Of a stretch of 64,000 nucleotides of DNA, positions 1 to 64,000 are shown piece by piece; the stretch's first letter is position 1; each line of letters opens with the position of its first letter. Source of the DNA: an uncultured Anaerolineae bacterium (GTDB taxonomy: Bacteria > Chloroflexota > Anaerolineae > Anaerolineales > Villigracilaceae). The stretch spans positions 1-64,000 of the forward strand of contig CAIJPN010000213.1 in NCBI GenBank assembly GCA_903822545.1. Reading direction: 5' to 3'. The position numbers and the translations under genes were made by a program. The notes beneath the pieces were generated by a model. That model was given only the letters and a program-made list of their open reading frames with translations, was not told the DNA's origin and did not search any database.

Positions 1-3000
1 AATTTCACCGGTAAAACCTGCGCCAATCGGCATGGGGTCGGCGCGCATCCGCACGCCATGGTCGATCACATACGGGAATTGCACCATGTTTTTTTCATGG
101 TCAATGATGCGGATGCTCATCTCCTGCGAATTAAACGTTTTGGCTATTTTTTCGCCAACCAGTTCAGCCGCTTCATCCAGGCCGATCTTGGATGCGAGCG
201 CTTCCTGGACACTGTTGATAATGGCAAGCTCCTCGGCGCGTTGTTCGGTCACCCGCAGCAAACGGCGTGTCTCATCGAACAGGCGCGCATTTTCAATCGC
301 AACCCCCATGTTGGCGGTGAGGGTTGCCAGCAGCCGCACGCTGGAAGCATTGAAAGCGTATTTTTTGTAACTTTCCACACTCACCAGGCCGATGGTGTGC
401 TCGCCAACGATGATCGGTACGCCCATCCAGGATTGCCCCAATTCGTTATCTCCCGCCGCATTGGGGATGTTGATGGCTTCAAGCGCATCGGCTTCCTGAG
501 CGGTCCCCAGCACCAGCGGTTGGCGCGAAATAATCACTTTTGATGCCAGGCCCTTGCCCAGTGGCACCGGTTCCGGCAAAGTAATATAGCCTCGGTCATA
601 ACAGTACACCATCTGTACCAGGCTTTTTTCATGATCATAAAAAAAGACGCTGGCAACTTCAGCCTGGAAAATATCGCGGACTTTGTCGCCCAGCATGCGC
701 GTCATGGTATCGATATCCATCTGGCGCGAAAGGGCTTCGCCCACGCTGTTAATGATCGCCAGTTCCGATGCGCGCTGCTCGGTTTCGTTGAGCAGGCGCT
801 GGGTTTCATCAATAAGATAGGCGTTTTCGAGCGCAACACTCAGGCTGTTGGCAATCGTGGTCAAGATGCGCACGTCCGATTCGCTGAATGCGTTTTCGCG
901 GTCGATGTTTTGGGCGGAAATGACACCGCGCACAGTCTCACCCATTAACAGTGGGACATAGATCGCAGATTGGGCCACTTCACCATCTGCCAGCACAATT
1001 GATCCAACCTCGGCTGCCCGCTCCCGCAGGTTGGTGTTGATCATCAAAGGTTGGTGAGTGCGCATCACATACGGCGAAAATCCCTTTTCGTTATGCAAGA
1101 GCGGTTCCTGCATTTGACGCTTGCCACGCTCGCTAAGATAAGGAAAAGACTCAAGCCCGGTTTGAGCGTCATAGCTCATGATAAAAAACGTTTGCGCATC
1201 GAACAGCCCGGTGATTTTGTCCCCGACCAAATCATAGATAGATTGGGTATCGAGTTTCGAGGCCAGCCCCTGCTGGACATCGTTGATGATGGCAAGCTCG
1301 TTGGCACGCTGTTCAGTTTCCTTGAGCAAGCGCTGGGTTTCGTTAAACAAACGCGCATTTTCGAGCGCGGTGCTCATGGAATTCGCCAGGGTTTGCAACA
1401 AACGCACATCTGAGTTCGTGAAGGCGTTTTCCCGCTCCAGGTTTTGCAGGGAAATCACCCCTTTGGCTTCTTCACCCACCAGCAGTGGCACAAAAATACC
1501 CGATTTGACCTCGATATCCTGGTCGATATCGTCTCCCAGCAGCACAGAATTATATTTGCGCGACTCGGCTTCGAAGTTTTCATTCACGATCAGGGGTTTG
1601 TGGGTCAGGAGTACCTGCCCGCTGAACCCGCCTTCTTCGGCTGAAAAAGGCAGCGGGCTTTGGTGCAGGCGCACCCCGTTTTCGATAATGTACGGGAAGC
1701 GCGTCAGATTGGCAGCCTTGTCATAAATCATCAACATAACTGTTTGGGCATCAAAAATCTCGCGGATTTTCGTACCCACCAGGTCATACATGGCCTGGAT
1801 GTCAGACAATGCATCCAGGCGCGATTGCACACTATTGACAATTGCCAGTTCTGCTGCGCGCTGTTGCTCGGATTTGTACAGGCGTTGGGTTTCATCAAAC
1901 AGCCGCGCATTTTGCATGGCAATGGCGGCCTGCTGTGATAATTCCTTGAGAAAATTGAGATCAGCGCGGGTGAATAGTGCCCCGCCTGTGCGCCAGACGG
2001 CCGTCATGCCGCTGACTTTTTCCCCCGTCAGGAGCGGCGCGACGAGCAAGCGTTCGTGCGCCTGGATTTCTGTCCCAGGGATATGCACCCCGCGCGGATC
2101 AGATAGTGTGTCGTTGATAAATTCCGCAGCCGCCTGCTGCGCCAGCGTGCCAATGATGCCTTCGCCCGGCTTGATGACATCGCCTTTTAATTCTTCTGAC
2201 ATGGCCCCCACCACCACAATGGCGCGATAGTTGCCATCTTCGCCGGGGATAAAAATTGCGCTGGTATTGGCGTGCAGCAGCTCGCAGGCATGGATGGCGA
2301 TTTTCTCCATCACAGAAGCCACATCCAGCGTAGCAGAAATATCGCGCCCAACCTCGTTCAATGCGGCAGTTTCACGGGCGCGGCGAGTGGTCTCATCGAA
2401 CAGCCGCGCATTTTGCAGCGCCACCCCAACACTGGCAGCGATGGTTTCCAGCAGGTGCACATCCGACTCGCTGAAAGCATTTTCGTGCTCGTAGTTTTCC
2501 AGGCCAATCATGCCCAGCAGCTGCTCAGCTACGATGATGGGCACATACACCATCGATCTGGAAATGTCGGTTCCGGGCAGGGAATTCATGCCCATGCGCG
2601 CATAATATCCGGCCATGTTTTCGTTAACTACCAGCGGCTGGCGCGTTTCGGTGAGCGACTTCCAGATTTTGGAATTTTCCGCTTTTCGGGGGGAGATATC
2701 CAGCCGTTCGTGGTGCTCGTACTCATACGGGTAGTGCATCAAGCCGGTTTCTGGTTCATACCAACGGATGCCGACATCTCCCGTAGAAAAGATCTCGCGA
2801 ACTTTGTTGCCCACCAGGTCAATTGCCCCCTGGAAATCTGGCCGCGAAGCCAGCCCTTGCTGGATACTGTTAATCACTGCCAGCTCGGCGGCGCGGCGTT
2901 GTGTCTCGGCTACCAGGCGTTGGGTTTCATCGAACAGGCGCGCATTTTCCAGCGCCACACCCACGCTGGATGCAATGGTTTGCAACAGGCGCACATCGGC

Positions 3001-3471
3001 GTCTGAGTAGGCATTTTCACGTTCATAATTTTCGAGGATGATCGACCCGATCATCTGGGCGTTGCCGATGATCGGCACAGTCAGCAGCGAAAGGCTCTGG
3101 TCAGTACCCGGTGCCAGGTTAATGCCAATTTCAGCCATTTGCGCCCGGTTATTCAGCACCACTGGCCGGCGCGTTTTCATCATCTGGAACCAGGAATTGC
3201 TGCGCGGCGGCGCGGATGGGATTTGGATGCGCTGCCCGTGCTCAAATTCATACAAATAATGCACCAGGTTTTGATGCTGGTCATACCAGCGAATGCCAAT
3301 ATCCCCGGTGTTGAAAATCTCACGGATTTTGTTGCCGACCAGGTCAATAATTGACTGGAAATCCAGCTCTGCTGCCAGCCCTTGCTGGATGCTGTTGAGC
3401 ACAGCCAGTTCGGCGTTGCGCTGGTCAAGTTCGCGCTGCAAAATGCTGAAATCCCTGGCAGGCTCATCCAT
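1..3471 (-). CDS. Multi-GAF-domain signalling protein (C-terminus beyond the window)
   Basis: The reading frame is open from an ATG at 3471 to the window edge, 1157 codons with no stop, so the C-terminus is missing. The protein is a chain of seven similar units. Each begins with a short helix of the pattern ELAxxNSxQxxLA and continues into a GAF-type sensor domain ending in a VALENARLFDETQR-like helix. The third unit is more divergent. There is no signal peptide or membrane segment in the visible part, so it is probably cytoplasmic. It overlaps the stop of the upstream response regulator by 8 bases, and an Hpt gene precedes that, so all three form one phosphorelay-type operon. A histidine kinase or output domain may lie in the unseen C-terminus. 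The bound ligands cannot be told from sequence. Confidence 0.88.
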   Translation of the reverse strand, partial: MDEPARDFSILQRELDQRNAELAVLNSIQQGLAAELDFQSIIDLVGNKIREIFNTGDIGIRWYDQHQNLVHYLYEFEHGQRIQIPSAPPRSNSWFQMMKTRRPVVLNNRAQMAEIGINLAPGTDQSLSLLTVPIIGNAQMIGSIILENYERENAYSDADVRLLQTIASSVGVALENARLFDETQRLVAETQRRAAELAVINSIQQGLASRPDFQGAIDLVGNKVREIFSTGDVGIRWYEPETGLMHYPYEYEHHERLDISPRKAENSKIWKSLTETRQPLVVNENMAGYYARMGMNSLPGTDISRSMVYVPIIVAEQLLGMIGLENYEHENAFSESDVHLLETIAASVGVALQNARLFDETTRRARETAALNEVGRDISATLDVASVMEKIAIHACELLHANTSAIFIPGEDGNYRAIVVVGAMSEELKGDVIKPGEGIIGTLAQQAAAEFINDTLSDPRGVHIPGTEIQAHERLLVAPLLTGEKVSGMTAVWRTGGALFTRADLNFLKELSQQAAIAMQNARLFDETQRLYKSEQQRAAELAIVNSVQSRLDALSDIQAMYDLVGTKIREIFDAQTVMLMIYDKAANLTRFPYIIENGVRLHQSPLPFSAEEGGFSGQVLLTHKPLIVNENFEAESRKYNSVLLGDDIDQDIEVKSGIFVPLLVGEEAKGVISLQNLERENAFTNSDVRLLQTLANSMSTALENARLFNETQRLLKETEQRANELAIINDVQQGLASKLDTQSIYDLVGDKITGLFDAQTFFIMSYDAQTGLESFPYLSERGKRQMQEPLLHNEKGFSPYVMRTHQPLMINTNLRERAAEVGSIVLADGEVAQSAIYVPLLMGETVRGVISAQNIDRENAFSESDVRILTTIANSLSVALENAYLIDETQRLLNETEQRASELAIINSVGEALSRQMDIDTMTRMLGDKVRDIFQAEVASVFFYDHEKSLVQMVYCYDRGYITLPEPVPLGKGLASKVIISRQPLVLGTAQEADALEAINIPNAAGDNELGQSWMGVPIIVGEHTIGLVSVESYKKYAFNASSVRLLATLTANMGVAIENARLFDETRRLLRVTEQRAEELAIINSVQEALASKIGLDEAAELVGEKIAKTFNSQEMSIRIIDHEKNMVQFPYVIDHGVRMRADPMPIGAGFTGEI

Positions 3472-4525
3472 TGTGCGGTTCTCCTCTGGTTACGGCGTAC
3501 ACCGCAACAGCCTGGGTTTTGCCCTTAAAGAGCACATCGCCCAGCGGTTCCAGCCCAATATCAGAAGAAAGCCCCTGGCATGTATTGCCATCAATCAAAA
3601 TGGGTTTCAGAGCCACTTTTGTGTGCGTTTCCAGCCGCGCTGCCAGGTTGACGGTATCGCCCACACAGGTATAAGTGGCCCGATCTTGTGTCCCGGCATA
3701 CCCGGCAATCACCTGCCCCGAAGCAATCCCAATCCCAATGCGGATTTGCGGTTTGTTGCGTTCGGCCTGCTGCTGGTTGAATACCTGTAGCAGTTCCTGC
3801 ATTTGCAGCGCGGCATATACCGATTGCTCACGATGATCTTCCCGCCAGACAGGAGCCCCAAAAACCGCCATCAAACCATCACCCTGGATCAGGTTAACGA
3901 TACCAGCATGTTTATTGATGGCATCAAACATCAAGGCGTAGTAATTATTGAGCAGTTCGATCGTATCTGCCGGGTCTTGCGATTCAGAAATGGTGGTGAA
4001 GTTGCGGATATCGGCGAACATGGCGGAGGCTTCGACATATTTTCCACCCAGCGAAAAGCCCTTTGCCAGCAATTCTTCTGCCACTGCGCTGGTGGCAAAG
4101 GTGCGGAAGAGTTTTCTCTGCTGGTCACGCAGGCGTTTCTTTTCCAGGCTGGCATTTACACGCGCACGCAACAAGATCGGGTTAACAGGTTTCGAAAGAT
4201 AATCTTCTGCGCCAAGTTCAACACATTTAACCACCGCATCCAACTCGTCCATAGCAGAGGTCATGATGATGGGGATTTGGCGCAGTTCCACATCTTTCAG
4301 GCAGGCTTCCAGCACCTGGAATCCATCCATGACCGGCATTTCAATGTCCAGCAGCATCAGGTCAAATGACTGTTCGCGCAGCTTGATCAAGCCCTCTGCG
4401 CCATTTTCTGCGGTTTCAACAACGTGCCCCTGTTTTTCGAGGCTGCGGGTGAGTACGATGCGGTTGACTTTGTTGTCATCTACAACCAATAGCTTTGCCG
4501 GTACCGGGGCTGTATCCATTCTCAC
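3464..4525 (-). CDS. Response regulator with class III nucleotide cyclase output domain
   Basis: 353 aa. Residues 10-125 are a receiver domain with acidic pair D16/D17, phosphoacceptor D60 in LLLDIEMPVMDG, S90 and K112. A linker helix leads to a class III adenylate/guanylate cyclase domain (about 160-345) with metal aspartates D172 (FADIRNFT) and D216 (QGDGLMAVFGAP) and the transition-state Asn/Arg in VNLAARLE. The residues that normally read the purine are unusual: the Lys four residues before D216 is Leu212, and the partner Asp is Thr. Either the substrate is read differently or activity is altered. It lies 47 bases after an Hpt gene and overlaps the multi-GAF gene, which fits control by phosphotransfer. 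The fold is certain; cAMP as product is inferred. Confidence 0.92.
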   Translation of the reverse strand: MRMDTAPVPAKLLVVDDNKVNRIVLTRSLEKQGHVVETAENGAEGLIKLREQSFDLMLLDIEMPVMDGFQVLEACLKDVELRQIPIIMTSAMDELDAVVKCVELGAEDYLSKPVNPILLRARVNASLEKKRLRDQQRKLFRTFATSAVAEELLAKGFSLGGKYVEASAMFADIRNFTTISESQDPADTIELLNNYYALMFDAINKHAGIVNLIQGDGLMAVFGAPVWREDHREQSVYAALQMQELLQVFNQQQAERNKPQIRIGIGIASGQVIAGYAGTQDRATYTCVGDTVNLAARLETHTKVALKPILIDGNTCQGLSSDIGLEPLGDVLFKGKTQAVAVYAVTRGEPHNG

Positions 4526-4572
4526 GATCCTTTTTTGAACTGAGCACTGCGCTGGTTAAAAATGACAACAAC

Positions 4573-4908
4573 CTACGGTTTCAGGTTTCCCAACTGCCCC
4601 GCCACCTGCTGGAAAACCACTTCCAGTTTTTCAAGGCGATCCCCGATATCAAAATTTGCTTCACGCCCGAAGCCTTCGAGTTCCCTCGCAAGCGCAGCCA
4701 GATCGGTTGCGCCGAAGGTAGCCGCGTTTGATTTAAGCGAGTGCGCCGCACGGCGAAAAACATCAGCATCCTGTTTTTCAAGCCCCGTGCGGATCTGCGC
4801 GATCATATTGGGCGCATCATCGATAAACGTGTCGATTAACTCACCGATGAAATCTTCTCCAGCGGTGTCTTTTAACTCATTAAAAACGTGCATATCAATC
4901 TGTGACAT
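4573..4908 (-). CDS. Histidine phosphotransfer (Hpt) domain protein
   Basis: 111 aa, a single Hpt four-helix domain. The motif AAHSLKSNAATFGA places the phosphoacceptor at H56. No other domain is present, so this is a stand-alone phosphocarrier in the cytoplasm. It is the first gene of a minus-strand set Hpt, response-regulator cyclase, multi-GAF protein, so it probably shuttles phosphate between a hybrid kinase and the receiver of the next gene. The start has an AGG-rich ribosome binding site (GGAGGTAGGAAATG). No kinase is visible in the window. Confidence 0.9.
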   Translation of the reverse strand: MSQIDMHVFNELKDTAGEDFIGELIDTFIDDAPNMIAQIRTGLEKQDADVFRRAAHSLKSNAATFGATDLAALARELEGFGREANFDIGDRLEKLEVVFQQVAGQLGNLKP

Positions 4909-5170
4909 TTCCTACCTCCAAACCTGGGCGGAGTGTGCCGTTTTTTTTCGGCGATGGATCGCTTGCTGCTCCCGGGCGTTCATCGAACGGGGCAGAAAGA
5001 TAAACTTTTCTGCCAGGGAGTGCGGCCCCACGCAGATTGATTCTACAACAAACCGCAGCTTTTTTACCAAAAGCCTGGGGACATGTCTCAACCCGCGCGG
5101 GTAGTGTGGCGCCAGGCTTTGGGCTGTATCCCGTTAATCCGCAACCAGGTTGTGGCTTTTCCCCCTTACC

Positions 5171-5204
5171 AGGAACCCCTCTCCTGGCGGGGAGAAGGGT
5201 TCCT
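5171..5204 (+). repeat. Palindromic hairpin repeat in a gene-free stretch
   Basis: The stretch 4909-5274 holds no credible gene. Its only clear structure is this inverted repeat: 14-base arms AGGAACCCCTCTCC and GGAGAAGGGTTCCT with one mismatch and a 6-base loop. It is followed on the plus strand by TTTTT, so it could act as a terminator for plus-strand transcription, but no plus-strand gene ends here. The core CCCTCTCC/GGAGAGGG resembles two other palindromes in this window (48855 and 58041), so it is more likely a dispersed repeat. Confidence 0.6.
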
Positions 5205-5274
5205 TTTTGTTCATTTTCAGGCCTGATCCAAAAACCCAGGCAAAGCGCACATTTACCTGGATGCATCCATGAAA

Positions 5275-7233
5275 CTATGGCACATAATACTCTACGAATA
5301 ACACGGGGCGGTAGGCGATGGTGGTGCTGTTGCCGCTGTAAAACCGTATGAAGTTGGCAATGCCATTGTTATTGTCATCCAGCTTGAACCGCAGGCGCAC
5401 CTGCGTCAGACCCGAATTGCTGCCCAATTTGTTAATGGACGCTTTGGCGGCAGTCAGGTCAAATCTGTACCAGCTGTCTAGCAGCGTCGGGCTAAACGGG
5501 CCAAGTGTTTTCCCTGCCACAGCCTGGAAATCACTGACTGCCAGGGCCGATGAAGCTCCAAAAAAGCCCGGTTTTATATCCACCAGCATGCCTTGTAAAA
5601 GCGTAAATGGGTCACCGGTTCCTCCGGTTACCTGCTTCCTGACCTTGAGTGTGACCCCGGTGATCACAGCATTATCTGGCAGGCCTGGGCCTGTGCTGAA
5701 AGATAACAGACCGCGATATTGCTTTTTGGTGGCATCGTCGCCCACATTGAATGTGTATGCCAGGCTGTCAAATTTCCCACCCAGGCTGCTGGTTTCAGAC
5801 GATTCGAGCAGCCACCCGTCCTGCGCTCCACTGGACGAGAAAGATTTTGTCACCAATACCGGTTGGGTGCGGAAACTCCACCAGGTTCCGCTGTTGGCGT
5901 AGGTAGCTCCATTTGAATTAACGGCGCGTGCCTGCCAGTAATAGCTGACCCCGGGCTGCAACCCGTCCAGGGGTGCGCTGGTGGCTACGCCGTTATCCAA
6001 CCACCCGCTGGAACAGGCGTTATCATTGCTGGTGTCATAACAATACTCATAGGATGCAGCTGTGTCGCTGTTTTCCCACGCCAGGGATAGCGCAAGCGGC
6101 TGTCCGGTTGCGTTGTTCACCGGGCTGGTTTTGGCAAAATCCCCGGGCAGCGGCCCTGGCGTGTCGGTGATGGTCGGGATGGCGGTTACAGTGGCAGTAG
6201 CGCCTTCATTGAGAAAAGCCAGGTGCGCAACTGACCCAACTGTGGCAGCCACTATTTGGGTGAAATAAGGCATATCCAGCCGAGCGAGCGTGTCAGCAGT
6301 GGTATGGTAGTTGGGGTTGAAATCCCCCCAGCTTACCAGGTCGCCATCATCTTCAATGATGCACACCGCCGGGTAACTCTGAGACCAGAACGAGCCGTGA
6401 TCGCTGTCAGCCATGCCATAGGTTGTGACGATAGGGGTCAGGTTGATGTTGTAGGTGTTGACCACCGAAACAAACAGGTTGGCAATCTCCAGGTCTTTGG
6501 CGCCGGTGCTGGCAGGGCGGGTATGAACACGCATGGTCGGGTCGCCATCACTTTCCCAGCCGAGCATATCCAGGTTCACCACCGCAACAATATTTTCACC
6601 GGCTGCGCGGGCTGTTCTGGCATAATCATCACTGCCGTACAAACCCTGTTCTTCGCCGGTGAAAAAGACGAAGCGGATGGTGCGCTCAAAGGTATGCTGG
6701 CTGAGCAGTTTGGCAGCCAGCATCAGGGCTGCCGAGCCACTGGCATTGTCATCTGCGCCGGGGGCCAGGCTGCCATTTGGCATGTTATCAATATGCGCGG
6801 TCAGCAAAATAATTTCGCCTGGGCGGGTGGAGCCGGTCAGCGTTCCTATTACGTTGCGGTTGGAAAAACCACCAGCCGCCCAGGTGTCATAGCTGACCGA
6901 ATCCAGCCCCGGCTGCGCCAGCAGGTATTCATAAGCATATTGCGTGGCTTTTTGGATCGGCGTTCCCGAGCCCGTGTTGCGCGTGCTCAAGGTGTAACTG
7001 CTTCCGCCGATGGTGACAGGCTGGCTGCCACTCAGACCGGCGACATAAGTATACAAAGTACCCTGGTCAACCTGTGAAATCAGCCCGGCGACTGTCGGGT
7101 CGAATTGCACTGTGTACGCTGCGCCGCGCGATACTTGTGTTTGCAGCAGGCTGAGCAGCACCGCCAACATGATGGTCAAGAAAATGGAAGTTTTTGTGTG
7201 GATTCCCCGTGGGTTTTGATGTTGTTTTTCCAT
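5275..7233 (-). CDS. Secreted M28-family zinc aminopeptidase with C-terminal beta-sandwich domains
   Basis: 652 aa from ATG 7233, chosen over an upstream ATG at 7269 because AGAAAGAGG lies just before it. Residues 1-40 form an export signal with hydrophobic core SIFLTIMLAVLLSLL. The M28 domain carries H147 (AHIDN), D162 (GADDNASG), catalytic E194 and ligand E195 (TGEEQGLYGS), an Asp in NLDMLGWE and a final His in NPNYHTTADT, the full co-catalytic di-zinc set. After a Thr/Pro linker come a fibronectin-type-III-like domain (around 380-460) and a C-terminal module resembling DNRLRE/CBM-like beta-sandwiches. It should hydrolyse peptides outside the cell. It is monocistronic and divergent from the HdrD-like gene. 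Confidence 0.9.
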   Translation of the reverse strand: MEKQHQNPRGIHTKTSIFLTIMLAVLLSLLQTQVSRGAAYTVQFDPTVAGLISQVDQGTLYTYVAGLSGSQPVTIGGSSYTLSTRNTGSGTPIQKATQYAYEYLLAQPGLDSVSYDTWAAGGFSNRNVIGTLTGSTRPGEIILLTAHIDNMPNGSLAPGADDNASGSAALMLAAKLLSQHTFERTIRFVFFTGEEQGLYGSDDYARTARAAGENIVAVVNLDMLGWESDGDPTMRVHTRPASTGAKDLEIANLFVSVVNTYNINLTPIVTTYGMADSDHGSFWSQSYPAVCIIEDDGDLVSWGDFNPNYHTTADTLARLDMPYFTQIVAATVGSVAHLAFLNEGATATVTAIPTITDTPGPLPGDFAKTSPVNNATGQPLALSLAWENSDTAASYEYCYDTSNDNACSSGWLDNGVATSAPLDGLQPGVSYYWQARAVNSNGATYANSGTWWSFRTQPVLVTKSFSSSGAQDGWLLESSETSSLGGKFDSLAYTFNVGDDATKKQYRGLLSFSTGPGLPDNAVITGVTLKVRKQVTGGTGDPFTLLQGMLVDIKPGFFGASSALAVSDFQAVAGKTLGPFSPTLLDSWYRFDLTAAKASINKLGSNSGLTQVRLRFKLDDNNNGIANFIRFYSGNSTTIAYRPVLFVEYYVP

Positions 7234-7376
7234 GTTACACCTCTTTCTGTGTAACATATTATTGCACACTACCCGATTTGTGACATCATGCGCAATATAG
7301 GCTAGAAGTACTATTCCGCTTCACAAACAAGCAAGGTGATCATGCGCCAACCGCCTGAGATACCGTTTTCCGGCAG

Positions 7377-7404
7377 TTGCGATAATCAAAAGTTGTGCTA
7401 GACT
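7377..7404 (+). promoter_or_regulatory. Candidate sigma70 promoter of the HdrD-like gene
   Basis: TTGCGA (7377-7382) and TAGACT (7399-7404) are separated by 16 bases and lie 45 bases before the start codon at 7450. A GGAGG ribosome binding site follows at 7440-7444. Seen by motif match only. Confidence 0.45.
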
Positions 7405-7449
7405 CATAACATCACACCTGCACAAAAAATCACTATCGATGGAGGCCCC

Positions 7450-9462
7450 ATGCTCACACCTGTCGAGAAAATCCTGTTTGCCATCGCGGTCGTTGTTTCC
7501 CTGTATTACACCTGGAAAGGCGTCCAGCGTATCCTGAAAAACATCGCCAGCGGGCAGGGCAAACCCGATTGGAACGTAGTCGCCAAAAAAGCGGGCGGCG
7601 CGATCGTCAAATTCCTGACGTTCCAGCCCGTTTTTCGTTTCCGGCTTATCCCCAGCTTCCTGCACGGGCTGATCGGCTGGGGCTTCATCGGATTCCTGCT
7701 CATCAACCTTGGCGACCTGATCTACGCCTACTTTGATTGGCGCCTGCTCGACAACACCGGCATTTTTGGGGATGTGTACCGGCTGCTGGCTGATATTTTG
7801 AACATAGCGATTTTGGTGGGAATCGTGGCGATGGCAGTTCGCCGCTTTATCCTCCGCCCTGCCACTTTGACCACGCGCCAATCGACTTTGCTCGACCCGT
7901 TAGCGCGCACCGGCATCAATCGTGATTCCGCTATCGTGGCCGGGTTCATCTTCATCCACAATACCAGCCGCCTGCTGGGAGAATCCTTCTTCCTCGCGCA
8001 GCACGGCGAAACTGACAGCTGGCAGCCATTCATTTCAACGGTATCCAAGCTCTGGGTGGGGGTCGATCCGATGGTGTTAACTGTTGGAGAGCACCTGGCC
8101 TTCTGGCTGTCGGTAGGAGCCGTCGTGGCGTTCCTGCCCTATTTCCCCTACTCCAAACACCTGCACCTGTTTTTCGCCCCGATCAACTTTGCGCTCAAAC
8201 CCGAAAGAAAATCGATCGGTCAGCTCAGCTACATCAACCTGGATGATGAAAAAATCGAACAGTTTGGCGCGGCCAAAGTCAGCGATCTGGGCTACGAGCA
8301 GATTGTGGATGCCTATTCGTGCATCATGTGTTTCCGCTGCCAGGAAGTCTGCCCGGCCTACAACACCGGCAAAATTCTGTCTCCTGCGGCGCTGGAAATC
8401 AACAAACGCTACAACTTCAACCACGGCGGCGGGACGGATAAACCGCTGACGGAACTGATCCCCGAAGAAGCGGTCTGGGCCTGCACATCTTGCGGCGCGT
8501 GCGTGGATATTTGCCCGGTGGGCAACGAACCGATGCGCGACATTCTCGAAATCCGCCGCAACCTGGCGATGATGGAAAGCAGCTTCCCGAAGCAGCTTGA
8601 GACGGCTTTCAAGGGCATGGAACGCAACATGAACCCATGGAACGTCAACCAGGGCGACCGGATGAAGTGGGCCGCTGGCATGAAAGTCCCGACGATTGAG
8701 CAAAACCCCGAGCCGGATATTCTCTGGTGGGTGGGCTGCGCCCCGGCGACCGATGCCCGCGCCCAGAAAACTGCCCAGGCTTTTGCCAAAATCCTGAACG
8801 CGGCTGGCGTCAGCTATGCGGTACTCGGCAAAAGCGAACAATGCACCGGTGACTCAGCCCGCCGCGCCGGGCGCGAGGATATTTTCTTTGGCCTGGCGAT
8901 GGGCAATGTGGAGATTTTGAACGAAGTAGGTGCCGGGTCTCCCGGCCCGGATGGCAAGCAAATGCGCATCGTCACCACCTGCCCGCACTGCCTGCACACC
9001 ATCAAGAACGAGTACCCGGCCTTTGGCGGCAACTACGAGGTGATCCATCACACGCAGTTCATCAACGAGTTGGTGGGGGCGGGGAAGGTGCAGTTATCAA
9101 TGAGCAGTGACCAGTTATCGGTAACGTTCCACGACCCGTGCTATCTCGGACGGCATAACGGGATCACTGGAGAACCGCGTAACGTTTTGCAGAGCACCGG
9201 GGCTGTAACCGTCGAAATGCCACGCACTGGAGCCAAATCGTTCTGCTGCGGCGCAGGCGGTGCGCAAATGTGGAAGGAAGAAGAAGCGGGCACGCAAAAG
9301 GTCAATGTAGCCCGTTTCGTCGAAGCCAAAGCCACCGGCGCGCAGATGGTGGCCGTCGGCTGCCCGTTCTGCCTGACGATGATGGTGGACGCATCCAAAG
9401 CCGATAATGACTCGCTGCAAGTCAAGGATGTGGCCGAAATTGTGGCCGAGCGAATCAAATAA
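7450..9462 (+). CDS. Membrane-bound HdrD-like (Fe-S)-binding oxidoreductase
   Basis: 670 aa, start set by GATGGAGGCCCCATG. The N-terminal 230 residues contain about five membrane helices like a NarI/HdrE cytochrome b unit. Two [4Fe-4S] ferredoxin motifs follow: CIMCFRCQEVCP from C291 and CTSCGACVDICP from C345. The C-terminal part has two CCG-type domains; the second ends in DPCYLGRHNG and FCCGAGG (C599/C600), the first in a degenerate GC...C form. This is the layout of HmeD/DsrMK-like proteins that pass electrons between menaquinone and a cytoplasmic thiol or Fe-S partner. The exact partner is unknown. The segment at 9091-9120 (VQLSMSSDQLSV) derives from a short repeat. An SUMF-type gene follows after 18 bases. 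Confidence 0.88.
   Translation: MLTPVEKILFAIAVVVSLYYTWKGVQRILKNIASGQGKPDWNVVAKKAGGAIVKFLTFQPVFRFRLIPSFLHGLIGWGFIGFLLINLGDLIYAYFDWRLLDNTGIFGDVYRLLADILNIAILVGIVAMAVRRFILRPATLTTRQSTLLDPLARTGINRDSAIVAGFIFIHNTSRLLGESFFLAQHGETDSWQPFISTVSKLWVGVDPMVLTVGEHLAFWLSVGAVVAFLPYFPYSKHLHLFFAPINFALKPERKSIGQLSYINLDDEKIEQFGAAKVSDLGYEQIVDAYSCIMCFRCQEVCPAYNTGKILSPAALEINKRYNFNHGGGTDKPLTELIPEEAVWACTSCGACVDICPVGNEPMRDILEIRRNLAMMESSFPKQLETAFKGMERNMNPWNVNQGDRMKWAAGMKVPTIEQNPEPDILWWVGCAPATDARAQKTAQAFAKILNAAGVSYAVLGKSEQCTGDSARRAGREDIFFGLAMGNVEILNEVGAGSPGPDGKQMRIVTTCPHCLHTIKNEYPAFGGNYEVIHHTQFINELVGAGKVQLSMSSDQLSVTFHDPCYLGRHNGITGEPRNVLQSTGAVTVEMPRTGAKSFCCGAGGAQMWKEEEAGTQKVNVARFVEAKATGAQMVAVGCPFCLTMMVDASKADNDSLQVKDVAEIVAERIK
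9091..9120 (+). repeat. In-frame CAGTTATCA/TGATCAGT-type repeat inside the HdrD-like gene
   Basis: Tandem-like units CAGTTATCAATGAGCAGTGA and CCAGTTATCG encode residues 548-557, just before the conserved FHDPCY motif. Related units occur at 34741, 50727, 51101 and 53835. It adds a short polar loop without breaking the frame. Confidence 0.55.
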
Positions 9463-9480
9463 AAGGGTTCTGTAATCATC

Positions 9481-10377
9481 ATGAAAAAATCATCTCGTTT
9501 CGTTTCCCCTAAAATCCTGGCGCTGGTGATGGGTATTCTCTTAATGTTGGGTATTGGCTTCGCCACAGGTGGATTGCGAACCGGTTTCAAGCAAGCGATC
9601 CTGACTGCAACCTTTTTACGCGCCCAGTGGAACTCTTATGGTTTTGGAGTGACACCGGTAAAGCCGCTGCAAACCCGCATATCCGAAGTAGATGGTATGC
9701 CGCTGGTATACGTCCCGGCAGGCGAATTTGAGATGGGCACTGATGATATTGGCTTCCCGCCCAGCCAACCGTTGCATACCGTTAAACTGAACGCATTTTG
9801 GATTGATCAATATGAAGTGTCAAACGCCCAGTTTGCGCTATGCGTGGAAGCAAAAAAATGCCGCATGCCATCCAAACAGGTTTACAAACAATACTTTGAT
9901 CCAGCTTATGCTGATTATCCAGTGGTATATGTAGCCTGGAAGGATGCCCTGGCATATTGCACCTGGGCCGGGCGCACCCTGCCCACCGAGGCGCAATGGG
10001 AAAAGGCCGCGCGTGGCACAGATGGCCGCCATTATCCCTGGGGAAATGAGCTGCCAGATACCAGCCGGGCCAATTTTGACGATATTCTTGGTAAGACTGT
10101 GCCAGTAAATCGCTACCCGTTGGGGGCCAGTCCGTATGGGGCTTTTAACATGGCCGGCAACGTGCGCGAATGGGTGGCGGATTGGTACGGAGAAAATTAT
10201 TATTCCCAATCACCAACCGAAAATCCAACCGGCCCCGAACTGGGCCACTATCGTTCACTGCGTGGAGGCTCCTACGGCGATGCACTGCGTCAAATGGAAG
10301 TGTATACCCGTTTCAAGCACCAGCCGACCTTGCCAGGCATCAATCGCGGGTTTCGTTGCGCTCAGCCAGCGCCATAA
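9481..10377 (+). CDS. Membrane-anchored formylglycine-generating-enzyme (SUMF1) fold protein
   Basis: 298 aa. One N-terminal membrane helix (residues 12-30) probably serves as anchor or uncleaved signal, and the rest faces outward. From residue 72 the FGE-sulfatase domain is clear: PLVYVPAGEFEMGTDD, FWIDQYEVSNAQF, TWAGRTLPTEAQWEKAARG, NMAGNVREWVADW, SLRGGSYGD and a terminal RGFRCA. The paired cysteines that do catalysis in true formylglycine-generating enzymes are not visible after the RGGS motif, so it is probably not a sulfatase activator. Such domains also serve in binding or other oxidations. It lies 18 bases after the HdrD-like gene and ends at a strong terminator. Confidence 0.85.
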   Translation: MKKSSRFVSPKILALVMGILLMLGIGFATGGLRTGFKQAILTATFLRAQWNSYGFGVTPVKPLQTRISEVDGMPLVYVPAGEFEMGTDDIGFPPSQPLHTVKLNAFWIDQYEVSNAQFALCVEAKKCRMPSKQVYKQYFDPAYADYPVVYVAWKDALAYCTWAGRTLPTEAQWEKAARGTDGRHYPWGNELPDTSRANFDDILGKTVPVNRYPLGASPYGAFNMAGNVREWVADWYGENYYSQSPTENPTGPELGHYRSLRGGSYGDALRQMEVYTRFKHQPTLPGINRGFRCAQPAP

Positions 10378-10393
10378 GCCGCTCCAAACCCAG

Positions 10394-10440
10394 GCAAACA
10401 AAAAGCTGCCAGGATACCAATCTGGCAGCTTTTTGTTTGC
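10394..10440. terminator. Bidirectional rho-independent terminator
   Basis: A perfect 19-bp stem (arms 10394-10412 and 10422-10440, AGCTGCCAG against CTGGCAGCT with A- and T-rich outer parts) with a 9-base loop. It lies between two convergent genes and has A/T tracts on both sides, so it can end transcription from either direction. Confidence 0.9.
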
Positions 10441-10450
10441 TGTAATTCTG

Positions 10451-11827
10451 TCACTCTTCCAATGACTGCGAATCACCGGCGTACTGGAGCAGCGCGGCTC
10501 GACGCGTATAAACCATGATGGCGCAAGCCCGGGCAATTGGCCCAATGACCGCCTGGGGAAATTCCATCAAGTAATCGTGGGGTGAGAGTTTGCCTTCGAA
10601 CATCAGCTTCGAGCGGGCACTATGATATTCAAGTCGATCAGGAGGCAGGTTGCAGTATACGAACAGCGTCAGCGGGGAATTTCTCATATCAAAAGAAATT
10701 TCACCGGTGCGTCCTGATTGTAGCAGCTGGTAGATGAGCGAATCCTGATCGACCCAGGGCTTTTTTTCATATTCCGGCAGGTAATATTCCAGGCGTTTGA
10801 TGTTGGTGCCATCGCGCGGAATGTCGCCCATGAACAGCGAGAGCGGCGCATCACCGCCAGTGGCTAGCGCCAGCGCCTCCAGGATGGAATGATTGAGTAT
10901 CTTGATCTTCAGGTATTCGCGAGCAATTTCGATGTTTTTTCGAGCCATCTGCGTAAAGTATTGATACTCTTCGTTGGGCGGGGTGCCATGGTACTGGTGA
11001 AAAATAGCCTCGGGTTCCAGCCGGTTAAAAAAACCTGCCATGCGCTGCAAGGCCAGGCGATACATGCCGATGCTGTAAACATCAGGCAGCCGCAGGGCCG
11101 CATTGGTTTCAGGCAGCAGCTTCCAGGTATTATCGAGGAAGCGTGCCGGATCACTTTCGGCAAAGTTTTCGATGTCTTTATTGGCAAAGTTGACCGCCAT
11201 TTTGATGGCGCGCACAATTTCATCTTCCGTCAAGGCAAAATCATACTTTTGGGCTACCCGGCGCAAAACATCTTCCAAGGCATCGAAGTGTGAACGTCCA
11301 TTTTGGTCTGTCCCGCGAAACGGGATGGTGGCCTCGACACACAGGGTCATCAGCATCAGGTCTTTTTCCGGCAGAATATCGCCCAACTGCTTGTTCATCA
11401 CCAGGGCGCTGAGGAACTCGTTGAGCGCTTCAAGGGATGACAATTTTTGCCCCGGTTTCATAGTGAAAATGTCCATCGTAAGGGCAGCGATGCGGTCATC
11501 GTTGGGGATGGTCTCAGCGATAAAAAAGTCCCCATAACGCTGTTCAACATAGGATGAAATGATTCGCCAGACCTCGGGGGCAAAACCCATATCCACCTGG
11601 TAATAGACAATGTCATGATACAGCGCCGCCAGGCTGCGAATGGGATCACTGGGATCGACAAAGTTGAAAACGTGGGCCAGTGTATGAAAGTGCCGTGTCT
11701 GAACGGTCATGGCGCGATGAATGGTAACGGCCAGGTCTTCGAGTTTTTCCAACGAAACATCGACGCCAAGGCTTTTAAAAGCGTGGCTAAATATGGCAAT
11801 TAGTTTTTGAACGTTTCCAACTTGCAT
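10451..11827 (-). CDS. HD-domain-like protein of unknown function
   Basis: 458 aa, no signal or membrane segment. Residues 40-85 contain HFHTLAHVFNF followed by LAALYHDIVY. This matches the spaced H...HD pattern of predicted metal-dependent HD phosphohydrolases (the YHNLxH...FHDxVY group). The remaining 350 residues are mostly helical by appearance and I do not recognise them. The family would be expected to cleave a phosphoester, possibly of a nucleotide, but the substrate is unknown. It is a single gene between a terminator and the epimerase-like gene on the same strand, 76 bases apart. Confidence 0.7.
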   Translation of the reverse strand: MQVGNVQKLIAIFSHAFKSLGVDVSLEKLEDLAVTIHRAMTVQTRHFHTLAHVFNFVDPSDPIRSLAALYHDIVYYQVDMGFAPEVWRIISSYVEQRYGDFFIAETIPNDDRIAALTMDIFTMKPGQKLSSLEALNEFLSALVMNKQLGDILPEKDLMLMTLCVEATIPFRGTDQNGRSHFDALEDVLRRVAQKYDFALTEDEIVRAIKMAVNFANKDIENFAESDPARFLDNTWKLLPETNAALRLPDVYSIGMYRLALQRMAGFFNRLEPEAIFHQYHGTPPNEEYQYFTQMARKNIEIAREYLKIKILNHSILEALALATGGDAPLSLFMGDIPRDGTNIKRLEYYLPEYEKKPWVDQDSLIYQLLQSGRTGEISFDMRNSPLTLFVYCNLPPDRLEYHSARSKLMFEGKLSPHDYLMEFPQAVIGPIARACAIMVYTRRAALLQYAGDSQSLEE

Positions 11828-11903
11828 GATTTTTTACCAGGAATAAACTTAACTGTTAAAAACGGTAAGGTATGTTCAAAAGTATAGCATAAGCAAAAGA
11901 CGC

Positions 11904-12812
11904 TTAACCGTGCAGGTGCGTTAAAGCATCTCCAATTTTTCCATATTTGAAGTGAAATCCCAGCCTGGTTAGGTTGTGCGGGGTGGCAAACTGCCCATCG
12001 AGCAGCAGGGTGCTCATTTCGCCCAGGGCGATTTTCAGGGCAAAGGCTGGGGCGGGCAGCCAGTAGGGGCGCTGGAGCACTTTTGCCAGGCTGCGCATAA
12101 AATCAGCATTGGAAAGCGGGTTGGGGGATGTGAGATTGAATGGGCCGCTCGCCTGGGGATTTTCCAGCAGGAAGCGGATGGCGGCCACCTGGTCATCGAT
12201 ATGAATCCAGGAGAGACCCTGTTTGCCGTTACCAAGCGGGCCACCGGCGAAGAGTTTTACCGGCAACTCCATCAGCGGCAGGATGCCCTGGTCTTTTGCC
12301 AGCACCACCGCGGTGCGGATGATGCAGCGGCGCACTCCAAGCGTCTCCACCGGTTGGGTGGCAGCTTCCCAGGCAGTGGCTATCTGCGCCAGGAAGTCGT
12401 TTCCAGCCGGGGCGCTTTCGTCGATGGTTTCAGCGGCGCGCGGGCCGTAGTAGCCAATGCCCGAGGCCTGGATGAGTACGCCTGGGCGTTTTGATGTTTT
12501 TTGGCAGGCTGCCAGGATGGCGCGCCCCGCATTTACCCGGCTTTCGAGGATAGATCGTTTTCGGGCGGCAGTCCACGGCCAGGCGCCGATGGTGGAACCT
12601 GCCAGGTTGACCACGGCATCCATATCGGAAAAAATGTCCAGCCAGGAGTCAGCCGAATGGCCATCCCACTGAACAGGGCGCGCTCCACGGGTGAATACCG
12701 GGGCGTTGGTGGCAGCGCGGGTGAGTATCCAGACTGTATGACCATCAGCCAGCAAGGAATTGGTGAGGGCACTGCCGATCAGGCCAGTGCCGCCAGATAT
12801 GATTATTTTCAT
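11904..12812 (-). CDS. yfcH: TIGR01777-family SDR epimerase-like protein
   Basis: 302 aa. An NAD(P)-binding Rossmann start (SGGTGLIGSALTNSLLADGH) is followed by VNLAGSTIG, RVNAGRAI, QASGIGYYGPR, LSWIHIDDQVAAI and a C-terminal NLTSPNP segment. These are the marks of the TIGR01777/YfcH branch of extended short-chain dehydrogenases. Its substrate is not established; homologues are called nucleoside-diphosphate-sugar epimerases by similarity. The final RLGFHFKY matches the usual end of the family, so the gene is full length. Divergent from the HNH gene, with 53 bases between starts. Confidence 0.88.
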   Translation of the reverse strand: MKIIISGGTGLIGSALTNSLLADGHTVWILTRAATNAPVFTRGARPVQWDGHSADSWLDIFSDMDAVVNLAGSTIGAWPWTAARKRSILESRVNAGRAILAACQKTSKRPGVLIQASGIGYYGPRAAETIDESAPAGNDFLAQIATAWEAATQPVETLGVRRCIIRTAVVLAKDQGILPLMELPVKLFAGGPLGNGKQGLSWIHIDDQVAAIRFLLENPQASGPFNLTSPNPLSNADFMRSLAKVLQRPYWLPAPAFALKIALGEMSTLLLDGQFATPHNLTRLGFHFKYGKIGDALTHLHG

Positions 12813-12835
12813 GCAATTCTCTCCAACGCTCGTTA

Positions 12836-12844
12836 TGCTATAAT
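12836..12844 (+). promoter_or_regulatory. Extended -10 promoter element for the HNH gene
   Basis: TGCTATAAT (TG-N-TATAAT) lies 21 bases before the start codon of the HNH gene, with GGTGGAGG as ribosome binding site between them. No good -35 hexamer is seen, as is usual for extended -10 promoters. Confidence 0.5.
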
Positions 12845-12865
12845 CGCGGGCAAGGTGGAGGACCT

Positions 12866-13369
12866 ATGGATGAACTGGTCCTGGTGCTCAATGCGAACTT
12901 TGAGCCGATGAATCTGTGCAATATGCGCCGGGCTGTGGGGTTGGTGCTGGCTGGCAAGGCGGCCCTGGTTGTCAATGGTCGGGGGGTAATTCAAACTGTG
13001 TCAAAGACTTTCCCGCGCCCATCGGTTATCCGTCTTGAGAGCATGATCCAGCATCCGCGTATCCGCGTCAAGTTGACCCGCCGCGAAATTTTCAGGCGTG
13101 ATAATTATACCTGCCAGTATTGTGGTAAACAGGGCGCAAACCTGACGATTGATCATGTTCAACCACGCCACCTGGGTGGTGCGTATACCTGGACGAACCT
13201 GGTGACGGCCTGCCAGACTTGCAATCATCGCAAGGGTGGGCGCAGGTTGGAAGATGCGCGCATGTTTTTGCTGCACGCGCCGCATGAGCCGCCCGCCAGC
13301 GCTGTGTATATCTTTGGCCGGCATTTGCAAGATAATATGGAGTGGGAGCCGTTTATTGTCGGCTGGTAA
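12866..13369 (+). CDS. HNH endonuclease family protein
   Basis: 167 aa. The N-terminal 70 residues (VLNANFEPMNLCNMRRAVGL) are typical of a widespread bacterial HNH family. The catalytic part has CQYCG, then LTIDHVQPRHLGG, then CQTCNHRKGG: a zinc-binding C-x2-C pair either side of the DH of the HNH site. The first Cys pair and DHV are intact, so a metal-dependent nuclease activity is plausible. The biological role of this stand-alone family is not settled. No restriction-modification or phage gene lies nearby. Confidence 0.88.
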   Translation: MDELVLVLNANFEPMNLCNMRRAVGLVLAGKAALVVNGRGVIQTVSKTFPRPSVIRLESMIQHPRIRVKLTRREIFRRDNYTCQYCGKQGANLTIDHVQPRHLGGAYTWTNLVTACQTCNHRKGGRRLEDARMFLLHAPHEPPASAVYIFGRHLQDNMEWEPFIVGW

Positions 13370-13418
13370 AATTCCCCGGTTCGGGCGCGGCAAGTCTCAC
13401 CTGCGCAATGGATGCGAG

Positions 13419-14174
13419 CTAAAGATCGATGCTCATCAAATCCCTGGCAAGGGTTACCGGGCCAGGGAATTTTGTTTGTGCTTCTTCCACAAGCCCTTCA
13501 CGATAGAACTTCCCGGTGGGATAGTGGATCAGGTAGAGCGCGTCCACTTCGGCCTGGCGGGCCACCTCCGCAGCCTGGGCAGAGGAGGAATGCCCGCCTT
13601 CATCCCCGGATGATTCGTGCAGCAGGATATCTGCGCCACTGGCAAGTGGGATGAGCTGTGGGCATGGTTCGGTGTCGCAAGAGTAGGCGACGATTTTATC
13701 TTCGGGGGGGAACTCGAAGCGCAGGCCTATGGTCGGCAGGAAGTGTTTGACCGGGGAGCAGAGAACTCGGATTTCGGGGGTGTTCATCAGCACGGCCAGG
13801 TCGGTTTGGGGGGCGCGATAGTAGTTGATGGCGAAGAAATCGGGCCAGGAGGAGAGTTCGTACAGCCCAATCAGGGCGGTGACGCGGTTGAGGGTGAAAT
13901 CCAGCCCATAGATGTTGATCGATTCCCGGCGTCCGGCCAGCCACATATCCATGAGCAGGAGTGGCAGGCCGGAGATGTGATCGGGGTGGAAATGGGTCAG
14001 GATGATGTCGGTGAGGGTAGCGTAGTCTACGCCCGCCTGTTCGAGACGCACGACCGGGTTCGCACCACAATCTACCAGAATGGTGCGCGTTTTGGTTTGG
14101 ATGGCGAGGTGCGTGTTCTCGCTACCAACCGATGGGATCGCGTTGGATGAGCCTAAGATGATAAGTTTAGCCAT
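13419..14174 (-). CDS. MBL-fold metallo-hydrolase, RNase Z-like
   Basis: 251 aa. The metallo-beta-lactamase motif THFHPDHISGLPLLL (HxHxDH) is intact, with later HFLPT, CDTEP and a final HYP supplying further metal ligands. The N-terminus LGSSNAIPSVGSENTH resembles the RNase Z/ArsI-like branch, but the exosite arm of RNase Z is not evident. It starts inside the last codons of the ABC permease gene (8-base overlap), so it is translated from the ABC exporter operon. That tight coupling suggests a role linked to the exported compound, which is unknown. Confidence 0.85.
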   Translation of the reverse strand: MAKLIILGSSNAIPSVGSENTHLAIQTKTRTILVDCGANPVVRLEQAGVDYATLTDIILTHFHPDHISGLPLLLMDMWLAGRRESINIYGLDFTLNRVTALIGLYELSSWPDFFAINYYRAPQTDLAVLMNTPEIRVLCSPVKHFLPTIGLRFEFPPEDKIVAYSCDTEPCPQLIPLASGADILLHESSGDEGGHSSSAQAAEVARQAEVDALYLIHYPTGKFYREGLVEEAQTKFPGPVTLARDLMSIDL

Positions 14175-15744
14175 CAGGCAGGATTTTGGTGTTACCCAGG
14201 GCTTTGATCAGGATTAATGGGGTGATGTTGGCTTCGATCAGGGCAGCAACCAGGAAGAGCGGGAGACATACAGCAATGAATATCTTGGTCCAATCGGCCA
14301 TGGCGCTGATGAAGACCTCGCCAATGGTGAGGTTGTCTTCAGGGGTCACCAGCCGCGCGGTGGCGTACATCATGGTAGAGATGGACAGCGTCAGGGCGGT
14401 CAGTTCAAAGACGCCGTGCGGCAAAATCCCGGCGGCGAATATCAGCAGCGGCGAGATATTCAACATATTAAAAACTGCCAACAGCCCGCCGATGATGGCC
14501 ATGTTGACAATATAAAAAAGGTAGCCGACCATGCCAAATGAGATGAAACCCACCAGGCTGATGAGCAGGGCGGTGCGGCTGTTGTGAACGAACAGCGCTG
14601 GCGCAGAAATGAGATCTTTGAGCGATTCCAGCCCCTGGCTTACGGGTGCGCCGCCCGGGGCAGCCATGCCAAATTCGACGGCAAGCTCACCCAATTTCTG
14701 CGGCCCGATTTTTTCCTGGGGCAGGCGATAATCGACGTAAAAGTAAGTGCTAAAGATGGCTATCAATCCCACCAGCACAGTTATGATGATGGCAGGGCGC
14801 GTTTTCCTGATCGTGCCAGGGATTTCGATGCGATACCAGTTTAAAAAACCCTGATAATCTTCAAAAAGCGCCATTCCCAGGCTGGCAGGGGCCACCTGCG
14901 GAGCAAACCAGGCCGGACGGCTGCGCAATATAAAACGGATGATGCCTGGCAACGTGGTGGTGCCGCTAAAACTCTTCCAGAACGTCCGCGACAGCCATTT
15001 CAGGTCGAGCATGTCGATCTCGCGTCCCAACAGCTTTTCGCGCTGGAAGTGAGACAGCCCCAGGCGGATAATCAGCCCCGTCAGGATAGCCACGGCGACC
15101 ACCGCCCACCACAAAATATCATCAGAACCCCAGAAAATCAGGTAACTTTCACCCTGGATCAACACACCCATGGGGATGATGATGAACGAGGCCAGCAGGT
15201 TGGCCGCCCGCACCGATGTGGATTGGGTTGAAATCACAATCGCTGCGCTGACCATCAGAACCGCCTGAACAGCATTCAAGACACAGATCAAAAAGATGAG
15301 CCCGATTTCAGGAACAGGCGCGCCGCGCCGGAAAAGTAAGAGCACATAGATAAAAATGCTCAGGTAACCGGCAATCAGCGGCACAATCGTCCCGGCCAGC
15401 AGCTTGCCCATATAAATTTCCACATCGGTGGTTGGGCTGCTGAGCAGCGGTTCCATCGAACCGCGCTCCTTTTCGCCTACAAAAGCCTCCAGCGCCACCA
15501 CCAGCGAAATTGTCACCGGGAAAAACCCGGCCACCATCAACATAAACGGGCCAAAACGTTCAGCCACCAACGATGCGCCATAGCGGTTGATAAAATCCAC
15601 CGAAACCTGTGTAAAGAAACCCATCAGGAAGGGGAAAAACAGGATCAGCGTGCCCATAGGGGCCAGGATACGCCAGTCGCGCAGTTGGTCCACCAGTTCC
15701 CGGCGTGCAATCATCCAAATCATCGAAAAACGATGCTTAATCAT
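14167..15744 (-). CDS. ABC-2 type transporter permease
   Basis: 525 aa from ATG 15744, which overlaps the ATPase stop as ATGA; an extended upstream reading would only read through the ATPase gene in another frame. The N-terminal half has ABC-2 features: RRELVDQLRD, six or so membrane helices and the conserved EKERGSMEPLLSSPTTDVEIYMGK loop. The C-terminal half adds a second helix cluster (LFVHNSRTALLISLVGFISFG, then GILPHGVFELTAL) that looks like a SpoIIM/stage II sporulation protein M domain. This is thus a fusion of an exporter permease with a SpoIIM-like unit. It works with the ATPase just upstream. Confidence 0.87.
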   Translation of the reverse strand: MIKHRFSMIWMIARRELVDQLRDWRILAPMGTLILFFPFLMGFFTQVSVDFINRYGASLVAERFGPFMLMVAGFFPVTISLVVALEAFVGEKERGSMEPLLSSPTTDVEIYMGKLLAGTIVPLIAGYLSIFIYVLLLFRRGAPVPEIGLIFLICVLNAVQAVLMVSAAIVISTQSTSVRAANLLASFIIIPMGVLIQGESYLIFWGSDDILWWAVVAVAILTGLIIRLGLSHFQREKLLGREIDMLDLKWLSRTFWKSFSGTTTLPGIIRFILRSRPAWFAPQVAPASLGMALFEDYQGFLNWYRIEIPGTIRKTRPAIIITVLVGLIAIFSTYFYVDYRLPQEKIGPQKLGELAVEFGMAAPGGAPVSQGLESLKDLISAPALFVHNSRTALLISLVGFISFGMVGYLFYIVNMAIIGGLLAVFNMLNISPLLIFAAGILPHGVFELTALTLSISTMMYATARLVTPEDNLTIGEVFISAMADWTKIFIAVCLPLFLVAALIEANITPLILIKALGNTKILPDG

Positions 15745-16670
15745 AGTTTTCCCTCCGCTGCCAGGCTCATCGCTTTCAGGTAAACCACTTCGAGTGTGCG
15801 CGAAACTTCTCCCAGCGAGACAACCGGCATTTCCTGGCGCACCAGTTCGCGGATGACCGCTGGATTCACCTGCTCGGGGTGATGCGCCGTATAGCGAGCC
15901 CATCCCAACCCCGAACTGGTCAAAGACAACCCGTCTATGGCATCCAGGCCATGAGGTGTGGTTTCACCCGCCACAGTCACCTCGTATTCAGTTGGGCCGA
16001 GTAGTTTCATGCGCAGTTCTTCAAAAGTTCCAGCCAGCAAAATTCGCCCGCGATAGATGATGGCGATTTTATCGGCCAGCATCTCAGCTTCGGCCAGGTT
16101 GTGCGTGCATAGGATGATCGAACGCTGCGAAGAACGCAGGCGCGCGATCTCAGTGCGCACCAGTTGGGCGCTTTCAGGGTCCATGGCCGAGGTTGGCTCG
16201 TCGAGCAGCAATACCGGCGGTTCGTGGATGAGGGCGCGTGCCAGGGCCAGTTTCTGGCGCATCCCTTTGGAATATTCACCCGAACGGCGTTTGGCGGCAT
16301 CAGCCAGCCCAAAATATTCCAGCAATTCGGTGATGCGCTGTTGGCGGCGCTCAGGCGACAGCCCATAGGCCTGCCCGAAAAAGTTCAAGTATTCGATGGC
16401 GGTCATGCGCATGTACAGGCCGTGACTTTCGGTGAGAACGCCCACTGAAGCGCGCACATGCTGCGATTGCTTAACGACATCGTAGCCCGCCACGCGCGCC
16501 CAACCCCGGCTGGGGGTCAGGATCGAGGTCAGCATACGCACGGTGGTGGTTTTCCCGGCCCCGTTCTGGCCAAGGATAGCAAGTACTTCGCCCGGTTCAA
16601 CGTTCAAGGTAACGCCTTCCACCGCGCGGAAGCTGTCAAAATATTTGGTCAGGTCTTCGCATTGGATCAT
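15741..16670 (-). CDS. ABC transporter ATP-binding protein (NatA/CcmA type)
   Basis: 309 aa from ATG 16670, preceded by GGAAAGG; a longer reading from 16706 lacks such a site. Walker A GQNGAGKTT, Q-loop region, signature YSKGMRQKLALARAL, Walker B VLLLDEPTSAMDPES and the switch His in CTHNLAEAE are all present, followed by a 100-residue C-terminal regulatory tail. It powers the ABC-2 permease encoded immediately downstream. The pair resembles Na+/drug or ATP-driven export systems; the substrate cannot be told. Confidence 0.93.
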   Translation of the reverse strand: MIQCEDLTKYFDSFRAVEGVTLNVEPGEVLAILGQNGAGKTTTVRMLTSILTPSRGWARVAGYDVVKQSQHVRASVGVLTESHGLYMRMTAIEYLNFFGQAYGLSPERRQQRITELLEYFGLADAAKRRSGEYSKGMRQKLALARALIHEPPVLLLDEPTSAMDPESAQLVRTEIARLRSSQRSIILCTHNLAEAEMLADKIAIIYRGRILLAGTFEELRMKLLGPTEYEVTVAGETTPHGLDAIDGLSLTSSGLGWARYTAHHPEQVNPAVIRELVRQEMPVVSLGEVSRTLEVVYLKAMSLAAEGKL

Positions 16671-16691
16671 AATTGTGCCTTTCCAGGTTGC

Positions 16692-16774
16692 GTAAAAACC
16701 TGTCAAATGACGCTATTTGATCCGGAGAAATGTCATTTCGCGCAGGGCAAATCGCTCCTGCTACAGGTTTTTAC
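16692..16774. repeat. 83-bp element with 12-bp terminal inverted repeats
   Basis: Perfect inverted repeats GTAAAAACCTGT (16692-16703) and ACAGGTTTTTAC (16763-16774) bracket the element, and a second nested pair AAATGAC/GTCATTT lies inside. It occupies the gap between lgt and the ABC exporter. It is too small to code and looks like a MITE-like dispersed repeat or a large bidirectional terminator. Confidence 0.6.
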
Positions 16775-16799
16775 ATTGATGTACGGTAACGCTTTGTTT

Positions 16800-17624
16800 T
16801 TACTTGGCGTTCCGATGACGCCAGCCTAGTGTCAGAACCGCCAGAAAGGCCACGATGGCCATAAAAGTCTGGTTGGCGTTGATGCCGCCGAGCATGGAAA
16901 CATCCAGGCGCAGGAAATCGAGCAGGAATCGACCAACAGGGTAGATGACCAGGTAGGCCAGGAGTACATCGCCGGGTTTGAGGCGGTTTTCAAAGCGGCG
17001 TGAGAGCCAGAGCAGCAAGGCCATGTTCCCCAGGTTCCAGAGCGATTCGTAGAGGAAGAGTGGATGGTAATACTCTATATCTGCAAACTGGGGCAGACGG
17101 TAGGCCGGGTCGATGAAGATTTTCCAGGGCAGGGTGGTGGGCGCGCCGTACAGTTCCTGGTTGAAGTAGTTGCCCCAGCGTCCAATGGCCTGTCCTAAAG
17201 CGAGAGCAGGGGCGATGACATCTACCCAGGCAGCGATCTGAAGCCCTTCGCGGCGAGCAAAAATGAACAGTGCAATAAACCCGCCAATCACCGCGCCGGG
17301 AATGCCCAGACCACCGTTCCAGACGGCAAGCGCGTTGAGGGGGTGGGTAAGGTAAAAGCTGGTAGTCAACCCTTGCGCGATGGATGTTGGCGGGGGGGTG
17401 AAGATATGCCAGATACGCGCGCCAATTACTCCGCCCACAATTAACCAAGTCAACAGGTCCCAAATAATATCTGGGGCCATCCCCCGGCGTTTGCATTCGC
17501 GCGCAGCCAGCAGTGCGCCGGCCATTGCGCCAGTCATGATCAGGATGCCATAAAAGCGCACAATACGTTCTGCGCCAAAAAGGATGAAGTGAAAGCCGTC
17601 AAATTGGATTCCGGTAAATTGCAT
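16800..17624 (-). CDS. lgt: Prolipoprotein diacylglyceryl transferase
   Basis: 274 aa, about seven membrane helices. The Lgt signature is present as GRWGNYFNQELYGAPTTLPW, and RFYGILIMTGAMAGALLAARE near the N-terminus matches the family. The enzyme moves diacylglycerol from phosphatidylglycerol onto the lipobox cysteine of prolipoproteins in the cytoplasmic membrane; PstS in this window carries such a lipobox. Length is normal. It follows the CDP-alcohol transferase gene after 16 bases, so the two may be cotranscribed as a small lipid-metabolism pair. Confidence 0.95.
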   Translation of the reverse strand: MQFTGIQFDGFHFILFGAERIVRFYGILIMTGAMAGALLAARECKRRGMAPDIIWDLLTWLIVGGVIGARIWHIFTPPPTSIAQGLTTSFYLTHPLNALAVWNGGLGIPGAVIGGFIALFIFARREGLQIAAWVDVIAPALALGQAIGRWGNYFNQELYGAPTTLPWKIFIDPAYRLPQFADIEYYHPLFLYESLWNLGNMALLLWLSRRFENRLKPGDVLLAYLVIYPVGRFLLDFLRLDVSMLGGINANQTFMAIVAFLAVLTLGWRHRNAK

Positions 17625-17640
17625 AGGATAGGTTATTAGA

Positions 17641-18249
17641 TTATGGCTGATGCGCTCCTTGGCGCACCTTCCAGATTCTTTGCAAAGCTGTGAAGTTTGC
17701 CAGTACAGCCAAAATCCAGATTGCGATTTGAGGCTGGTTGAAGAGCAACAGCGGCGCGAGAACGAGATAGCGTTCCATGCGGGTCAGGATGCCGGTGTTG
17801 GCATCCAGCTTAAGGGAATCTGCGCGGGCTTTGACGTAGGAAACCAGCACAGAACCAGCTGCTGCAGCGTAGGTGGCCGTCACGGTAACCCAATCACCCT
17901 GTTGGGAAAAGTAGTAGAGCAGGCCCCCGAGGATGAATAGTTCAGAATAGCGATCGCTGACAGCATCGACAAAAGCGCCAAATTCGCTGACTTCGCCGCG
18001 CAAGCGCGCCATGGTTCCATCCAAGGCATCAAAGGGGGTACAGATGAGGATGAACAGCCCGCCGGTCAGCATTTCGCCGCGCGCCAGGAACCACGCGCCG
18101 ATGATGTTGCCGACCAACCCCAACATGGTCATCATATTGGGGGTGATGCCGAGCCTATTAAGGAACCCGCCCAGGAAATCTAGCAGGCCCTTGAAGGTCA
18201 CGCGCATGAAATCAGTAAATGTTTTGGTTTTTTGCTTTACTGGCTGCAT
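17641..18249 (-). CDS. CDP-alcohol phosphatidyltransferase
   Basis: 202 aa with about six membrane helices. The signature DALDGTMARLRGEVSEFGAF followed by VDAVSDR fits DGxxARx8Gx3Dx3D with every acidic residue in place. The family joins a CDP-linked lipid to an alcohol such as glycerol-3-phosphate or inositol phosphate. The N-terminus (NRLGITPNMMTMLGL) is like PgsA and phosphatidylinositol-phosphate synthases, and the acceptor cannot be decided by eye. The gene precedes lgt on the same strand. Confidence 0.9.
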   Translation of the reverse strand: MQPVKQKTKTFTDFMRVTFKGLLDFLGGFLNRLGITPNMMTMLGLVGNIIGAWFLARGEMLTGGLFILICTPFDALDGTMARLRGEVSEFGAFVDAVSDRYSELFILGGLLYYFSQQGDWVTVTATYAAAAGSVLVSYVKARADSLKLDANTGILTRMERYLVLAPLLLFNQPQIAIWILAVLANFTALQRIWKVRQGAHQP

Positions 18250-18482
18250 GGAGAGAAAATCCTTTCAATTGATAAATGCCCAGGTTCTGGTTGCAACCAA
18301 TCCAGTGGAGCATGAACAGGGCTAATTTTTGCAGTTTCGTGTTGTGATTTGATGGCTTTTCCTAAATTAAAACAGGTGGAGATGCAGAAATCATGGAGAT
18401 TTATAAGCGCATCCCCGTACTCTTCATGTCTCTGTCGTAAATTCGCTGAAAAGGCAGGGTTTACTTTGGCTGTAAAAGCCGG

Positions 18483-20699
18483 TTACTCATCTTCATCCCC
18501 ATCTTCTGCGCGGATAACTTCGCGGTCGCGTCCGCCACCCAGGGATGGGCCTACTACGCCCATTTCTTCGAGCTGGTCGAGCAGGCGCGCGGCACGCGGG
18601 TAACCAATCTTCAGACGACGCTGGAGCAATGAGGCGCTGGCGCGCCCGCCCTGGCGGACAATCTCGATGGCCTGGTTGACCAGGGCATCATCGCTGTCTT
18701 CGCCGGGTTCATTAAGCAGACTTTCCCAGGGCGGGTTGGCATTAGAGGCTGGTGACATTTTTTGCCAGAAGGCGATGATGCGCTCAATCTCCTGGTCGGT
18801 GATGAGCACGCCCTGGGCGCGGATGGGGCTGCCAACTTCGGGGTTGAGGAAGAGCAGGTCGCCGCGCCCGAGCAGGCTTTCTGCGCCCGGAGTGTCGAGG
18901 ATAACACGGCTGTCGATACCAGATGCCACGGCAAAGGCCAGCCGCGCCGGGAAGTTGGCTTTGATCAGACCAGTGACGACATCGGTGCTGGGGCGCTGGG
19001 TGGCCACAACAAGATGGATGCCGGTGGCGCGCGCCATTTGCGCCAGGCGCACCAGGTTGTGCTCAGTCTGGTCTGGGGCAGACATCATCAAGTCGGCCAA
19101 TTCGTCGATAAAAACCACGATGCGTGGCAGGGCCAGCCCGGCGCCATCTTTGCGGGAGGTGACTTTGCGATTGTAGGTCTCGAGATCGCGCACTTTGCTG
19201 CCTTCGAGCAGGCGATAGCGGTGCTCCATCTCCAGAACAACCCAACGCAGTACGCCCAGGATGCGCTGGACATCGGTTTCGACTTTCCCATACAGGTGCG
19301 GCAGGCCATTGAAGCGCAGGAGTTCAACCATTTTGGCGTCGATCATGACCATGCGCATTTCTTCAGGAGCGTTGTTCATGGCGAGGCAGGCTGCCAGCGC
19401 GGCGATGGCCACGGATTTGCCTGAACCGGTCTGCCCGGCAACGAGCAGGTGCGGCATTCGCGCTAAATCTGCGATGACGGGCTGGCCGGAAACATCGCGC
19501 CCGAGGGCTACTGCCAGCGGGGCAGTGGTTTTGTGGAAGGTGTCGCTTTCGAGAACGGGACGCAGGCGCACAAGCGCGGTACGGGCGTTGGGTACTTCGA
19601 TGCCGACGTAGGAACGCCCGGGAACGGGGGCTTCGATGCGCAGGCGCTCGGCGGAAAGCGCCAGGGCCAGGTCTTTTTGCAGGGCAGCAATCTGGGCCAC
19701 ACGGACTTTCATCTGCTGGGGGTCTTCTTCGTTGGTGCCGGGCTTTTTGATGAAGCCAGGCTGGACAGCAAATTGGGTAACGGTAGGGCCGATGCGGAAT
19801 CCGCTGACTTTGGCGGGGATGCCAAACTCAGATAGGGTTTTTTCGATCAGGCCGGCGGTCTGGTTGATATGGCGTTCGTCTGGGCGGATGTTTTGGTCGC
19901 CAAAGAGCAGGTTGAGCGGCGGCAGGTTGGTTCCGCGTGGTTTGGGTTCGGCGGGTTTTTCATCTTTTTGCTCGTCCACTTTGAAGTTTTTGCGGAACTG
20001 CGGCGGTAGTTGGATGGCCGGCTTCCTGGGGGGCGGAGCTGTTTGGGTAACGGGTTCAGGCGGCAGGGCGGTTTGTTCGGCCTGTGCGGCGGAACCAGGC
20101 GCAGGGATGGCCTGGAAATCATCCGGCGGGGGTAAAGGCTCATCGCCAGCCATTTTCCATAAAAAGTTTTCTATTTTGATCATCAGCCCAAAGCCGATGG
20201 CCCCGAAGATGAGTACGCCCAGGGTAATGATGATATTCCGCCACAGGTCACCGATGAGCCGCCCGAGCAGGTAGGCGATGGCCCAGCCGATGTAGCCGCC
20301 ATCCCAGCCACCTTCGGCGCGCTCGATGGATGTGCCGCCGATGATGGAGAGGAGTACGAGGCTGAAGAAGTAGAATAGTTCGATGGCGATGATGCGGCCC
20401 CAGCGTAGTTGTTCGCCAGGGTAGTTGCGGCGGCGGAAGATGCTGAATCCGGCCAGGAGGATGGTGGTGGGCAGGGCCAGGCTTCCAAGGCCAGTCCAGC
20501 GCCAGAGGGTGTAGGCTATCGGGGTGGGCAGGTCCCCGTTGGTGAAGCCGAACAGGGCCAGGAACAAGATAACGGCGATGGCTATCAGCACTATGGCGAC
20601 GGCATCGAGGATGAATCGGCCATAATGCTGTTGGAAACGCGCGTATATATCGACGAGTTCTGCCTGGGGTTCGGATTCGTACCGGGGGTTGGGTTGCAT
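18483..20699 (-). CDS. ftsK: FtsK/SpoIIIE DNA translocase
   Basis: 738 aa. Residues 30-175 hold four membrane helices, followed by a Pro/Gln-rich linker (about 180-260), an alpha domain, and the RecA-like motor with Walker A GQTGSGKS at 422-429 and Walker B VVFIDELADLMM. The C-terminal gamma winged helix (ALVNQAIEIVRQGGRASASL, then RLKIGYPRAARLLDQLEE) recognises KOPS-type DNA. It pumps chromosomal DNA through the division septum. It starts directly after the stop of the S1-domain gene (TAA then ATG), so the two are translationally linked. The linker is short, as in SpoIIIE rather than E. coli FtsK. Confidence 0.95.
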   Translation of the reverse strand: MQPNPRYESEPQAELVDIYARFQQHYGRFILDAVAIVLIAIAVILFLALFGFTNGDLPTPIAYTLWRWTGLGSLALPTTILLAGFSIFRRRNYPGEQLRWGRIIAIELFYFFSLVLLSIIGGTSIERAEGGWDGGYIGWAIAYLLGRLIGDLWRNIIITLGVLIFGAIGFGLMIKIENFLWKMAGDEPLPPPDDFQAIPAPGSAAQAEQTALPPEPVTQTAPPPRKPAIQLPPQFRKNFKVDEQKDEKPAEPKPRGTNLPPLNLLFGDQNIRPDERHINQTAGLIEKTLSEFGIPAKVSGFRIGPTVTQFAVQPGFIKKPGTNEEDPQQMKVRVAQIAALQKDLALALSAERLRIEAPVPGRSYVGIEVPNARTALVRLRPVLESDTFHKTTAPLAVALGRDVSGQPVIADLARMPHLLVAGQTGSGKSVAIAALAACLAMNNAPEEMRMVMIDAKMVELLRFNGLPHLYGKVETDVQRILGVLRWVVLEMEHRYRLLEGSKVRDLETYNRKVTSRKDGAGLALPRIVVFIDELADLMMSAPDQTEHNLVRLAQMARATGIHLVVATQRPSTDVVTGLIKANFPARLAFAVASGIDSRVILDTPGAESLLGRGDLLFLNPEVGSPIRAQGVLITDQEIERIIAFWQKMSPASNANPPWESLLNEPGEDSDDALVNQAIEIVRQGGRASASLLQRRLKIGYPRAARLLDQLEEMGVVGPSLGGGRDREVIRAEDGDEDE

Positions 20700-21704
20700 T
20701 TAGAGCTCTTTCAGGCTGAGGCCCAGTCGCTGGCGCGCCGGGTCGATGTGCAGGATGCGGGCGGTGATGGTTTGGCCTTCGTGGTAGATGTCTTTGACCT
20801 GTTTGCCTTCGGCCAGGTTCATTTCTGAGACATGGATGAGGCCTTCCAGGCCTTCTTCGAGGCGGGCGAAGACGCCGAAGGTGACGACGGTGGTGATGTT
20901 GACGGGGACGATGTCGTTAATGGCGTAGCGTTGTTGAACGGTGATCCATGGATTAGGCTGGCGGCGTTTGAGACTCAGGGCAATACGGCAGCGCTCAGGC
21001 AGGACTTCGAGTACCTGGACTTCGACGGTTTCACCAAGTTGCAGGATGTTGGCAGGGTGTATAACGCGCCCCCAGGAGAGTTCGGAGATGTGAATGAGGC
21101 CTTCCACGCCGCCCAGGTCGATAAAGACGCCAAAGTCGGTGATGTTGGTGACTTCGCCCCGGACGATGTGACCGGGCAAGATGGATTGGAAGAGTTGGGT
21201 GCGGCGTCCGGCATCGGCGCGGGCAGCGCGTTCGCTAAAAACGATGCGGCTTTCTTCGGGAACACATTCAATTATTTTGAGCCGTAGTTCGCGCCCGGTA
21301 AATGCAGCCAGGAAGTTTTCACGCTGGGGTTCGGCCTCGCACACCATGTCTACCAGGTGTGAGTAAGGTACGAAGCCTTGTAAGTCAGCGCCTTCAACGA
21401 GCAGGCCGCCACGGTTGTGCCCGCTGACGATGAGCGCGATGATCTGGTCTTGTTTGTAGACGCTCATGGCGTATTCCCAGTTGATGGCCAGCGGTGGCGT
21501 TTCTGCGGGAATTTCTACGCTGACCGGTGATGGTTGGGGCTGCTGCGAGGTTGGCTCTGGCTCAGGCTGGGGTTTTGCTGCTACAGCCGGGCGCGGACGG
21601 AGTGTGACGAATCGCTCTTCTTCGGCCAGTACCGATTCCCACCAGCTATCGTCGGGGGCGTATTCTATTTCTACTACGGGGGCAGTTTTGTTGGGTGCTA
21701 CCAT
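20700..21704 (-). CDS. S1 RNA-binding domain protein
   Basis: 334 aa. After an acidic and Pro/Gln-rich N-terminal 75 residues come three S1 OB-fold repeats. The first is degenerate (YKQDQIIALIVSGHNRGGL); the others are clear: GHIVRGEVTNITDFGVFIDL with GLIHISELSWG, and NDIVPVNITTVVTFGVFARL with GLIHVSEMNLA. It resembles the short ribosomal protein S1-like proteins of Gram-positive and Chloroflexota genomes and should bind mRNA or ribosomes. GGAGG precedes the start. It sits between the 7TM sensor gene (3 bases away) and ftsK. Confidence 0.88.
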   Translation of the reverse strand: MVAPNKTAPVVEIEYAPDDSWWESVLAEEERFVTLRPRPAVAAKPQPEPEPTSQQPQPSPVSVEIPAETPPLAINWEYAMSVYKQDQIIALIVSGHNRGGLLVEGADLQGFVPYSHLVDMVCEAEPQRENFLAAFTGRELRLKIIECVPEESRIVFSERAARADAGRRTQLFQSILPGHIVRGEVTNITDFGVFIDLGGVEGLIHISELSWGRVIHPANILQLGETVEVQVLEVLPERCRIALSLKRRQPNPWITVQQRYAINDIVPVNITTVVTFGVFARLEEGLEGLIHVSEMNLAEGKQVKDIYHEGQTITARILHIDPARQRLGLSLKEL

Positions 21705-21707
21705 TAA

Positions 21708-23633
21708 CTAAAGTCCTCCTTCCCTTTCCACAAGATTGGTTTGGTTTTCCATCTCAAAGATGGCTTTGGCTACGGCTTCAACCGCGACGCGTTGTTTACG
21801 GTAAAGGTCGGCTTCAGACATGGCCAGGCGCGCGGCAACTTCGCGGACTTTTCGTCCTTCAATGAATTTCAGGTCGAGAATATTGTAGAGTGTCCATTCT
21901 GTTGTGAAACGACGGTCACCTTGTGGTCGGACCTGTTCTACGGCTTTTTTGAGGATGCTGCGCAGGGCGTTGGCAGTATTGCCATCGTTTTCGCGGGCTG
22001 TTTCCTGGACGATGCGCAACTGTATGAGAGGGGATTCGGTCAGTTTGGGGCCTCCCCAGTAGTGATTGAGGGCTTCGCGTACCCATTCGGCCATGGCCGG
22101 GTCGGGGGCGAATTCTTCGGCCAGCAGGCTGGCTTTGCTGTCGTAACGTCCTACAGCGCGCATACGCTGGAGCAGTTCGGCCTGGGGAGTGAGGTCTTCG
22201 AGTGAACGGAAAACACGCTGCTGGAGTTGGCGGTCTTCGAGGGCAAAGGCGGCGCGTTCGGCCAGCCGCCAGAGTGACTGGCGTTGTTCGGGTTCAAGCA
22301 TCTGCCCGGATGAACGGGCAACGCCCAGTATGCCAAGCAGGGGTGGGGCCTGGTCAAGGTCGAGGTCATTGCGCCGCTGGCGCAGGGGCAGCAGCCAATA
22401 ATCATTCCACAGGAATTCTACGTGATCGGTTTCGTCAGCAAATTTCTGGATGGTGGATGAGAGTTCGTCTTTTTCAAGCAGCGGGCGCCCGGCGTTGATG
22501 AGCAGATCGAGGTCATCCCCATCGCGGGCGGCGATGAAGGCAGATGGTGATTGCATATGATCACGCACAGCTGCCAGGACAGCTTCGAGGAACTGGCGCA
22601 GGTCACTTTGGGTGAGCAGGCGCTCTTCGATGTTTTGGAGCATGGTTAGTTCGCTGCGGTCACCGCCGAAGAAGAGCCAGCGTTCCCACAACGGCGCGAG
22701 CATGGTGATGGTATGCTCCAGCAGCAGGACGGTTGCCACAGTGGCAACCGGAACCCCGGCGTTGTAGGGCAGCCCAAAGATTTCCCCGGCGCGGCGGGTA
22801 AGGGTCATCACGGTCAACGCGAAGGATGCTGTAACGGGGCCGCGCAGGATCCACTTGAAAAGGCGGCTTTTAACCACCCGGTCTGGCCAGGAAACGCCAA
22901 AAAAGGCCACCGAGTAGGCCATCACCACAATCAGCCCGCCCACCAAAAGGTTAATCGTGGTGGCGGTTGCCCAAAAGATGAGCGGGAAGCCAGCGGCGAA
23001 AGTGGAACCGTAGAGCAGGTAGGGGTAGGAACCCAATGCCGGAGCGGTAGCGCCTGCCATCAGGTATAACATGCGGCGGCGGCCCGAACGCGTTAACATG
23101 CGCTGGAATGCACGCAGGAAATTGACCCCGGCCCAAACCATGATGGCAATATAGTAGATGGTGAAGATCGATACCCAGGGCGTGCGCGCCAGATGCGGCG
23201 CCGGGGGCGCAGACAATATAATCGGGCCGAGCAGCTGCCCGGTGGAGAGCAGCAGCAAAAAACCAGCCGAGACAAAGTACATTGCGCGCACCGCTAACCG
23301 GCGGCGTCCACGCGATGGGCGCCCAGCGGTGACGAGTAAGGCATCTGAAAGATGCAGGTAGGCCGGGGGCAGGAATGCGATCCCAATCCACTGGATGCGC
23401 AGGAAGAGTTCGATCAGGTTGACGGTGTTTACTGTGCTCTGGATGGCTTCGGATGTAAACACCACCACTACCGAAAGCATAATGACCGCGAACGAGCGCG
23501 CAACACGGTCTCGCAGGTTGAATGTGAGAGCATAAATCAGCAGGGAAAAAGCCATAATGGCGATCCCTGCTGTTAAAATCTGATTTAGAGTCTTGATCCC
23601 CGCCAGCAAACTGGTATCCCAACCGCTAAACAT
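21708..23633 (-). CDS. 7TM sensor protein with GAF-like and C-terminal helix-turn-helix regions
   Basis: 641 aa from ATG 23633, preceded by GGAAGG; an in-frame TTG lies 21 bases upstream. The N-terminal 300 residues contain eight or nine membrane helices like the 7TM region of histidine kinases. A GAF-like domain follows (about 330-460) with no kinase motifs after it. The C-terminal 60 residues (LYNILDLKFIEGRKVREVAA, then RLAMSEADLYRKQR) look like a sigma-region-4 type helix-turn-helix. A membrane-tethered transcription factor is a reasonable inference. It heads the operon with the S1 protein and ftsK. Confidence 0.75.
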   Translation of the reverse strand: MFSGWDTSLLAGIKTLNQILTAGIAIMAFSLLIYALTFNLRDRVARSFAVIMLSVVVVFTSEAIQSTVNTVNLIELFLRIQWIGIAFLPPAYLHLSDALLVTAGRPSRGRRRLAVRAMYFVSAGFLLLLSTGQLLGPIILSAPPAPHLARTPWVSIFTIYYIAIMVWAGVNFLRAFQRMLTRSGRRRMLYLMAGATAPALGSYPYLLYGSTFAAGFPLIFWATATTINLLVGGLIVVMAYSVAFFGVSWPDRVVKSRLFKWILRGPVTASFALTVMTLTRRAGEIFGLPYNAGVPVATVATVLLLEHTITMLAPLWERWLFFGGDRSELTMLQNIEERLLTQSDLRQFLEAVLAAVRDHMQSPSAFIAARDGDDLDLLINAGRPLLEKDELSSTIQKFADETDHVEFLWNDYWLLPLRQRRNDLDLDQAPPLLGILGVARSSGQMLEPEQRQSLWRLAERAAFALEDRQLQQRVFRSLEDLTPQAELLQRMRAVGRYDSKASLLAEEFAPDPAMAEWVREALNHYWGGPKLTESPLIQLRIVQETARENDGNTANALRSILKKAVEQVRPQGDRRFTTEWTLYNILDLKFIEGRKVREVAARLAMSEADLYRKQRVAVEAVAKAIFEMENQTNLVEREGGL

Positions 23634-23695
23634 CGCTGCCTTCCAGGTACCCAATAAATTTGCAGATTAAGCGATAGTTTCTTATCGCTTTCGGT

Positions 23696-24229
23696 TCAAA
23701 TTGTGCGTGAAAAGAATAAAGCCACGTCTCGTGTGGCGTAATACTGGTCATTATACCCGCAGAATTCATAGCCTAGTTTTTGAATCAGGCGCACAGCGGG
23801 GTAATTCTTGGATTGGGTTTCGATGACCGCCAGGCGCAGTTCGCGCTGAACACCCCAGCTTTCGGCGGCAGCGATCAGTTTGCGGGCGATGCCCCGGCGG
23901 CGCCAGTCTTTTGCCACCAGCACATCTGTGATCCAGACAGCGTGGGGCATGATCAGGTCGGTGAAACGAATGTAGGCGATGGCTTCCAGCCCATTCATGG
24001 CGCTGAGCATTGGGCGCAGGTGCCAGGTGTCAGCCAGTTCGCGAGCAGTGCGAGGGTGTACAACCCGCACGGTGCGAGGCAGGCGCACTTCGCGGAAACT
24101 GGCATCCACCTGCCCAGAATCGCGATGCAGATCCAACTGCCAGACGTAGTCGGTTTCAACGGCGTGATCGATGGTCATCAGGCGACCAAGATCGGTAGAT
24201 ATGGTGTTGCGGATTTCGATTTCTGCCAT
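23696..24229 (-). CDS. GNAT-family N-acetyltransferase
   Basis: 177 aa from ATG 24229, which lies 9 bases after the stop of the upstream gene; a GTG at 24277 would overlap that gene heavily. The GNAT core is visible as WITDVLVAKDWRRRGIARKL (motif A, R/Q-x-x-G-x-G/A form) and LAVIETQSKNYPAVRLIQKLGYEFCGY (motif B). It should transfer an acetyl group from acetyl-CoA to an amine. The acceptor is unknown. Third gene of a short operon with PNP and an Ig-like membrane protein. Confidence 0.85.
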   Translation of the reverse strand: MAEIEIRNTISTDLGRLMTIDHAVETDYVWQLDLHRDSGQVDASFREVRLPRTVRVVHPRTARELADTWHLRPMLSAMNGLEAIAYIRFTDLIMPHAVWITDVLVAKDWRRRGIARKLIAAAESWGVQRELRLAVIETQSKNYPAVRLIQKLGYEFCGYNDQYYATRDVALFFSRTI

Positions 24230-24240
24230 AGTGTTGTGGA

Positions 24241-24909
24241 TTACTGGCCGGTGGTGACACGAATAGGGATGACGCACGGAGGCAATTCCGTGCCCTGGTT
24301 ATCGGTGGCGATTAAACGAAGCTGGTACTCGCCCGGGGTAAGTTCAGAAACATTCCAGACGCCCAGTTCTTCATTGTTTTTGACGGTGTTGCCTGCCTGG
24401 ATGGTGACCCACGTCGTGCCGCCCATGGGTGTGAATTCATATTTATAAAAACCAAAGTTGGGGATATTAACTGAGCCTTTGAGCACTACCTTGCCCGAAA
24501 TTTGATCCCCGGCCTTGAGTGAAGTGATGATAATCTGTTCGGGCACGCAGCCGGTGGTACCTTCGGGTGTGAACAACCCGGTGGGCTGTGGGGAGCCTTC
24601 GGGCAGGGTGGGCAGCGGGGTGAAGAACAAGTCGGCAGTGGGAGTGGACAGCAGGGACTGGGCCGGCAGGAATGGGGCAACGAACGTAACCATGCAAAAG
24701 GCGCTCAGGCCAAGCATCAGGAACAGCAAAAAGAGCACACCCGCTGTGCGCACCCGTCCGTAGGCCATTTCTTTTTCGAGCCCAAAAACTGCCTTGCGCC
24801 ATTCGACCCAGGCTGAAAAAGCCGATCGGAACGAAAGCAACGCTGCCAGACCAAGCACAAAATAGATAAATGGCTCGTACTTGATTAGGAAGCGAAAAAT
24901 GGCATCCAT
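24241..24909 (-). CDS. Membrane protein with extracellular Ig-like domain
   Basis: 222 aa. Two membrane helices (about 14-32 and 55-80) are followed by a Pro/Thr-rich spacer and then a beta-rich domain (EQIIITSLKAGDQISGKVVL, later GEYQLRLIATDNQG) of Ig-like type that should lie outside the cell. Two cysteines (in TTGCVPE and PPCVIP) flank the domain and could form a disulfide. I do not recognise a named family; similar short proteins are common in Chloroflexota. It lies between the PNP and GNAT genes with spacings of 14 and 11 bases. Confidence 0.7.
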   Translation of the reverse strand: MDAIFRFLIKYEPFIYFVLGLAALLSFRSAFSAWVEWRKAVFGLEKEMAYGRVRTAGVLFLLFLMLGLSAFCMVTFVAPFLPAQSLLSTPTADLFFTPLPTLPEGSPQPTGLFTPEGTTGCVPEQIIITSLKAGDQISGKVVLKGSVNIPNFGFYKYEFTPMGGTTWVTIQAGNTVKNNEELGVWNVSELTPGEYQLRLIATDNQGTELPPCVIPIRVTTGQ

Positions 24910-24923
24910 GCCGCGCTGGCCTG

Positions 24924-25766
24924 CTACATTGCGCGAATGACACTGCGCAAGATTTTTTCAATTTTCGGGAAGATAACCTGGCCAGCTCCAAGCACTTCTT
25001 CGTGAGAAGTGGGAGTATCACCATCCAGGTTGGCCTTGTTGCTGATACCAGAAAGCCCCAGCACACGCATCCCGCTGTGACGTGCCACTGTCACTTCTGG
25101 CACGGTGGACATGCCGACCGAATCTGCCCCTGCCAGGCGCAGGAAGCGCAAATCGGCCGGGGTTTCAAAAGATGGCCCGCTCAGGCCAACGTAGACGCCT
25201 TCGCGCAGGGTGATGCCATTTTCGGTGGCGGCACGGCGCGCCAGTTCGTTCAGGGCGCGATCATAGGCCTGGCTCATATCTGGGAAGCGCGGGCCGAATT
25301 CATCCAGGTTGGGGCCATAGAGGGCGTTCATCCCGCCCATACCGATCAGGTTCAAGTGGTCAAGGATGAGCATCAGATCACCGGGGACAAAAGCCGGGTT
25401 GATGGCCCCGGCAGCATTGGTCACAACCAGGATTTCAACGCCCAGACGCTTCATCACCCGCACAGGGAAGGTGACCTGGGACATGGAATAACCTTCATAG
25501 AAGTGGATGCGCCCCTGCATCACCATAACAGGTTGGTTTTCCAACATACCAATCACCAGCCGCCCCACGTGTCCCTCTACAGTGGAGCGCGGCCAGTTGG
25601 GAATCTCTTCGAATGGGATGATATCAGCTTCGGGGATTGAATCGGCCAGCCCACCCAGGCCAGAGCCTAGCACAAGAGCAATTTTGGGCGTGAAACGGAT
25701 ACGGGAGCGCAGAAAAGCTGCGGCTGCGTCGATCTGTTCAAGGGTCAGATATGGTTCATTGATCAT
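24924..25766 (-). CDS. punA: Purine nucleoside phosphorylase (trimeric type)
   Basis: 280 aa, the normal length. Motifs: VLGSGLGGLAD (phosphate loop), MQGRIHFYEGYSM, VTNAAGAINPAFVPGDLMLI, GPSFETPADLRFLR and VGMSTVPEVTVARHSGMRVL. The last part reads LSGISNKA where the family often has a Thr-Asn pair; the key Asn is present. It splits inosine or guanosine with phosphate to give base and ribose-1-phosphate for purine salvage. First gene of the small minus-strand operon. Confidence 0.94.
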   Translation of the reverse strand: MINEPYLTLEQIDAAAAFLRSRIRFTPKIALVLGSGLGGLADSIPEADIIPFEEIPNWPRSTVEGHVGRLVIGMLENQPVMVMQGRIHFYEGYSMSQVTFPVRVMKRLGVEILVVTNAAGAINPAFVPGDLMLILDHLNLIGMGGMNALYGPNLDEFGPRFPDMSQAYDRALNELARRAATENGITLREGVYVGLSGPSFETPADLRFLRLAGADSVGMSTVPEVTVARHSGMRVLGLSGISNKANLDGDTPTSHEEVLGAGQVIFPKIEKILRSVIRAM

Positions 25767-25919
25767 TGTTCCGCCAGTGGCTTTTAAGTTTCATAATAGG
25801 AATTCCTGAAAAGGCAATGCACCAAAGAAAAACCTGGCCACCCCTGCAGGAATCTTAACGTTGAAATTATAATCGATGGGCTCCTGTTTGATGACAACGG
25901 CTCTTCAGGAATTTCTATT

Positions 25920-25958
25920 CCCAGGTATGCCAGCAATCCAATTGCCGGCATACCTGGG
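25920..25958. repeat. Intergenic hairpin between divergent genes
   Basis: Arms CCCAGGTATGCC and GGCATACCTGGG (12 bp perfect), extended inward by GCAAT/ATTGC across one mismatch, with a CCA loop. No T-tract follows, so it is not a standard terminator. It sits in the 294-base gap between punA and the HD-GYP gene, which otherwise shows only the promoter at 26019. Confidence 0.6.
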
Positions 25959-26018
25959 AACAATCGATGCGAAATTCTAAAAGATCAGAACAACCTGTCT
26001 ACTGTACTACACGCTGGC

Positions 26019-26048
26019 TTGCGGTTGTAAACAACCTGTTCCTATGCT
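26019..26048 (+). promoter_or_regulatory. Candidate promoter of the HD-GYP/GGDEF operon
   Basis: TTGCGG (26019-26024), an 18-base spacer and TATGCT (26043-26048) lie 12 bases before the start codon, so the leader would be very short. There is no strong Shine-Dalgarno sequence before ATG 26061, which fits a near-leaderless message. Confidence 0.4.
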
Positions 26049-26060
26049 ATCCTAATAGTT

Positions 26061-29000
26061 ATGAATAGAACTCCCACTTATTTTCTCGCATTCATTGCTT
26101 CTTATATTTTAATTTTTACCTCGCAAAGTATTCTGTTAGCGCCACACACCCAAACATATTTACTAATCAACATTCCAAGCTGGATGGCAAGCATTCTTGC
26201 CATCCTTTTTTATCTGGCAGGGATTTTGGCTACCACCGCGGTACTGCTGGCTTATGAAGAAAAAGCTTTCTGGATCGTGCAAAATATTGTCGGCCTGATG
26301 CTGGGAACGTTATCGGTGATGTACCTGTATGATCATCTTCATGCCGAATCGATCCTGCTGGGCAGCCTGACCATCAGCTTTATCCTCTCGAGCCGGGTGA
26401 ATATGCGCGACCGGGACTGGCTGTTTGTCACCCTGACGGTGGTCAACACCATCATCGGATCGCTGCTCTTGGCCAGCCCCGAACTGCTCAATCCACCCTT
26501 TGAAATCTCCCAGAACGAAAAAATCACATCCATTGCGGTGGGCGTGGCCTTTTTGCTCAGTGCGCTGATCGGCCTGCTGGCCCTGGTGCGCCCGGAATTG
26601 ATTAACAAAGCCCGCTTGCTGGCAATTCCCTGGCTGGTGTGGGGCGCATTCTATATTATTCCCCCCAGCATAACCACCCTGACAATTTCAACCGGTGTGT
26701 GTATTACCCTGTTGTTGTTCGGTTTCTTGCCCTGGGAGAGGCTGGTGCTACATGATGGTAAACAAATCGGCAGGCGCTTTATCCACCTGATCTTGACCAG
26801 CCAGACGGTTTCATTTGGCCTGGTTATCTGGTTGCTCTACATCCTTGAAACCAACACCAGCATCTTACCTGAACAGGTGCATATTTTCCGAGAGGTGGTG
26901 CTGGTCAGTTTCAACATCACAGCCATGCTGGCTATTTTGGTGATCGCTTCAGTGAATTTGTCGATTAACGGGATGTTTTTGGGGCTGACAGGCGAAGGAT
27001 TACCCCAGGAGAACCATCCCCCTTCGCGGAATCCTTTCCGGCGTTTGCTGGAAAACATGATGCAGCCCTTCCACTCTTCTTACGAGTTGCTTGCCCCGCA
27101 AATCCAGCGCAAACACGAAATCGAACGCCTGTTACAGGAAAAACTGGTCACTGAAAAACACCGCAGTGCCCAATTGAGCCTGTTACGACAGCTCAATCAC
27201 CAACTGGAAGTTAATTATGATGTTCCAGTTTCGGCGCAGTTAACCTGTAATGCGATCTATGAAAAGCTGGGCGGTGATGTAGTGGCAGTTTTTCAGTACG
27301 AATCAGAAAGCTCAGAACTGGTACTGGCCGGTGTATCTGGCCCCGGCGCGTGGACCGTTCCGGCAGGCTACCGCCAGAATATTAGCAAAGGCGTGCTGGG
27401 ACGGGCACTGCGCACCCAGGAGACCCAGCTCATCTCAGACACGCGCAATGATCCCGATCACTTGCAGCTGCGCGAACAGGATTACCTTTCAGAGATTGCC
27501 GTGCCTTTGCTCTACCAGAACCAGGCCAGGGGCGTCATCATTGTGGCAAATTCAGTGTTGAATGCCTTCGATGATAGTGATGTGCGCACGCTTGAAACTG
27601 TGGCGTTGCGTCTGGTAACATCCTGGCATCGCAACGCGCATGATCAACACCTGACCGGGTTGATTGAGGCCGGGGCCGACCTGATCTCACGCCTGGATGT
27701 GCAATCGGCCATTGAAACGGTGGCTGGCATCGCAGCAAAAACACTCGATGCACGTTTTACTGTTGTGGCGCTGGTCAATCGCGGGGGCGGGGCCTACGAC
27801 CGCATCGTCAGCCATGGACAGGCTCCCCGGCTGCTGGCTGATCTGAAGAATAGTTTTTCACCAGACAGCCTGGTGCAGGTGGCCAGCAACGGAGATTTGA
27901 CTCTGCGCCTGAATGATGTGCGCAAACAGTTCCCCGATCTGACTCTGGATAACCTGGATTTGCGCAGCTTGCTGGCAGTGCCCATCCACCTGCGGCACTC
28001 ACGGGTGGGCTGCATTCTGGCTTTTGGGAAGAAGAAAAACACCGTTTTCGATGAAGATGACGAGGCCCTGGCTGCGCTGCTTACCATCCAGGCCGGAACG
28101 GCGATTGAAACAGCCCGGCTGGTGCAAGAAGTGCGCCTGATGCTTGATCGCGCTGTACAACTATATGATTTGAGCACCCGCGTTATTCAATCGGCAAAAC
28201 TCTCAGAAGCGGCAGCCGCCATCGCTGAGATCATCTTCAAAAAGGGCACCACAGATTCAGCAGGGATCATCCTGCTCTCATCTGACGGGAAAAACATCGA
28301 TGTGAAGGTTTCCATCGATGAGAATGGCATCCAGGCCGGGGCACAACATCCACTCGCCCTGGTCTGGCAATCGTTGGATACTGGTCAAATGCTCGCCATG
28401 GCCGATGAGAGCGATAAAACCCACGTTTGTGTACCCATCCAAACCCCGCGCCGCCAGTATGGTGCCCTGTGGATCGTGCTGGATACGATGCAGTGGGAAA
28501 ATCCTGGCTACTCGAACAATGTCCAGACTATCGCCAACACATCAGCCATTGCGCTGGAGCGCGCCATCCTGCTGGCTGAAACGCGCGCCCAGGCCGATGC
28601 CCTGGAAGTTGCCAATCGCCAGCTCGAGATTTCTTACGACCAGACCCTGCGGGCGCTTTCCTCTGCGCTGGATGCGCGCGACCGTGAAACTGAAGGCCAC
28701 AGCCGCCGGGTGACAGTGATCTCAACCCGCATTGGTATCGCTATGGGGATGAACGAGAAAGAATCCCAAATTTTTGAGCGCGGGGCACTGCTGCATGACA
28801 TCGGCAAAATTGGCATCAGTGACCTGATCTTGCTTAAACCCGGAAAGCTGACCGATGATGAGTGGAAAATTATGCGCCAACACCCCGATATTGGCGCACA
28901 CATTGTTGATGGAATTCCCTTCCTGAAAGATTCCCTGCCTGTCATCCGCTGCCACCACGAAAAGTGGGATGGAACCGGCTACCCGCTTGGGCTTAAAGGC

Positions 29001-29210
29001 CCAGAAATCCCGCTGATGGCGCGTATTTTCTCCATCGTCGATAATTTTGACGCCCTCACCAGCATTCGCCCCTACCGCAAACGAATTACAAACGAAGAAG
29101 CCATCGAATACCTGAAAGAAAAGGTGAATGAACATTTCGATGCAGATATTGTGCACCTGTTCGAAAAAATGTATTTTGAAGGTGCTTTTAACGATGTTTT
29201 ACAGCCCTGA
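26061..29210 (+). CDS. Membrane GAF/HD-GYP cyclic-di-GMP phosphodiesterase
   Basis: 1049 aa. Residues 1-315 contain about nine membrane helices. Three GAF-like domains follow (around 380-530, 535-690 and 700-840). The C-terminal HD-GYP domain starts at RDRETEGHSRRV, has the catalytic pair H912-D913 in LLHDIGKIGISD and the GYP triad at 973-975 in HHEKWDGTGYPLGLKG, and ends in NEHFDADIVHLF. All metal ligands are present, so it should linearise cyclic di-GMP. The GAF array suggests control by small ligands. Three bases separate it from a diguanylate cyclase gene, so opposing enzymes are made together. Confidence 0.93.
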   Translation: MNRTPTYFLAFIASYILIFTSQSILLAPHTQTYLLINIPSWMASILAILFYLAGILATTAVLLAYEEKAFWIVQNIVGLMLGTLSVMYLYDHLHAESILLGSLTISFILSSRVNMRDRDWLFVTLTVVNTIIGSLLLASPELLNPPFEISQNEKITSIAVGVAFLLSALIGLLALVRPELINKARLLAIPWLVWGAFYIIPPSITTLTISTGVCITLLLFGFLPWERLVLHDGKQIGRRFIHLILTSQTVSFGLVIWLLYILETNTSILPEQVHIFREVVLVSFNITAMLAILVIASVNLSINGMFLGLTGEGLPQENHPPSRNPFRRLLENMMQPFHSSYELLAPQIQRKHEIERLLQEKLVTEKHRSAQLSLLRQLNHQLEVNYDVPVSAQLTCNAIYEKLGGDVVAVFQYESESSELVLAGVSGPGAWTVPAGYRQNISKGVLGRALRTQETQLISDTRNDPDHLQLREQDYLSEIAVPLLYQNQARGVIIVANSVLNAFDDSDVRTLETVALRLVTSWHRNAHDQHLTGLIEAGADLISRLDVQSAIETVAGIAAKTLDARFTVVALVNRGGGAYDRIVSHGQAPRLLADLKNSFSPDSLVQVASNGDLTLRLNDVRKQFPDLTLDNLDLRSLLAVPIHLRHSRVGCILAFGKKKNTVFDEDDEALAALLTIQAGTAIETARLVQEVRLMLDRAVQLYDLSTRVIQSAKLSEAAAAIAEIIFKKGTTDSAGIILLSSDGKNIDVKVSIDENGIQAGAQHPLALVWQSLDTGQMLAMADESDKTHVCVPIQTPRRQYGALWIVLDTMQWENPGYSNNVQTIANTSAIALERAILLAETRAQADALEVANRQLEISYDQTLRALSSALDARDRETEGHSRRVTVISTRIGIAMGMNEKESQIFERGALLHDIGKIGISDLILLKPGKLTDDEWKIMRQHPDIGAHIVDGIPFLKDSLPVIRCHHEKWDGTGYPLGLKGPEIPLMARIFSIVDNFDALTSIRPYRKRITNEEAIEYLKEKVNEHFDADIVHLFEKMYFEGAFNDVLQP

Positions 29211-29213
29211 CCC

Positions 29214-30761
29214 ATGAACCGCACGCTACAGTATTTCACCGTCCAGGAATCTCAACGATTACTGAAGCCAATCATCATCTCAGTGCAGGCTTTCTCAGTG
29301 GTAATCGTGATTTTTGGTATTGGAGATTACAGCGTTGACAATAATTTTGGGTTGCTGCTTTTTGGGCTGCTTTTTGCTTTATACGGGGGACTTTTCCAGG
29401 TTGGGCAGGGTTGGTTGAACCAGAATGTCTGGATTAAATGGGTGGCGATGCTCATCGCCATTGGCATCACGTGGGTTGGCCTGGTCATCATCCCTGAAAA
29501 TTGGCTGGCCATCTTACACATCAGCACTGCCTTCGTTGCCATGATACTGGTGATTGCCTTTGGACGGAGCATCGCCTGGAGTTTTATCGGCATTGTGTTC
29601 CTTGCAGATTTTTTGTATCACCTATCCTTCCAGCATTTGGATGAAGTCTATTTTGCCGAACACCTGAGCATGATCATTTTCAGCGCAGCGATGACCGAAA
29701 CCCTGTATCGCCTGACCACGTCATCCGCAGAACGTGTCCACCGGCTGACCGCCCTGAACGAGTTTTCCCGCAAAATTACACTATCTTTGGAAGTAGAACA
29801 GGTGATGAGCCTGCTCAATGCCGCCATCCAGAGTGCGCTCGATGCCGATACCTACTTTGTGGGCGTGCTCAACGGTGAAACCTTGCACCTGGATCTGCTC
29901 TATGACGATGGCGAATATTTTGCGCCCGTGGATGTACCCATCGAAGGTTCACTATCCGGCTGGATCTTACGCCACCGCCGCTCACTCTTCATCCCCGACC
30001 TGCGCAAACAAATCGACCTGGAAGGTGTCAAAGTCGTCGTAACCGGCAACAACAAAGACAACATCAGCTGGATGGGCGTCCCAATGATTGCCCCGCACAT
30101 CATCGGCGTGATTGGGATCGGGTCATACAAACCCGATGCTTTTAACCGCGCCGATTTTGAACTGCTCGAACACCTTGGGCAACAGGCCGCCCTGTCACTG
30201 GATAGCGCCCACCACCACACCGAAGTCGAACGCCAATCCAAACTGGATAGCCTGACCGGAACATACAACCACGGCAATTTTATTCGCATGATGGAAGAAG
30301 AAGCACAAGAAGCGCGCATGATGAACGAGACGATGAGCCTGATCATGCTCGACATCGACTACTTTAAACAATATAACGACACTTACGGCCACCTGACCGG
30401 TGACCTGGTGCTGATCCAACTGGTGGAAACCATCCGCAAATACATCCACACCACCGATATCGTCGGGCGCTGGGGCGGCGAGGAATTTGTCATTTGCCTG
30501 CCCAACACCAACGGCGAACAGGCCACCCTGGTATCCCGCCGCATCCAGCAAACGATGATGGAACTGCGCATGACCCACCCAACAAAAGGCGACATCCCGG
30601 CCCCCACCGTCAGCCAGGGTGTAGCTGTATTCCCGATGGAAGCCGAGGATGTCTATAAACTGGTAGACGTGGCCGATCAGCGCCTGTATATTGCCAAAGA
30701 ACGCGGGCGCAACCAGATCGAACCCAACGAAAATCACTGGAAGAAGATCATCAACCCATAA
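29214..30761 (+). CDS. Membrane GAF/GGDEF diguanylate cyclase
   Basis: 515 aa. Six or seven membrane helices (about 20-165), a GAF domain (about 180-335) and a GGDEF domain from DSLTGTYNHGNF to the C-terminus. The active-site motif is GGEEF at 421-425, with the metal Asp in MLDIDYFKQYND. The inhibitory I-site, normally RxxD five residues before the motif, reads HTTD, so product inhibition at that site is probably lost. It should make cyclic di-GMP at the membrane. It is cotranscribed with the HD-GYP gene just upstream. Confidence 0.93.
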   Translation: MNRTLQYFTVQESQRLLKPIIISVQAFSVVIVIFGIGDYSVDNNFGLLLFGLLFALYGGLFQVGQGWLNQNVWIKWVAMLIAIGITWVGLVIIPENWLAILHISTAFVAMILVIAFGRSIAWSFIGIVFLADFLYHLSFQHLDEVYFAEHLSMIIFSAAMTETLYRLTTSSAERVHRLTALNEFSRKITLSLEVEQVMSLLNAAIQSALDADTYFVGVLNGETLHLDLLYDDGEYFAPVDVPIEGSLSGWILRHRRSLFIPDLRKQIDLEGVKVVVTGNNKDNISWMGVPMIAPHIIGVIGIGSYKPDAFNRADFELLEHLGQQAALSLDSAHHHTEVERQSKLDSLTGTYNHGNFIRMMEEEAQEARMMNETMSLIMLDIDYFKQYNDTYGHLTGDLVLIQLVETIRKYIHTTDIVGRWGGEEFVICLPNTNGEQATLVSRRIQQTMMELRMTHPTKGDIPAPTVSQGVAVFPMEAEDVYKLVDVADQRLYIAKERGRNQIEPNENHWKKIINP

Positions 30762-30780
30762 GAAACCGTGAAGGGAAGCT

Positions 30781-31818
30781 CTAGCCCCGCAGCACTTCCT
30801 TAAAAGCGGATATCGTCTTTTCCAGCGCTGCGTCATCGATCCAATAATGCGTCACCAGCCGGAAGCGTCGCGCACCGGTGGCGTGAACCAAAACCCCATG
30901 TGCTTTCATTTTTTCTTCAATCTGCTCCACCGTCAAGGTGATGGATTCCGACAGGTTGAAGAAAACCATATTGGTTGGGGGCATTCCATCCAGCGCCAGG
31001 CCAGAGATTTCGCTCAGACCTTCGGCCAGGGTGCGCGCCCGGGCATGATCTTCCACCAGGCGCTTAGTCATCGTCTCCAGCGCCACAATCCCCGCCGCGG
31101 CGATGATGCCCGCCTGGCGCATCCCACCGCCCAGGTGCTTGCGGATATGCCGCGCCCGGTTGATAAAAACCTGCGATCCGCACAGCACCGAGCCAACCGG
31201 CGCGCACAGCCCTTTGGAAAGGCAAAACGTGACCGAATCGACCGGCCCGGTCAACTGATTAACATCCACCTTTTGGGCAGCTGCCGCATTGAAAACGCGC
31301 GCCCCATCCATATGAACGACCAGGCCGCGCTCGTGGGCAAAATCAGCCAAAGAACGGATATATTCCGGCGTCTGGAAGGTGCCGCCGCAGCGATTGTGAG
31401 TGTTTTCGATGGAAACCAGCTTTGTCGGCGGCTGGTGAATATCATCAGGACGGAGAATGGCGGCAATATCATCCAGCTTGAGTGAACCATCGGGCTGCTC
31501 CATCACCTGCCGCGAGTGGACTCCACCCAAATATGAAATCCCGCCGCCTTCATAAAGCACCGTATGCGCCCGCGCGCCCAAAACGGCCTCATCGCCGCGC
31601 CCGCAGTGCGCCAGGATGCCAACCAGGTTGCCCATCGTGCCCGATGGAACGTACAACCCGGCTTCTTTGCCAGTCATACTGGCGGCCAGTTCTTGCAATT
31701 GGTTAATGGTTGGGTCATCGCCAAAAACATCGTCGCCCACTTCGGCCTTCGCCATCGCTTCGCGCATGGCCGGGGTGGGTTTGGTGACGGTGTCTGAACG
31801 CAAGTCAATATATTCCAT
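30781..31818 (-). CDS. ltaE: Low-specificity L-threonine aldolase
   Basis: 345 aa, full length. The start IDLRSDTVTKPTPAMREAMAKA is diagnostic. The PLP lysine lies in FCLSKGLCAPVGSVLCG, and HMDGARVFNAAAA holds the Asp that contacts the pyridine nitrogen. It is a fold-type I PLP enzyme that cleaves threonine or allo-threonine to glycine and acetaldehyde. Single gene, divergent from gmk, with an 86-base shared promoter region; it ends 19 bases from the GGDEF gene in convergent orientation without an obvious terminator. Confidence 0.94.
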   Translation of the reverse strand: MEYIDLRSDTVTKPTPAMREAMAKAEVGDDVFGDDPTINQLQELAASMTGKEAGLYVPSGTMGNLVGILAHCGRGDEAVLGARAHTVLYEGGGISYLGGVHSRQVMEQPDGSLKLDDIAAILRPDDIHQPPTKLVSIENTHNRCGGTFQTPEYIRSLADFAHERGLVVHMDGARVFNAAAAQKVDVNQLTGPVDSVTFCLSKGLCAPVGSVLCGSQVFINRARHIRKHLGGGMRQAGIIAAAGIVALETMTKRLVEDHARARTLAEGLSEISGLALDGMPPTNMVFFNLSESITLTVEQIEEKMKAHGVLVHATGARRFRLVTHYWIDDAALEKTISAFKEVLRG

Positions 31819-31904
31819 AAGATTCTCCTCGTTGTGCGAAAGTTAGCCTGTTTATAACGCAAATATGGCGCTTTGGTAACGGTTTCTGGCGGTAAAATAG
31901 ACCT

Positions 31905-32525
31905 ATGAGCGAACACGAATTCAATGTTATCCATCCCAAACCGATGTTAATCGTCATCTCCGGGCCATCTGGCGCGGGGAAAGACACCGTCATCCAGCGC
32001 ATGAAAGAGCGCGAACTGCCGTTCCACTTTGTGGTGACGGCCACCACCCGCCCGCGCCGTATCAGCGAGGTGCACGGCAAGGATTATTTCTTCGTCAGGA
32101 AGGAAGAATTCGCCCGCATGATCGAAGAAGATGAACTGATCGAATACGCCATCGTCTATGGCGATTACAAAGGCATCCCCAAACAACAGGTGCGCGAGGC
32201 CATGTCCAGTGGCAAAGATGTCATCATGCGCATCGATGTGCAAGGCGCAGAAACCGTGCGCAAACTCGTCCCCGAGGCGCTGCTGATTTTCATCACCGTA
32301 GGCAGCGAAACCGAGCTGGTCAACCGCCTGCGCGAGCGCAAAACCGAAACCGCCGACGAACTCGCCATCCGCATTGCCACCGCCCGCAAAGAACTCCAGC
32401 GCATCTCACAATTCGATTATGTAGTGGTCAACCCCGATTTCCACCTCGATGAAACAGTGGATACAATCCGCGCCATTATCACGGCGGAACATCATAAAGT
32501 GAAAGCGCGACAGGTGAAGCTGTGA
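31905..32525 (+). CDS. gmk: Guanylate kinase
   Basis: 206 aa. P-loop VISGPSGAGKDTVIQRM, the GMP-binding segment TTRPRRISEVHGKDYFFV, YGDYKGIPKQQV and the lid RKTETADELAIRIATAR. It converts GMP and ATP to GDP and ADP. The start used gives a 13-residue tail before the first strand; a second Met directly before the P-loop strand is possible but would be very short. The last codon overlaps the GTG of the rhomboid gene by four bases. Confidence 0.95.
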   Translation: MSEHEFNVIHPKPMLIVISGPSGAGKDTVIQRMKERELPFHFVVTATTRPRRISEVHGKDYFFVRKEEFARMIEEDELIEYAIVYGDYKGIPKQQVREAMSSGKDVIMRIDVQGAETVRKLVPEALLIFITVGSETELVNRLRERKTETADELAIRIATARKELQRISQFDYVVVNPDFHLDETVDTIRAIITAEHHKVKARQVKL

Positions 32526-33283
32526 GTGAAATCTACCAACCGGGGGAAACCCCACCCCCCGCCGCCCTGCCTGCGCCTACCATTATCGAACATTTATCCA
32601 CCCCGGTAGCAACCTACATCATCATGGTAGTGACGGGGATAATCTATATCCTGCAATTCCTTTCTGAAATCGTCTTTTCATCTGATATTCCAGCCTTGCT
32701 GGGGATGAAAGTAAACGAGTGGATCATTGACGGGCAGTTCTGGCGATTTTTTACGCCCATGCTGCTGCACGGTTCGATCCTGCACATCGGCTTCAACATG
32801 TACGCCCTGCTGCGCATCGGCCAGGGGTTGGAACGCCGCTTTGGCACGTTCACCTTCGTTACGCTATACATCGTCAGTGGCTTTTCGGGCAACGTGCTGT
32901 CGTTTTTATTCTCTCTCAACCCCTCGTTGGGAGCTTCCACCGCCATCTTTGGCCTGCTCGGCGCCGAGATGGTTTTCCTGTTCCAGAACCGCGAGCTTTT
33001 TGGCAAACAAGCCAGCGGTGCGTTACAAAATGTGCTCTCAGTGGCGGTAATCAATTTCATAATTGGAATGTCTCCGGGAATTGACAATTGGGGGCACCTG
33101 GGCGGGCTGCTGGGAGGTTTGCTTTTCACCTGGATTGCCGGGCCAAAGCTGACGATGGAGGGAGCTTATCCACGCTTTGAAATTGTCAATGAACGAGGCA
33201 GCGCTCAAACCCTGACAGCGGGAGTGCTGGTGCTGATCATTTTCAGCGCAGCTGCGGCAGGACGCATTTTCGGGACGTATTAA
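32522..33283 (+). CDS. Rhomboid-family intramembrane serine protease
   Basis: 253 aa, starting at GTG in the overlap GTGA with gmk. Six or seven membrane helices. The conserved pieces are LLHGSILHIGFNMYALLRIG (loop 1 with the N of the oxyanion hole), GASTAIFGLLGAE with the catalytic Ser, and NWGHLGGLLGG with the catalytic His. The residue after the catalytic Ser is Thr instead of the usual Gly (GASG). It should cut membrane helices of unknown clients. Translational coupling to gmk is probably incidental. Confidence 0.9.
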   Translation: MSEIYQPGETPPPAALPAPTIIEHLSTPVATYIIMVVTGIIYILQFLSEIVFSSDIPALLGMKVNEWIIDGQFWRFFTPMLLHGSILHIGFNMYALLRIGQGLERRFGTFTFVTLYIVSGFSGNVLSFLFSLNPSLGASTAIFGLLGAEMVFLFQNRELFGKQASGALQNVLSVAVINFIIGMSPGIDNWGHLGGLLGGLLFTWIAGPKLTMEGAYPRFEIVNERGSAQTLTAGVLVLIIFSAAAAGRIFGTY

Positions 33284-33343
33284 CTCCCCGGCGCAGTGGC
33301 AGGCGGCAGGGCGCGTTTAAGAACCTTCCAGGCTGGTAAAAGA

Positions 33344-33382
33344 TTGTGATTTTTGTCACAATACAGGGTGACGAATCACCCT
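33344..33382 (+). promoter_or_regulatory. CRP/FNR-like palindrome and second palindrome before ugd
   Basis: TTGTGA-N6-TCACAA (33344-33361) contains TGTGA-N6-TCACA, the form bound by CRP-family regulators. Directly next to it is AGGGTGA-CGAA-TCACCCT (33365-33382). A likely -10 hexamer TATATT lies at 33394-33399 and the ugd start at 33444. The sites overlap where the -35 and upstream region should be. Regulator identity is inferred. Confidence 0.5.
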
Positions 33383-33443
33383 TCCTTTTCTGGTATATTA
33401 AGAAATATCCATTGTTGTAATTTTCTCAAGAGAGGATTTCCAT

Positions 33444-34739
33444 ATGAAACAAATTTGTGTCATTGGCGTTGGTTATGTCGGTATCGTAACCGGCGCGTGT
33501 TTTGCTGACCTGGGCAATAAAGTGGTTGCGCTGGATGTGAATGAAAAGCGCGTTGAAAACCTGAAGAAAGGCATTATGCCGATCTATGAGCCCGGGCTGG
33601 ATGAGTTGGTGAAGCGCAATGTGAAGGCTGGCCGCCTGAGCTTTACCACCGATTATGCCGAAGCGGTAAATGGCTCGGAATTTGCCTTTATCGCGGTGGG
33701 CACGCCATCAGGTGTGAAAGGTGAGGCCGATTTGCAGTACGTGGCCGCCGCGGCCAAGTCGATTGCTGAGAATATGACCGAGCCACTGATCATTATTAAC
33801 AAATCGACTGTACCGATTGGCACCGGCGACTGGGTGGCCGATATTGTGCGCCGCAGCCAGCCCAAGCCGATTGATTTCGCAGTGGTTTCGTGCCCTGAGT
33901 TCCTGCGCGAAGGCTCGGCCATTGGCGATTTTATGCAGCCGCACCGCACTGTGATCGGTTCGTTTGACCGCGATGCCGCCAGCAAAGTGGCACAGTTGCA
34001 CCTGCCGCTGCGCGCACCCATCGTCATCACTGACCTGCGCACGGCTGAAATGATCAAGTACGCCTCCAACGCTTTCCTGGCGACGAAAATCTCGTTCATC
34101 AACGAAATCGCCGATATCTGCGAAGCCCTGGGCGCAGATGTGAAAGAAGTGGCCGCCGGGATGGGCTACGATGCCCGCATCGGACGCCATTTCCTGGATG
34201 CCGGTCTGGGCTGGGGCGGCTCCTGCTTCCCCAAGGATGTGCTGGCGCTGGCCTACATGGCCGAGGAAGCCGGGCTGGAACCGCGCATCCTGAACACGGT
34301 TATGGATGTGAACTACGAGCGCCGCAAGACCGCTGTCAGCATCACTGCCGAGATGATCGGCGGCTCGCTCAGCGGCAAGACCATTGGCCTGCTGGGGCTG
34401 GCCTTCAAACCCAACACCGATGATATGCGCGACGCCCCCTCGATTGACATTGCCAACGAACTGAATGTGGCTGGCGCTTCAGTGCGCGGCTACGACCCGG
34501 TGGCGATGGAAGTGGCGCGCGGCATCCTGCCCGCCGTTCAGATGTACACCGATCCCTACGAAATGGCCCAGGGCTGCGATGCGCTCATGGTCGTGACCGA
34601 GTGGAACGAGTTCAAACAGCTCGACCTGGACAAAATCAAAGGCCTGCTCAACACCCCAGTCATTTACGATGGCCGCAACATCTACGACCCGGCGCGCATG
34701 AAAGATATGGGCTTCAAATATCGCGCCATTGGCCGGTAA
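33444..34739 (+). CDS. ugd: UDP-glucose 6-dehydrogenase
   Basis: 431 aa. N-terminal NAD-binding motif [20 protein letters not shown], central dimer helix, and catalytic C261 in [12 protein letters not shown]. The C-terminal UDP-binding domain has [17 protein letters not shown] and ends YDGRNIYDP. It oxidises UDP-glucose to UDP-glucuronate with two NAD+, supplying precursors for cell-surface polysaccharide. GAGAGGA precedes the start. A CRP-like palindrome lies upstream and a strong terminator follows. Confidence 0.95.
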
Positions 34740-34740
34740 T

Positions 34741-34758
34741 TAGTTATCAGTAATCAGG
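34741..34758 (+). repeat. Short AGTTATCAGTAATCAGG repeat after ugd
   Basis: Starts right at the ugd stop codon and belongs by sequence to the TGATCAGT/CAGTTATCAG family seen at 9091, 50727, 51101 and 53835. Confidence 0.4.
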
Positions 34759-34759
34759 A

Positions 34760-34806
34760 AAACAGCCGTCAGCCAGCAGTTTTAGGCACTGACGGCTGTT
34801 TTTTGA
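34760..34806 (+). terminator. Rho-independent terminator of ugd
   Basis: Arms AACAGCCGTCAG (34761-34772) and CTGACGGCTGTT (34789-34800), 12 bp perfect, followed by TTTTTT. Confidence 0.9.
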
Positions 34807-34855
34807 TGTTAGAATGCAGCACCATTGCTCACTGATGACTGGAAACTCAAAAACA

Positions 34856-35764
34856 ATGACCACTCCCCCTGTATGTGACTACGAAGGCTCCGACTACCAG
34901 ACCTCCTTTTGGGAGCAAGGCGGGCGCGCCTACGAAGACCAGGCCGAAGAAATTGCCCTTAAACGGCTCCTGCCAAAATCCGGGCGGCTGCTGCTCGAGC
35001 TGGGAGCCGGGGCCGGGCGCAACAGCCCTCGCTACACCGGCTACGAGCGCATTATCCTGCTCGACTACTCACGCACCCAGCTCCAACAGGCCCGCCAGCG
35101 CCTGGGCAATTCACCGCGCTACACCTACGTGGCCGCCGACATTTACAAACTACCCTTCATCGACGGCCTGTTTGACGGCGCGACCATGATCCGCACCCTG
35201 CACCACATGGCCGACGCCCCCAAAGCCCTCGGGCAGGTACGCCGCGCCCTGGCTCCCGGCGCAACCTTCATCCTGGAGTTCGCCAACAAGCTCAATCTCA
35301 AAGCCATTTTGCGTTACTGGCTGAAAAAGCAGGATTGGGATCCCTTCTCGCTCGAACCGGTGGAATTTGCCGCCCTAAACTTTGACTTCCACCCCGAGTC
35401 GATCCGTCGCTGGCTCTCCGCCCTGGATTTTTCGATAGCAAAAACCCTGAGTGTTTCCCACTTCCGGGTGAGCCTCCTCAAGCGGAATCTCCCGCCCGGG
35501 CTGTTGGCAACACTGGATGGCTGGCTACAACCCACCGGGGCGTTTTTGCAGGTATCCCCCAGCATTTTTGTGAAATCATCAGTAAGGCGGGATGACATCC
35601 CACCCCACGACACACCGTCTAACCTGCGCGAATGGTTTCAATGCCCCGAGTGCGCTACCCACCCACTTCGGGATATGGATACCCACCTTGACTGCCCACA
35701 ATGCGGCAGGAAATGGGCCTTCCATGATGGCATCTACGACTTCCGCGAAGCAATGAAAGAATGA
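34856..35764 (+). CDS. SAM-dependent methyltransferase with C-terminal zinc-ribbon-like tail
   Basis: 302 aa from ATG 34856; an alternative ATG lies at 34814, and neither has a strong ribosome binding site. The class I fold shows LLLELGAGAGRNSPRY (SAM motif I), RIILLDYSRTQLQQA (motif II), AADIYKLPFIDGLFD and LAPGATFILEFANK. The last 45 residues hold CPEC and CPQCGRKW, two C-x2-C pairs 25 residues apart that look like a zinc ribbon and match the Trm112-like tails of some bacterial methyltransferases. Substrate unknown. It lies between two terminators, so it is a single gene. Confidence 0.85.
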   Translation: MTTPPVCDYEGSDYQTSFWEQGGRAYEDQAEEIALKRLLPKSGRLLLELGAGAGRNSPRYTGYERIILLDYSRTQLQQARQRLGNSPRYTYVAADIYKLPFIDGLFDGATMIRTLHHMADAPKALGQVRRALAPGATFILEFANKLNLKAILRYWLKKQDWDPFSLEPVEFAALNFDFHPESIRRWLSALDFSIAKTLSVSHFRVSLLKRNLPPGLLATLDGWLQPTGAFLQVSPSIFVKSSVRRDDIPPHDTPSNLREWFQCPECATHPLRDMDTHLDCPQCGRKWAFHDGIYDFREAMKE

Positions 35765-35767
35765 AAT

Positions 35768-35794
35768 AACCGCCCCGGCAAAACCGGGGCGGTT
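35768..35794. terminator. Bidirectional terminator between methyltransferase and pstB
   Basis: Arms AACCGCCCCGG and CCGGGGCGGTT with an AAAA loop region, between convergent genes. The T-tract is short, but the GC-rich stem is strong. Confidence 0.75.
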
Positions 35795-35800
35795 TGTCTC

Positions 35801-36556
35801 CTAAAACAATCCTTCCAAATATTGCCGTGTGCGCTCCTGCTGGGGATTGGTAAAAACATTCCTGGCCGGGCCAGCTTCCACCACCTCGCCCATATACATA
35901 AAAATAACATGGTCAGCCAGGCGTTTGGCCTGGCGCAGGGTGTGCGTCACGATCACAGTTGTGTACTGGCTTTTCAGCTCAAGCAATTTCTTCTCGATGT
36001 GCTGTGACGAAATCGGATCAAGCGCCGAGGTTGGCTCATCGCCCAGGATGACTTCTGGCTCAACAGCTAACCCGCGCGCCAGGCACAGACGCTGCTGCTG
36101 CCCGATGGAAAGCCCGGTGGCCGGTTCGTGCAGCCGTTTTTGAACTTCATCCCACAACCCGGCGAGTTCGAGATAATGCTTTACCGAGGCTTTATATCCC
36201 AGCCTGTCTTTCTTCATCCGATGGATGTTCATACCATAGGCGACGTTGTCGTAGATCGACATGGGCAATGGATATGGCCGCTGCGCCAACAACCCAATCC
36301 GTTTACGAACTTCGGTCACATCCACGTCGGGTTGGTAAATGTCCTGGCCATTCACCAGCACTTCTCCGGTGATTTTTGCGCCATCGTTAAGTTCAAGAAA
36401 GCGGTTGAACGTTTTTAGCAGGGTGGTTTTTCCACAGCCAGATGGGCCCATGATGACGGTGATCTGGTTTTTGGGGATTTCGATGTTGATTTCTTTCAAG
36501 GCAGGTTGTTTGCCATACCAGGCATTCAGGTTGTTGACTTGGATGTGAGTGTTCAT
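35801..36556 (-). CDS. pstB: Phosphate ABC transporter ATP-binding protein
   Basis: 251 aa from ATG 36556; an in-frame TTG lies 33 bases earlier. Walker A GPSGCGKTT followed by LLKTFNR, signature LSIGQQQRLCLARGLA, Walker B VILGDEPTSALDPISS and THTLRQA with the switch His. The FNR segment after Walker A is typical of PstB. It drives phosphate import with PstCA. It follows pstA after 36 bases. No phoU is found after it; the operon ends at the terminator at 35768. Confidence 0.93.
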   Translation of the reverse strand: MNTHIQVNNLNAWYGKQPALKEINIEIPKNQITVIMGPSGCGKTTLLKTFNRFLELNDGAKITGEVLVNGQDIYQPDVDVTEVRKRIGLLAQRPYPLPMSIYDNVAYGMNIHRMKKDRLGYKASVKHYLELAGLWDEVQKRLHEPATGLSIGQQQRLCLARGLAVEPEVILGDEPTSALDPISSQHIEKKLLELKSQYTTVIVTHTLRQAKRLADHVIFMYMGEVVEAGPARNVFTNPQQERTRQYLEGLF

Positions 36557-36592
36557 AAGAATGTTCTCTTTTGTGGTGTGCAGGCGCAAGGT

Positions 36593-37456
36593 TTATTTCA
36601 GGGTGAATTTCCCGGCTTTGGCCGCCAGCCAGCGTGAGCCCAGGCTGATGGCAAGCACGATGATGGTCAAGATCAGGGCGGATGCGTAGGCGCGAGCCTG
36701 CACTTCGGGGAAGGGCGTGCCCAATTGGAAGAAAACCGCCAGGGGGAGGCTGGCAGCGGGACGCAGCAACGAGCCAGGGATGTTGTCTGTGTATCCGGCG
36801 GTGAAAAGCACGGAGGCGGCATCCCCAATGCCCCGGCCAAAGGCCAGCAGAACGGCGGTGACAATTCCAGGCAGCATTTGACGGAGTACGATGCGGGTGG
36901 CAACTTCCAGTTTGGTGGAACCCAGCGCCAGGGCAGCGTGTTCCAGGTCCACTGGCATCCGGCGGATGACTTCATCCATCGCTCTCACCATGATGGGCAG
37001 TTCCAGCAGCGCCAGGACGATGATCCCGCCGAGCAGGGAGGCGCGCATACCCAGCGCCAGCATCAGGGTGAAGCCAAAGGCCCCGTAGACGATGGATGGT
37101 ATGCCCCACAGCACATCGAGCGAGAGTCGCACCCAGCGGCCCCAGGATGATTTCCCCAGGTAGGTTTCGAGGTAAAGTGCCATGGGCAAAGACAGGGCCA
37201 GGGCGATAAGTGTGCCGCCGCTGGCAAGGTAGAGTGAACCGATGATGGCGTTCAGGATGCCGCCTTCTTTGCCCAGGTAAAAGCCGCCTTTGGGGGTCTG
37301 GCTGATCATTTCCCAGGTGAGGGCGGGCAGGCCTTTGTAGAGTACGGTCCACAAGATTAGCCCGAGGCTGCCGGCCATGATCAGAAAGGAGAGCAGCATG
37401 GCACCTTTGGCAATGGATTCGGTGATGTGCCTGCGGTGAAAGCGATTCATTTTCAT
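36593..37456 (-). CDS. pstA: Phosphate ABC transporter permease PstA
   Basis: 287 aa, six membrane helices. The permease coupling loop appears as EHAALALGSTKLEVATRIVL after the region VRAMDEVIRRMPVDLE, which fits the EAA motif of binding-protein-dependent transporters. GWGxPSIVYGAFGF-like sequence (WGIPSIVYGAFG) is typical of PstA. Its ATG overlaps the pstC stop by four bases. Confidence 0.92.
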   Translation of the reverse strand: MKMNRFHRRHITESIAKGAMLLSFLIMAGSLGLILWTVLYKGLPALTWEMISQTPKGGFYLGKEGGILNAIIGSLYLASGGTLIALALSLPMALYLETYLGKSSWGRWVRLSLDVLWGIPSIVYGAFGFTLMLALGMRASLLGGIIVLALLELPIMVRAMDEVIRRMPVDLEHAALALGSTKLEVATRIVLRQMLPGIVTAVLLAFGRGIGDAASVLFTAGYTDNIPGSLLRPAASLPLAVFFQLGTPFPEVQARAYASALILTIIVLAISLGSRWLAAKAGKFTLK

Positions 37457-38409
37457 TTCAGCACCCGCTGTAAAACGATGGTTGAAAGAATGTTAAAAAA
37501 CAGGATGATGACGAGCAGAATGAAGGCTGCGCCGAGCAACGCGGCATCATACAGTGGGATGGACATCATCTCACCGTAGTTGTTGGCGATCAGCGCAGGG
37601 AGCGGATAGCCCGCGTCGAAGATGGAGTTGGGCATCTGGGGAATATTGCCGACCACCATCAGCACGGCCAGTGTCTCGCCGAGGGCGCGAGATGCCCCCA
37701 GCACGATCCCGGCGATGATGGCGGGCAGCACCTGTGGCAGCACCACATAGCGGATGGTTTGCCATTGTGTTGCACCGATACCGAGTGAGGCCTGGCGCAA
37801 TCCCTGGGGGATGGTCGCCAGCACTTCATAGGTGATGGCGATGATAAATGGGGCGATCATCACGGCCAAGACGATGGCGCCCGCCAGGATGCTGAATCCG
37901 GTGGGCTGGTTCGAGGCAAAAAGCGGTATAAAGCCGAGGTACCGGTTCAAGATCGGGCGCAGCACATCTCCCACCAGCGGGACAATGGCTAACATACCCC
38001 AGACGCCATACACCACCGAGGGGATGGCCGCCAGCAGGTCGAGCAGGGGCTTCATCAATGTGCGGGTGGTGGCGCGGGCATATTCTGAGAGATACAGCGC
38101 CGTCAGGATGCAAGGTGGAACAGCCAATGCCACGCCCAACGCGGTGACCCAAAATGTGCCAGCGATGAAAGGTAGGAAGCCAAATTCGCCTTTGTTGGGT
38201 TTCCATGTAACGCCGCTGACCAATTCCCACAGCGAATGTTCCCGCAAGATGGGCAGGAAACGTAAAAATAGCGCAATGGTGATGATGAATATCAGCGCAA
38301 CAGGGATGAGCGTGATCATAAAAAATGCGCGATTGGCGAACGAATCTGCGCGCCGCCGTGAAACGGCAGCCGGGGTAATGGGAGAAAAGAGCGGGATGGG
38401 TTTTTCCAT
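37453..38409 (-). CDS. pstC: Phosphate ABC transporter permease PstC
   Basis: 318 aa from ATG 38409. A second in-frame ATG at 38448 lies inside a strong hairpin and is less likely. Six membrane helices with a long second loop (LLDLLAAIPSVVYGVWGML) and the EAA-like coupling motif IPQGLRQASLGIGATQWQTI. It pairs with PstA to form the channel. Length and order pstS-pstC-pstA-pstB match the usual operon. Confidence 0.92.
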   Translation of the reverse strand: MEKPIPLFSPITPAAVSRRRADSFANRAFFMITLIPVALIFIITIALFLRFLPILREHSLWELVSGVTWKPNKGEFGFLPFIAGTFWVTALGVALAVPPCILTALYLSEYARATTRTLMKPLLDLLAAIPSVVYGVWGMLAIVPLVGDVLRPILNRYLGFIPLFASNQPTGFSILAGAIVLAVMIAPFIIAITYEVLATIPQGLRQASLGIGATQWQTIRYVVLPQVLPAIIAGIVLGASRALGETLAVLMVVGNIPQMPNSIFDAGYPLPALIANNYGEMMSIPLYDAALLGAAFILLVIILFFNILSTIVLQRVLK

Positions 38410-38435
38410 GCGGAACCTGTTGCAAAGTTGTTCAG

Positions 38436-38491
38436 CCAGGGGGCGCATCGCACCAGGACTTGGAATAAAGCCTGGTGCAATGCCCCCCTGG
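38436..38491 (-). repeat. Intercistronic stem-loop between pstS and pstC
   Basis: Arms 38436-38457 and 38471-38491 pair over about 20 bp (CCAGGGGG, GCAT, GCACCAGG against their complements) with one bulge and one mismatch. No T-tract follows, so it is more like a REP-type mRNA stabiliser than a full terminator. It would protect the pstS message and reduce read-through, letting the binding protein be made in excess. Confidence 0.65.
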
Positions 38492-38503
38492 GAATATGGG
38501 GTT

Positions 38504-39475
38504 TTATTTGATCTTTGCCAGCGATTCTGTCAGTTGCTCTGGGGTAAGCGTGACGTAACCGGCCTCGCCTACGAATTCCTGCCCGTCAGTCAACGTCCAC
38601 AGGATGAAGGCTTGCGTCAAACCTGTCGGCTTGCCATTGGTTACCAGGTTGAGCGGGCGCGCCGGGGGCGAGGGATATTTGCCGGTGGCAACAGCATTCA
38701 TGGCGTCGGCCATGGTTTTGAGTAGTTCATCCGCGCCAGCAGTGCCATCCGCGTTGATGTCAATCGGCGCGACAACTGCGCCAGTCACAGGTTTGCCGCT
38801 TGCCAGGTCAAAGGCATAGCCCAGGTTGTTGTAGCCAATGCCCAATGGATCTTTAATGACTGCGTCCAGCACGCCAGGGTCGCCATTGACCGCAATCCCC
38901 AGCAGGTCTTCTTGCAACTTGCCCAGGAATTTGGCCCACATTTCAGGGGCACCTGCTGCATCGGAGCGGGTATAAACATGGATTTCATCTTTGATCTCGG
39001 GTTTGCCAACTACTTCACCCCAGGTTTTTACCTCGCCGGTGATGTAAATCTTGACAAACATCTCCTGGGTGATGCCTTTGGCCAGGATATCGGCCAGCAC
39101 GGGGTTTTGGGCATTAACCACCGGGAAAACGCCATCTTTGACAACGGCTACCCCATAAGCGCCTTGCGATTCTTCTTCGGCTTTGATGCTGCGCGAAACC
39201 ATGCCGATGTCTACCGCGCCTGAGATGGCATCTGTCATGCCTTTGCCTGCGCCGCCCGCTGAAATATCAAACTGGACATTGGGGTGCAGTTTTCGGAATT
39301 CTTCGGCCCAACGGGTCACCATCGGGTAGAGGGCGAACGCGCCGGATATGGTGATGGTTCCGCTCAATGCATCGCTTCCGGCTTGCGGGGTGGCTGTGTT
39401 GCTTGCACAGCCTGAAAGGATGAGCGAAACAATGGTCAAGAGAACCAGCAGGATATGGAAAGGTTTAATTTGCAT
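38504..39475 (-). CDS. pstS: PstS-type phosphate-binding lipoprotein
   Basis: 323 aa from ATG 39475, chosen for the GGAG seven bases upstream. The lipoprotein signal LLVLLTIVSLILSGC ends in a lipobox, so the mature protein is anchored by diacylglycerol. The fold is type II periplasmic binding protein: SGTITISGAFALYPMVTRW, AVDIGMVSR and SDAAGAPEMW. The phosphate loop usually reads GSGTG and is here GGAGKG, and the second loop lacks the usual SGT. Position before pstCAB supports phosphate, but another oxyanion cannot be excluded. A palindromic operator shared with rrf2 lies just upstream. Confidence 0.85.
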   Translation of the reverse strand: MQIKPFHILLVLLTIVSLILSGCASNTATPQAGSDALSGTITISGAFALYPMVTRWAEEFRKLHPNVQFDISAGGAGKGMTDAISGAVDIGMVSRSIKAEEESQGAYGVAVVKDGVFPVVNAQNPVLADILAKGITQEMFVKIYITGEVKTWGEVVGKPEIKDEIHVYTRSDAAGAPEMWAKFLGKLQEDLLGIAVNGDPGVLDAVIKDPLGIGYNNLGYAFDLASGKPVTGAVVAPIDINADGTAGADELLKTMADAMNAVATGKYPSPPARPLNLVTNGKPTGLTQAFILWTLTDGQEFVGEAGYVTLTPEQLTESLAKIK

Positions 39476-39505
39476 TTTTTTACTCCAATTTGTCTGCAAT
39501 ATACG

Positions 39506-39534
39506 ATAAAGTCTATAGTCGTAATAGACTTTTA
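39506..39534 (-). promoter_or_regulatory. Palindromic operator before pstS (Rrf2-type candidate)
   Basis: AAAGTCTAT-N7-ATAGACTTT (39508-39532) is a perfect 9-bp inverted repeat. In the frame ATAAAGTCTA-N9-TRGACTT it matches the site at 40037-40065 in front of the rrf2 gene. It lies 31 to 59 bases before the pstS start, where RNA polymerase should bind; TATATT just downstream on the minus strand may be the -10. Confidence 0.65.
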
Positions 39535-39563
39535 TCTCAAAAAAAAGCCGCTTTTCAGGCGGT
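39535..39563 (-). terminator. Weak terminator after rrf2
   Basis: On the minus strand ACCGCC-TGAAAA-GCGGC is followed by a run of eight T. The GC stem is only 4-5 bp, so termination may be partial. Confidence 0.5.
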
Positions 39564-39572
39564 TCCTGGCGC

Positions 39573-40031
39573 TCAGGGTTTGTTTATTGATGTTTTGACA
39601 GCATCCACCCGGCTGGTGACTTCGGCCAGCGAGGTGCGGTCAAGAACATTCGATATTGCGTTGCGCACATCTCCCATCACCATGCGCAGACCGCAGGTGG
39701 CCTCATCCGGGCAGCCGCAGGGTTCATAGGCCATCTGGCTGACGCAGTTGACCGGGGCCAGGGGGCCATCCAGCGCGCGAACGATTTGCCCGAGCGTGAT
39801 TTGCTCTGGCGCGCGCGAGAGATAATATCCGCCGCCAACGCCCATTTTGCTGTGCAACATCCCGGCATTTTTCAGCGTGAGCAGGATTTGTTCCAGGAAT
39901 TTTGCTGGAATCTTCTCACGCTGTGACATATCCTTGATTTGCAGCATGGGCATGGGCGCACCCGTTTCGGCCTGGGTGGCCAGCATGATCATGGCCCGCA
40001 GGCCGTATTCACCACGTTTGGATAGGCGCAT
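39573..40031 (-). CDS. Rrf2-family transcriptional regulator with four cysteines
   Basis: 152 aa. The winged-helix N-terminus MRLSKRGEYGLRAMIMLA and the recognition region KIPAKFLEQILLTLKNAGML, then GVGGGYYLSR, identify Rrf2. The C-terminal half has C96, C105, C107 and C113 (NCVS...PCGCPDEATC), enough for an Fe-S cluster as in IscR or RsrR. It is therefore probably a redox, iron or nitrosative-stress sensor. It has its own sigma70 promoter with a palindrome over the start site, so it should repress itself. The same palindrome precedes pstS downstream. Confidence 0.9.
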   Translation of the reverse strand: MRLSKRGEYGLRAMIMLATQAETGAPMPMLQIKDMSQREKIPAKFLEQILLTLKNAGMLHSKMGVGGGYYLSRAPEQITLGQIVRALDGPLAPVNCVSQMAYEPCGCPDEATCGLRMVMGDVRNAISNVLDRTSLAEVTSRVDAVKTSINKP

Positions 40032-40036
40032 TGTTT

Positions 40037-40099
40037 ATAAAGTCTACTATTCTTATGGACTTACAGGACTAGTATAACCAGCATTCGCAGAAAAGTCAA
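40037..40099 (-). promoter_or_regulatory. rrf2 promoter with overlapping operator
   Basis: On the minus strand TTGACT (40099-40094), a 17-base spacer and TATACT (40076-40071) form a near-consensus promoter. The palindromic site ATAAAGTCTA-N9-TGGACTT at 40037-40065 covers the expected transcription start and leader and begins five bases from the start codon. This layout is typical of autorepression. Confidence 0.7.
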
Positions 40100-40123
40100 T
40101 ATTCAGTTACTGAATATTGACTT
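40093..40123 (-). terminator. Perfect 14-bp hairpin downstream of the DUF92 gene
   Basis: AAGTCAATATTCAG and CTGAATATTGACTT with a 3-base loop, followed on the minus strand by TTTT-like sequence (GACTTTTC). It probably ends the DUF92 operon, but it also contains the -35 hexamer of rrf2, so it may have a dual role. Confidence 0.6.
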
Positions 40124-40144
40124 AATCGCCCCGGTTTGGGTTTG

Positions 40145-40930
40145 TCAGAATGCCAGGGCCACAATCACCGCGAAAACGGCGCAGCCCAGGTTGACGAGGT
40201 CGTTATCCAGCCAGGGCAGGCCGCGTTTGAGGGTGGTGGGGCTTCCGCACAGGTGGGTGGGATGGCGTTCGGTTTCTTTGTCGCAGGTGGGGCAGTGATA
40301 AATCGCCTGGACAGTGGCCCCGAGGAACGAGTCAAACAACGAGCCGAGCAGCCCGGCCAGGGTGACGATCAGCGCCACTGTGACGGAAGCACCATCCGGG
40401 GCGAAAATCCCGGCGAGAATCCCTACCAGTGCCGAACCGGCCAGGGAGGCGAGAGTCCCCACCAGCGAGATTCCACCCGATGTTCCCTTTTCCACCACTT
40501 TGAAGTTGGAAATCAGGCGCGGTGGGTGCGGATTGAGCACGCCCAACTCGGTGGCCCAGGTGTCGGCGTTGACGGCGGCCAGCGAGGCGGCGAAGGCCAC
40601 CCAGACCCAGGGCGCAGCCGGGAAGAAGTAGTGCAGCCCGGCGAAAAGTGTCGCCAGCCCGCCGTTGCCGAAAACCTGGCCCGCGTCGCGCTGGCTGCCT
40701 TTGGAATATTTTTCGTTCAACCCGGCTTTGCGCTTTTTGAAGGCGCGGCTCAGGCCGCTGGATGTGATGAAAAACGTCAGCAGCAGGATGGCCCACTGCC
40801 AGCCGCCGATGCCAAAGATGACGGTTCCCACCACAACGGCGGCCAGCGCCCCGGAGCGGTTGAGGCTATGGGCGCGGTAGGCGGCGTAGGCGATGACGAG
40901 GGCGAGCAGAAATCCGATGAAAAGTTGCAT
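40145..40930 (-). CDS. DUF92 membrane protein (VTE6/phytyl-phosphate kinase-like)
   Basis: 261 aa with six or seven membrane helices. SLNRSGALAAVVVGTVIFG, KGSQRDAGQVFGNGG, AVNADTWATELGVL and GTSGGISLVGTLASLAGSAL followed by GSLFDSFLGATVQA are the DUF92 (TIGR00297) blocks. Plant homologue VTE6 is a phytyl-phosphate kinase and other homologues are thought to act on isoprenoid alcohols. A cytosolic loop near residue 215 has CPTC and a later H and C that could bind metal. It follows the PH-domain gene by one base. Confidence 0.85.
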   Translation of the reverse strand: MQLFIGFLLALVIAYAAYRAHSLNRSGALAAVVVGTVIFGIGGWQWAILLLTFFITSSGLSRAFKKRKAGLNEKYSKGSQRDAGQVFGNGGLATLFAGLHYFFPAAPWVWVAFAASLAAVNADTWATELGVLNPHPPRLISNFKVVEKGTSGGISLVGTLASLAGSALVGILAGIFAPDGASVTVALIVTLAGLLGSLFDSFLGATVQAIYHCPTCDKETERHPTHLCGSPTTLKRGLPWLDNDLVNLGCAVFAVIVALAF

Positions 40931-40931
40931 A

Positions 40932-41825
40932 TCAGGCGGTCAAGAAGTAAACCCCGGCCAGGAAAAGCAGGGCGGTGAGTGTGCTGGATGCCCAGACGAT
41001 GTGCGCCAGCGGGCGCAGGTCGGCGCGGCGGAAGGCCCACAGCCCCGCCGCCAGCCCGCTGACGAAAAACCCGGCGCTCAGGATGGGCAGCAAAATCAAC
41101 TGCACCGACGGCACCGGCGGGATGGGCTGCGCGGCGGCGTCGAAGCCGATGGTGACTTGCGGCAGGCTGGGAACGAGCACGCTGACCCACACCAGCAGGC
41201 CGACGTTCAGGAAGATGCCCGCCAGCCAGAAAAAGCGCACCGCCGGGATGTCCCAGGCCTGGGTAAGGATGAATGTCGGGTATTGCGATTGCGGCGCGGC
41301 CTGGTCGAGGCTGCCCATTTCGATGGCGTGCTGGAAGGCGCGCAGGAATTCGGCCTGGTCGGCAGGCGAGATGGCAAAAACGCGCCGGGCGGTGGCTACG
41401 AACAGCATGGTGCTGGTTTCCGACGCCATAAATTCCACCTCGCCGATGTCGGGGTGATGCACCACGCCCATCATCCCGCCGGGCAGCGAGAACAGCGGCA
41501 GCGATACCGGCGCCAGCAGCCCCTGGGTTGGCCGCACCCACTCCACGTTGCTGATCGGGATTTCCTCCACGCGCAGGCCCCAACTCAGGCGCAGCGTCTC
41601 GCGCCCAAGCTGGTAATCGGAGCGCAGCAGCGCATATAGCCGGTATCCGAGCAGCGGCAGCGGCACGACCGAGACAATCAACAGCAGCACAAAAAAGGCG
41701 AAGCGCAAATCCAGCCGCGCCCCGGCCAGGCTGAAACCCGAAAGCGCCGCCAGCCCGGCCAGCGCCACAAGGCTGGCAAGGTGGATGAAAAATCCACGTT
41801 GGCGTGCGGGCGGGAAGGATTGCAT
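40932..41825 (-). CDS. Membrane protein with bacterial PH-like domain
   Basis: 297 aa. Two N-terminal membrane helices (around 13-60), a central beta-rich domain (YQLGRETLRLSWGLRVEEIP, then LFVATARRVFAISPADQAEF) like bacterial PH (bPH2/DUF304) domains, and three C-terminal helices (200-295). Similar proteins are found beside cell-wall or lipid genes, but no activity is established. Its ATG shares one base with the stop of the DegT gene, and the DUF92 gene follows by one base, so the three are translated together. Confidence 0.65.
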   Translation of the reverse strand: MQSFPPARQRGFFIHLASLVALAGLAALSGFSLAGARLDLRFAFFVLLLIVSVVPLPLLGYRLYALLRSDYQLGRETLRLSWGLRVEEIPISNVEWVRPTQGLLAPVSLPLFSLPGGMMGVVHHPDIGEVEFMASETSTMLFVATARRVFAISPADQAEFLRAFQHAIEMGSLDQAAPQSQYPTFILTQAWDIPAVRFFWLAGIFLNVGLLVWVSVLVPSLPQVTIGFDAAAQPIPPVPSVQLILLPILSAGFFVSGLAAGLWAFRRADLRPLAHIVWASSTLTALLFLAGVYFLTA

Positions 41826-43027
41826 CAGCGCAGTTCCTCGCGCAGTGCCGCGCAGACGTAATCGACCTGCTCTTCGATCATCACGCCGCTGAACGGCACC
41901 GCCACACCGCGCCGCCCCAGGTCTTCGGTCACGGGAAAATCGCCCTCGCGGTAGCCAAATCGCTCAACCATGTACGGTTGCAGGTGAATCGGCAGGAAAT
42001 ACGGCCGGATGGGCACGCCGCGCGCTTCCAGGCGCTTTGCCAGGGCCGCGCGATCCACATTTTGGGGCAGGCGGATCACGTAGACGAACCAACTCATGCG
42101 GGTGGTTTCGGGGGAAATATGCGGAATCTCAATCTGGGGGATTTCGCCCAGCCGCTCGGAGTACCACCCGGCCACTTTCTCCCGTTTAAGGAGCATATCA
42201 TCCAGCCTGTGCAGCTGCGCCAGCCCCAGCGCCGCCGACATTTCATCCAGCCGGTAGTTGTAGCCCAGGTACGTGTGCGAGAGCCACGTATCGCCGGGAG
42301 CGCGGCCCTGGTTGCGCAGCGCGCGCATCAGCCCCGCCGCCTCATCGTCATCGGTGATGATGAGGCCGCCCTCGCCGGTGGTCATCTGCTTATTGGGGTA
42401 AAACGCAAAAACGCCATAATCGCCATAGCGCCCGGCCTGCCTGCCCTGGTAAGTCGCGCCCAGCGCCTCGCACGAGTCCTCAATGACTTTCAGCCCGTGC
42501 TCCTGCGCGATGGCATTGATTTTGTCCAACTTCGCGGGTTGTCCGAAGACATCAACCGGTAAAACGGCTTTCAAGCGGGAATGCCAGTCGATATTCGACA
42601 CTGGATATTCGGAATGCGAATTTCGAATATCGACTTTTCGTGGAAGGTATTTCTCAACATTCCGCGCTGCATCAGCCGCCTGTTCCGGGTCGATGTTGCC
42701 AGTCTTGGGGTCAACATCCACAAAAACCGGGATGGCGTTCTCGAACAGCAGCGCATTGGTTGATGCGACAAACGAAAACGGCGTGGTAATCACCAGGTCG
42801 CCCGCCCCAATCCCGGCGGCGCGGATGCACAGGTGCAGCCCCGCCGTGCCAGAATTGACAGCGATGGCATGTTTCGCGCCGGTATAGTCGCAAAAAGCCA
42901 TCTCGAACTCAACCACCTTTGGGCCGAGGCTCAAGATGGGCGTATTGATAACATCGATAACCGCCTGCCGGTCGGCATCGGTCAGGTCGGGGGAGGACAT
43001 GGGGATTTTCATAAAATTTGGGGTCAT
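41825..43027 (-). CDS. DegT/DnrJ/EryC1/StrS-family aminotransferase
   Basis: 400 aa. Sugar aminotransferase features: GAKHAIAVNSGTAGLHLCIRAAG, VITTPFSFVASTNALLFENA, EDSCEALGATYQGRQAG and the PLP lysine in FAFYPNKQMTTGEGG. It should transfer an amino group to a keto-sugar nucleotide for surface glycans or act as a regulator of that class. Residues 131-147 (VDIRNSHSEYPVSNIDWH) are an extra loop not usual before the KAVLPVDVFGQ strand and are encoded by a repeat of ATATTCGA type. No other sugar-nucleotide genes are adjacent. Confidence 0.9.
   Translation of the reverse strand: MTPNFMKIPMSSPDLTDADRQAVIDVINTPILSLGPKVVEFEMAFCDYTGAKHAIAVNSGTAGLHLCIRAAGIGAGDLVITTPFSFVASTNALLFENAIPVFVDVDPKTGNIDPEQAADAARNVEKYLPRKVDIRNSHSEYPVSNIDWHSRLKAVLPVDVFGQPAKLDKINAIAQEHGLKVIEDSCEALGATYQGRQAGRYGDYGVFAFYPNKQMTTGEGGLIITDDDEAAGLMRALRNQGRAPGDTWLSHTYLGYNYRLDEMSAALGLAQLHRLDDMLLKREKVAGWYSERLGEIPQIEIPHISPETTRMSWFVYVIRLPQNVDRAALAKRLEARGVPIRPYFLPIHLQPYMVERFGYREGDFPVTEDLGRRGVAVPFSGVMIEEQVDYVCAALREELR
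42587..42636 (-). repeat. ATATTCGA-type repeat inserted in the DegT gene
   Basis: Units GTCGATATTCGAC, GGATATTCGG and GAATTTCGAATATCGAC form a partly palindromic block, in frame, inside a conserved enzyme. A shorter relative is at 49785-49812 in the formate dehydrogenase gene. Confidence 0.6.
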
Positions 43028-43046
43028 TGTTTGCTCTTATTTTAAG

Positions 43047-43092
43047 AAAGAGGAAATACGAAAGAATTTTCCTTCTTTCGTATTTCCTCTTT
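43047..43092. terminator. Strong 20-bp hairpin terminator
   Basis: Perfect arms 43047-43066 and 43073-43092 (AAAGAGGAAATACGAAAGAA and its complement) with a 6-base loop. The distal arm abuts the stop codon of the ProRS-like gene, and T-rich sequence follows on the minus strand. Confidence 0.85.
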
Positions 43093-44322
43093 TCATGCTT
43101 TGAGATGGTTCAAGATTTCTGAAATCGCCACCAACTCCACATCCCCCCCGCTGCGCCGTTTCACCTCAACCATTCCGTTTTGGAGTGCCCGCTCTCCCAC
43201 CGTAATGCGCACCGGGCAGCCGATCAGGTCGGCGTCGTTGAATTTGACACCGGCGCGCTCATCGCGGTTGTCGAAGAGCACTTCCAGCCCGGATTCTGTT
43301 ATCTGCTGGTAGAGTTTTTCGGCGGCGGAGAGTGTATCCAGCGTTTTGCCGGGGACGTGCATCAGGTACACGTCAAAAGGCGCGGCGGAGGCCGGCAGAG
43401 TCAGGCCCTTGTCGTCGTGGAATTGTTCGACCAGGGCGGGCAGCAGTGCATCGAAATGGATTTGGCTGCCAGTGGAAAGGCGGATGGCGTTGCCCCCGTC
43501 GAGTTTATAGCCACACTCGGGGCATGGATCAGTCACTGCTGCCAGCGTCAGGTCAGCCACCAGATCAGGGGTAAAATCACGGGGCGCGTTGACGTTTTTC
43601 AGGTGGAATCCATGTTCATTTGCCCCGGCGACCAGGTTTGGGGATTGCAGAATCAGATCATCCACAAGCACAAGCGTATCATGCACGCCGATGGGGGATG
43701 CGTAGCCGGGCACTGCGCCATGTGCGATGATCTCGGCCTCGCTGGCCAGCCTGAAATCGCCGATGTGTTTTTTTAGTTTGGCTTCACTCAGGGTCATATC
43801 GCCGCGAATAACGACAAAAACAAACTGGCTGTCGCTCAGGCGGGTGAACATCAGCGCCTTAGCAGTTTTTTCCTGTGGAATGCCCATAAAGGCGGCCAGC
43901 GCAGCAATCGTGGGGCATTCGGGGGTCACAACCTTTTCAGCGGGGAGGGTCGCTTCGCTGCTGCAGGGGGTCTTGCGGGTGCGGGCCAACTCCCGGCTGG
44001 AGACGTATCCGCAGCCCACACAGGTTACCAGCTCGGTCTCGCCGGTCTCTTGCGGCAGGAAGATTTCTTGCGATTCGCGGGAATAGAACGGCTCCAGGTC
44101 GAGCCGGGTGAAGTAACTGCGCGCGGTATCGTAGGATGCGCCATGGGTACCAGCAAGCGCCTCGTAAGCGCGGCGGGCGCGCTGGATGGCCCGGCGGCCC
44201 AGTTCCAGCAATTCCCCGCTGTGAGAGATGTATCCGGCGCGCACAAAAAGCGCTGCGCCGGGCGTCCGCGCATTGGCGGGATTTTCACGGTGGGTTTGGA
44301 TGTTCAGTTCAGTATATTTCAT
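43093..44322 (-). CDS. Prolyl-tRNA-synthetase-like protein lacking the aminoacylation core
   Basis: 409 aa against about 570 for bacterial ProRS. The first 75 residues resemble the ProRS start (KENPA-like THRENPANART, RAGYISHSG), but the part holding motif 2 and the proline pocket is gone. Residues 110-130 keep CVGCGYVSS. The INS editing domain of YbaK type is complete in outline (EKTAKALMF, VVIRGDMTLSEAKLKKHIG, GAVPGYASPIGVHD, NLVAGANEHGFHL). CPECG follows, motif 3 (normally GIGVSR) reads IHFDALLPA, and an anticodon-binding domain closes the protein (APFDVYLM...VLFDNRDERAGVKFNDADLIG). It probably cannot charge tRNA; a trans-editing or regulatory role is inferred. Four bases follow bactofilin. 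Confidence 0.82.
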   Translation of the reverse strand: MKYTELNIQTHRENPANARTPGAALFVRAGYISHSGELLELGRRAIQRARRAYEALAGTHGASYDTARSYFTRLDLEPFYSRESQEIFLPQETGETELVTCVGCGYVSSRELARTRKTPCSSEATLPAEKVVTPECPTIAALAAFMGIPQEKTAKALMFTRLSDSQFVFVVIRGDMTLSEAKLKKHIGDFRLASEAEIIAHGAVPGYASPIGVHDTLVLVDDLILQSPNLVAGANEHGFHLKNVNAPRDFTPDLVADLTLAAVTDPCPECGYKLDGGNAIRLSTGSQIHFDALLPALVEQFHDDKGLTLPASAAPFDVYLMHVPGKTLDTLSAAEKLYQQITESGLEVLFDNRDERAGVKFNDADLIGCPVRITVGERALQNGMVEVKRRSGGDVELVAISEILNHLKA

Positions 44323-44325
44323 GGC

Positions 44326-44769
44326 TCAAGAGAGTGGCTGTTCGGGCCCGCTGGACGGCTCGGTTTCAGAGCCGAGTTCGAGATCAACGTGGTCTTCCAT
44401 GCGGATTTGCCCGCGCAGGAAGGCGCCTTCTTCGGTGACGAAGGCCACCGTGGTGACATCGCCCCACACCCGCCCGGAGGCGCGGATTTCGAGCTTTTGG
44501 GTGGTGATGTTGCCGCGCACCGCCCCGGCGACGATGACCGTGCTGGCGCGGATGTTTTCGCAGGTGACGCGCCCGCTTTCGCCGATGACGAGCATCCCTT
44601 TGAGCGCGATTTGGCCCTCAAAGTTTCCCTCGATGCGCACGCCGCCCGCGCCGCCGATTTTGCCTTCCCAGATCAGGCCGGGGCCGAGCACCGATGTGAT
44701 TCTTTCCACCGCCTGGACGACCGGCGGCGGGGTGGTGGTTTGTTGTGGGGGAGAGTTGCGTTTGAACAT
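44326..44769 (-). CDS. Bactofilin-family polymer-forming protein
   Basis: 147 aa. A Pro/Thr-rich N-terminal tail is followed by the bactofilin beta-helix (ITSVLGPGLIWEGKIGGAGG, then VRIEGNFEGQIALKGMLVIG, ASTVIVAGAVRGNITTQKLE and RASGRVWGDV). Repeating short strands with Gly turns are the family's hallmark. Bactofilins polymerise without nucleotide into filaments at the membrane and affect cell shape or surface structures. An acidic tail of 20 residues ends the protein. First gene before the ProRS-like gene. Confidence 0.9.
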   Translation of the reverse strand: MFKRNSPPQQTTTPPPVVQAVERITSVLGPGLIWEGKIGGAGGVRIEGNFEGQIALKGMLVIGESGRVTCENIRASTVIVAGAVRGNITTQKLEIRASGRVWGDVTTVAFVTEEGAFLRGQIRMEDHVDLELGSETEPSSGPEQPLS

Positions 44770-44797
44770 GGGTTGAGCCTGTGATTGTCGATTTTTA

Positions 44798-44872
44798 TCG
44801 AACCGCGAAGCGCGCCAAGAACGCGAAGGAAAGCCTTATTTCTTGGCGCGCTTCGCGGCCTTCGTGGTTCGA
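44798..44872. repeat. Large intergenic palindrome
   Basis: Perfect 18-bp arms at 44804-44821 and 44840-44857 (CGCGAAGCGCGCCAAGAA and complement), with outer TCGAACC/GGTTCGA arms separated by a short unpaired part. It fills the gap between bactofilin and fabI. The CTTCGTGGTTCG style is that of dispersed repeats common in environmental genomes; it may also end fabI transcription. Confidence 0.7.
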
Positions 44873-44939
44873 TGATTTTGAAAAATAAAAGCGCGGATTG
44901 CCCGCGCCCTTATTTTATCATCTGCCACCTGATAACAGA

Positions 44940-45728
44940 TTACTGCTCTTTTCGCGGGTCAGGCGCCGCCATGATATTGTAGCCACTATCCACATAATGC
45001 ACTTCACCGGTGACATGCGCGGCCCAGTCAGAGCACAGGTAAACTGCCGCATTGCCGCAATCTTCCTGGGTGACGTTTTCGCGCATGGGAGCCATATCGG
45101 CGAAGTTCTTATACATATCGCGGAAGCCGCTCACGCCCATCGCCGCCAGCGTGCGGATCGGCCCGGCTGAAATGGCATTGACGCGGATACCCTGCGGGCC
45201 AAAATCCGCCGCCAGGTAACGGGTGGAAGCCTCCAGCGCGGCCTTGGCCACGCCCATCATATTGTAATTGGGGGCCACCTTCATCGAGCCGTAATACGTC
45301 AGCGTCAGCAGCGCGCCGCCTTTGCGCATCATCGGCTGGAAAGCGCGCGCCAGCCCCACAAACGAATACACGCTGATATCCATCGCCAGGTGGAACCCGG
45401 CCCGGCTGGTGTTGTAAAAGTGGCCCTGCAGCTCATCCTTGTTGGCAAAACCAATCGAATGAACGAGAATATCAATCTCGCCAAAGCGCGCCTTCGCCTT
45501 TTCGGCCACCGCCGCAATCTGCTCATCAGACGAGACATCGCACTCTTCCACAAAATCCGCATTCACCTGCGCGGCCAGCGGCTTCACGCGCCGTTCCAGC
45601 GCCTCACCCGCGTAACTGATACCAATCGTCGCGCCCTCGCGGTGGAAGGCCTGCGTAATGCCCCAGGCAATCGAACGTTCATTTGCAAGCCCAAAAACCA
45701 GGGCGGTTTTACCAGATAAAAGACCCAT
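44940..45728 (-). CDS. fabI: Enoyl-[acyl-carrier-protein] reductase (NADH)
   Basis: 262 aa from ATG 45728, set by GGAGG a few bases before it. The FabI-type variant of the SDR fold is clear: [38 protein letters not shown], the catalytic [12 protein letters not shown] (Y-x6-K) and [15 protein letters not shown]. It performs the last reduction in each round of fatty-acid elongation. It is 25 bases from the glycosylase gene on the same strand. Confidence 0.95.
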
Positions 45729-45753
45729 TTTTCCTCCATTGTGTAGCACAGGA

Positions 45754-46353
45754 TTACTCCTGCGTTACAAGAAATCGCCACGGAATCGACTTCCACGGCT
45801 CCGGCACAGAATATAACCCCACACGGGGCGTTTGGGTCACGGTAGAGTCAGAAATCACAAGTCCCGGCTCGATCCACAGACCAGAATCGATTTGGGTCAG
45901 ATCGATATTATTTTGGGAAATATTGATTTGGAAGGCCGCTGCCAGTTTTCCCGGCCCATTGGTCAGATTCTTCTCTGGAACATTTCCCCGGCGGATGCGG
46001 GCCGCCCTGTGGCCTGTTTCCAGGGCTACCGAGCGGATCAACACCGCCGCTGGGAACCCTTCGGCCTCTGTAACAGCATTCAACATCCAGTGCATTCCAT
46101 ACGTAAAATAGACATACGCCCGTCCCGGCGGCCCATACATCACCTGCGTCCGGGCGGTCCTCCCGGCTTTAGCATGGCAGCCCAAATCCGTCTCACCGAT
46201 GTAGGCTTCGGCTTCGTTGATGAACCCGCTGATTTGCTCGCCATCGGGCAAAATCCGCACCAGGCGCGCACCCAGCAGTTCGCGCGCCACATCCAGCGTG
46301 GGGCGGGCGTAAAAAGCAGCGGGGAGGGGCAGTCCGTTTAGCGGGGGCAACAT
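45754..46353 (-). CDS. mpg: 3-methyladenine DNA glycosylase (AAG/Mpg family)
   Basis: 199 aa from ATG 46353 (family start near [21 protein letters not shown]); an in-frame ATG at 46431 adds an atypical leader. Motifs: [18 protein letters not shown] with the catalytic Glu, [20 protein letters not shown] (the intercalating Tyr region), [11 protein letters not shown] and [10 protein letters not shown]. It removes alkylated purines from DNA in base-excision repair. It ends next to fabI and is divergent from the NuoEF gene. Confidence 0.92.
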
Positions 46354-46384
46354 GCAGGGCAAGTATACCCGTTCCCTTTCCTGA

Positions 46385-46390
46385 TATAAT
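46385..46390 (+). promoter_or_regulatory. Possible extended -10 element upstream of the NuoEF gene
   Basis: TGATATAAT (TG-N-TATAAT) on the plus strand, about 130 bases before the start at 46521. No clear -35. Offered as a weak candidate for the formate dehydrogenase operon promoter. Confidence 0.3.
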
Positions 46391-46520
46391 TTTGTGAAAA
46401 TACGCACAAAGCTAAGGTGACATCCATCCATAAAAATAAGGTATGAATGAAACTTGGAATGTGACTTAAAAACGATGAAAATGATACCGTGCTTATGCCG
46501 ATTTCCTCCCCCGAGGCCCC

Positions 46521-48293
46521 ATGACCAACAAAAAAATCATCTACAAACCAATTGATCCCGAAATCGCGGAACTGGCCCATCATCACGGCGGGACGCGCGA
46601 GGCGACGCTGGAAGTGCTCAAAGACTTGGGCGCGCAGAACAAGCTGAACCCGGCTACCGTTACCGAAGCGGCCCGTGCCCTGCACATCCCGGCTAATCAG
46701 GCTTACGGCATGGCGACTTTTTACTCCATGCTTTCGCTGGAGGAACGCAAAAAAGTGCTGCGCGTCTGCGATGGGCCGGTTTGCTGGCTCAAACGCGCAT
46801 CCGAAGTGCGCGCAGCGGTGGAAAAAACCGCCTGTTCTCACGATGCAGGTGTCACTATCGAGCGAACTTCGTGCCTGGGGCTGTGTGACCGTGCCCCGGC
46901 AGTGCTGGTGGAGGACGAACAGGCCGGGCCGGTTCATCCCGACGAGGCCTGGAAGTTGTGCGAAGGCTGGCGCGGCGTCCCGACGGATTACTCCGCCGAG
47001 CGCAAGGGCGAATTGCGGGTCATGACGGCGCTCATCGGCAAAATCAACCCCGATTCCATCGATTCGGCCATTGTCCACGGCGTCTATGACGGGTTGAAAA
47101 AAGCCCTCCAGCGTGAACCCGTCGCCGTTTTAGCAGAAGTCGAAGCCTCGGGCCTGCAAGGGCGCGGCGGAGCCGGGTTCCCGGTTGGGCGCAAGTGGCG
47201 TTTTGTCGCATCCGAAAAGCGCACCCCACGCTACATCGTCGTCAACGCCGATGAATCTGAGCCGCTGATTTTCAAAGACCGGGTGCTGATTGACACCAAT
47301 CCGCACCAACTTTTAGAGGGCATCACCATCGGCGGGTACGCTGCCGGGGCCAGCGAAGCCTGGATTTACATCCGCGGCGAGTACGAGTACCAGGCCCGGC
47401 GGCTGGAAAAAGCCATCGAGCAGGCCGAATCCAAGGGTTTCCTGGGCGAGGATATCCTGGGGAGCGGTTTTTCGTTCAAAATCCACGTGCATCGCGGCGC
47501 GGGCGCCTACATCTGCGGCGAAGAAACCGCGCTGATCGAGTCGCTCGAAGGCAAACGCGGCGAGCCGCGCCTGCGGCCGCCCTACCCGCCCCAATCCGGT
47601 TTCCGCGGCCAGCCGACTGCGGTCAACAACGTGGAAAGTTTCTGCGCCGTGCCGCACATCATCAAAAATGGCGCGGAGTGGTGGCGCAACCTGACCAACG
47701 ACCCAACCCCCGGCACGAAAGTCTACATGGTGCTGGGGCAGGTGCGCAACCCAGGGCTGTTCGAGGCTCCCTTTGGCCTGACCCTGCGCCAGATTATCGA
47801 AGAATTCGGCGGAGGGATGCTGCCCGGCTCATCCTTCAATTTTGCGCTGTGCGGCGGCGCGGCCGGGACGATTGCGCCCCCCGCCCTGATGGACAGCCAC
47901 ATCGACTACAGTTCCGGGCCGCTCAAAGGCGTTACCCGGGATATCGCGGCGATGGAGAAACGCTGGACCCAGGTTATTTCGATGGGCGCAGGCTCTTTCC
48001 TGATCTGTGACCAAAATACCAGCCCCGTAGCCTTTTTACGCGAACTACTGGCTTTTTTCGCCGCTGAAAGCTGCGGCAAATGCACCCCCTGCCGCGTCGG
48101 CACCTGGCGCTCACTCGAAATCCTGAACCGTCTCGCCGCTGGCGAAGGCCGTAAAGGCGACGTGGACGAACTGCGCGCCCTGGCCGATAACATGCAGGCC
48201 GCGTCATTCTGCGGGCTGGGGCAGTCGGTCGCCATCCCGATGAACTCGGCGCTAACGCATTTCGGCGCGGAGTTTGCGCGGGCCGAAAAGTAG
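46521..48293 (+). CDS. NuoE-NuoF fusion, NADH-binding subunit of formate dehydrogenase
   Basis: 590 aa. Residues 20-150 form a NuoE-type thioredoxin-like [2Fe-2S] domain with CDGPVC and SCLGLC (all four cysteines). From 175 on is NuoF: GRGGAGFPVGRKWRF (FMN/NADH loop), NADESEPLIFKDR, GAGAYICGEETALIESLEG with RGEPRLRPPYPP, and the [4Fe-4S] motif CGKCTPCRVGTW from C518. Fused E/F subunits occur in soluble NAD-reducing hydrogenases and in NAD-linked formate dehydrogenases such as FdsB. The selenoprotein FdhA gene follows, so NAD+ is the likely acceptor for formate electrons, or NADH the donor for CO2 reduction. Confidence 0.92.
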   Translation: MTNKKIIYKPIDPEIAELAHHHGGTREATLEVLKDLGAQNKLNPATVTEAARALHIPANQAYGMATFYSMLSLEERKKVLRVCDGPVCWLKRASEVRAAVEKTACSHDAGVTIERTSCLGLCDRAPAVLVEDEQAGPVHPDEAWKLCEGWRGVPTDYSAERKGELRVMTALIGKINPDSIDSAIVHGVYDGLKKALQREPVAVLAEVEASGLQGRGGAGFPVGRKWRFVASEKRTPRYIVVNADESEPLIFKDRVLIDTNPHQLLEGITIGGYAAGASEAWIYIRGEYEYQARRLEKAIEQAESKGFLGEDILGSGFSFKIHVHRGAGAYICGEETALIESLEGKRGEPRLRPPYPPQSGFRGQPTAVNNVESFCAVPHIIKNGAEWWRNLTNDPTPGTKVYMVLGQVRNPGLFEAPFGLTLRQIIEEFGGGMLPGSSFNFALCGGAAGTIAPPALMDSHIDYSSGPLKGVTRDIAAMEKRWTQVISMGAGSFLICDQNTSPVAFLRELLAFFAAESCGKCTPCRVGTWRSLEILNRLAAGEGRKGDVDELRALADNMQAASFCGLGQSVAIPMNSALTHFGAEFARAEK

Positions 48294-48329
48294 GACAGGC
48301 TTTTAGCCTGCTCCACGGCGGTGTTATCA

Positions 48330-48851
48330 ATGGATGCACATGAATTTTTGCACGCCTTTGCCGCTGGCCGCACGGATTTCAGCGGCGAGGATTTGCGTGC
48401 GATCAAGCTCAAAAACGCCCACCTGGATGGCATCATCCTGGCGGGCGCGAATCTCGCGGATGCAGACTTGAGCGGCTCCGGGTTGTTCGGCGCTGATTTA
48501 CACGGCGCAATCCTCAACCGGGCGCATCTCGGCATTGTGCACAATGGTCAGGTTGACCCGAACCTGGATGATATTGACATCGAGATGGGCTGCACCAACC
48601 TGGCCAAGGCCAACCTGAGCGGAACCTTCCTGGTCGATGCGCAGATGTTCGCGGTCAATCTCAAGGACGCCGATTTGCGTTATGCCAACCTGAACGGCGC
48701 ACACCTGCGCGATGCCTACCTGATCGGCGCAAATTTCACCGGCGCCAGCCTGCATCACACCGATTTGACCGGGGCGCACGTGGAGCCCGAAACGCTCAAA
48801 GAGGCCGATACGCTGAATGCAATTTTGGATGATTTGGTTGTGCAAGAATAA
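48330..48851 (+). CDS. Pentapeptide-repeat protein
   Basis: 173 aa from ATG 48330; a GTG at 48321 is possible. Repeats of the form A(D/N)Lxx run from residue 25 to 155 (LAGANLADADLSGSGLFGAD, then ANLSGTFLVDAQ, ADLRYANLNGAHLRDAYLIG), which should fold into a square beta-helix. An interruption near 75-90 (NGQVDPNLDDIDIEMGC) breaks the array into two. Some such proteins mimic DNA, but most have no known role. Its place between the two formate dehydrogenase genes is unusual and suggests insertion into the operon or a chaperone-like part. Confidence 0.88.
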   Translation: MDAHEFLHAFAAGRTDFSGEDLRAIKLKNAHLDGIILAGANLADADLSGSGLFGADLHGAILNRAHLGIVHNGQVDPNLDDIDIEMGCTNLAKANLSGTFLVDAQMFAVNLKDADLRYANLNGAHLRDAYLIGANFTGASLHHTDLTGAHVEPETLKEADTLNAILDDLVVQE

Positions 48852-48854
48852 CTT

Positions 48855-48891
48855 CCTCACCCCCTGCCCCTCTCCCCAAGGGAGAGGGGGG
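48855..48891. repeat. LTPxPSP-type palindrome before fdhA
   Basis: CCCCTCTCCC (48867-48876) and GGGAGAGGGG (48880-48889) form a 10-bp stem with CAA loop, preceded by CCTCACCCCCTG. In the frame of fdhA it reads LTPCPSPQGRG, but the real start lies after it. The same element sits inside glyQS at 58041, where it reads [11 protein letters not shown]. Confidence 0.75.
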
Positions 48892-48903
48892 AAAGATGAG
48901 AAT

Positions 48904-51738
48904 ATGCCAGTAAACATCACCATCAACGGAACAAAGATCGAGGCGGAAGCGGGGCAGACGATTCTGGACGTGGCCCACAAGCACGGGTTCGATATCCCGA
49001 CCCTGTGCTATCACAAAGACCTGTCACCGACCGGGAACTGCCGCATGTGCGTGGTCGAGGTCAAGGGCGGGCGCTTTTTGCAGGCGGCCTGTGTGACCCC
49101 AATTTGGGAGGGCATGGACATCCAAACCCACAGCCCCAAGGCCATCAAATCACGCAAAACTTCGCTGGAGCTGATGCTCGCCAACCACCCGCAGGACTGC
49201 ATCACCTGTGATGTGAGCGGCGAGTGCGAGTTGCAGGATTTGGCCTACGAATACCAGGCCTCCGCGCCGGAGTGGGGCAGCAAAGGGACGCGTTACCCCG
49301 TCAACGCCGACCCGAATCCGTTTATCCGCGTCGATATGAATCGCTGCATCCTGTGCAGGCGCTGTGTGCTGGCCTGCGCCGAAATCCAGGTGCGGGATGT
49401 GTGGGGCGTGGCGAAGCGCGGGTTCGAGGAACAAATCGTCGCCGGGGCGGGGATGACCATGCTGGAGGCCAGGTGCGAATCGTGCGGCCAGTGTGTGGCC
49501 TACTGCCCGACTGGGGCTTTATCCAATAAGATGAATTACGGCCAGGCGCGGGCGCACCAGGTGACGAAAGTGACCACCACCTGCTCGTACTGCGGCGTCG
49601 GCTGTCAGTTTGACCTGCTGGTGAAGAAGGGCAAGGTCATCGGGGTTTCGTCCAACCCGAATGCGCCGGTGAATGGGATGGCGCTGTGTGTGAAGGGACG
49701 GTATGGTTATGACTATATTCATCACCCGGACAGGCTGTTGAAGCCGAGGGTGAGGCGGTATTTGCTGGAAGGCAAGGCAAAGGGCGATATTCGAAAGTCG
49801 AATATCGAATCATCGAGCGGCGATTGGGATTGGGTCGAAACCGACTGGGAAACGGCGTTAAGCATAACGGCGGATAAACTCCGGGCAACGAGAGACAGCT
49901 CCGGGGCGGACTCGATCGGTGTCCTTACCTCCGCAAAATGCACGAATGAAGAAAATTACCTGATGAATAAACTGGCGCGGCAGGTCATAGGGACGAACAA
50001 CATTGACCACTGCGCCCGGCTCTGACACTCCAGCACTGTCGCCGGTCTGGCGACTTCCTTTGGCTCGGGTGCGATGTCCAACTCGATGGACGATGTGGCG
50101 GCCAACGCCCAGGCGCTCTTTATTATCGGATCGAATACCAGCGAGCAGCACCCCGTTTTCGGGACGATGCTGCGGCGGGCGATCCGCAAACGCGGCGTAA
50201 AGTTGATTGTGGCCGACCCGCGCCGCATCGATATGACTGATTTTGCGATGATGCACATCCGCCAGAAGCCGGGCACCGATATTGCCCTGCTGAACGGGCT
50301 GATGTATATCATTTTGGAGAAGGGCTGGGAAGATAAGGCCTTTATTGAGGAGCGCTGCGAGAATTTTGACGAATTCAAGGCCACCGTGATGCAGTACCCG
50401 CCCGAAAAGGCCAGCGAAATCACCGGTGTGCCGGTGGAACAACTTTACGCGGCGGCGGAAATCATGGGCACCACAAAGCCGATGGCGGTGATGTGGGCGA
50501 TGGGCATTACCCAGCACATCGTCGGCGTGCGGAATGTGATGACGCTGGCGAACCTGCAAATGCTGCTCGGCAACATGGGCAAACCCGGCGGTGGCGTCAA
50601 CCCGCTGCGCGGACAGAACAACGTCCAGGGCGCCTGCGATATGGGCGGCCTGCCGAATGTGTATTCGGCCTACCAGCCGGTGATCAACGAGGAAGTGCGG
50701 GCGAAGTTTGCCAAGGCGTGGGGCGTGAACAGTGATCAGTCATCAGTGAACAGTGGCTTGTCACCCAAGGTTGGCCTGACTGTCACAGAAATGATACCCG
50801 GCATTTTGGAGAATAAAATCCGCGCCCTGTACATCATGGGCGAAGACCCGGCCACCAGCGACCCCGACAGCGCGCACATCCGGCATTGTCTGGAATCGAT
50901 TGATTTTCTCGTTTTGCAAGATATTTTCCCGACTGAAACAGCCGCTTTTGCCGATGTTTTGCTCCCCGGAACCAGTTTTGCTGAAAAAACCGGGACTTTT
51001 TCCAACACCGAGCGGCGGGTGCAGCTTGTCCGGCAGGCGATTGCGCCGTTGGGTGAGTCCAAACCCGACTGGCAGATTACCGCTGAAATTGCGAAGAGAG
51101 TGATCGGTGATCAGTCATCAGTGACCAGGAAGATTGATTTGGATGCGCCGTGGGCAAAATGGGAATACAAATCCCCAACGGATATTATGGCGGAAATCAA
51201 CGCCCTGACGCCGTCTTACGCGGGTGTGACCCATGCCCGCCTGGAGAAGGGCGAACGGCTGCAATGGCCGGTGCTGAACGCTGAGCATCCTGGCACGCCG
51301 ATTTTGCACACCAAGGCTTTTGCGCGCGGAAAAGGCAAGTTCATGCCGATTGACCACGTTCCCGCGCCGGAACTGCCCGATGATGATTATCCGATGATTC
51401 TCTCCACTGGCCGGGTGCTGTATCACTGGCACGGCGGCGAGATGACGCGGCGCGCCAAAGGCTTGATGGAAGTGTATAGCGAGGCGCTGGTGGAGATCAA
51501 CCCGATGGATGCGGAGAAGCTCGGCGTTAATGGTCACAAGACCCTGCGCGTTACCTCGCGCCGCGGCAGTATCGAGGCCGAAGCCTGGGTGACGGATCGC
51601 GTCCCGCCGGGAATGGTGTATGCCAATTTCCACTTCCCCGAGGCCTCAGCCAATGAGTTGACCATCGCGGCGCTGGATCCGGTGTCGAAAATCCCGTCGT
51701 TTAAGGTGTGCGCGGTGAAGGTTGAGTTGGTCAAATAA
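48904..51738 (+). CDS. fdhA: Selenocysteine-containing NAD-linked formate dehydrogenase, catalytic subunit
   Basis: One gene read through UGA at 50023-50025, 944 aa with Sec374. The start is ATG 48904. Domains: NuoG-like [2Fe-2S] (CYHKDL...CRMC), His-Cys cluster HPQDCITCDVSGEC, two [4Fe-4S] motifs (CILCRRCVLAC from C148, CESCGQCVAYCP), the molybdopterin-enzyme cluster CSYCGVGC from C227, then the bis-molybdopterin domains. Around the UGA the protein reads NIDHCARL-U-HSSTVAGLA, then GSGAMSNSM, as in FdhF, where Sec binds Mo/W. The C-terminal cofactor-binding domain ends in MVYANFHFPEA. It interconverts formate and CO2 with the NuoEF fusion. Three short repeat-encoded loops are present (295-303, 609-618, 734-743). 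Confidence 0.93.
49785..49812 (+). repeat. ATATTCGA-type repeat inside fdhA
   Basis: GATATTCGAAAGTCGAATATCGAAT encodes about residues 295-303 (GDIRKSNIESS) and adds a polar loop before WDWVETDWETAL. Related to the block at 42587 in the DegT gene. Confidence 0.55.
50023..50054 (+). promoter_or_regulatory. Selenocysteine UGA codon and bacterial SECIS hairpin
   Basis: The in-frame TGA (50023-50025) is followed after 12 bases by GTCGCC-GGTCT-GGCGAC (50038-50054), a 6-bp perfect stem with a GGUCU apical loop. This is the same loop and nearly the same distance as in E. coli fdhF, where the hairpin carries the SelB elongation factor. It directs selenocysteine insertion. Confidence 0.93.
50727..50757 (+). 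repeat. TGATCAGT-type repeat inside fdhA
   Basis: AACAGTGATCAGTCATCAGT and GAACAGTGG encode NSDQSSVNSG, an extra loop between EAWGV-like and GLTVTEM sequence of the family. Confidence 0.6.
51101..51129 (+). repeat. Second TGATCAGT-type repeat inside fdhA
   Basis: TGATCGGTGATCAGTCATCA then GTGACCAGG encodes VIGDQSSVTR, replacing the usual short link after the IAKR helix. Same family as 50727 and 53835. Confidence 0.6.
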
Positions 51739-51745
51739 TGGCATA

Positions 51746-51802
51746 GGGGCAGGGTTCTCCTGCCCCGATTTGACAAGCAATTAGGGCGGGGGAACCCCGC
51801 CC
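51746..51802. repeat. Two GC-rich hairpins between fdhA and the rubrerythrin-like gene
   Basis: GGGGCAGG-GTTCT-CCTGCCCC (51746-51766) and GGGCGGGG-GAA-CCCCGCCC (51784-51802). Both are 8-bp perfect stems without T-tracts. They resemble dispersed repeats and could reduce read-through from fdhA. Confidence 0.65.
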
Positions 51803-51821
51803 CTACTGGATGGAGACAACC

Positions 51822-52304
51822 ATGGACATTACCAAAATTCTCGAATACGCCCTCGAGCGTGAATACGAAGGCAAGAAATTCTTCTCCGAGAATGCCGGAC
51901 GACTGCAAAACGCGGCGGCGGTGAGCGCGTTCAAGGCGATTGCTGAAGAAGAGCAGAAACACATCGATTTTATCGCCGCCCAGATTGCCGCGCTGAATGC
52001 CGGAGTCAAAGCCGAAGCGCCGGAAATGCCCAAAGCTGGGTTTTTCGCTGACAGGGCGGAATCCGAGAGCATCCAGCAGACGGTGGCCGAGTCGATGGTC
52101 TCGGATCTGCCTGTGCTGCGGATGGCCTATCTCATCGAGAAGGATTTCTCGGAGTTTTACGTCATGGCGGCCTCCAAAGCGGAAGGCGAAGCTAAAGACA
52201 TCCTGGAAATGCTCGCTAAATGGGAATCAGGCCATGAGCGTCTGTTCAAGAAGATGCACGACAAGGCCTTTGAAGTGTATTCCGGGATGCCGTGGGGCGG
52301 ATAA
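51822..52304 (+). CDS. Rubrerythrin-like ferritin-fold protein
   Basis: 160 aa from ATG 51822, with TGGAGACAACC before it. Four-helix diiron pattern: ALEREYEGKKFF, AEEEQKHIDF (E-x2-H), LIEKDFSEFYVMAA and KWESGHERLFKKM (E-x2-H), giving the four Glu and two His expected for a carboxylate-bridged iron pair. There is no rubredoxin domain, so it is not a classic rubrerythrin. It probably deals with peroxide or oxygen in an anaerobe, protecting the oxygen-sensitive formate dehydrogenase next to it; that link is inferred. Confidence 0.87.
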   Translation: MDITKILEYALEREYEGKKFFSENAGRLQNAAAVSAFKAIAEEEQKHIDFIAAQIAALNAGVKAEAPEMPKAGFFADRAESESIQQTVAESMVSDLPVLRMAYLIEKDFSEFYVMAASKAEGEAKDILEMLAKWESGHERLFKKMHDKAFEVYSGMPWGG

Positions 52305-52318
52305 ATTGCACAGAATCA

Positions 52319-52348
52319 AAAACGAGCGCCAGGAGTGGCGCTCGTTTT
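52319..52348. terminator. Bidirectional rho-independent terminator
   Basis: AAAACGAGCGCCA-GGAG-TGGCGCTCGTTTT, 13-bp perfect stem between convergent genes, with T-rich sequence on both strands. Confidence 0.92.
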
Positions 52349-52360
52349 GTTTTGGGCGGC

Positions 52361-53524
52361 CTACCTGGCCGCAATATATGTCAGCGATGATCGCTCCGGG
52401 AATTCCAGCGGCATCACATCCACCAGTTCGTAATCGCGTGAGCCGAGGCCCAGCTTTTCGCCAAACTCGGTGACTTTGTACGGGTCTTTCAGCGGCCCGT
52501 GCAGCCACTGGAAGGGATGTCCCTCGCGGGTGTGGACTTCCATCGTCGTGGGGATGTTGTCTTCGATCAGGCGGGTTTTGGAGATGACATCCAGCGTGGC
52601 TTTATCCAGCGCAACCACATCGTCCGAGCCGAAAACACCCGCATCCGGCAGGATCGGCATGGATGTGAAACCAAAACAATCGCAGACCGGCGTCATGTGC
52701 GTGGCGAGGTTGAGATGCACCACTTTCCCCGGGGCAAAAGTCGAAAGGACAATATCCACCGCATGGGCGCAGGCTTCCTGGAAGGTGTGGAAGTTGACTG
52801 GCTGGATTTTCAGGCTGCCTTCAGGCGCGACTTTGAGACAGCGCCCGCACTGGTTGCACTGCTCGAAGTGCATGTGCAGGCTCTCGGGGTTGTCCTTGTC
52901 GATCACCACACCGTCATGCGGGCAGGCCGCCACAATTTGCGGCAGGATGCTCTTATCGGGGCAGTTTTCGGGGAACCAGTACGGGTCGTAGTGCATGGCG
53001 TCGTGCATCGCGCCGCGTGAATTGCCAGCCAGGCATCCCAGCGCCAGGTTTTTGAAAGCCGCGCCAAACCCGCAGCTTGGGTGGCCCTTCACATGCGCAA
53101 AATTCACCATAAAGCTGGAATCCTGGATCAGCCCGGAGATTTTCCACTTCTGGATGCTCTTATAAGGCCGTTCGTGCTCATAAAAATACTTCTCATCCGG
53201 CCCGGCGGCGGGGAAAACCGGGCAGCCGATCACTTCCGATGCGTAGCCGCGCTTTTCAGCGCCCTCGGTGTCCCAGTTCACATCCACCACAAACGGCTTG
53301 CCGCCGCCATCTTTGACGGCCTGCACCACGCGCCGCACAAACACCGGATGAATGGTCGAATACACCATATTATTGCCGGTGTGCATCTTGATGACGACAG
53401 TTTCTTTGTTAACGCGATCGCGCAGGTGTAGATGGTCGAGGATCAAATCGAGCTTGGCGGGCAGGGTTTCCCTGGCTTCCAGGCGGGCCTGCCGGGCTGT
53501 GCCAAAATATACTTTGGAGGACAT
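52361..53524 (-). CDS. DUF362 iron-sulfur protein
   Basis: 387 aa from ATG 53524 (AAAGGA upstream); longer readings would run into the tRNA gene. The DUF362 core is seen in VIKMHTGNNMVYSTIHPVFV, PFVVDVNWDTEGAEKRGYA, VNFAHVKGHPSCGFGAAFKN and LALGCLAGNSRG. A ferredoxin-like cluster site follows with ACPHDG and CNQCGRCLKVAPEG: three closely spaced cysteines, with the usual fourth replaced by Ala, so the earlier Cys may complete it. Function of the family is not established, though it is often near redox enzymes. Divergent from tRNA-Val. Confidence 0.85.
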   Translation of the reverse strand: MSSKVYFGTARQARLEARETLPAKLDLILDHLHLRDRVNKETVVIKMHTGNNMVYSTIHPVFVRRVVQAVKDGGGKPFVVDVNWDTEGAEKRGYASEVIGCPVFPAAGPDEKYFYEHERPYKSIQKWKISGLIQDSSFMVNFAHVKGHPSCGFGAAFKNLALGCLAGNSRGAMHDAMHYDPYWFPENCPDKSILPQIVAACPHDGVVIDKDNPESLHMHFEQCNQCGRCLKVAPEGSLKIQPVNFHTFQEACAHAVDIVLSTFAPGKVVHLNLATHMTPVCDCFGFTSMPILPDAGVFGSDDVVALDKATLDVISKTRLIEDNIPTTMEVHTREGHPFQWLHGPLKDPYKVTEFGEKLGLGSRDYELVDVMPLEFPERSSLTYIAAR

Positions 53525-53594
53525 TGTTACGTTTCCTTTCGGGGTTAAGATTAAATTGAGTCTATCACGGAGCCGGGAATTTGCCCCGAAAAAC

Positions 53595-53623
53595 TTGCCA
53601 ATTTCAAGATGCGGGGCTATAAT
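53595..53623 (+). promoter_or_regulatory. Sigma70 promoter of tRNA-Val
   Basis: TTGCCA (53595-53600), 17-base spacer, TATAAT (53618-53623), 13 bases before the first base of the tRNA. Spacing and -10 are perfect. Confidence 0.8.
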
Positions 53624-53635
53624 ACGCACTCGCTT

Positions 53636-53709
53636 GGGCGGGTAGCTCAGTTGGTTAGAGCACTGCTTTGACATAGCAGAGGCCGTAGGTTCGAGTCCTA
53701 TCCCGCCCA
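53636..53709 (+). tRNA. tRNA-Val (anticodon GAC)
   Basis: 74 bases. Acceptor arms GGGCGGG and CCCGCCC pair over 7 bp with discriminator A. D-arm GCTC...GAGC, anticodon stem CTGCT/AGCAG with loop TTGACAT giving anticodon GAC at 53670-53672, T-arm with TTCGAGT. The 3' CCA is not encoded. It reads valine codons GUC and GUU. It lies only about 25 bases from the T-box leader of thrS on the same strand, so the two could share a transcript that is processed at the tRNA end. Confidence 0.96.
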
Positions 53710-53734
53710 CTGAGAAATCTTTATACTACGCAAT

Positions 53735-53993
53735 GACCGGGACGAGTAAGTGTATATCGCCGCCAGGGAGAGAAAGCCACAGACTGGAAGCTTTCTCCGG
53801 CAAACGCACTGAAAACCACCCGCGAGCGTGAACCAGAACAGTGATCAGTGTGCAGTAGACAGTGATCAGTCAGTATGTGAAACGAATGGCCCCGTTATCG
53901 GCCTAAGAGATACTCTTCAAGTTTGTTTAGGGTAAATCGGGTGGAACCGCGTGAATCAATTCTCGCCCCGTTTTGGGACGAGAATTTTTATTT
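53735..53993 (+). promoter_or_regulatory. T-box riboswitch controlling thrS
   Basis: Stem I begins near GGGACGAGTAAGTG with the AG-rich bulge GGGAGAGAAAGCC, and its far side CACTGAAAACCACC carries ACC (Thr codon) as specifier at about 53815-53817. The T-box itself is GGGTGGAACCGCG at 53939-53951, which pairs with the CCA end of uncharged tRNA. The terminator ATTCTCG...CGAGAAT (53959-53985) is followed by TTTTATTTT. Uncharged tRNA-Thr should prevent termination and raise thrS expression. The linker (53835-53875) is made of TGATCAGT repeats. A weak -10 TATACT is at 53722. Confidence 0.9.
53835..53875 (+). repeat. TGATCAGT-type repeat in the T-box linker
   Basis: CAGAACAGTGATCAGTGTGC and AGTAGACAGTGATCAGTCAG lie between Stem I and the antiterminator of the thrS T-box. 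Same family as the repeats inside fdhA. Confidence 0.65.
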
Positions 53994-54012
53994 TAACCCC
54001 CGCTACGGGAGG

Positions 54013-54099
54013 GTGCGTCGCAGCAGACTTTCAGGCACATCCCGTTTAACGGAACAGGATTTCGCCTGGAACAGTCCCGTTCAGAGCGGTGCGACGCAC
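54013..54099 (+). other. Long-range inverted repeat in the thrS leader after the T-box terminator
   Basis: GTGCGTCGCA (54013-54022) and TGCGACGCAC (54090-54099) pair perfectly and would enclose about 67 bases, including CCCGTTTAACGG. It ends 32 bases before the thrS start, leaving the AAGGAG site free. It may shape the leader or be the remnant of a repeat. Confidence 0.5.
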
Positions 54100-54131
54100 T
54101 CTATGGCAAGAATCACATATAAGGAGCAAGA

Positions 54132-55931
54132 ATGTCTGACCGTTATGAAGATTCCCTGTTATATCGTATCCGTCACTCGGCGGCGCATGTCATGGCGCAG
54201 GCCGTTCTTGAATTCTATCCTGATACCAAATACACCATTGGCCCGCCCGTGGAAAACGGCTTTTACTACGACTTCGAATTTTCGCAGCCGGTAGTTGCCG
54301 AAGACCTGGAAAAAATCGAAAAACGGATGCGCCAGATCGTGGCCGGGCAGCATAAGTTCGAGAAAAAAGTCATTTCGGCGGATGAAGCCCGTCAGGTTTT
54401 TAAAGACCAGCCCTATAAGCTGGAATTGATCGACGGGTTGGAAAAAGGCGGTTTGGATGAATACGGCAATCCGCTCAAAGAAAAGCCGGAGATTTCCATC
54501 TACCAGCACGATAAATTCACCGACCTGTGCCGTGGCCCACACGTTGATACCACGAAACAAATCAACCCGAGCGCCTTCAAGCTGATGTCAATTGCGGGCG
54601 CATACTGGCGCGGTGATGAGAAAAACAAGATGCTGACGCGCATCTACGGCACGGCCTGGGAAAAACCCGATGAACTGAAGAATTATCTCCAGATGCTGGA
54701 AGAAGCCAAAAAGCGCGATCATCGCAAGCTGGGCAAAGAGCTGGAAATCTTCTTCTTTGATGATGAAGTTGGCCCCGGCCTGCCGCTATGGATGCCAAAT
54801 GGAACGATCATCGCGGATGAGTTGGAGAACCTGGCCAAGGAAATGGAAGCCAACGCTGGTTACCAGCGCGTGCGCACGCCCAACCTGACGAAAGAAGACC
54901 TGTTCCTGCGCTCCGGCCACTTGCCGTATTATGCCGAGAGCATGTACCCACCGATGGAATTGGAAGGTGTGAAGTACTACGTCAAGCCGATGAACTGCCC
55001 GATGCACCACAAGATTTTCGGTGCGCGCCCGCGCTCATACCGCGAACTGCCCATCCGCCTGGCGGAATATGGGACGTGCTATCGTTATGAAAAATCAGGC
55101 GAGCTCTTTGGCCTGATGCGCGTCCGCTCGATGCAGATGAACGATGCCCATATTTACTGTTCGGAAGAACAGTTCGAGAGCGAGTTCATGGGCGTGGTCG
55201 GGCTGTATAAGAAATATTTCGAGCTTTTTGGCATCGAAAAGTACGTGATGCGCCTGTCGCTGCACGGAAAAGCCGGCCTGGGCAAGAAATATGTCGATAA
55301 CGAGCGCCTGTGGATTAAGACCGAAGATATGGTGCGCCGCGCCATGACAAATGGCAACGTTCCGTTCGTAGAAGTAGAAGACGAAGCAGCTTTCTACGGG
55401 CCGAAGATCGATGTGCAGATCTGGAGCGCGATTGGCCGCGAGTTCACGCTGGCCACCAACCAGGTGGATTTTGCCGTACCCGAACGCTTTGACCTGAAAT
55501 TTGTCAACAAAGACGGGCAGGAAGAAATCCCGCTGTGCATCCACCGCGCGCCGCTCAGCACGCACGAACGCATGATCGGCTTCCTGATTGAGCACTACGC
55601 CGGGGCCTTCCCGGTCTGGCTGGCGCCCGAACAAGTGCGCGTTATCCCGATCACCGATGGGCAGAACGATTATGCTGCACAACTGGCTGCCCAACTACGC
55701 GAAGCGGGCGTCCGTGTCAGCGCTGATCTTGGCGCAGAACGCATGAACGCCAAAATCCGTGGCGCGCAGTTGTTCAAGGTGCCGTACATGCTGGTCATCG
55801 GCCCGAATGAAGCTGCCGCCGGTGTGGTCTCGCTGCGGATGCGCGATGGATTCCAGTTGAATAACATGCCCGTCGCCGAGTTCATGGCGCGGGTGCAGGA
55901 AAAAATTTCCACGCGCTCGAGCCAACTCTAG
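54132..55931 (+). CDS. thrS: Threonyl-tRNA synthetase without TGS domain
   Basis: 599 aa, start fixed by AAGGAGCAAGAATG. It begins straight at the editing domain (H15-S-A-A-H19, later CRGPHVD), so the N-terminal TGS domain of about 60 residues found in E. coli ThrRS is absent. The catalytic core has PMNCPMHHKIF with the zinc Cys, motif 2 (GTCYRYEKSGELFGLMRVRS), DAHIYC, IHRAPLSTHERMIGFLIEHY (motif 3 with zinc His) and a C-terminal anticodon domain starting VWLAPEQVRVIPI. It charges tRNA-Thr and clears Ser-tRNA-Thr. Expression is under the T-box upstream. Confidence 0.95.
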   Translation: MSDRYEDSLLYRIRHSAAHVMAQAVLEFYPDTKYTIGPPVENGFYYDFEFSQPVVAEDLEKIEKRMRQIVAGQHKFEKKVISADEARQVFKDQPYKLELIDGLEKGGLDEYGNPLKEKPEISIYQHDKFTDLCRGPHVDTTKQINPSAFKLMSIAGAYWRGDEKNKMLTRIYGTAWEKPDELKNYLQMLEEAKKRDHRKLGKELEIFFFDDEVGPGLPLWMPNGTIIADELENLAKEMEANAGYQRVRTPNLTKEDLFLRSGHLPYYAESMYPPMELEGVKYYVKPMNCPMHHKIFGARPRSYRELPIRLAEYGTCYRYEKSGELFGLMRVRSMQMNDAHIYCSEEQFESEFMGVVGLYKKYFELFGIEKYVMRLSLHGKAGLGKKYVDNERLWIKTEDMVRRAMTNGNVPFVEVEDEAAFYGPKIDVQIWSAIGREFTLATNQVDFAVPERFDLKFVNKDGQEEIPLCIHRAPLSTHERMIGFLIEHYAGAFPVWLAPEQVRVIPITDGQNDYAAQLAAQLREAGVRVSADLGAERMNAKIRGAQLFKVPYMLVIGPNEAAAGVVSLRMRDGFQLNNMPVAEFMARVQEKISTRSSQL

Positions 55932-55938
55932 ACCCAAA

Positions 55939-55976
55939 TAAACAAAAAGCGAGGTGAAAGCCTCGCTTTTTGTTTA
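55939..55976 (+). terminator. Rho-independent terminator of thrS
   Basis: 16-bp perfect stem (TAAACAAAAAGCGAGG, loop TGAAAG, then the complement with TTTTT). Built like the terminator at 10394. Confidence 0.92.
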
Positions 55977-56002
55977 CGTTCGCCGTATCCAAAGGAAAAC
56001 CG

Positions 56003-56821
56003 ATGAAAACTTTCGATGGGAAAATTGTAGCGATCACCGGGGCCGGTTCCGGGCTGGGACGCGCCCTGGCGCTGGAATTCTTCAAAGCCGGAGCACACCT
56101 GGCATTATGTGATCTGAACATCCACGGGCTGGAGGAAACCCGCCAGCTTACCGGAGACACCTTCGGGCGCATCAGCCTGCATCGGGTGGATGTCACCGAC
56201 CGGGCACAGATGCGCCAGTTTGCCCAGGAAGCCATCGCCCACCATCACCAGGTGGACATCCTGGTCAACAACGCTGGCATCAGCCTGACGCCAACCCCGT
56301 TTGAAGGCATTTCAGATGAATTCTTCGAAAAAGTCATCGCTGTCAACATGTGGGGTGTTTACAACGGCACACGCGCCTTCCTGCCGCACCTGCGCACACG
56401 CCCCGAAGCCAGCCTTGTTAACATATCCAGCCTGGCCGGGCTGGTTGGGCTGTATGGTTATGCCCCTTATGCCATGAGCAAATTCGCCGTGCGCGGATTG
56501 TCTGAAACGCTGCAAAGCGAGCTGGTTGGCACGAAAATATCCGTATTGGTGGTGCATCCGGGCGGCGTCAAAACCAACATCATCCGCAACGCCCCCGATT
56601 TGGAAGAGTCCCAACGCGATGCGGCCCACCAGAACTTCTCGCGCATGGCCCTGCTCGATGCAGATTCTGCCGCCCGCCAGATTTTGCGCGCCATCCGACA
56701 GAAGAAAAACCGCATCATCCTCGGAACAGACGCGAAACTGGTCAACGCCATCCGGCAGCTTTTTCCAGGCAATTTCCCATCCATCTTGCACGCCATTTTC
56801 AGCAAAGCCGCGTTCAAATAA
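56003..56821 (+). CDS. Short-chain dehydrogenase/reductase
   Basis: 272 aa from ATG 56003, with AAAGGA eight bases before. Classical SDR: TGAGSGLGRALALEF (cofactor loop), DLNIHG with Asp after strand 2 (NAD preference by family rule), LVNNAGIS, the Ser in NISSLAG and catalytic YAPYAMSKFAVRG (Y-x3-K). Residues after 195 (HPGGVKTNIIRNA) are typical of the C1-type SDRs acting on steroid- or sugar-like alcohols. Substrate unknown. It lies between two terminators, so it is a single gene. Confidence 0.9.
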   Translation: MKTFDGKIVAITGAGSGLGRALALEFFKAGAHLALCDLNIHGLEETRQLTGDTFGRISLHRVDVTDRAQMRQFAQEAIAHHHQVDILVNNAGISLTPTPFEGISDEFFEKVIAVNMWGVYNGTRAFLPHLRTRPEASLVNISSLAGLVGLYGYAPYAMSKFAVRGLSETLQSELVGTKISVLVVHPGGVKTNIIRNAPDLEESQRDAAHQNFSRMALLDADSAARQILRAIRQKKNRIILGTDAKLVNAIRQLFPGNFPSILHAIFSKAAFK

Positions 56822-56846
56822 ACGCGCCGGGCAAAACAAGGAAAAA

Positions 56847-56874
56847 AACAGGGCGGCCATCTGGCCGCCCTGTT
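56847..56874. terminator. Bidirectional terminator between the SDR gene and glyQS
   Basis: AACAGGGCGGCCA-TC-TGGCCGCCCTGTT, 13-bp perfect stem, A-run on the left and TTGCTTTT on the right. Confidence 0.9.
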
Positions 56875-56878
56875 GCTT

Positions 56879-59800
56879 TTAGAACCCTTCGAGCTTGCTC
56901 AAATCTGCAATCCCGAAAGACAAACTGGCGATTTGCCCCACCAGCGCCAGCCGGTTTTGCTTCACTGCCGGGTCATCGGCAATCACCAAAACCTTCTCAA
57001 AGAACGTATTGATGGCTGGGACGAGCGTTTCCACGCTGGAAAGCAGTTCATCGACCGAAGACGGTTGACCATTAACCGATTTTAAAGCATTGTACAGATC
57101 GCGCTCTGCATCTTCCAGAAATTTTCCACTTTCCACTTCCCACTTTCCACTTTCCACTTTCTGCGACCGGATAATTCTCACACAGCGCGCATACCCGTCC
57201 AAAATCGGCGTCCAGTCGGGGCGCTTGACCCAGGCTTCCAGTTCTTTCACCGCTTTGGCGGATGCGGCTGGATTGTGGGATTGCGCCGTTAAAACAGCCT
57301 CGACCACATCATAGCGGAGTCCCGTTTCGGTGAGAACGACGCGCAGCCGCCCTGTCAGGAACTCCAGCACCTGGGCTTTTACTTCCGCTGAAACAGGCAT
57401 CGGCATGGTCGCGGCAGATTTTTCGATGGCGGCGCGCAAATCGAAGTCCAAATCATGCTCGATGAGCGGCTGAACCGTCCCGATGGCGGCGCGGCGCAGG
57501 CCAAACGGGTCTTTCGCGCCCGATGGAATCACTCCCGCAGCGAACAACCCGACAAGCGAGTCGATCCGGTCTGAAAGTGCCACCACCACCCCAAGTCTTG
57601 ACTGTGGGATGGGCTGGTACTGCTCCCCAATCGCCAGCGCCACTTCGGCATTTTCGCCGTTGCGCAGGGCATACTCGCGCCCGATGATGCCCTGGAGCGA
57701 GGTCATTTCCGTGACCATCTGGGTGGTCAAATCGGCTTTGGCGAGGAAAGTGGCGCGGCGCAGGTTGCCCAGTTCCACATCGTCAAAACCGAGCATCTGG
57801 CCAAGTTCGGGAGCAAGTTTGAGCATTCGCTCGGCCTTATCGAGCATCGAACCCAGTTTGGTCTGGAAGATGAGCGTTTTCAGGCCATCGCGGTAGCTTT
57901 CGAGCGGCTTCTTGATATCCTCGCGGACGAAGAAGTTGGCATCTGCAAAGCGCGCGCCGAGGACGTGTTCGTTGCCATGAGTCACAATGTCCAGGTGCAG
58001 GTCGTCGCCGTTGCGGATGGCGATAAAGTGGGGCAGCAGGCCCTCACCCCGTCTCGCTTCGCTCGACTCCCCTCTCCCGGCGGGAGAGGGGGCGGGGGTG
58101 AGGGGGAAATAACGCTGGTGCTTCTTCATCGTCCCAATCAGCACATCCTTCGGGAGCGAGAGAAATTCGGGGTTGAACCCGCCCAGGAGGGCGGTCGGTT
58201 TTTCGACCAGGTTGGTGACTTCGGCCAGCAATCCCGGCTCGATGATGGCTTCTCCGCCCACAGACGCGGCGGCTTTTTTGACCATCTCCACAATCATGGC
58301 GGAGCGTTCGGCGCTGTCGAGGGTGATGCCGGCGCTGCGGATGGTGTCGAAGTATGCGTCAGCGGAGGAGATGACGAGAGACGGAGAATCGTAGGGGCGC
58401 AGGCCGCGGGAGACATTTCCAGCGGTCACTCCAGCATATTCAAACGGGATAACTGTCTCGCCGAGCAGGGCCACAAACCAGCGCAGCGGGCGGGAGAACG
58501 CGATGCCGCTGTCGTTCCATTTCATCGACTTGTCAAATTTAATCGCCGCCACAAAGCCGGGCAGGGCTTCGAGCAGCACTTCCGGCGCGGCGCGGCCAGT
58601 GGATTTGACCACGGCGACCACATATTTGCCGCCGTCGATTTCGCGGGTTTGCAAATCGGCGGTGTTGACGCCGTTCTTTTTGGCAAAACCCATCGCGGCG
58701 GGGGTGGCGATGCCATCCTTGTCAAAGGCGCGGTCGGCGGGTGGGCCTTTGACCATGTCTTCGCGGTCGGCCTGTCGCGGGGCGAGTGACTCAACGATAA
58801 CGGCGAGGCGGCGCGGGGTGGCGAAAACTTTAACGGAGCCGTGTTCCAGCCCGAGAGAATCCAACCAGCCGGGAGTCCGCTCGCGAAGCTGAGTCAGGGC
58901 TGCATCCACATCACTGGCGGGGAGTTCTTCGACGCCGATCTCAAGGAGAAATGAAGAATGCAGATTGCTGAATGCTGAATTGGAAATAGATTTTGCATTC
59001 TGCCTTCTGACTTCTGCATTCTGGAGCAGCGGGTATTCCAGGTTTTTGCGCTGTTCCAGGTAGCCTTCGGCTACTTTGCGGGCCATTTCGCGCATGCGGC
59101 GGAAGTAACCCTGGCGTTCGGTCGGGCCGACCGCGCCGCGCGCATCCATGATGTTGAAGGTGTGCGAGCATTTCAGCACGTAATCATGCGCCGGGAGCAC
59201 GAGACCCTGTTCGAGACAGGCGTTGCACTCGGCGGCGTAGAGTTCATACATCTGGCGGGCGCGTTCGACATCGGCGATTTCGTAGTAGTATTTGCTGTGC
59301 TCAAACTCCTCGTGACGGCGCACGTCGCCGTAATTGACACCAGGAGCCCAGGGCTGGCCCCAGATGGAGGGCGCATCGTTGAGCGCAATCAGGATGCGGT
59401 CAAGGCCGTAAGTGATTTCAACCGCCACCGGGTCGAGGGGCATGCCGCCGACCTGCTGGAAGTAGGTGAACTGGGTGATTTCCTGCCCGTCGAGCCAGAC
59501 TTCCCAGCCCAGGCCCCAGGCCGAGATGGCGGGCTGCTCCCAGTTGTCTTCCACGAAGCGGATGTCGTGCTGACGCGGGTCGATGCCGATGGCTTTGAGC
59601 GAGTCGAGGTAGAGTTCCTGCGGGTTGCCTGGATCCGGTTTCAGGATGACCTGGTACTGGTAGTGCATCTGCAAGCGGTTGGGATTCTCGCCGTAGCGCC
59701 CATCGTCCGGGCGGACAGAGGGTTCGACATAGGCGACGTTCCACGGCTCAGGGCCGAGCACGCGCAGGAAGGTGGCCGGGTTCATCGTCCCCGCGCCGAC

Positions 59801-59896
59801 CTGGGTGTAGTAGGGCTGCCAGATGACGCAGCCATGCGCGGCCCAGAATTCTTGCAGTTTGATGATGATGGATTGGAAAGTGGCTTTTTCGGTCAT
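56879..59896 (-). CDS. glyQS: Fused glycyl-tRNA synthetase, alpha and beta subunits
   Basis: 1005 aa. Residues 1-290 are the alpha subunit ([74 protein letters not shown]), the catalytic part of class IIc GlyRS. Residues 318-1005 are beta ([27 protein letters not shown]-like [11 protein letters not shown]-like and anticodon parts) for tRNA binding. The join at 292-317 ([13 protein letters not shown]...) is encoded by repeat DNA, and two more repeat-encoded inserts are at 598-619 ([19 protein letters not shown]) and 912-926 ([12 protein letters not shown]). Reading frame is intact throughout, so it should work. The start overlaps a TIR fragment by ATGA. Confidence 0.95.
57121..57163 (-). repeat. 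GGAAAGTGGAAAGT tandem repeat inside glyQS
   Basis: Five imperfect units of about seven bases (ACTTTCC on the plus strand) encode [15 protein letters not shown] in the beta subunit, residues 912-926. In frame. Confidence 0.7.
58041..58105 (-). repeat. LTPxPSP palindromic element inserted in glyQS
   Basis: CCCTCACCCC ... CCCTCTCCC-GGC-GGGAGAGGG ... GGGGTGAGGGG. The inner stem is 9 bp (58070-58090), with outer CCTCACCCC/GGGTGAGG arms and TCTCGCTTCGCTCGA between. In frame it reads [20 protein letters not shown], where the family normally goes straight from HQRYF into LLPHF. Confidence 0.8.
58949..59024 (-). repeat. TTCTGCATTCTG-type repeat at the glyQ-glyS junction
   Basis: Units TTCTGCATTCTG, CCTTCTGAC, TTTGCATTCTG and CAGATTGCTGAATGCTGAAT make up the linker between the alpha and beta halves (residues 292-317), rich in Asn, Ser and Gln. 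Confidence 0.65.
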
Positions 59897-60117
59897 GGGA
59901 TTACTCGATTTTTAAGTTTGGGGATAAGGGCGAGGGGATTATACCGTGAAAGGATGGGCTGTCCCATCTGCCAGTTTTGACCGGGCAGCAGGTCTTCTGC
60001 ATCCAGCCAGGGTTGGATGCCGCGCCGTGTAAGATAGCGGTATAGTTCGCGCACCTTGGGCTTATCCGCGGAGGCGTGGCAGAGGAAAACTTTGAGCGGG
60101 CGTTTATCATCAGGCAT
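59893..60117 (-). pseudogene. TIR-domain N-terminal fragment
   Basis: 74 aa. Residues 8-51 match the first half of a bacterial TIR domain: KVFLCHASADKPKVRELYRY, then LTRRGIQPWLDAEDLLPGQN. Most of the TIR domain, including the catalytic Glu region, is missing; the sequence turns into unrelated residues ([17 protein letters not shown]) and stops at the glyQS start, sharing ATGA. Full TIR proteins in bacteria cleave NAD in defence or signalling. This is most likely a remnant, although the translational coupling to glyQS means it may still be made. Confidence 0.7.
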
Positions 60118-60206
60118 ACGAGAGTCCCCACAGAGAGTGGTCTGGTGAAATTATACAGCTAATAATCCGCACATGCGCCACAAGCTTTCTTAGCCCGAAC
60201 ACCAAC

Positions 60207-60233
60207 CGCCAGGATTTTGATCAAAACCTGGCG
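60207..60233. repeat. Small hairpin between FmdE-like gene and TIR fragment
   Basis: CGCCAGG-(A)-TTTTGATCAAAA-CCTGGCG, an almost perfect palindrome with one bulged base. A second TTGATCAAA follows at once. No T-tract; role unclear. Confidence 0.5.
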
Positions 60234-60262
60234 CTCTTGATCAAACTTGCGACAACCAGCGT

Positions 60263-60856
60263 CTAGAACAAGTTGGAATCCAGGCTTGGGAACTGGTAAT
60301 AGCCGCCATACGCGCACGAATGGCACAACACATCACCATTCTGACGAATTTCGCGCTCATTCATAATCTCCTCGCCACACATATCACAAATAACCCTCGA
60401 ACCGGGGCGTGACACAATCGTCTCAACAGGCGTATTGAGCAAAACAGGTGTAACCGTGAACATCTCATCATCCGGCATCACCTGATAGGCCTGCATCTGC
60501 GCAAAATAACGGCGCGGTTCGGTTGGAGCATACAAGAAAGCCTTTTGACGAATATCCCGGGCTGGGGCAACCCGCACAGCCTGCCCGGTGACAGTATCCA
60601 CAAACACTGCCGCCGTTTTTCCATAATCTTCCACCCGCAAGGTGCGATGACCAACCGTACAGTCCGTCGCTGCCGATAAACCATCGGCAAAACAGCCATC
60701 GGTTTCGATAATCACCAATAGGCGTTTGTGCCTGGGCGGAGCATCAAACCCCAGGGCCTTGAGCCCGGCCAGCCCCTGCCGCACACCCAAAATCTGGCGT
60801 GGACAGAGATGCGCATGGTCGCGGGATGATTTTTCGAGCAGGGTTTGAAGATCCAT
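60263..60856 (-). CDS. FmdE-family protein
   Basis: 197 aa from ATG 60856 (GGAG before it). HAHLCPRQILGVRQGLAGL, IIETDGCFADGLSAATDCTV and GHRTLRVEDYGKTAAVFVD are the FmdE core with its His/Cys metal site. The C-terminus carries CDMCGEEIMNEREI and CHSCAYGG, a zinc-ribbon of two C-x2-C pairs. FmdE was named from the formylmethanofuran dehydrogenase cluster of methanogens, but stand-alone members occur in many anaerobes near molybdenum enzymes and their role is not known. It follows the multihaem cytochrome gene by 13 bases. Confidence 0.87.
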   Translation of the reverse strand: MDLQTLLEKSSRDHAHLCPRQILGVRQGLAGLKALGFDAPPRHKRLLVIIETDGCFADGLSAATDCTVGHRTLRVEDYGKTAAVFVDTVTGQAVRVAPARDIRQKAFLYAPTEPRRYFAQMQAYQVMPDDEMFTVTPVLLNTPVETIVSRPGSRVICDMCGEEIMNEREIRQNGDVLCHSCAYGGYYQFPSLDSNLF

Positions 60857-60869
60857 GGCAGTTCTCCGG

Positions 60870-62138
60870 TTATCGTTTGACAGCATGACACTCATGGCAA
60901 TACGCTGACGATTGGTTCTCGCCCGTCTGTGTGCACCCGCTGCCCTTGACTGCCCGGAAGCTGAATACCGTTTTTGTGGCTTTTCCCACCATCTGATAAG
61001 TGCCATCCGGCAAAACACGCGTATTCCAAATCGGTTCGCCCGTTTCCGTTATCAAAATCGTATCCCCAATCTTCAAATCCATCACGGGGTTGATGAAAGC
61101 CAGTTTCAGCGCCAGATCATTCGGGTCAGTGATGGTTTGGGTGCGCGGCAGTTCTGTCAGCGTACCGTGGCAGGTTTTACACTGGATATACTGGATTTCT
61201 TTCTTGCTGCTGTGCAAATCGCCATCGCCCATCGCTTCGATGCGGGTATGGCAATCGATGCAGTCGAGCGTATATTCGCAGCGCGTAAATTCAGCGATCG
61301 GCTGGTAGTAGTCGGTCAGCCGGCTGGTCGGCTGGTCGGGGCGCTCAACAAAAGTCATCGTCCGCAAATCATAGTTGCCGCGATTGTGGCAGGTGTTGCA
61401 TTGGTTGTAAGGGATAGCCGTGGACAGGTTGTGAATGGGCTTTTTCGTTCCGCTCCATGCACCCGAATCAAACGAGTGACAGGAAGCGCAGCCAGTGTAA
61501 CGCGTGTAGGCTTTCCCCGCGCGCGGAGTCGCGTTCAGGTGGCAGGTCAGGCAGTTAGCGGCAAATTGCCCAATGGCGGGGTTTTCATCCAGGGTTGGGT
61601 CAAAAGCCGCCAGCGCGGGGAGGCCGGTTGGGGTGGTGATATTGGCATCCGTCACGCCAGAAACCCCCAGCCGGGCGGTTAAATCGGGCTGTGCGCCAAA
61701 CGTAAAGCGGATATTCGCTATCGCCCCGGCGTAGGTGGATTGGATGCTGGTTTCCACCCTTTGAATGTGATCCCGTTCATCGGCAGCTGCGCCGCTGTGA
61801 CAATTTTCCCCTCCGCATGACTGCTCGACTACCGTTAAATCAGATGGGTTCGCCCCGCCGCGCATGGTACTGTGGGCCAGGTCTGCCTCCAGCGACAGTC
61901 TCTCCCCGCCGTGGCAGGATACGCAGCCGAAGGTCTTAATCGGGTGCGAGGCGCTGATTTCGGGCAGGTCGCTGTGGCAGGTGAGACAATATTCCGGCTG
62001 CCCGCTCAGGCTGGGGGTCAGCATCACAGCGTCAGGGCGGCGCGAATCCAGCCACCAGGCCAGGCAAACTGCCAGGAGCAGCAATCCCGATGCAAGGAAA
62101 AGACGAAAATCAAAAGTCGAAGGTTGGTCAGAGTGCAT
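60870..62138 (-). CDS. Membrane-anchored multihaem cytochrome c
   Basis: 422 aa. One membrane helix (about 11-28) anchors it on the outer face. I count eight CxxCH haem sites (CLTCH, CVSCH, CLTCH, CASCH, CNTCH, CIDCH, CKTCH, CHECH) and one CGGENCH site with four residues between cysteines, so up to nine haems. Many distal His residues are nearby. The pattern is like NapC/NrfH-linked or octahaem cytochromes but I cannot assign it to a named class. It probably accepts electrons from HybAB-type partners encoded just upstream. FmdE-like gene follows. Confidence 0.9.
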   Translation of the reverse strand: MHSDQPSTFDFRLFLASGLLLLAVCLAWWLDSRRPDAVMLTPSLSGQPEYCLTCHSDLPEISASHPIKTFGCVSCHGGERLSLEADLAHSTMRGGANPSDLTVVEQSCGGENCHSGAAADERDHIQRVETSIQSTYAGAIANIRFTFGAQPDLTARLGVSGVTDANITTPTGLPALAAFDPTLDENPAIGQFAANCLTCHLNATPRAGKAYTRYTGCASCHSFDSGAWSGTKKPIHNLSTAIPYNQCNTCHNRGNYDLRTMTFVERPDQPTSRLTDYYQPIAEFTRCEYTLDCIDCHTRIEAMGDGDLHSSKKEIQYIQCKTCHGTLTELPRTQTITDPNDLALKLAFINPVMDLKIGDTILITETGEPIWNTRVLPDGTYQMVGKATKTVFSFRAVKGSGCTQTGENQSSAYCHECHAVKR

Positions 62139-62157
62139 GGGCGAATTCTAACAAAAA

Positions 62158-62196
62158 AGACCGTTGACCAGTGATAAATCCCATGGTCAACGGTCT
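62158..62196 (-). terminator. Rho-independent terminator after hybB
   Basis: AGACCGTTGACCA and TGGTCAACGGTCT, 13-bp perfect stem; the minus strand continues in TTTTTT. It lies between hybB and the cytochrome gene, so the latter may rely on read-through or its own promoter. Confidence 0.88.
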
Positions 62197-62216
62197 GTGG
62201 TTAATCGTCCGAAAAA

Positions 62217-63386
62217 CTAATCGCCAGTGGCGGGCGCCGATACCGCGTTATGGGTGTGCTCTTCGGCATCGAACAGCGGCAGGTATTTGGCTGCCAGCCC
62301 AAAGGCCAGGATGCCGGCCGAGAATATCGCCACCGAGATGGACATTTCCACCAGGCTGGGGGCGTAGCCGGGGTCGTTCAGGCGCGCGATGCCAAACCAA
62401 CTAACGTTGAAGCGGTTCAGGATCATGCCCAAAAGGGTGATGATAGCCCCGGCCAGCAATCCATTGGGGCTCTGGCGCACTTTTTGCATTGAAAACAGCA
62501 CAATGGGCGCAATACAGCCCAGCAGGATTTCGGCCCAGAACAGCAGGCTCATCGTTCCACTGGTGAAGAGCAGGCCCAGTTCCCCGGCGAAGGCCAGGTC
62601 AGCCAGTTTCAGGACGAGGTAAGTCCCAGCGGTATAGGGGATGGCGCGGGCCAGTTTTTCGAGCAGGTGGATTTCCAGGCCGCGTTTGAAGTAACGGGAA
62701 CTGAGCGATGACTCGAAAATGATCATGCTCAGGCCAATCGAGAGCGCCGAGGTGAAGAACATGACTGGCAGGATCGGCGTCCACCACAGCGGGTGAAGTT
62801 TGGTCATCTGGATGAGCAGCAGCGAACCGAGCGAGGATTGGTGCAGGGTAGACAACACGACGCCAAAAATCACAAACGGCATGATGAATTTGTGAACGAA
62901 ATGGGCCGGTTTTTCCCATTTCATGCCTTCGAAAACCACCGGCGCAAACTCGATTGCCAGCACGGTCAGGTAGGACATAACGCAGATACCGATTTCGAGC
63001 AAAACCGAAGTGTGGTTCCAGTAAATCAGCATATACCAGATGCGCTCCGGGTGGCCGAGGTCAACCAGCAAAGCGATGGCAACCATCAGGTAGCCGATGA
63101 AGGCTGTCAGCACGGAGGGGCGCAGCAGGGGCTTAAGTTCCTTGATTTGGAGGATATAAACCAACCCGGCCATGATGAACCCGCCGCTGCTGATGGCGAC
63201 CCCGGTGAACAGGTCGAAGCTGATCCAAAAGCCCCAACCGTAGGCATTGTTCAGGTTGCTGATTGGCCCAATGCCGAGGGCAAACCGCACCATTGCAACA
63301 GTGAAGCCAATCGCCATCAGCGTCAGCAGAACCCAGACAATCGGCGGCCAGCGCAGGGCGGGGTGGAAGTTGATACGCAGTTTCAT
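62217..63386 (-). CDS. hybB: HybB/NrfD-type membrane quinone-reactive subunit
   Basis: 389 aa with about ten membrane helices. Features of HybB: YGWGFWISFDLFTGVAISSG, IWYMLIYWNHTSVLLEIGIC, LSTLHQSSLGSLLLI and WWTPILPVMFFTSAL. The family has no haem and passes electrons between a quinone and an Fe-S subunit. Its ATG overlaps the stop of the ferredoxin gene by four bases. In E. coli HybB serves hydrogenase 2; here the catalytic subunits are not in the window. Confidence 0.92.
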   Translation of the reverse strand: MKLRINFHPALRWPPIVWVLLTLMAIGFTVAMVRFALGIGPISNLNNAYGWGFWISFDLFTGVAISSGGFIMAGLVYILQIKELKPLLRPSVLTAFIGYLMVAIALLVDLGHPERIWYMLIYWNHTSVLLEIGICVMSYLTVLAIEFAPVVFEGMKWEKPAHFVHKFIMPFVIFGVVLSTLHQSSLGSLLLIQMTKLHPLWWTPILPVMFFTSALSIGLSMIIFESSLSSRYFKRGLEIHLLEKLARAIPYTAGTYLVLKLADLAFAGELGLLFTSGTMSLLFWAEILLGCIAPIVLFSMQKVRQSPNGLLAGAIITLLGMILNRFNVSWFGIARLNDPGYAPSLVEMSISVAIFSAGILAFGLAAKYLPLFDAEEHTHNAVSAPATGD

Positions 63387-64000
63387 GACTTCGCCTCCGT
63401 TTCCTTCTCCGCTGCAACAGGGGCGGCGGCTTCTTTTTTCTTGTTCATCTGGTTGACGCCAATCGCCACACCGGTCAAAACCGTGCCCCAGGCCAGCGCA
63501 AACGGGATGGTGCCTTCCATCACTGCTTCGCTGACTTCCAGGACGGGCGTTTCGGGCATTTCGGGCAGGCCCAGTTCACTGAACGGAACATGCGACAGGA
63601 TGAGATAGGATGTGCCGCCGTTCTCGAACTCGCCGTAAACGTGATTAATATAGCGTTCGGGGTTGGCGTCGATGCGAGCATGCGCTTCGGCAATCAGGTC
63701 GGCGCGCTCGCCAAATTTCAGGGCATCCGTCGGGCAGGTGTGAACGCAGGCCGGAACCTGTCCCACTTCGAGCCGCTGGGTGCACATCGTACACTTTCGG
63801 ATAAAGGCGCCTTCGAAAACGCCCTTGTTCCAATCAAAGTTCGGAACTTGGAAGGGGCACGCGTTCATGCAATAACGGCAGCCGATGCACTTATCGGCCT
63901 CGTAGACCACCGGGCCATCTTCGCGTTTATTCCACGCGCCCACCGGGCAGGCCGAGGCGCAGTCTGGTTCGATGCAGTGCATACAGTGATAAGGCATGGA
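63383..64000 (-). CDS. hybA: HybA-type [4Fe-4S] ferredoxin subunit (N-terminus beyond the window)
   Basis: 206 codons visible, open to the right edge. A Met at 63997 sits just before the second cluster and is unlikely to be the start: the first cysteine group and any Tat signal should lie beyond 64000. Visible clusters: CMHCIEPDCASACP, CIGCRYCMNACPF and CTMCTQRLEVGQVPACVHTCP. ERYINHVYGEFENGGTSYLI and a C-terminal membrane helix (IPFALAWGTVLTGVAIGV) are typical of HybA. It conducts electrons from an exported hydrogenase or similar enzyme to HybB. Confidence 0.92.
   Translation of the reverse strand, partial: SMPYHCMHCIEPDCASACPVGAWNKREDGPVVYEADKCIGCRYCMNACPFQVPNFDWNKGVFEGAFIRKCTMCTQRLEVGQVPACVHTCPTDALKFGERADLIAEAHARIDANPERYINHVYGEFENGGTSYLILSHVPFSELGLPEMPETPVLEVSEAVMEGTIPFALAWGTVLTGVAIGVNQMNKKKEAAAPVAAEKETEAKS

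Follow-up and report, generated by a model that had tools for sequence, protein, structure and literature searches.

The bacterial-type prolyl-tRNA synthetase (ProRS family II, ProRS-II) encoded at positions 43093 to 44322 of the window, which is the whole 64,000-nucleotide contig stretch of an uncultured Anaerolineae bacterium that we analyzed, is devoid of a catalytic core and retains an INS domain for editing and an anticodon-binding domain (ABD). We call this protein (P0001) ProRS-ed. It is likely a dedicated freestanding tRNA-Pro proofreader, in which the ABD would select tRNA-Pro and the INS domain would hydrolyze Ala-tRNA-Pro made by a family-I ProRS (ProRS-I). Probably, it now only clears the errors of this second, different proline-loading enzyme. 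With less assurance, the data lean toward a broader scenario across the Anaerolineae (Chloroflexota, judged from named relatives), in which a second, archaeal-like ProRS has repeatedly demoted the native ProRS to a predicted two-domain proofreader via surviving intermediates, ending as a minimal INS and ABD editor of Ala-tRNA-Pro where ProXp-ala is missing.

Domain content of ProRS-ed

Pfam detects only two domains in ProRS-ed, tRNA_edit (residues 133-246, E 1.6e-23) and HGTP_anticodon (residues 318-408, E 6.2e-19). The class II core domain is absent from the protein by this search, with tRNA-synt_2b missing there and present in the intact ProRS-II of locus L041. The INS fold with its conserved lysine is present (PF04073, 83.5 bits, cut-off 25.5), and the whole-protein NCBIfam models for ProRS-II stay below their thresholds (PRK09194, 246.6 bits, cut-off 558; TIGR00409, 166.2 bits, cut-off 306.7). 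Of the features that characterize family II, ProRS-ed has the INS domain and the ABD, and it lacks the class II catalytic motifs (TxE, motif 2 Arg and motif 3 Arg). Its features are as follows.

43093..44322, minus strand: ProRS-ed open reading frame, ATG start, 409 aa
44134..44322, minus strand: N-terminal ProRS remnant, aa 1-63, with what is presumably the motif-1 helix (alignment to intact ProRS-II)
44133..44134, minus strand: junction after aa 63, where 110 aa of core (TxE loop, motif 2) are absent relative to L078 (alignment)
44011..44022, minus strand: first CxxC (C101, C104), both invariant in 21 aligned orthologues
43585..43926, minus strand: INS (YbaK-type) editing domain, aa 133-246 (PF04073, E 1.6e-23)
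43858..43860, minus strand: INS lysine K155 (alignment to intact ProRS-II), which we take to be the counterpart of E. coli ProRS K279
43693..43707, minus strand: G206-P210 (alignment to intact ProRS-II), which we take to be the GxxxP loop
43603..43605, minus strand: INS histidine H240 (alignment to intact ProRS-II)
43513..43524, minus strand: second CxxC (C267 invariant, C270 in at least 90% of aligned orthologues)
43423..43461, minus strand: motif-3 helix remnant IHFDALLPALVEQ, aa 288-300, with A292 at the Arg position (alignments)
43099..43371, minus strand: ABD, aa 318-408 (PF03129, E 6.2e-19)

The extent of the loss was read against L078, where the syntenic locus carries an intact ProRS-II. 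Residues 68-177 of L078 (110 aa, comprising the end of motif 1, the TxE loop and motif 2) are deleted in ProRS-ed, as are residues 417-445 (29 aa) preceding the motif-3 helix; two further gaps are small (9 and 7). The motif-3 arginine in 'VSRLL' of E. faecalis ProRS aligns with A292 in 'FDALL' of ProRS-ed. The first-pass annotation had recognized the N-terminal edge, INS domain and C-terminal ABD of a ProRS, which Pfam, the L078 alignment and the structural match to 2j3l bear out; motif 2, which it reported as absent, lies within the 110-aa deletion, and the IHFDALLPA that it read in place of motif 3 has A292 where the arginine should stand. C101 and C104 likely represent one half of a putative metal site.

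Structure modeling, proposed earlier as a check, points the same way. The AlphaFold2 model of ProRS-ed is confident (pLDDT 92.9, pTM 0.82) and matches a whole ProRS, with E. faecalis 2j3l as top Foldseek match (E 3e-39) and 406 of 409 residues aligned to 2j3l_A (Z 29.9, rmsd 4.2). By sequence alone, the N-terminal remnant matches 2j3l weakly (1.0 bit).

Stripped orthologues and the accompanying ProRS-I

Of 61 genomes, counting that of ProRS-ed, 23 encode a stripped orthologue (48-60% identity), and the recurrence of the same shape indicates that ProRS-ed is more than a product of chance. A 24th genome (G025) holds a stripped-type fragment at a contig end. Frames are open in 22 of the 23 genomes; the G009 orthologue (L035/L141) is frameshifted into two frames of 312 and 89 aa, which is either a pseudogene or an assembly error. 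The G010 orthologue is longer (451 aa) and has a motif-2 remnant, and no aligned stripped row has residues in the TxE and motif-2 columns except L033, where a remnant without the motif is found. The named stripped records (L043-L077), nearly all metagenome bins, are labelled Anaerolineae, Anaerolineales, Anaerolineaceae, Anaerolinea or Chloroflexi; as the named loci L043-L122 are the best 80 matches listed, stripped forms number at least those listed and possibly extend beyond Chloroflexota.

The stripped clade is under purifying selection, with dN/dS of 0.10-0.19 in all seven within-genus pairs (quotients of dN and dS; dS saturated in three). Mean pairwise identity is highest in the INS domain (67%), followed by the ABD (60%) and the other segments (44-49%). 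T153, K155, G206, A208, S209, H240, C101, C104 and C267 are among the positions invariant across 21 aligned stripped orthologues, of which at least 90% have P210 and C270. About 0.8 kb downstream of the stripped gene in G007, a short ORF (L021:3533-3832) resembles a damaged ABD end (GVKFNSADLSGYPVRVTV) and is likely the relic of a second copy; a short match similar to it lies at G024:C82:28076-28186.

All 23 stripped genomes contain a family-I ProRS match, above cut-off in 22 and as a fragment only in G005. The own genome of ProRS-ed (5.5 Mb, 237 contigs, listed as 100% complete) holds no ProRS-II above cut-off in a profile search. The search for the real proS that had been suggested did turn up a complete charging enzyme, of family I and not another proS of the same type. 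This Thermus/archaeal-like ProRS of 483 aa, encoded on a different contig from ProRS-ed, scores 569.5 bits with TIGR00408 (cut-off 437), has the Pfam core and ABD and no tRNA_edit, and is alignable end to end with T. thermophilus ProRS 1h4q; judged by eye, its motif-2 and motif-3 regions seem kept. The situation that the first-pass annotation named as contrary to its reading, a genome with no other ProRS and a protein with recognizable motifs 2 and 3, is the reverse of what we find: the family-I ProRS exists, the motif-2 columns are empty and the motif-3 Arg is an Ala.

Four tRNA-Pro genes (UGG, CGG and two GGG) were found among the 30 tRNA loci scanned of 41 matches in the own genome, and the three that were read (UGG, CGG, GGG) start with C and end with G-A (C1:G72, A73). 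One tRNA-Pro (GGG) gene is followed, after about 0.55 kb, by a tRNA-SeC (L211:1932-2026). Besides ProRS-ed, the genome encodes four lone INS proteins, one ProXp-ala-like (5vxb, E 1.2e-20), one YbaK-like (2dxa, E 1.6e-22), one 2cx5-like (E 1.1e-37; 2cx5 is named ProXp-x in PMC11295145, in excerpt) and one a weak YbaK_EbsC match. Given the ProXp-ala-like protein and the three further lone INS proteins, clearance of Ala-tRNA-Pro may be redundant here, or the substrate of ProRS-ed may be a different one.

Core decay of ProRS-II in relation to ProRS-I

The genes surrounding ProRS-ed recur among its relatives.

44326..44769, minus strand: bactofilin gene, directly upstream of ProRS-ed (PF04519, E 7.9e-23)
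44940..46431, minus strand: FabI-like reductase and methylpurine-DNA glycosylase, upstream of bactofilin, in an order frequent among relatives
41825..43027, minus strand: DegT-type aminotransferase, downstream of ProRS-ed (PF01041), a frequent neighbor

At stripped genes, the recurrent order is glycosylase, FabI, bactofilin, ProRS-type gene, DegT and PH-domain gene, with DegT absent or out of reach at many loci. An upstream bactofilin and a downstream DegT also flank ProRS-II with intact motifs at L078, L079, L080 and L112 (labelled Anaerolineaceae twice, Chloroflexi and Pelolinea), in genomes that also carry ProRS-I. Decayed ProRS-II is found in the same context at L123 (G022; bactofilin and PH-domain neighbors) and L037 (G023; DegT neighbor). 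One syntenic locus thus holds intact (four relatives), decayed (two) and stripped forms, which argues for reduction in place.

At 57 of 61 stripped loci, among which some genomes are represented by several records, the bactofilin gene lies upstream, usually no more than 0.4 kb away and at most ~1.2 kb (L021); of the four loci without it, L035, L063 and L064 stop close to the end of a contig and L055 has 1.9 kb of upstream sequence. It is also upstream at 7 of the 45 loci L078-L122, all intact ProRS-II (L078, L079, L080, L090, L091, L097 and L112), which belong to the best 80 named matches listed. The adjacency therefore looks ancestral. The pairing with bactofilin that had been pointed out is real as adjacency and is not specific to ProRS-ed, as the gene also precedes some intact proS; a functional link between the two was rejected on this ground. 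Elsewhere in the window, a 590-aa ORF at 46521-48293 (plus strand) reads, by eye from its translation, like NuoE fused to NuoF.

Relatives hold, besides the stripped form, full-length intact ProRS-II or proteins of ~500-600 aa with corroded motifs and with INS and ABD kept. We scored retention at the positions invariant in 12 reference ProRS-II (101 core, 36 INS and 21 ABD) taken from genomes without ProRS-I above cut-off, which score 1.00 by construction. One reference genome, G059, may hold a ProRS-I fragment, as a 170-aa frame in it matches the C-terminal end of ProRS-I over a short length (2.1e-12). ProRS-ed keeps 18% of the core, 83% of the INS and 90% of the ABD positions. For 33 decayed full-size ProRS-II from ProRS-I genomes, the corresponding ranges are 24-78%, 83-97% and 81-100%. 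The INS lysine is aligned in 81 of 81 loci (67/67 with and 14/14 without ProRS-I), the INS histidine is kept in 65/67 and 14/14, and GxxxP in 62/67 and 14/14, respectively. The motif-2 Arg is retained in 11 and the motif-3 Arg in 25 of the 67 ProRS-I-bearing sequences, which were picked partly for weak scores and do not constitute a random sample.

Loss of the ProRS-II core goes with possession of ProRS-I in the class. The census behind this statement covers 298 genomes of the class, drawn evenly from a larger group and classed by best E-value exponent (ProRS-I, <=1e-100; ProRS-II intact, <=1e-140; weak, 1e-31 to 1e-139; low, >=1e-30). Weak includes genes cut by contig ends, and low comprises stripped, absent and some strongly decayed ProRS-II (e.g., G111, ProRS-ed match at 2.6e-32). 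The counts of intact/weak/low ProRS-II are the following.

All 298 genomes: 80/11/16 without ProRS-I; 65/61/62 with ProRS-I; 1/1/1 with a ProRS-I fragment
At least 90% complete (216 genomes): 55/4/5 without; 57/47/46 with; 1/0/1 with a fragment
At least 95% complete (138 genomes): 37/0/0 without; 39/32/29 with; 1/0/0 with a fragment

The Fisher test of ProRS-I against ProRS-II state on this census ignores shared ancestry. In the most complete set (at least 95%), a hand tally by family codes distributes the 37 ProRS-I-less genomes over 10 families and the 32 weak ones over 15, with one family in both. Exceptions with a decayed ProRS-II and no ProRS-I found are G053 (96% complete, 540 contigs) and G308 (91% complete). 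In the census, a weak ProRS-II score without ProRS-I is seen in 11 genomes, of which G269, G308, G310 and G319 are at least 90% complete; the sequence was read for G308, and the rest are assigned by scores. In five genomes of at least 90% completeness, both enzymes stay below threshold, so that some of the exceptions can be put down to gaps in the assemblies.

Several loci show other states of the two enzymes. The reverse case is found at L166 and L167 (G164, G292), where ProRS-II keeps 84-85% of the core and 53% of the INS invariants, with altered GxxxP and histidine regions and a family-I ProRS also present; it seems to be a synthetase that has lost editing. Family-I and family-II genes lie less than ~2 kb apart on the same contig at L130 (G006), L132 (G003), L133 (G018) and G015:C108. 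The full-length ProRS-II of L133, with 78% of the core kept and the TxE loop and motif 2 changed, looks like the start of decay. At L130, the ProRS-II gene next to the family-I gene is broken into two frames and its motifs are otherwise intact; this reflects either early decay or an assembly error. On G019:C62, two family-I ProRS matches of equal score and size lie on opposite strands (9151-10569 and 146302-147720), in a bin listed with 7% contamination.

In a quick INS and ABD tree of 101 rows, 27 decayed rows group with 28 stripped ones (clade support 96); the long decayed row L148 falls inside the stripped group, and four intact/lost changes are needed. Once the four long or odd rows L129, L148, L166 and L167 are taken out, another quick tree requires nine changes and recovers a clade of the stripped rows (97.9); it does not reject the hypothesis that all core loss goes back to one origin (p-AU 0.295). 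The 101-row set leaves out identical copies, fragments cut by contig ends, most of the stripped loci L045-L077 and some of the named intact loci. The stripped forms are a single clade on the second tree, and the number of independent ProRS-II decays may lie anywhere from one upward, with four or nine changes in the two trees.

Proposed mechanism, known systems and rival explanations

The living forms suggest a stepwise origin in place, which would lead from two complete ProRSs through decay of the ProRS-II core to its deletion. In the resulting state, the separate family-I ProRS, which is present and has no INS domain, would charge tRNA-Pro and mischarge some of it. The retained ABD would bind the anticodon loop via G35 and G36, as its conservation and work on E. 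coli ProRS suggest. The CCA end would then enter the INS site, and hydrolysis of the wrong aminoacyl ester, most likely Ala-tRNA-Pro, would be assisted there by K155, H240 and the GxxxP loop. The INS domain of E. coli ProRS has no tRNA-Pro recognition of its own, and its editing needs the ABD reading G35/G36, not the acceptor stem; the K279A variant is editing-defective (PMC3973320, in excerpt). The lack of tRNA specificity in the INS domain would explain why the ABD had to stay, and the dependence of editing on the ABD, not on the acceptor stem, why both were kept together and how ProRS-ed could edit tRNA-Pro from another type of ProRS. The earlier proposal that the protein clears mischarged tRNA-Pro by itself holds insofar as an editing protein with its own anticodon-recognition domain is the best-supported reading; the deacylation, its substrate and the independence from other proteins are what we infer.

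A similar arrangement exists in crenarchaea. ThrRS-ed, reportedly described by Korencic et al. in 2004, is a Ser-tRNA(Thr) hydrolase (NCBIfam PRK14938); it lacks a catalytic domain and works beside a separate charging enzyme. ProRS-ed likewise combines an editing domain and an ABD without a core and stands beside a separate charging enzyme, an analogy of architecture only (ThrRS-ed is drawn as editing domain plus ABD in PMC11295145, in excerpt). In contrast to ProRS-ed, ThrRS-ed is archaeal, derives from another synthetase and has an editing fold unrelated to INS; moreover, the charging enzyme beside ProRS-ed belongs to a different ProRS family, and the reduction that led to ProRS-ed is seen in stages at one locus. 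The ThrRS-ed model PRK14938 matches ProRS-ed with 20.3 bits (cut-off 362) and in the ABD part only, and descent from ThrRS is not seen. ProRS-ed would work like ThrRS-ed, but it descends from ProRS and is not a ThrRS-ed member.

Other than the ProRS domain itself, members of the INS superfamily are single-domain proteins (PMC11295145, in excerpt), in line with the earlier remark that ProXp factors are usually a lone INS domain. ProXp-ala reads the acceptor stem (PMC3973320, in excerpt). ProRS-ed shares the INS fold with ProXp-ala, YbaK, ProXp-x, ProXp-ST1 and ProXp-ST2, and is predicted to have probably the same role as ProXp-ala in clearing Ala-tRNA-Pro where the charging ProRS lacks INS. Unlike these proteins, it is not single-domain, with a ProRS ABD, a core remnant and descent from a full synthetase. 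To bacterial-type ProRS (family II, TIGR00409; E. faecalis 2J3L) it is homologous end to end with INS and ABD kept, but it falls under the family cut-offs and is without motif 2, TxE loop and motif-3 Arg. ProRSx of Streptomyces is, like ProRS-ed, a diverged copy of bacterial ProRS (a duplicate, PMC9437257, in excerpt); it is, however, a working synthetase charging a tRNA with an Ala anticodon, whereas ProRS-ed has lost the synthetase function. Among titles and abstract starts of the open-licence PubMed Central literature searched, no freestanding ProRS-derived INS and ABD protein was found.

If the broader scenario across the class is correct, ProRS-ed would parallel archaeal ThrRS-ed independently and would be, in bacteria, the first INS trans-editor with more than one domain. 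The living intermediates at one locus would show how a tRNA synthetase can become a freestanding proofreader, with core loss accompanying possession of a second synthetase. In 2013, it was left open how the ABD, on recognizing the anticodon, communicates with an editing site some 70 Å away (PMC3973320, in excerpt), and a 2024 review still calls the molecular basis poorly understood (PMC11295145, in excerpt). ProRS-ed would offer a natural minimal construct for this question, and since its 409 residues comprise only the two modules on a reduced scaffold, their communication would be directly testable.

The distribution of ProXp-ala bears on the substrate. Counting matches at E 1e-20 or better in the 61 genomes, a ProXp-ala-like protein is present in 5 of the 23 stripped genomes, the own one included, and not found in the other 18. 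Ten of the 61 genomes have ProRS-I and no ProRS-II match; four of these have a ProXp-ala-like match and six have none. The 25 genomes whose ProRS-II is intact or decayed gave no such match (in G041, 47 residues match at 3e-10), and neither did three set-aside genomes (G025, G031, G034). This pattern hints that ProXp-ala and ProRS-ed may stand in for each other, although not strictly; a strict replacement was rejected, as both are present in five of the 23 genomes, including that of the window. As six genomes have ProRS-I and neither ProRS-II nor ProXp-ala, the function may be dispensable in some lineages, or genes were missed.

Where a ProXp-ala-like gene coexists with ProRS-ed (5/23), Ala editing would be redundant, and ProRS-ed might then act on another amino acid mischarged to tRNA-Pro, or on another tRNA. 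We consider this rather unlikely, given the 18 of 23 stripped genomes without such a match at E 1e-20 or better, the 90% retention of reference-invariant ABD positions and the four tRNA-Pro genes (UGG, CGG, two GGG) among 30 loci scanned of 41 matches. In particular, action on another tRNA, an option raised in the first-pass annotation, is disfavored by the retention of 90% of the 21 ABD invariants and by the four tRNA-Pro genes with ordinary anticodons. It is also doubtful that ProRS-ed serves as a tRNA-Pro-binding accessory of ProRS-I, with a structural or channelling INS domain that performs no hydrolysis, e.g., as a subunit recruiting YbaK-type deacylases. YbaK is thought to act via a complex with ProRS (PMC3973320, in excerpt), YbaK-like proteins are encoded in the own genome, and ProRS-ed has retained the ABD and part of the core scaffold. 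However, the INS domain is the most conserved segment, and a scaffold would need none of the lysine (67/67), histidine (65/67) and GxxxP (62/67) retained in ProRS-I-bearing loci; the location of ProRS-I and ProRS-ed on different contigs gives no operon support either.

A decaying pseudogene without function is very improbable. Core decay is graded over lineages, G009 is frameshifted and the G007 copy is followed ~0.8 kb downstream by the relic of a damaged ABD, but dN/dS of 0.10-0.19, the selectively conserved INS and ABD, a confident fold and frames that are open in all but one of the 23 stripped genomes speak against it, and this explanation was rejected on dN/dS and site conservation. The superposition of 406 of 409 residues on a whole ProRS could suggest that ProRS-ed is still a synthetase with motifs unrecognizable by sequence. 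The chance of this is negligible, and it was rejected on the L078 alignment and the empty TxE and motif-2 columns, which in the stripped rows are occupied only in L033; in addition, the motif-3 Arg is replaced in ProRS-ed and a complete family-I ProRS is present.
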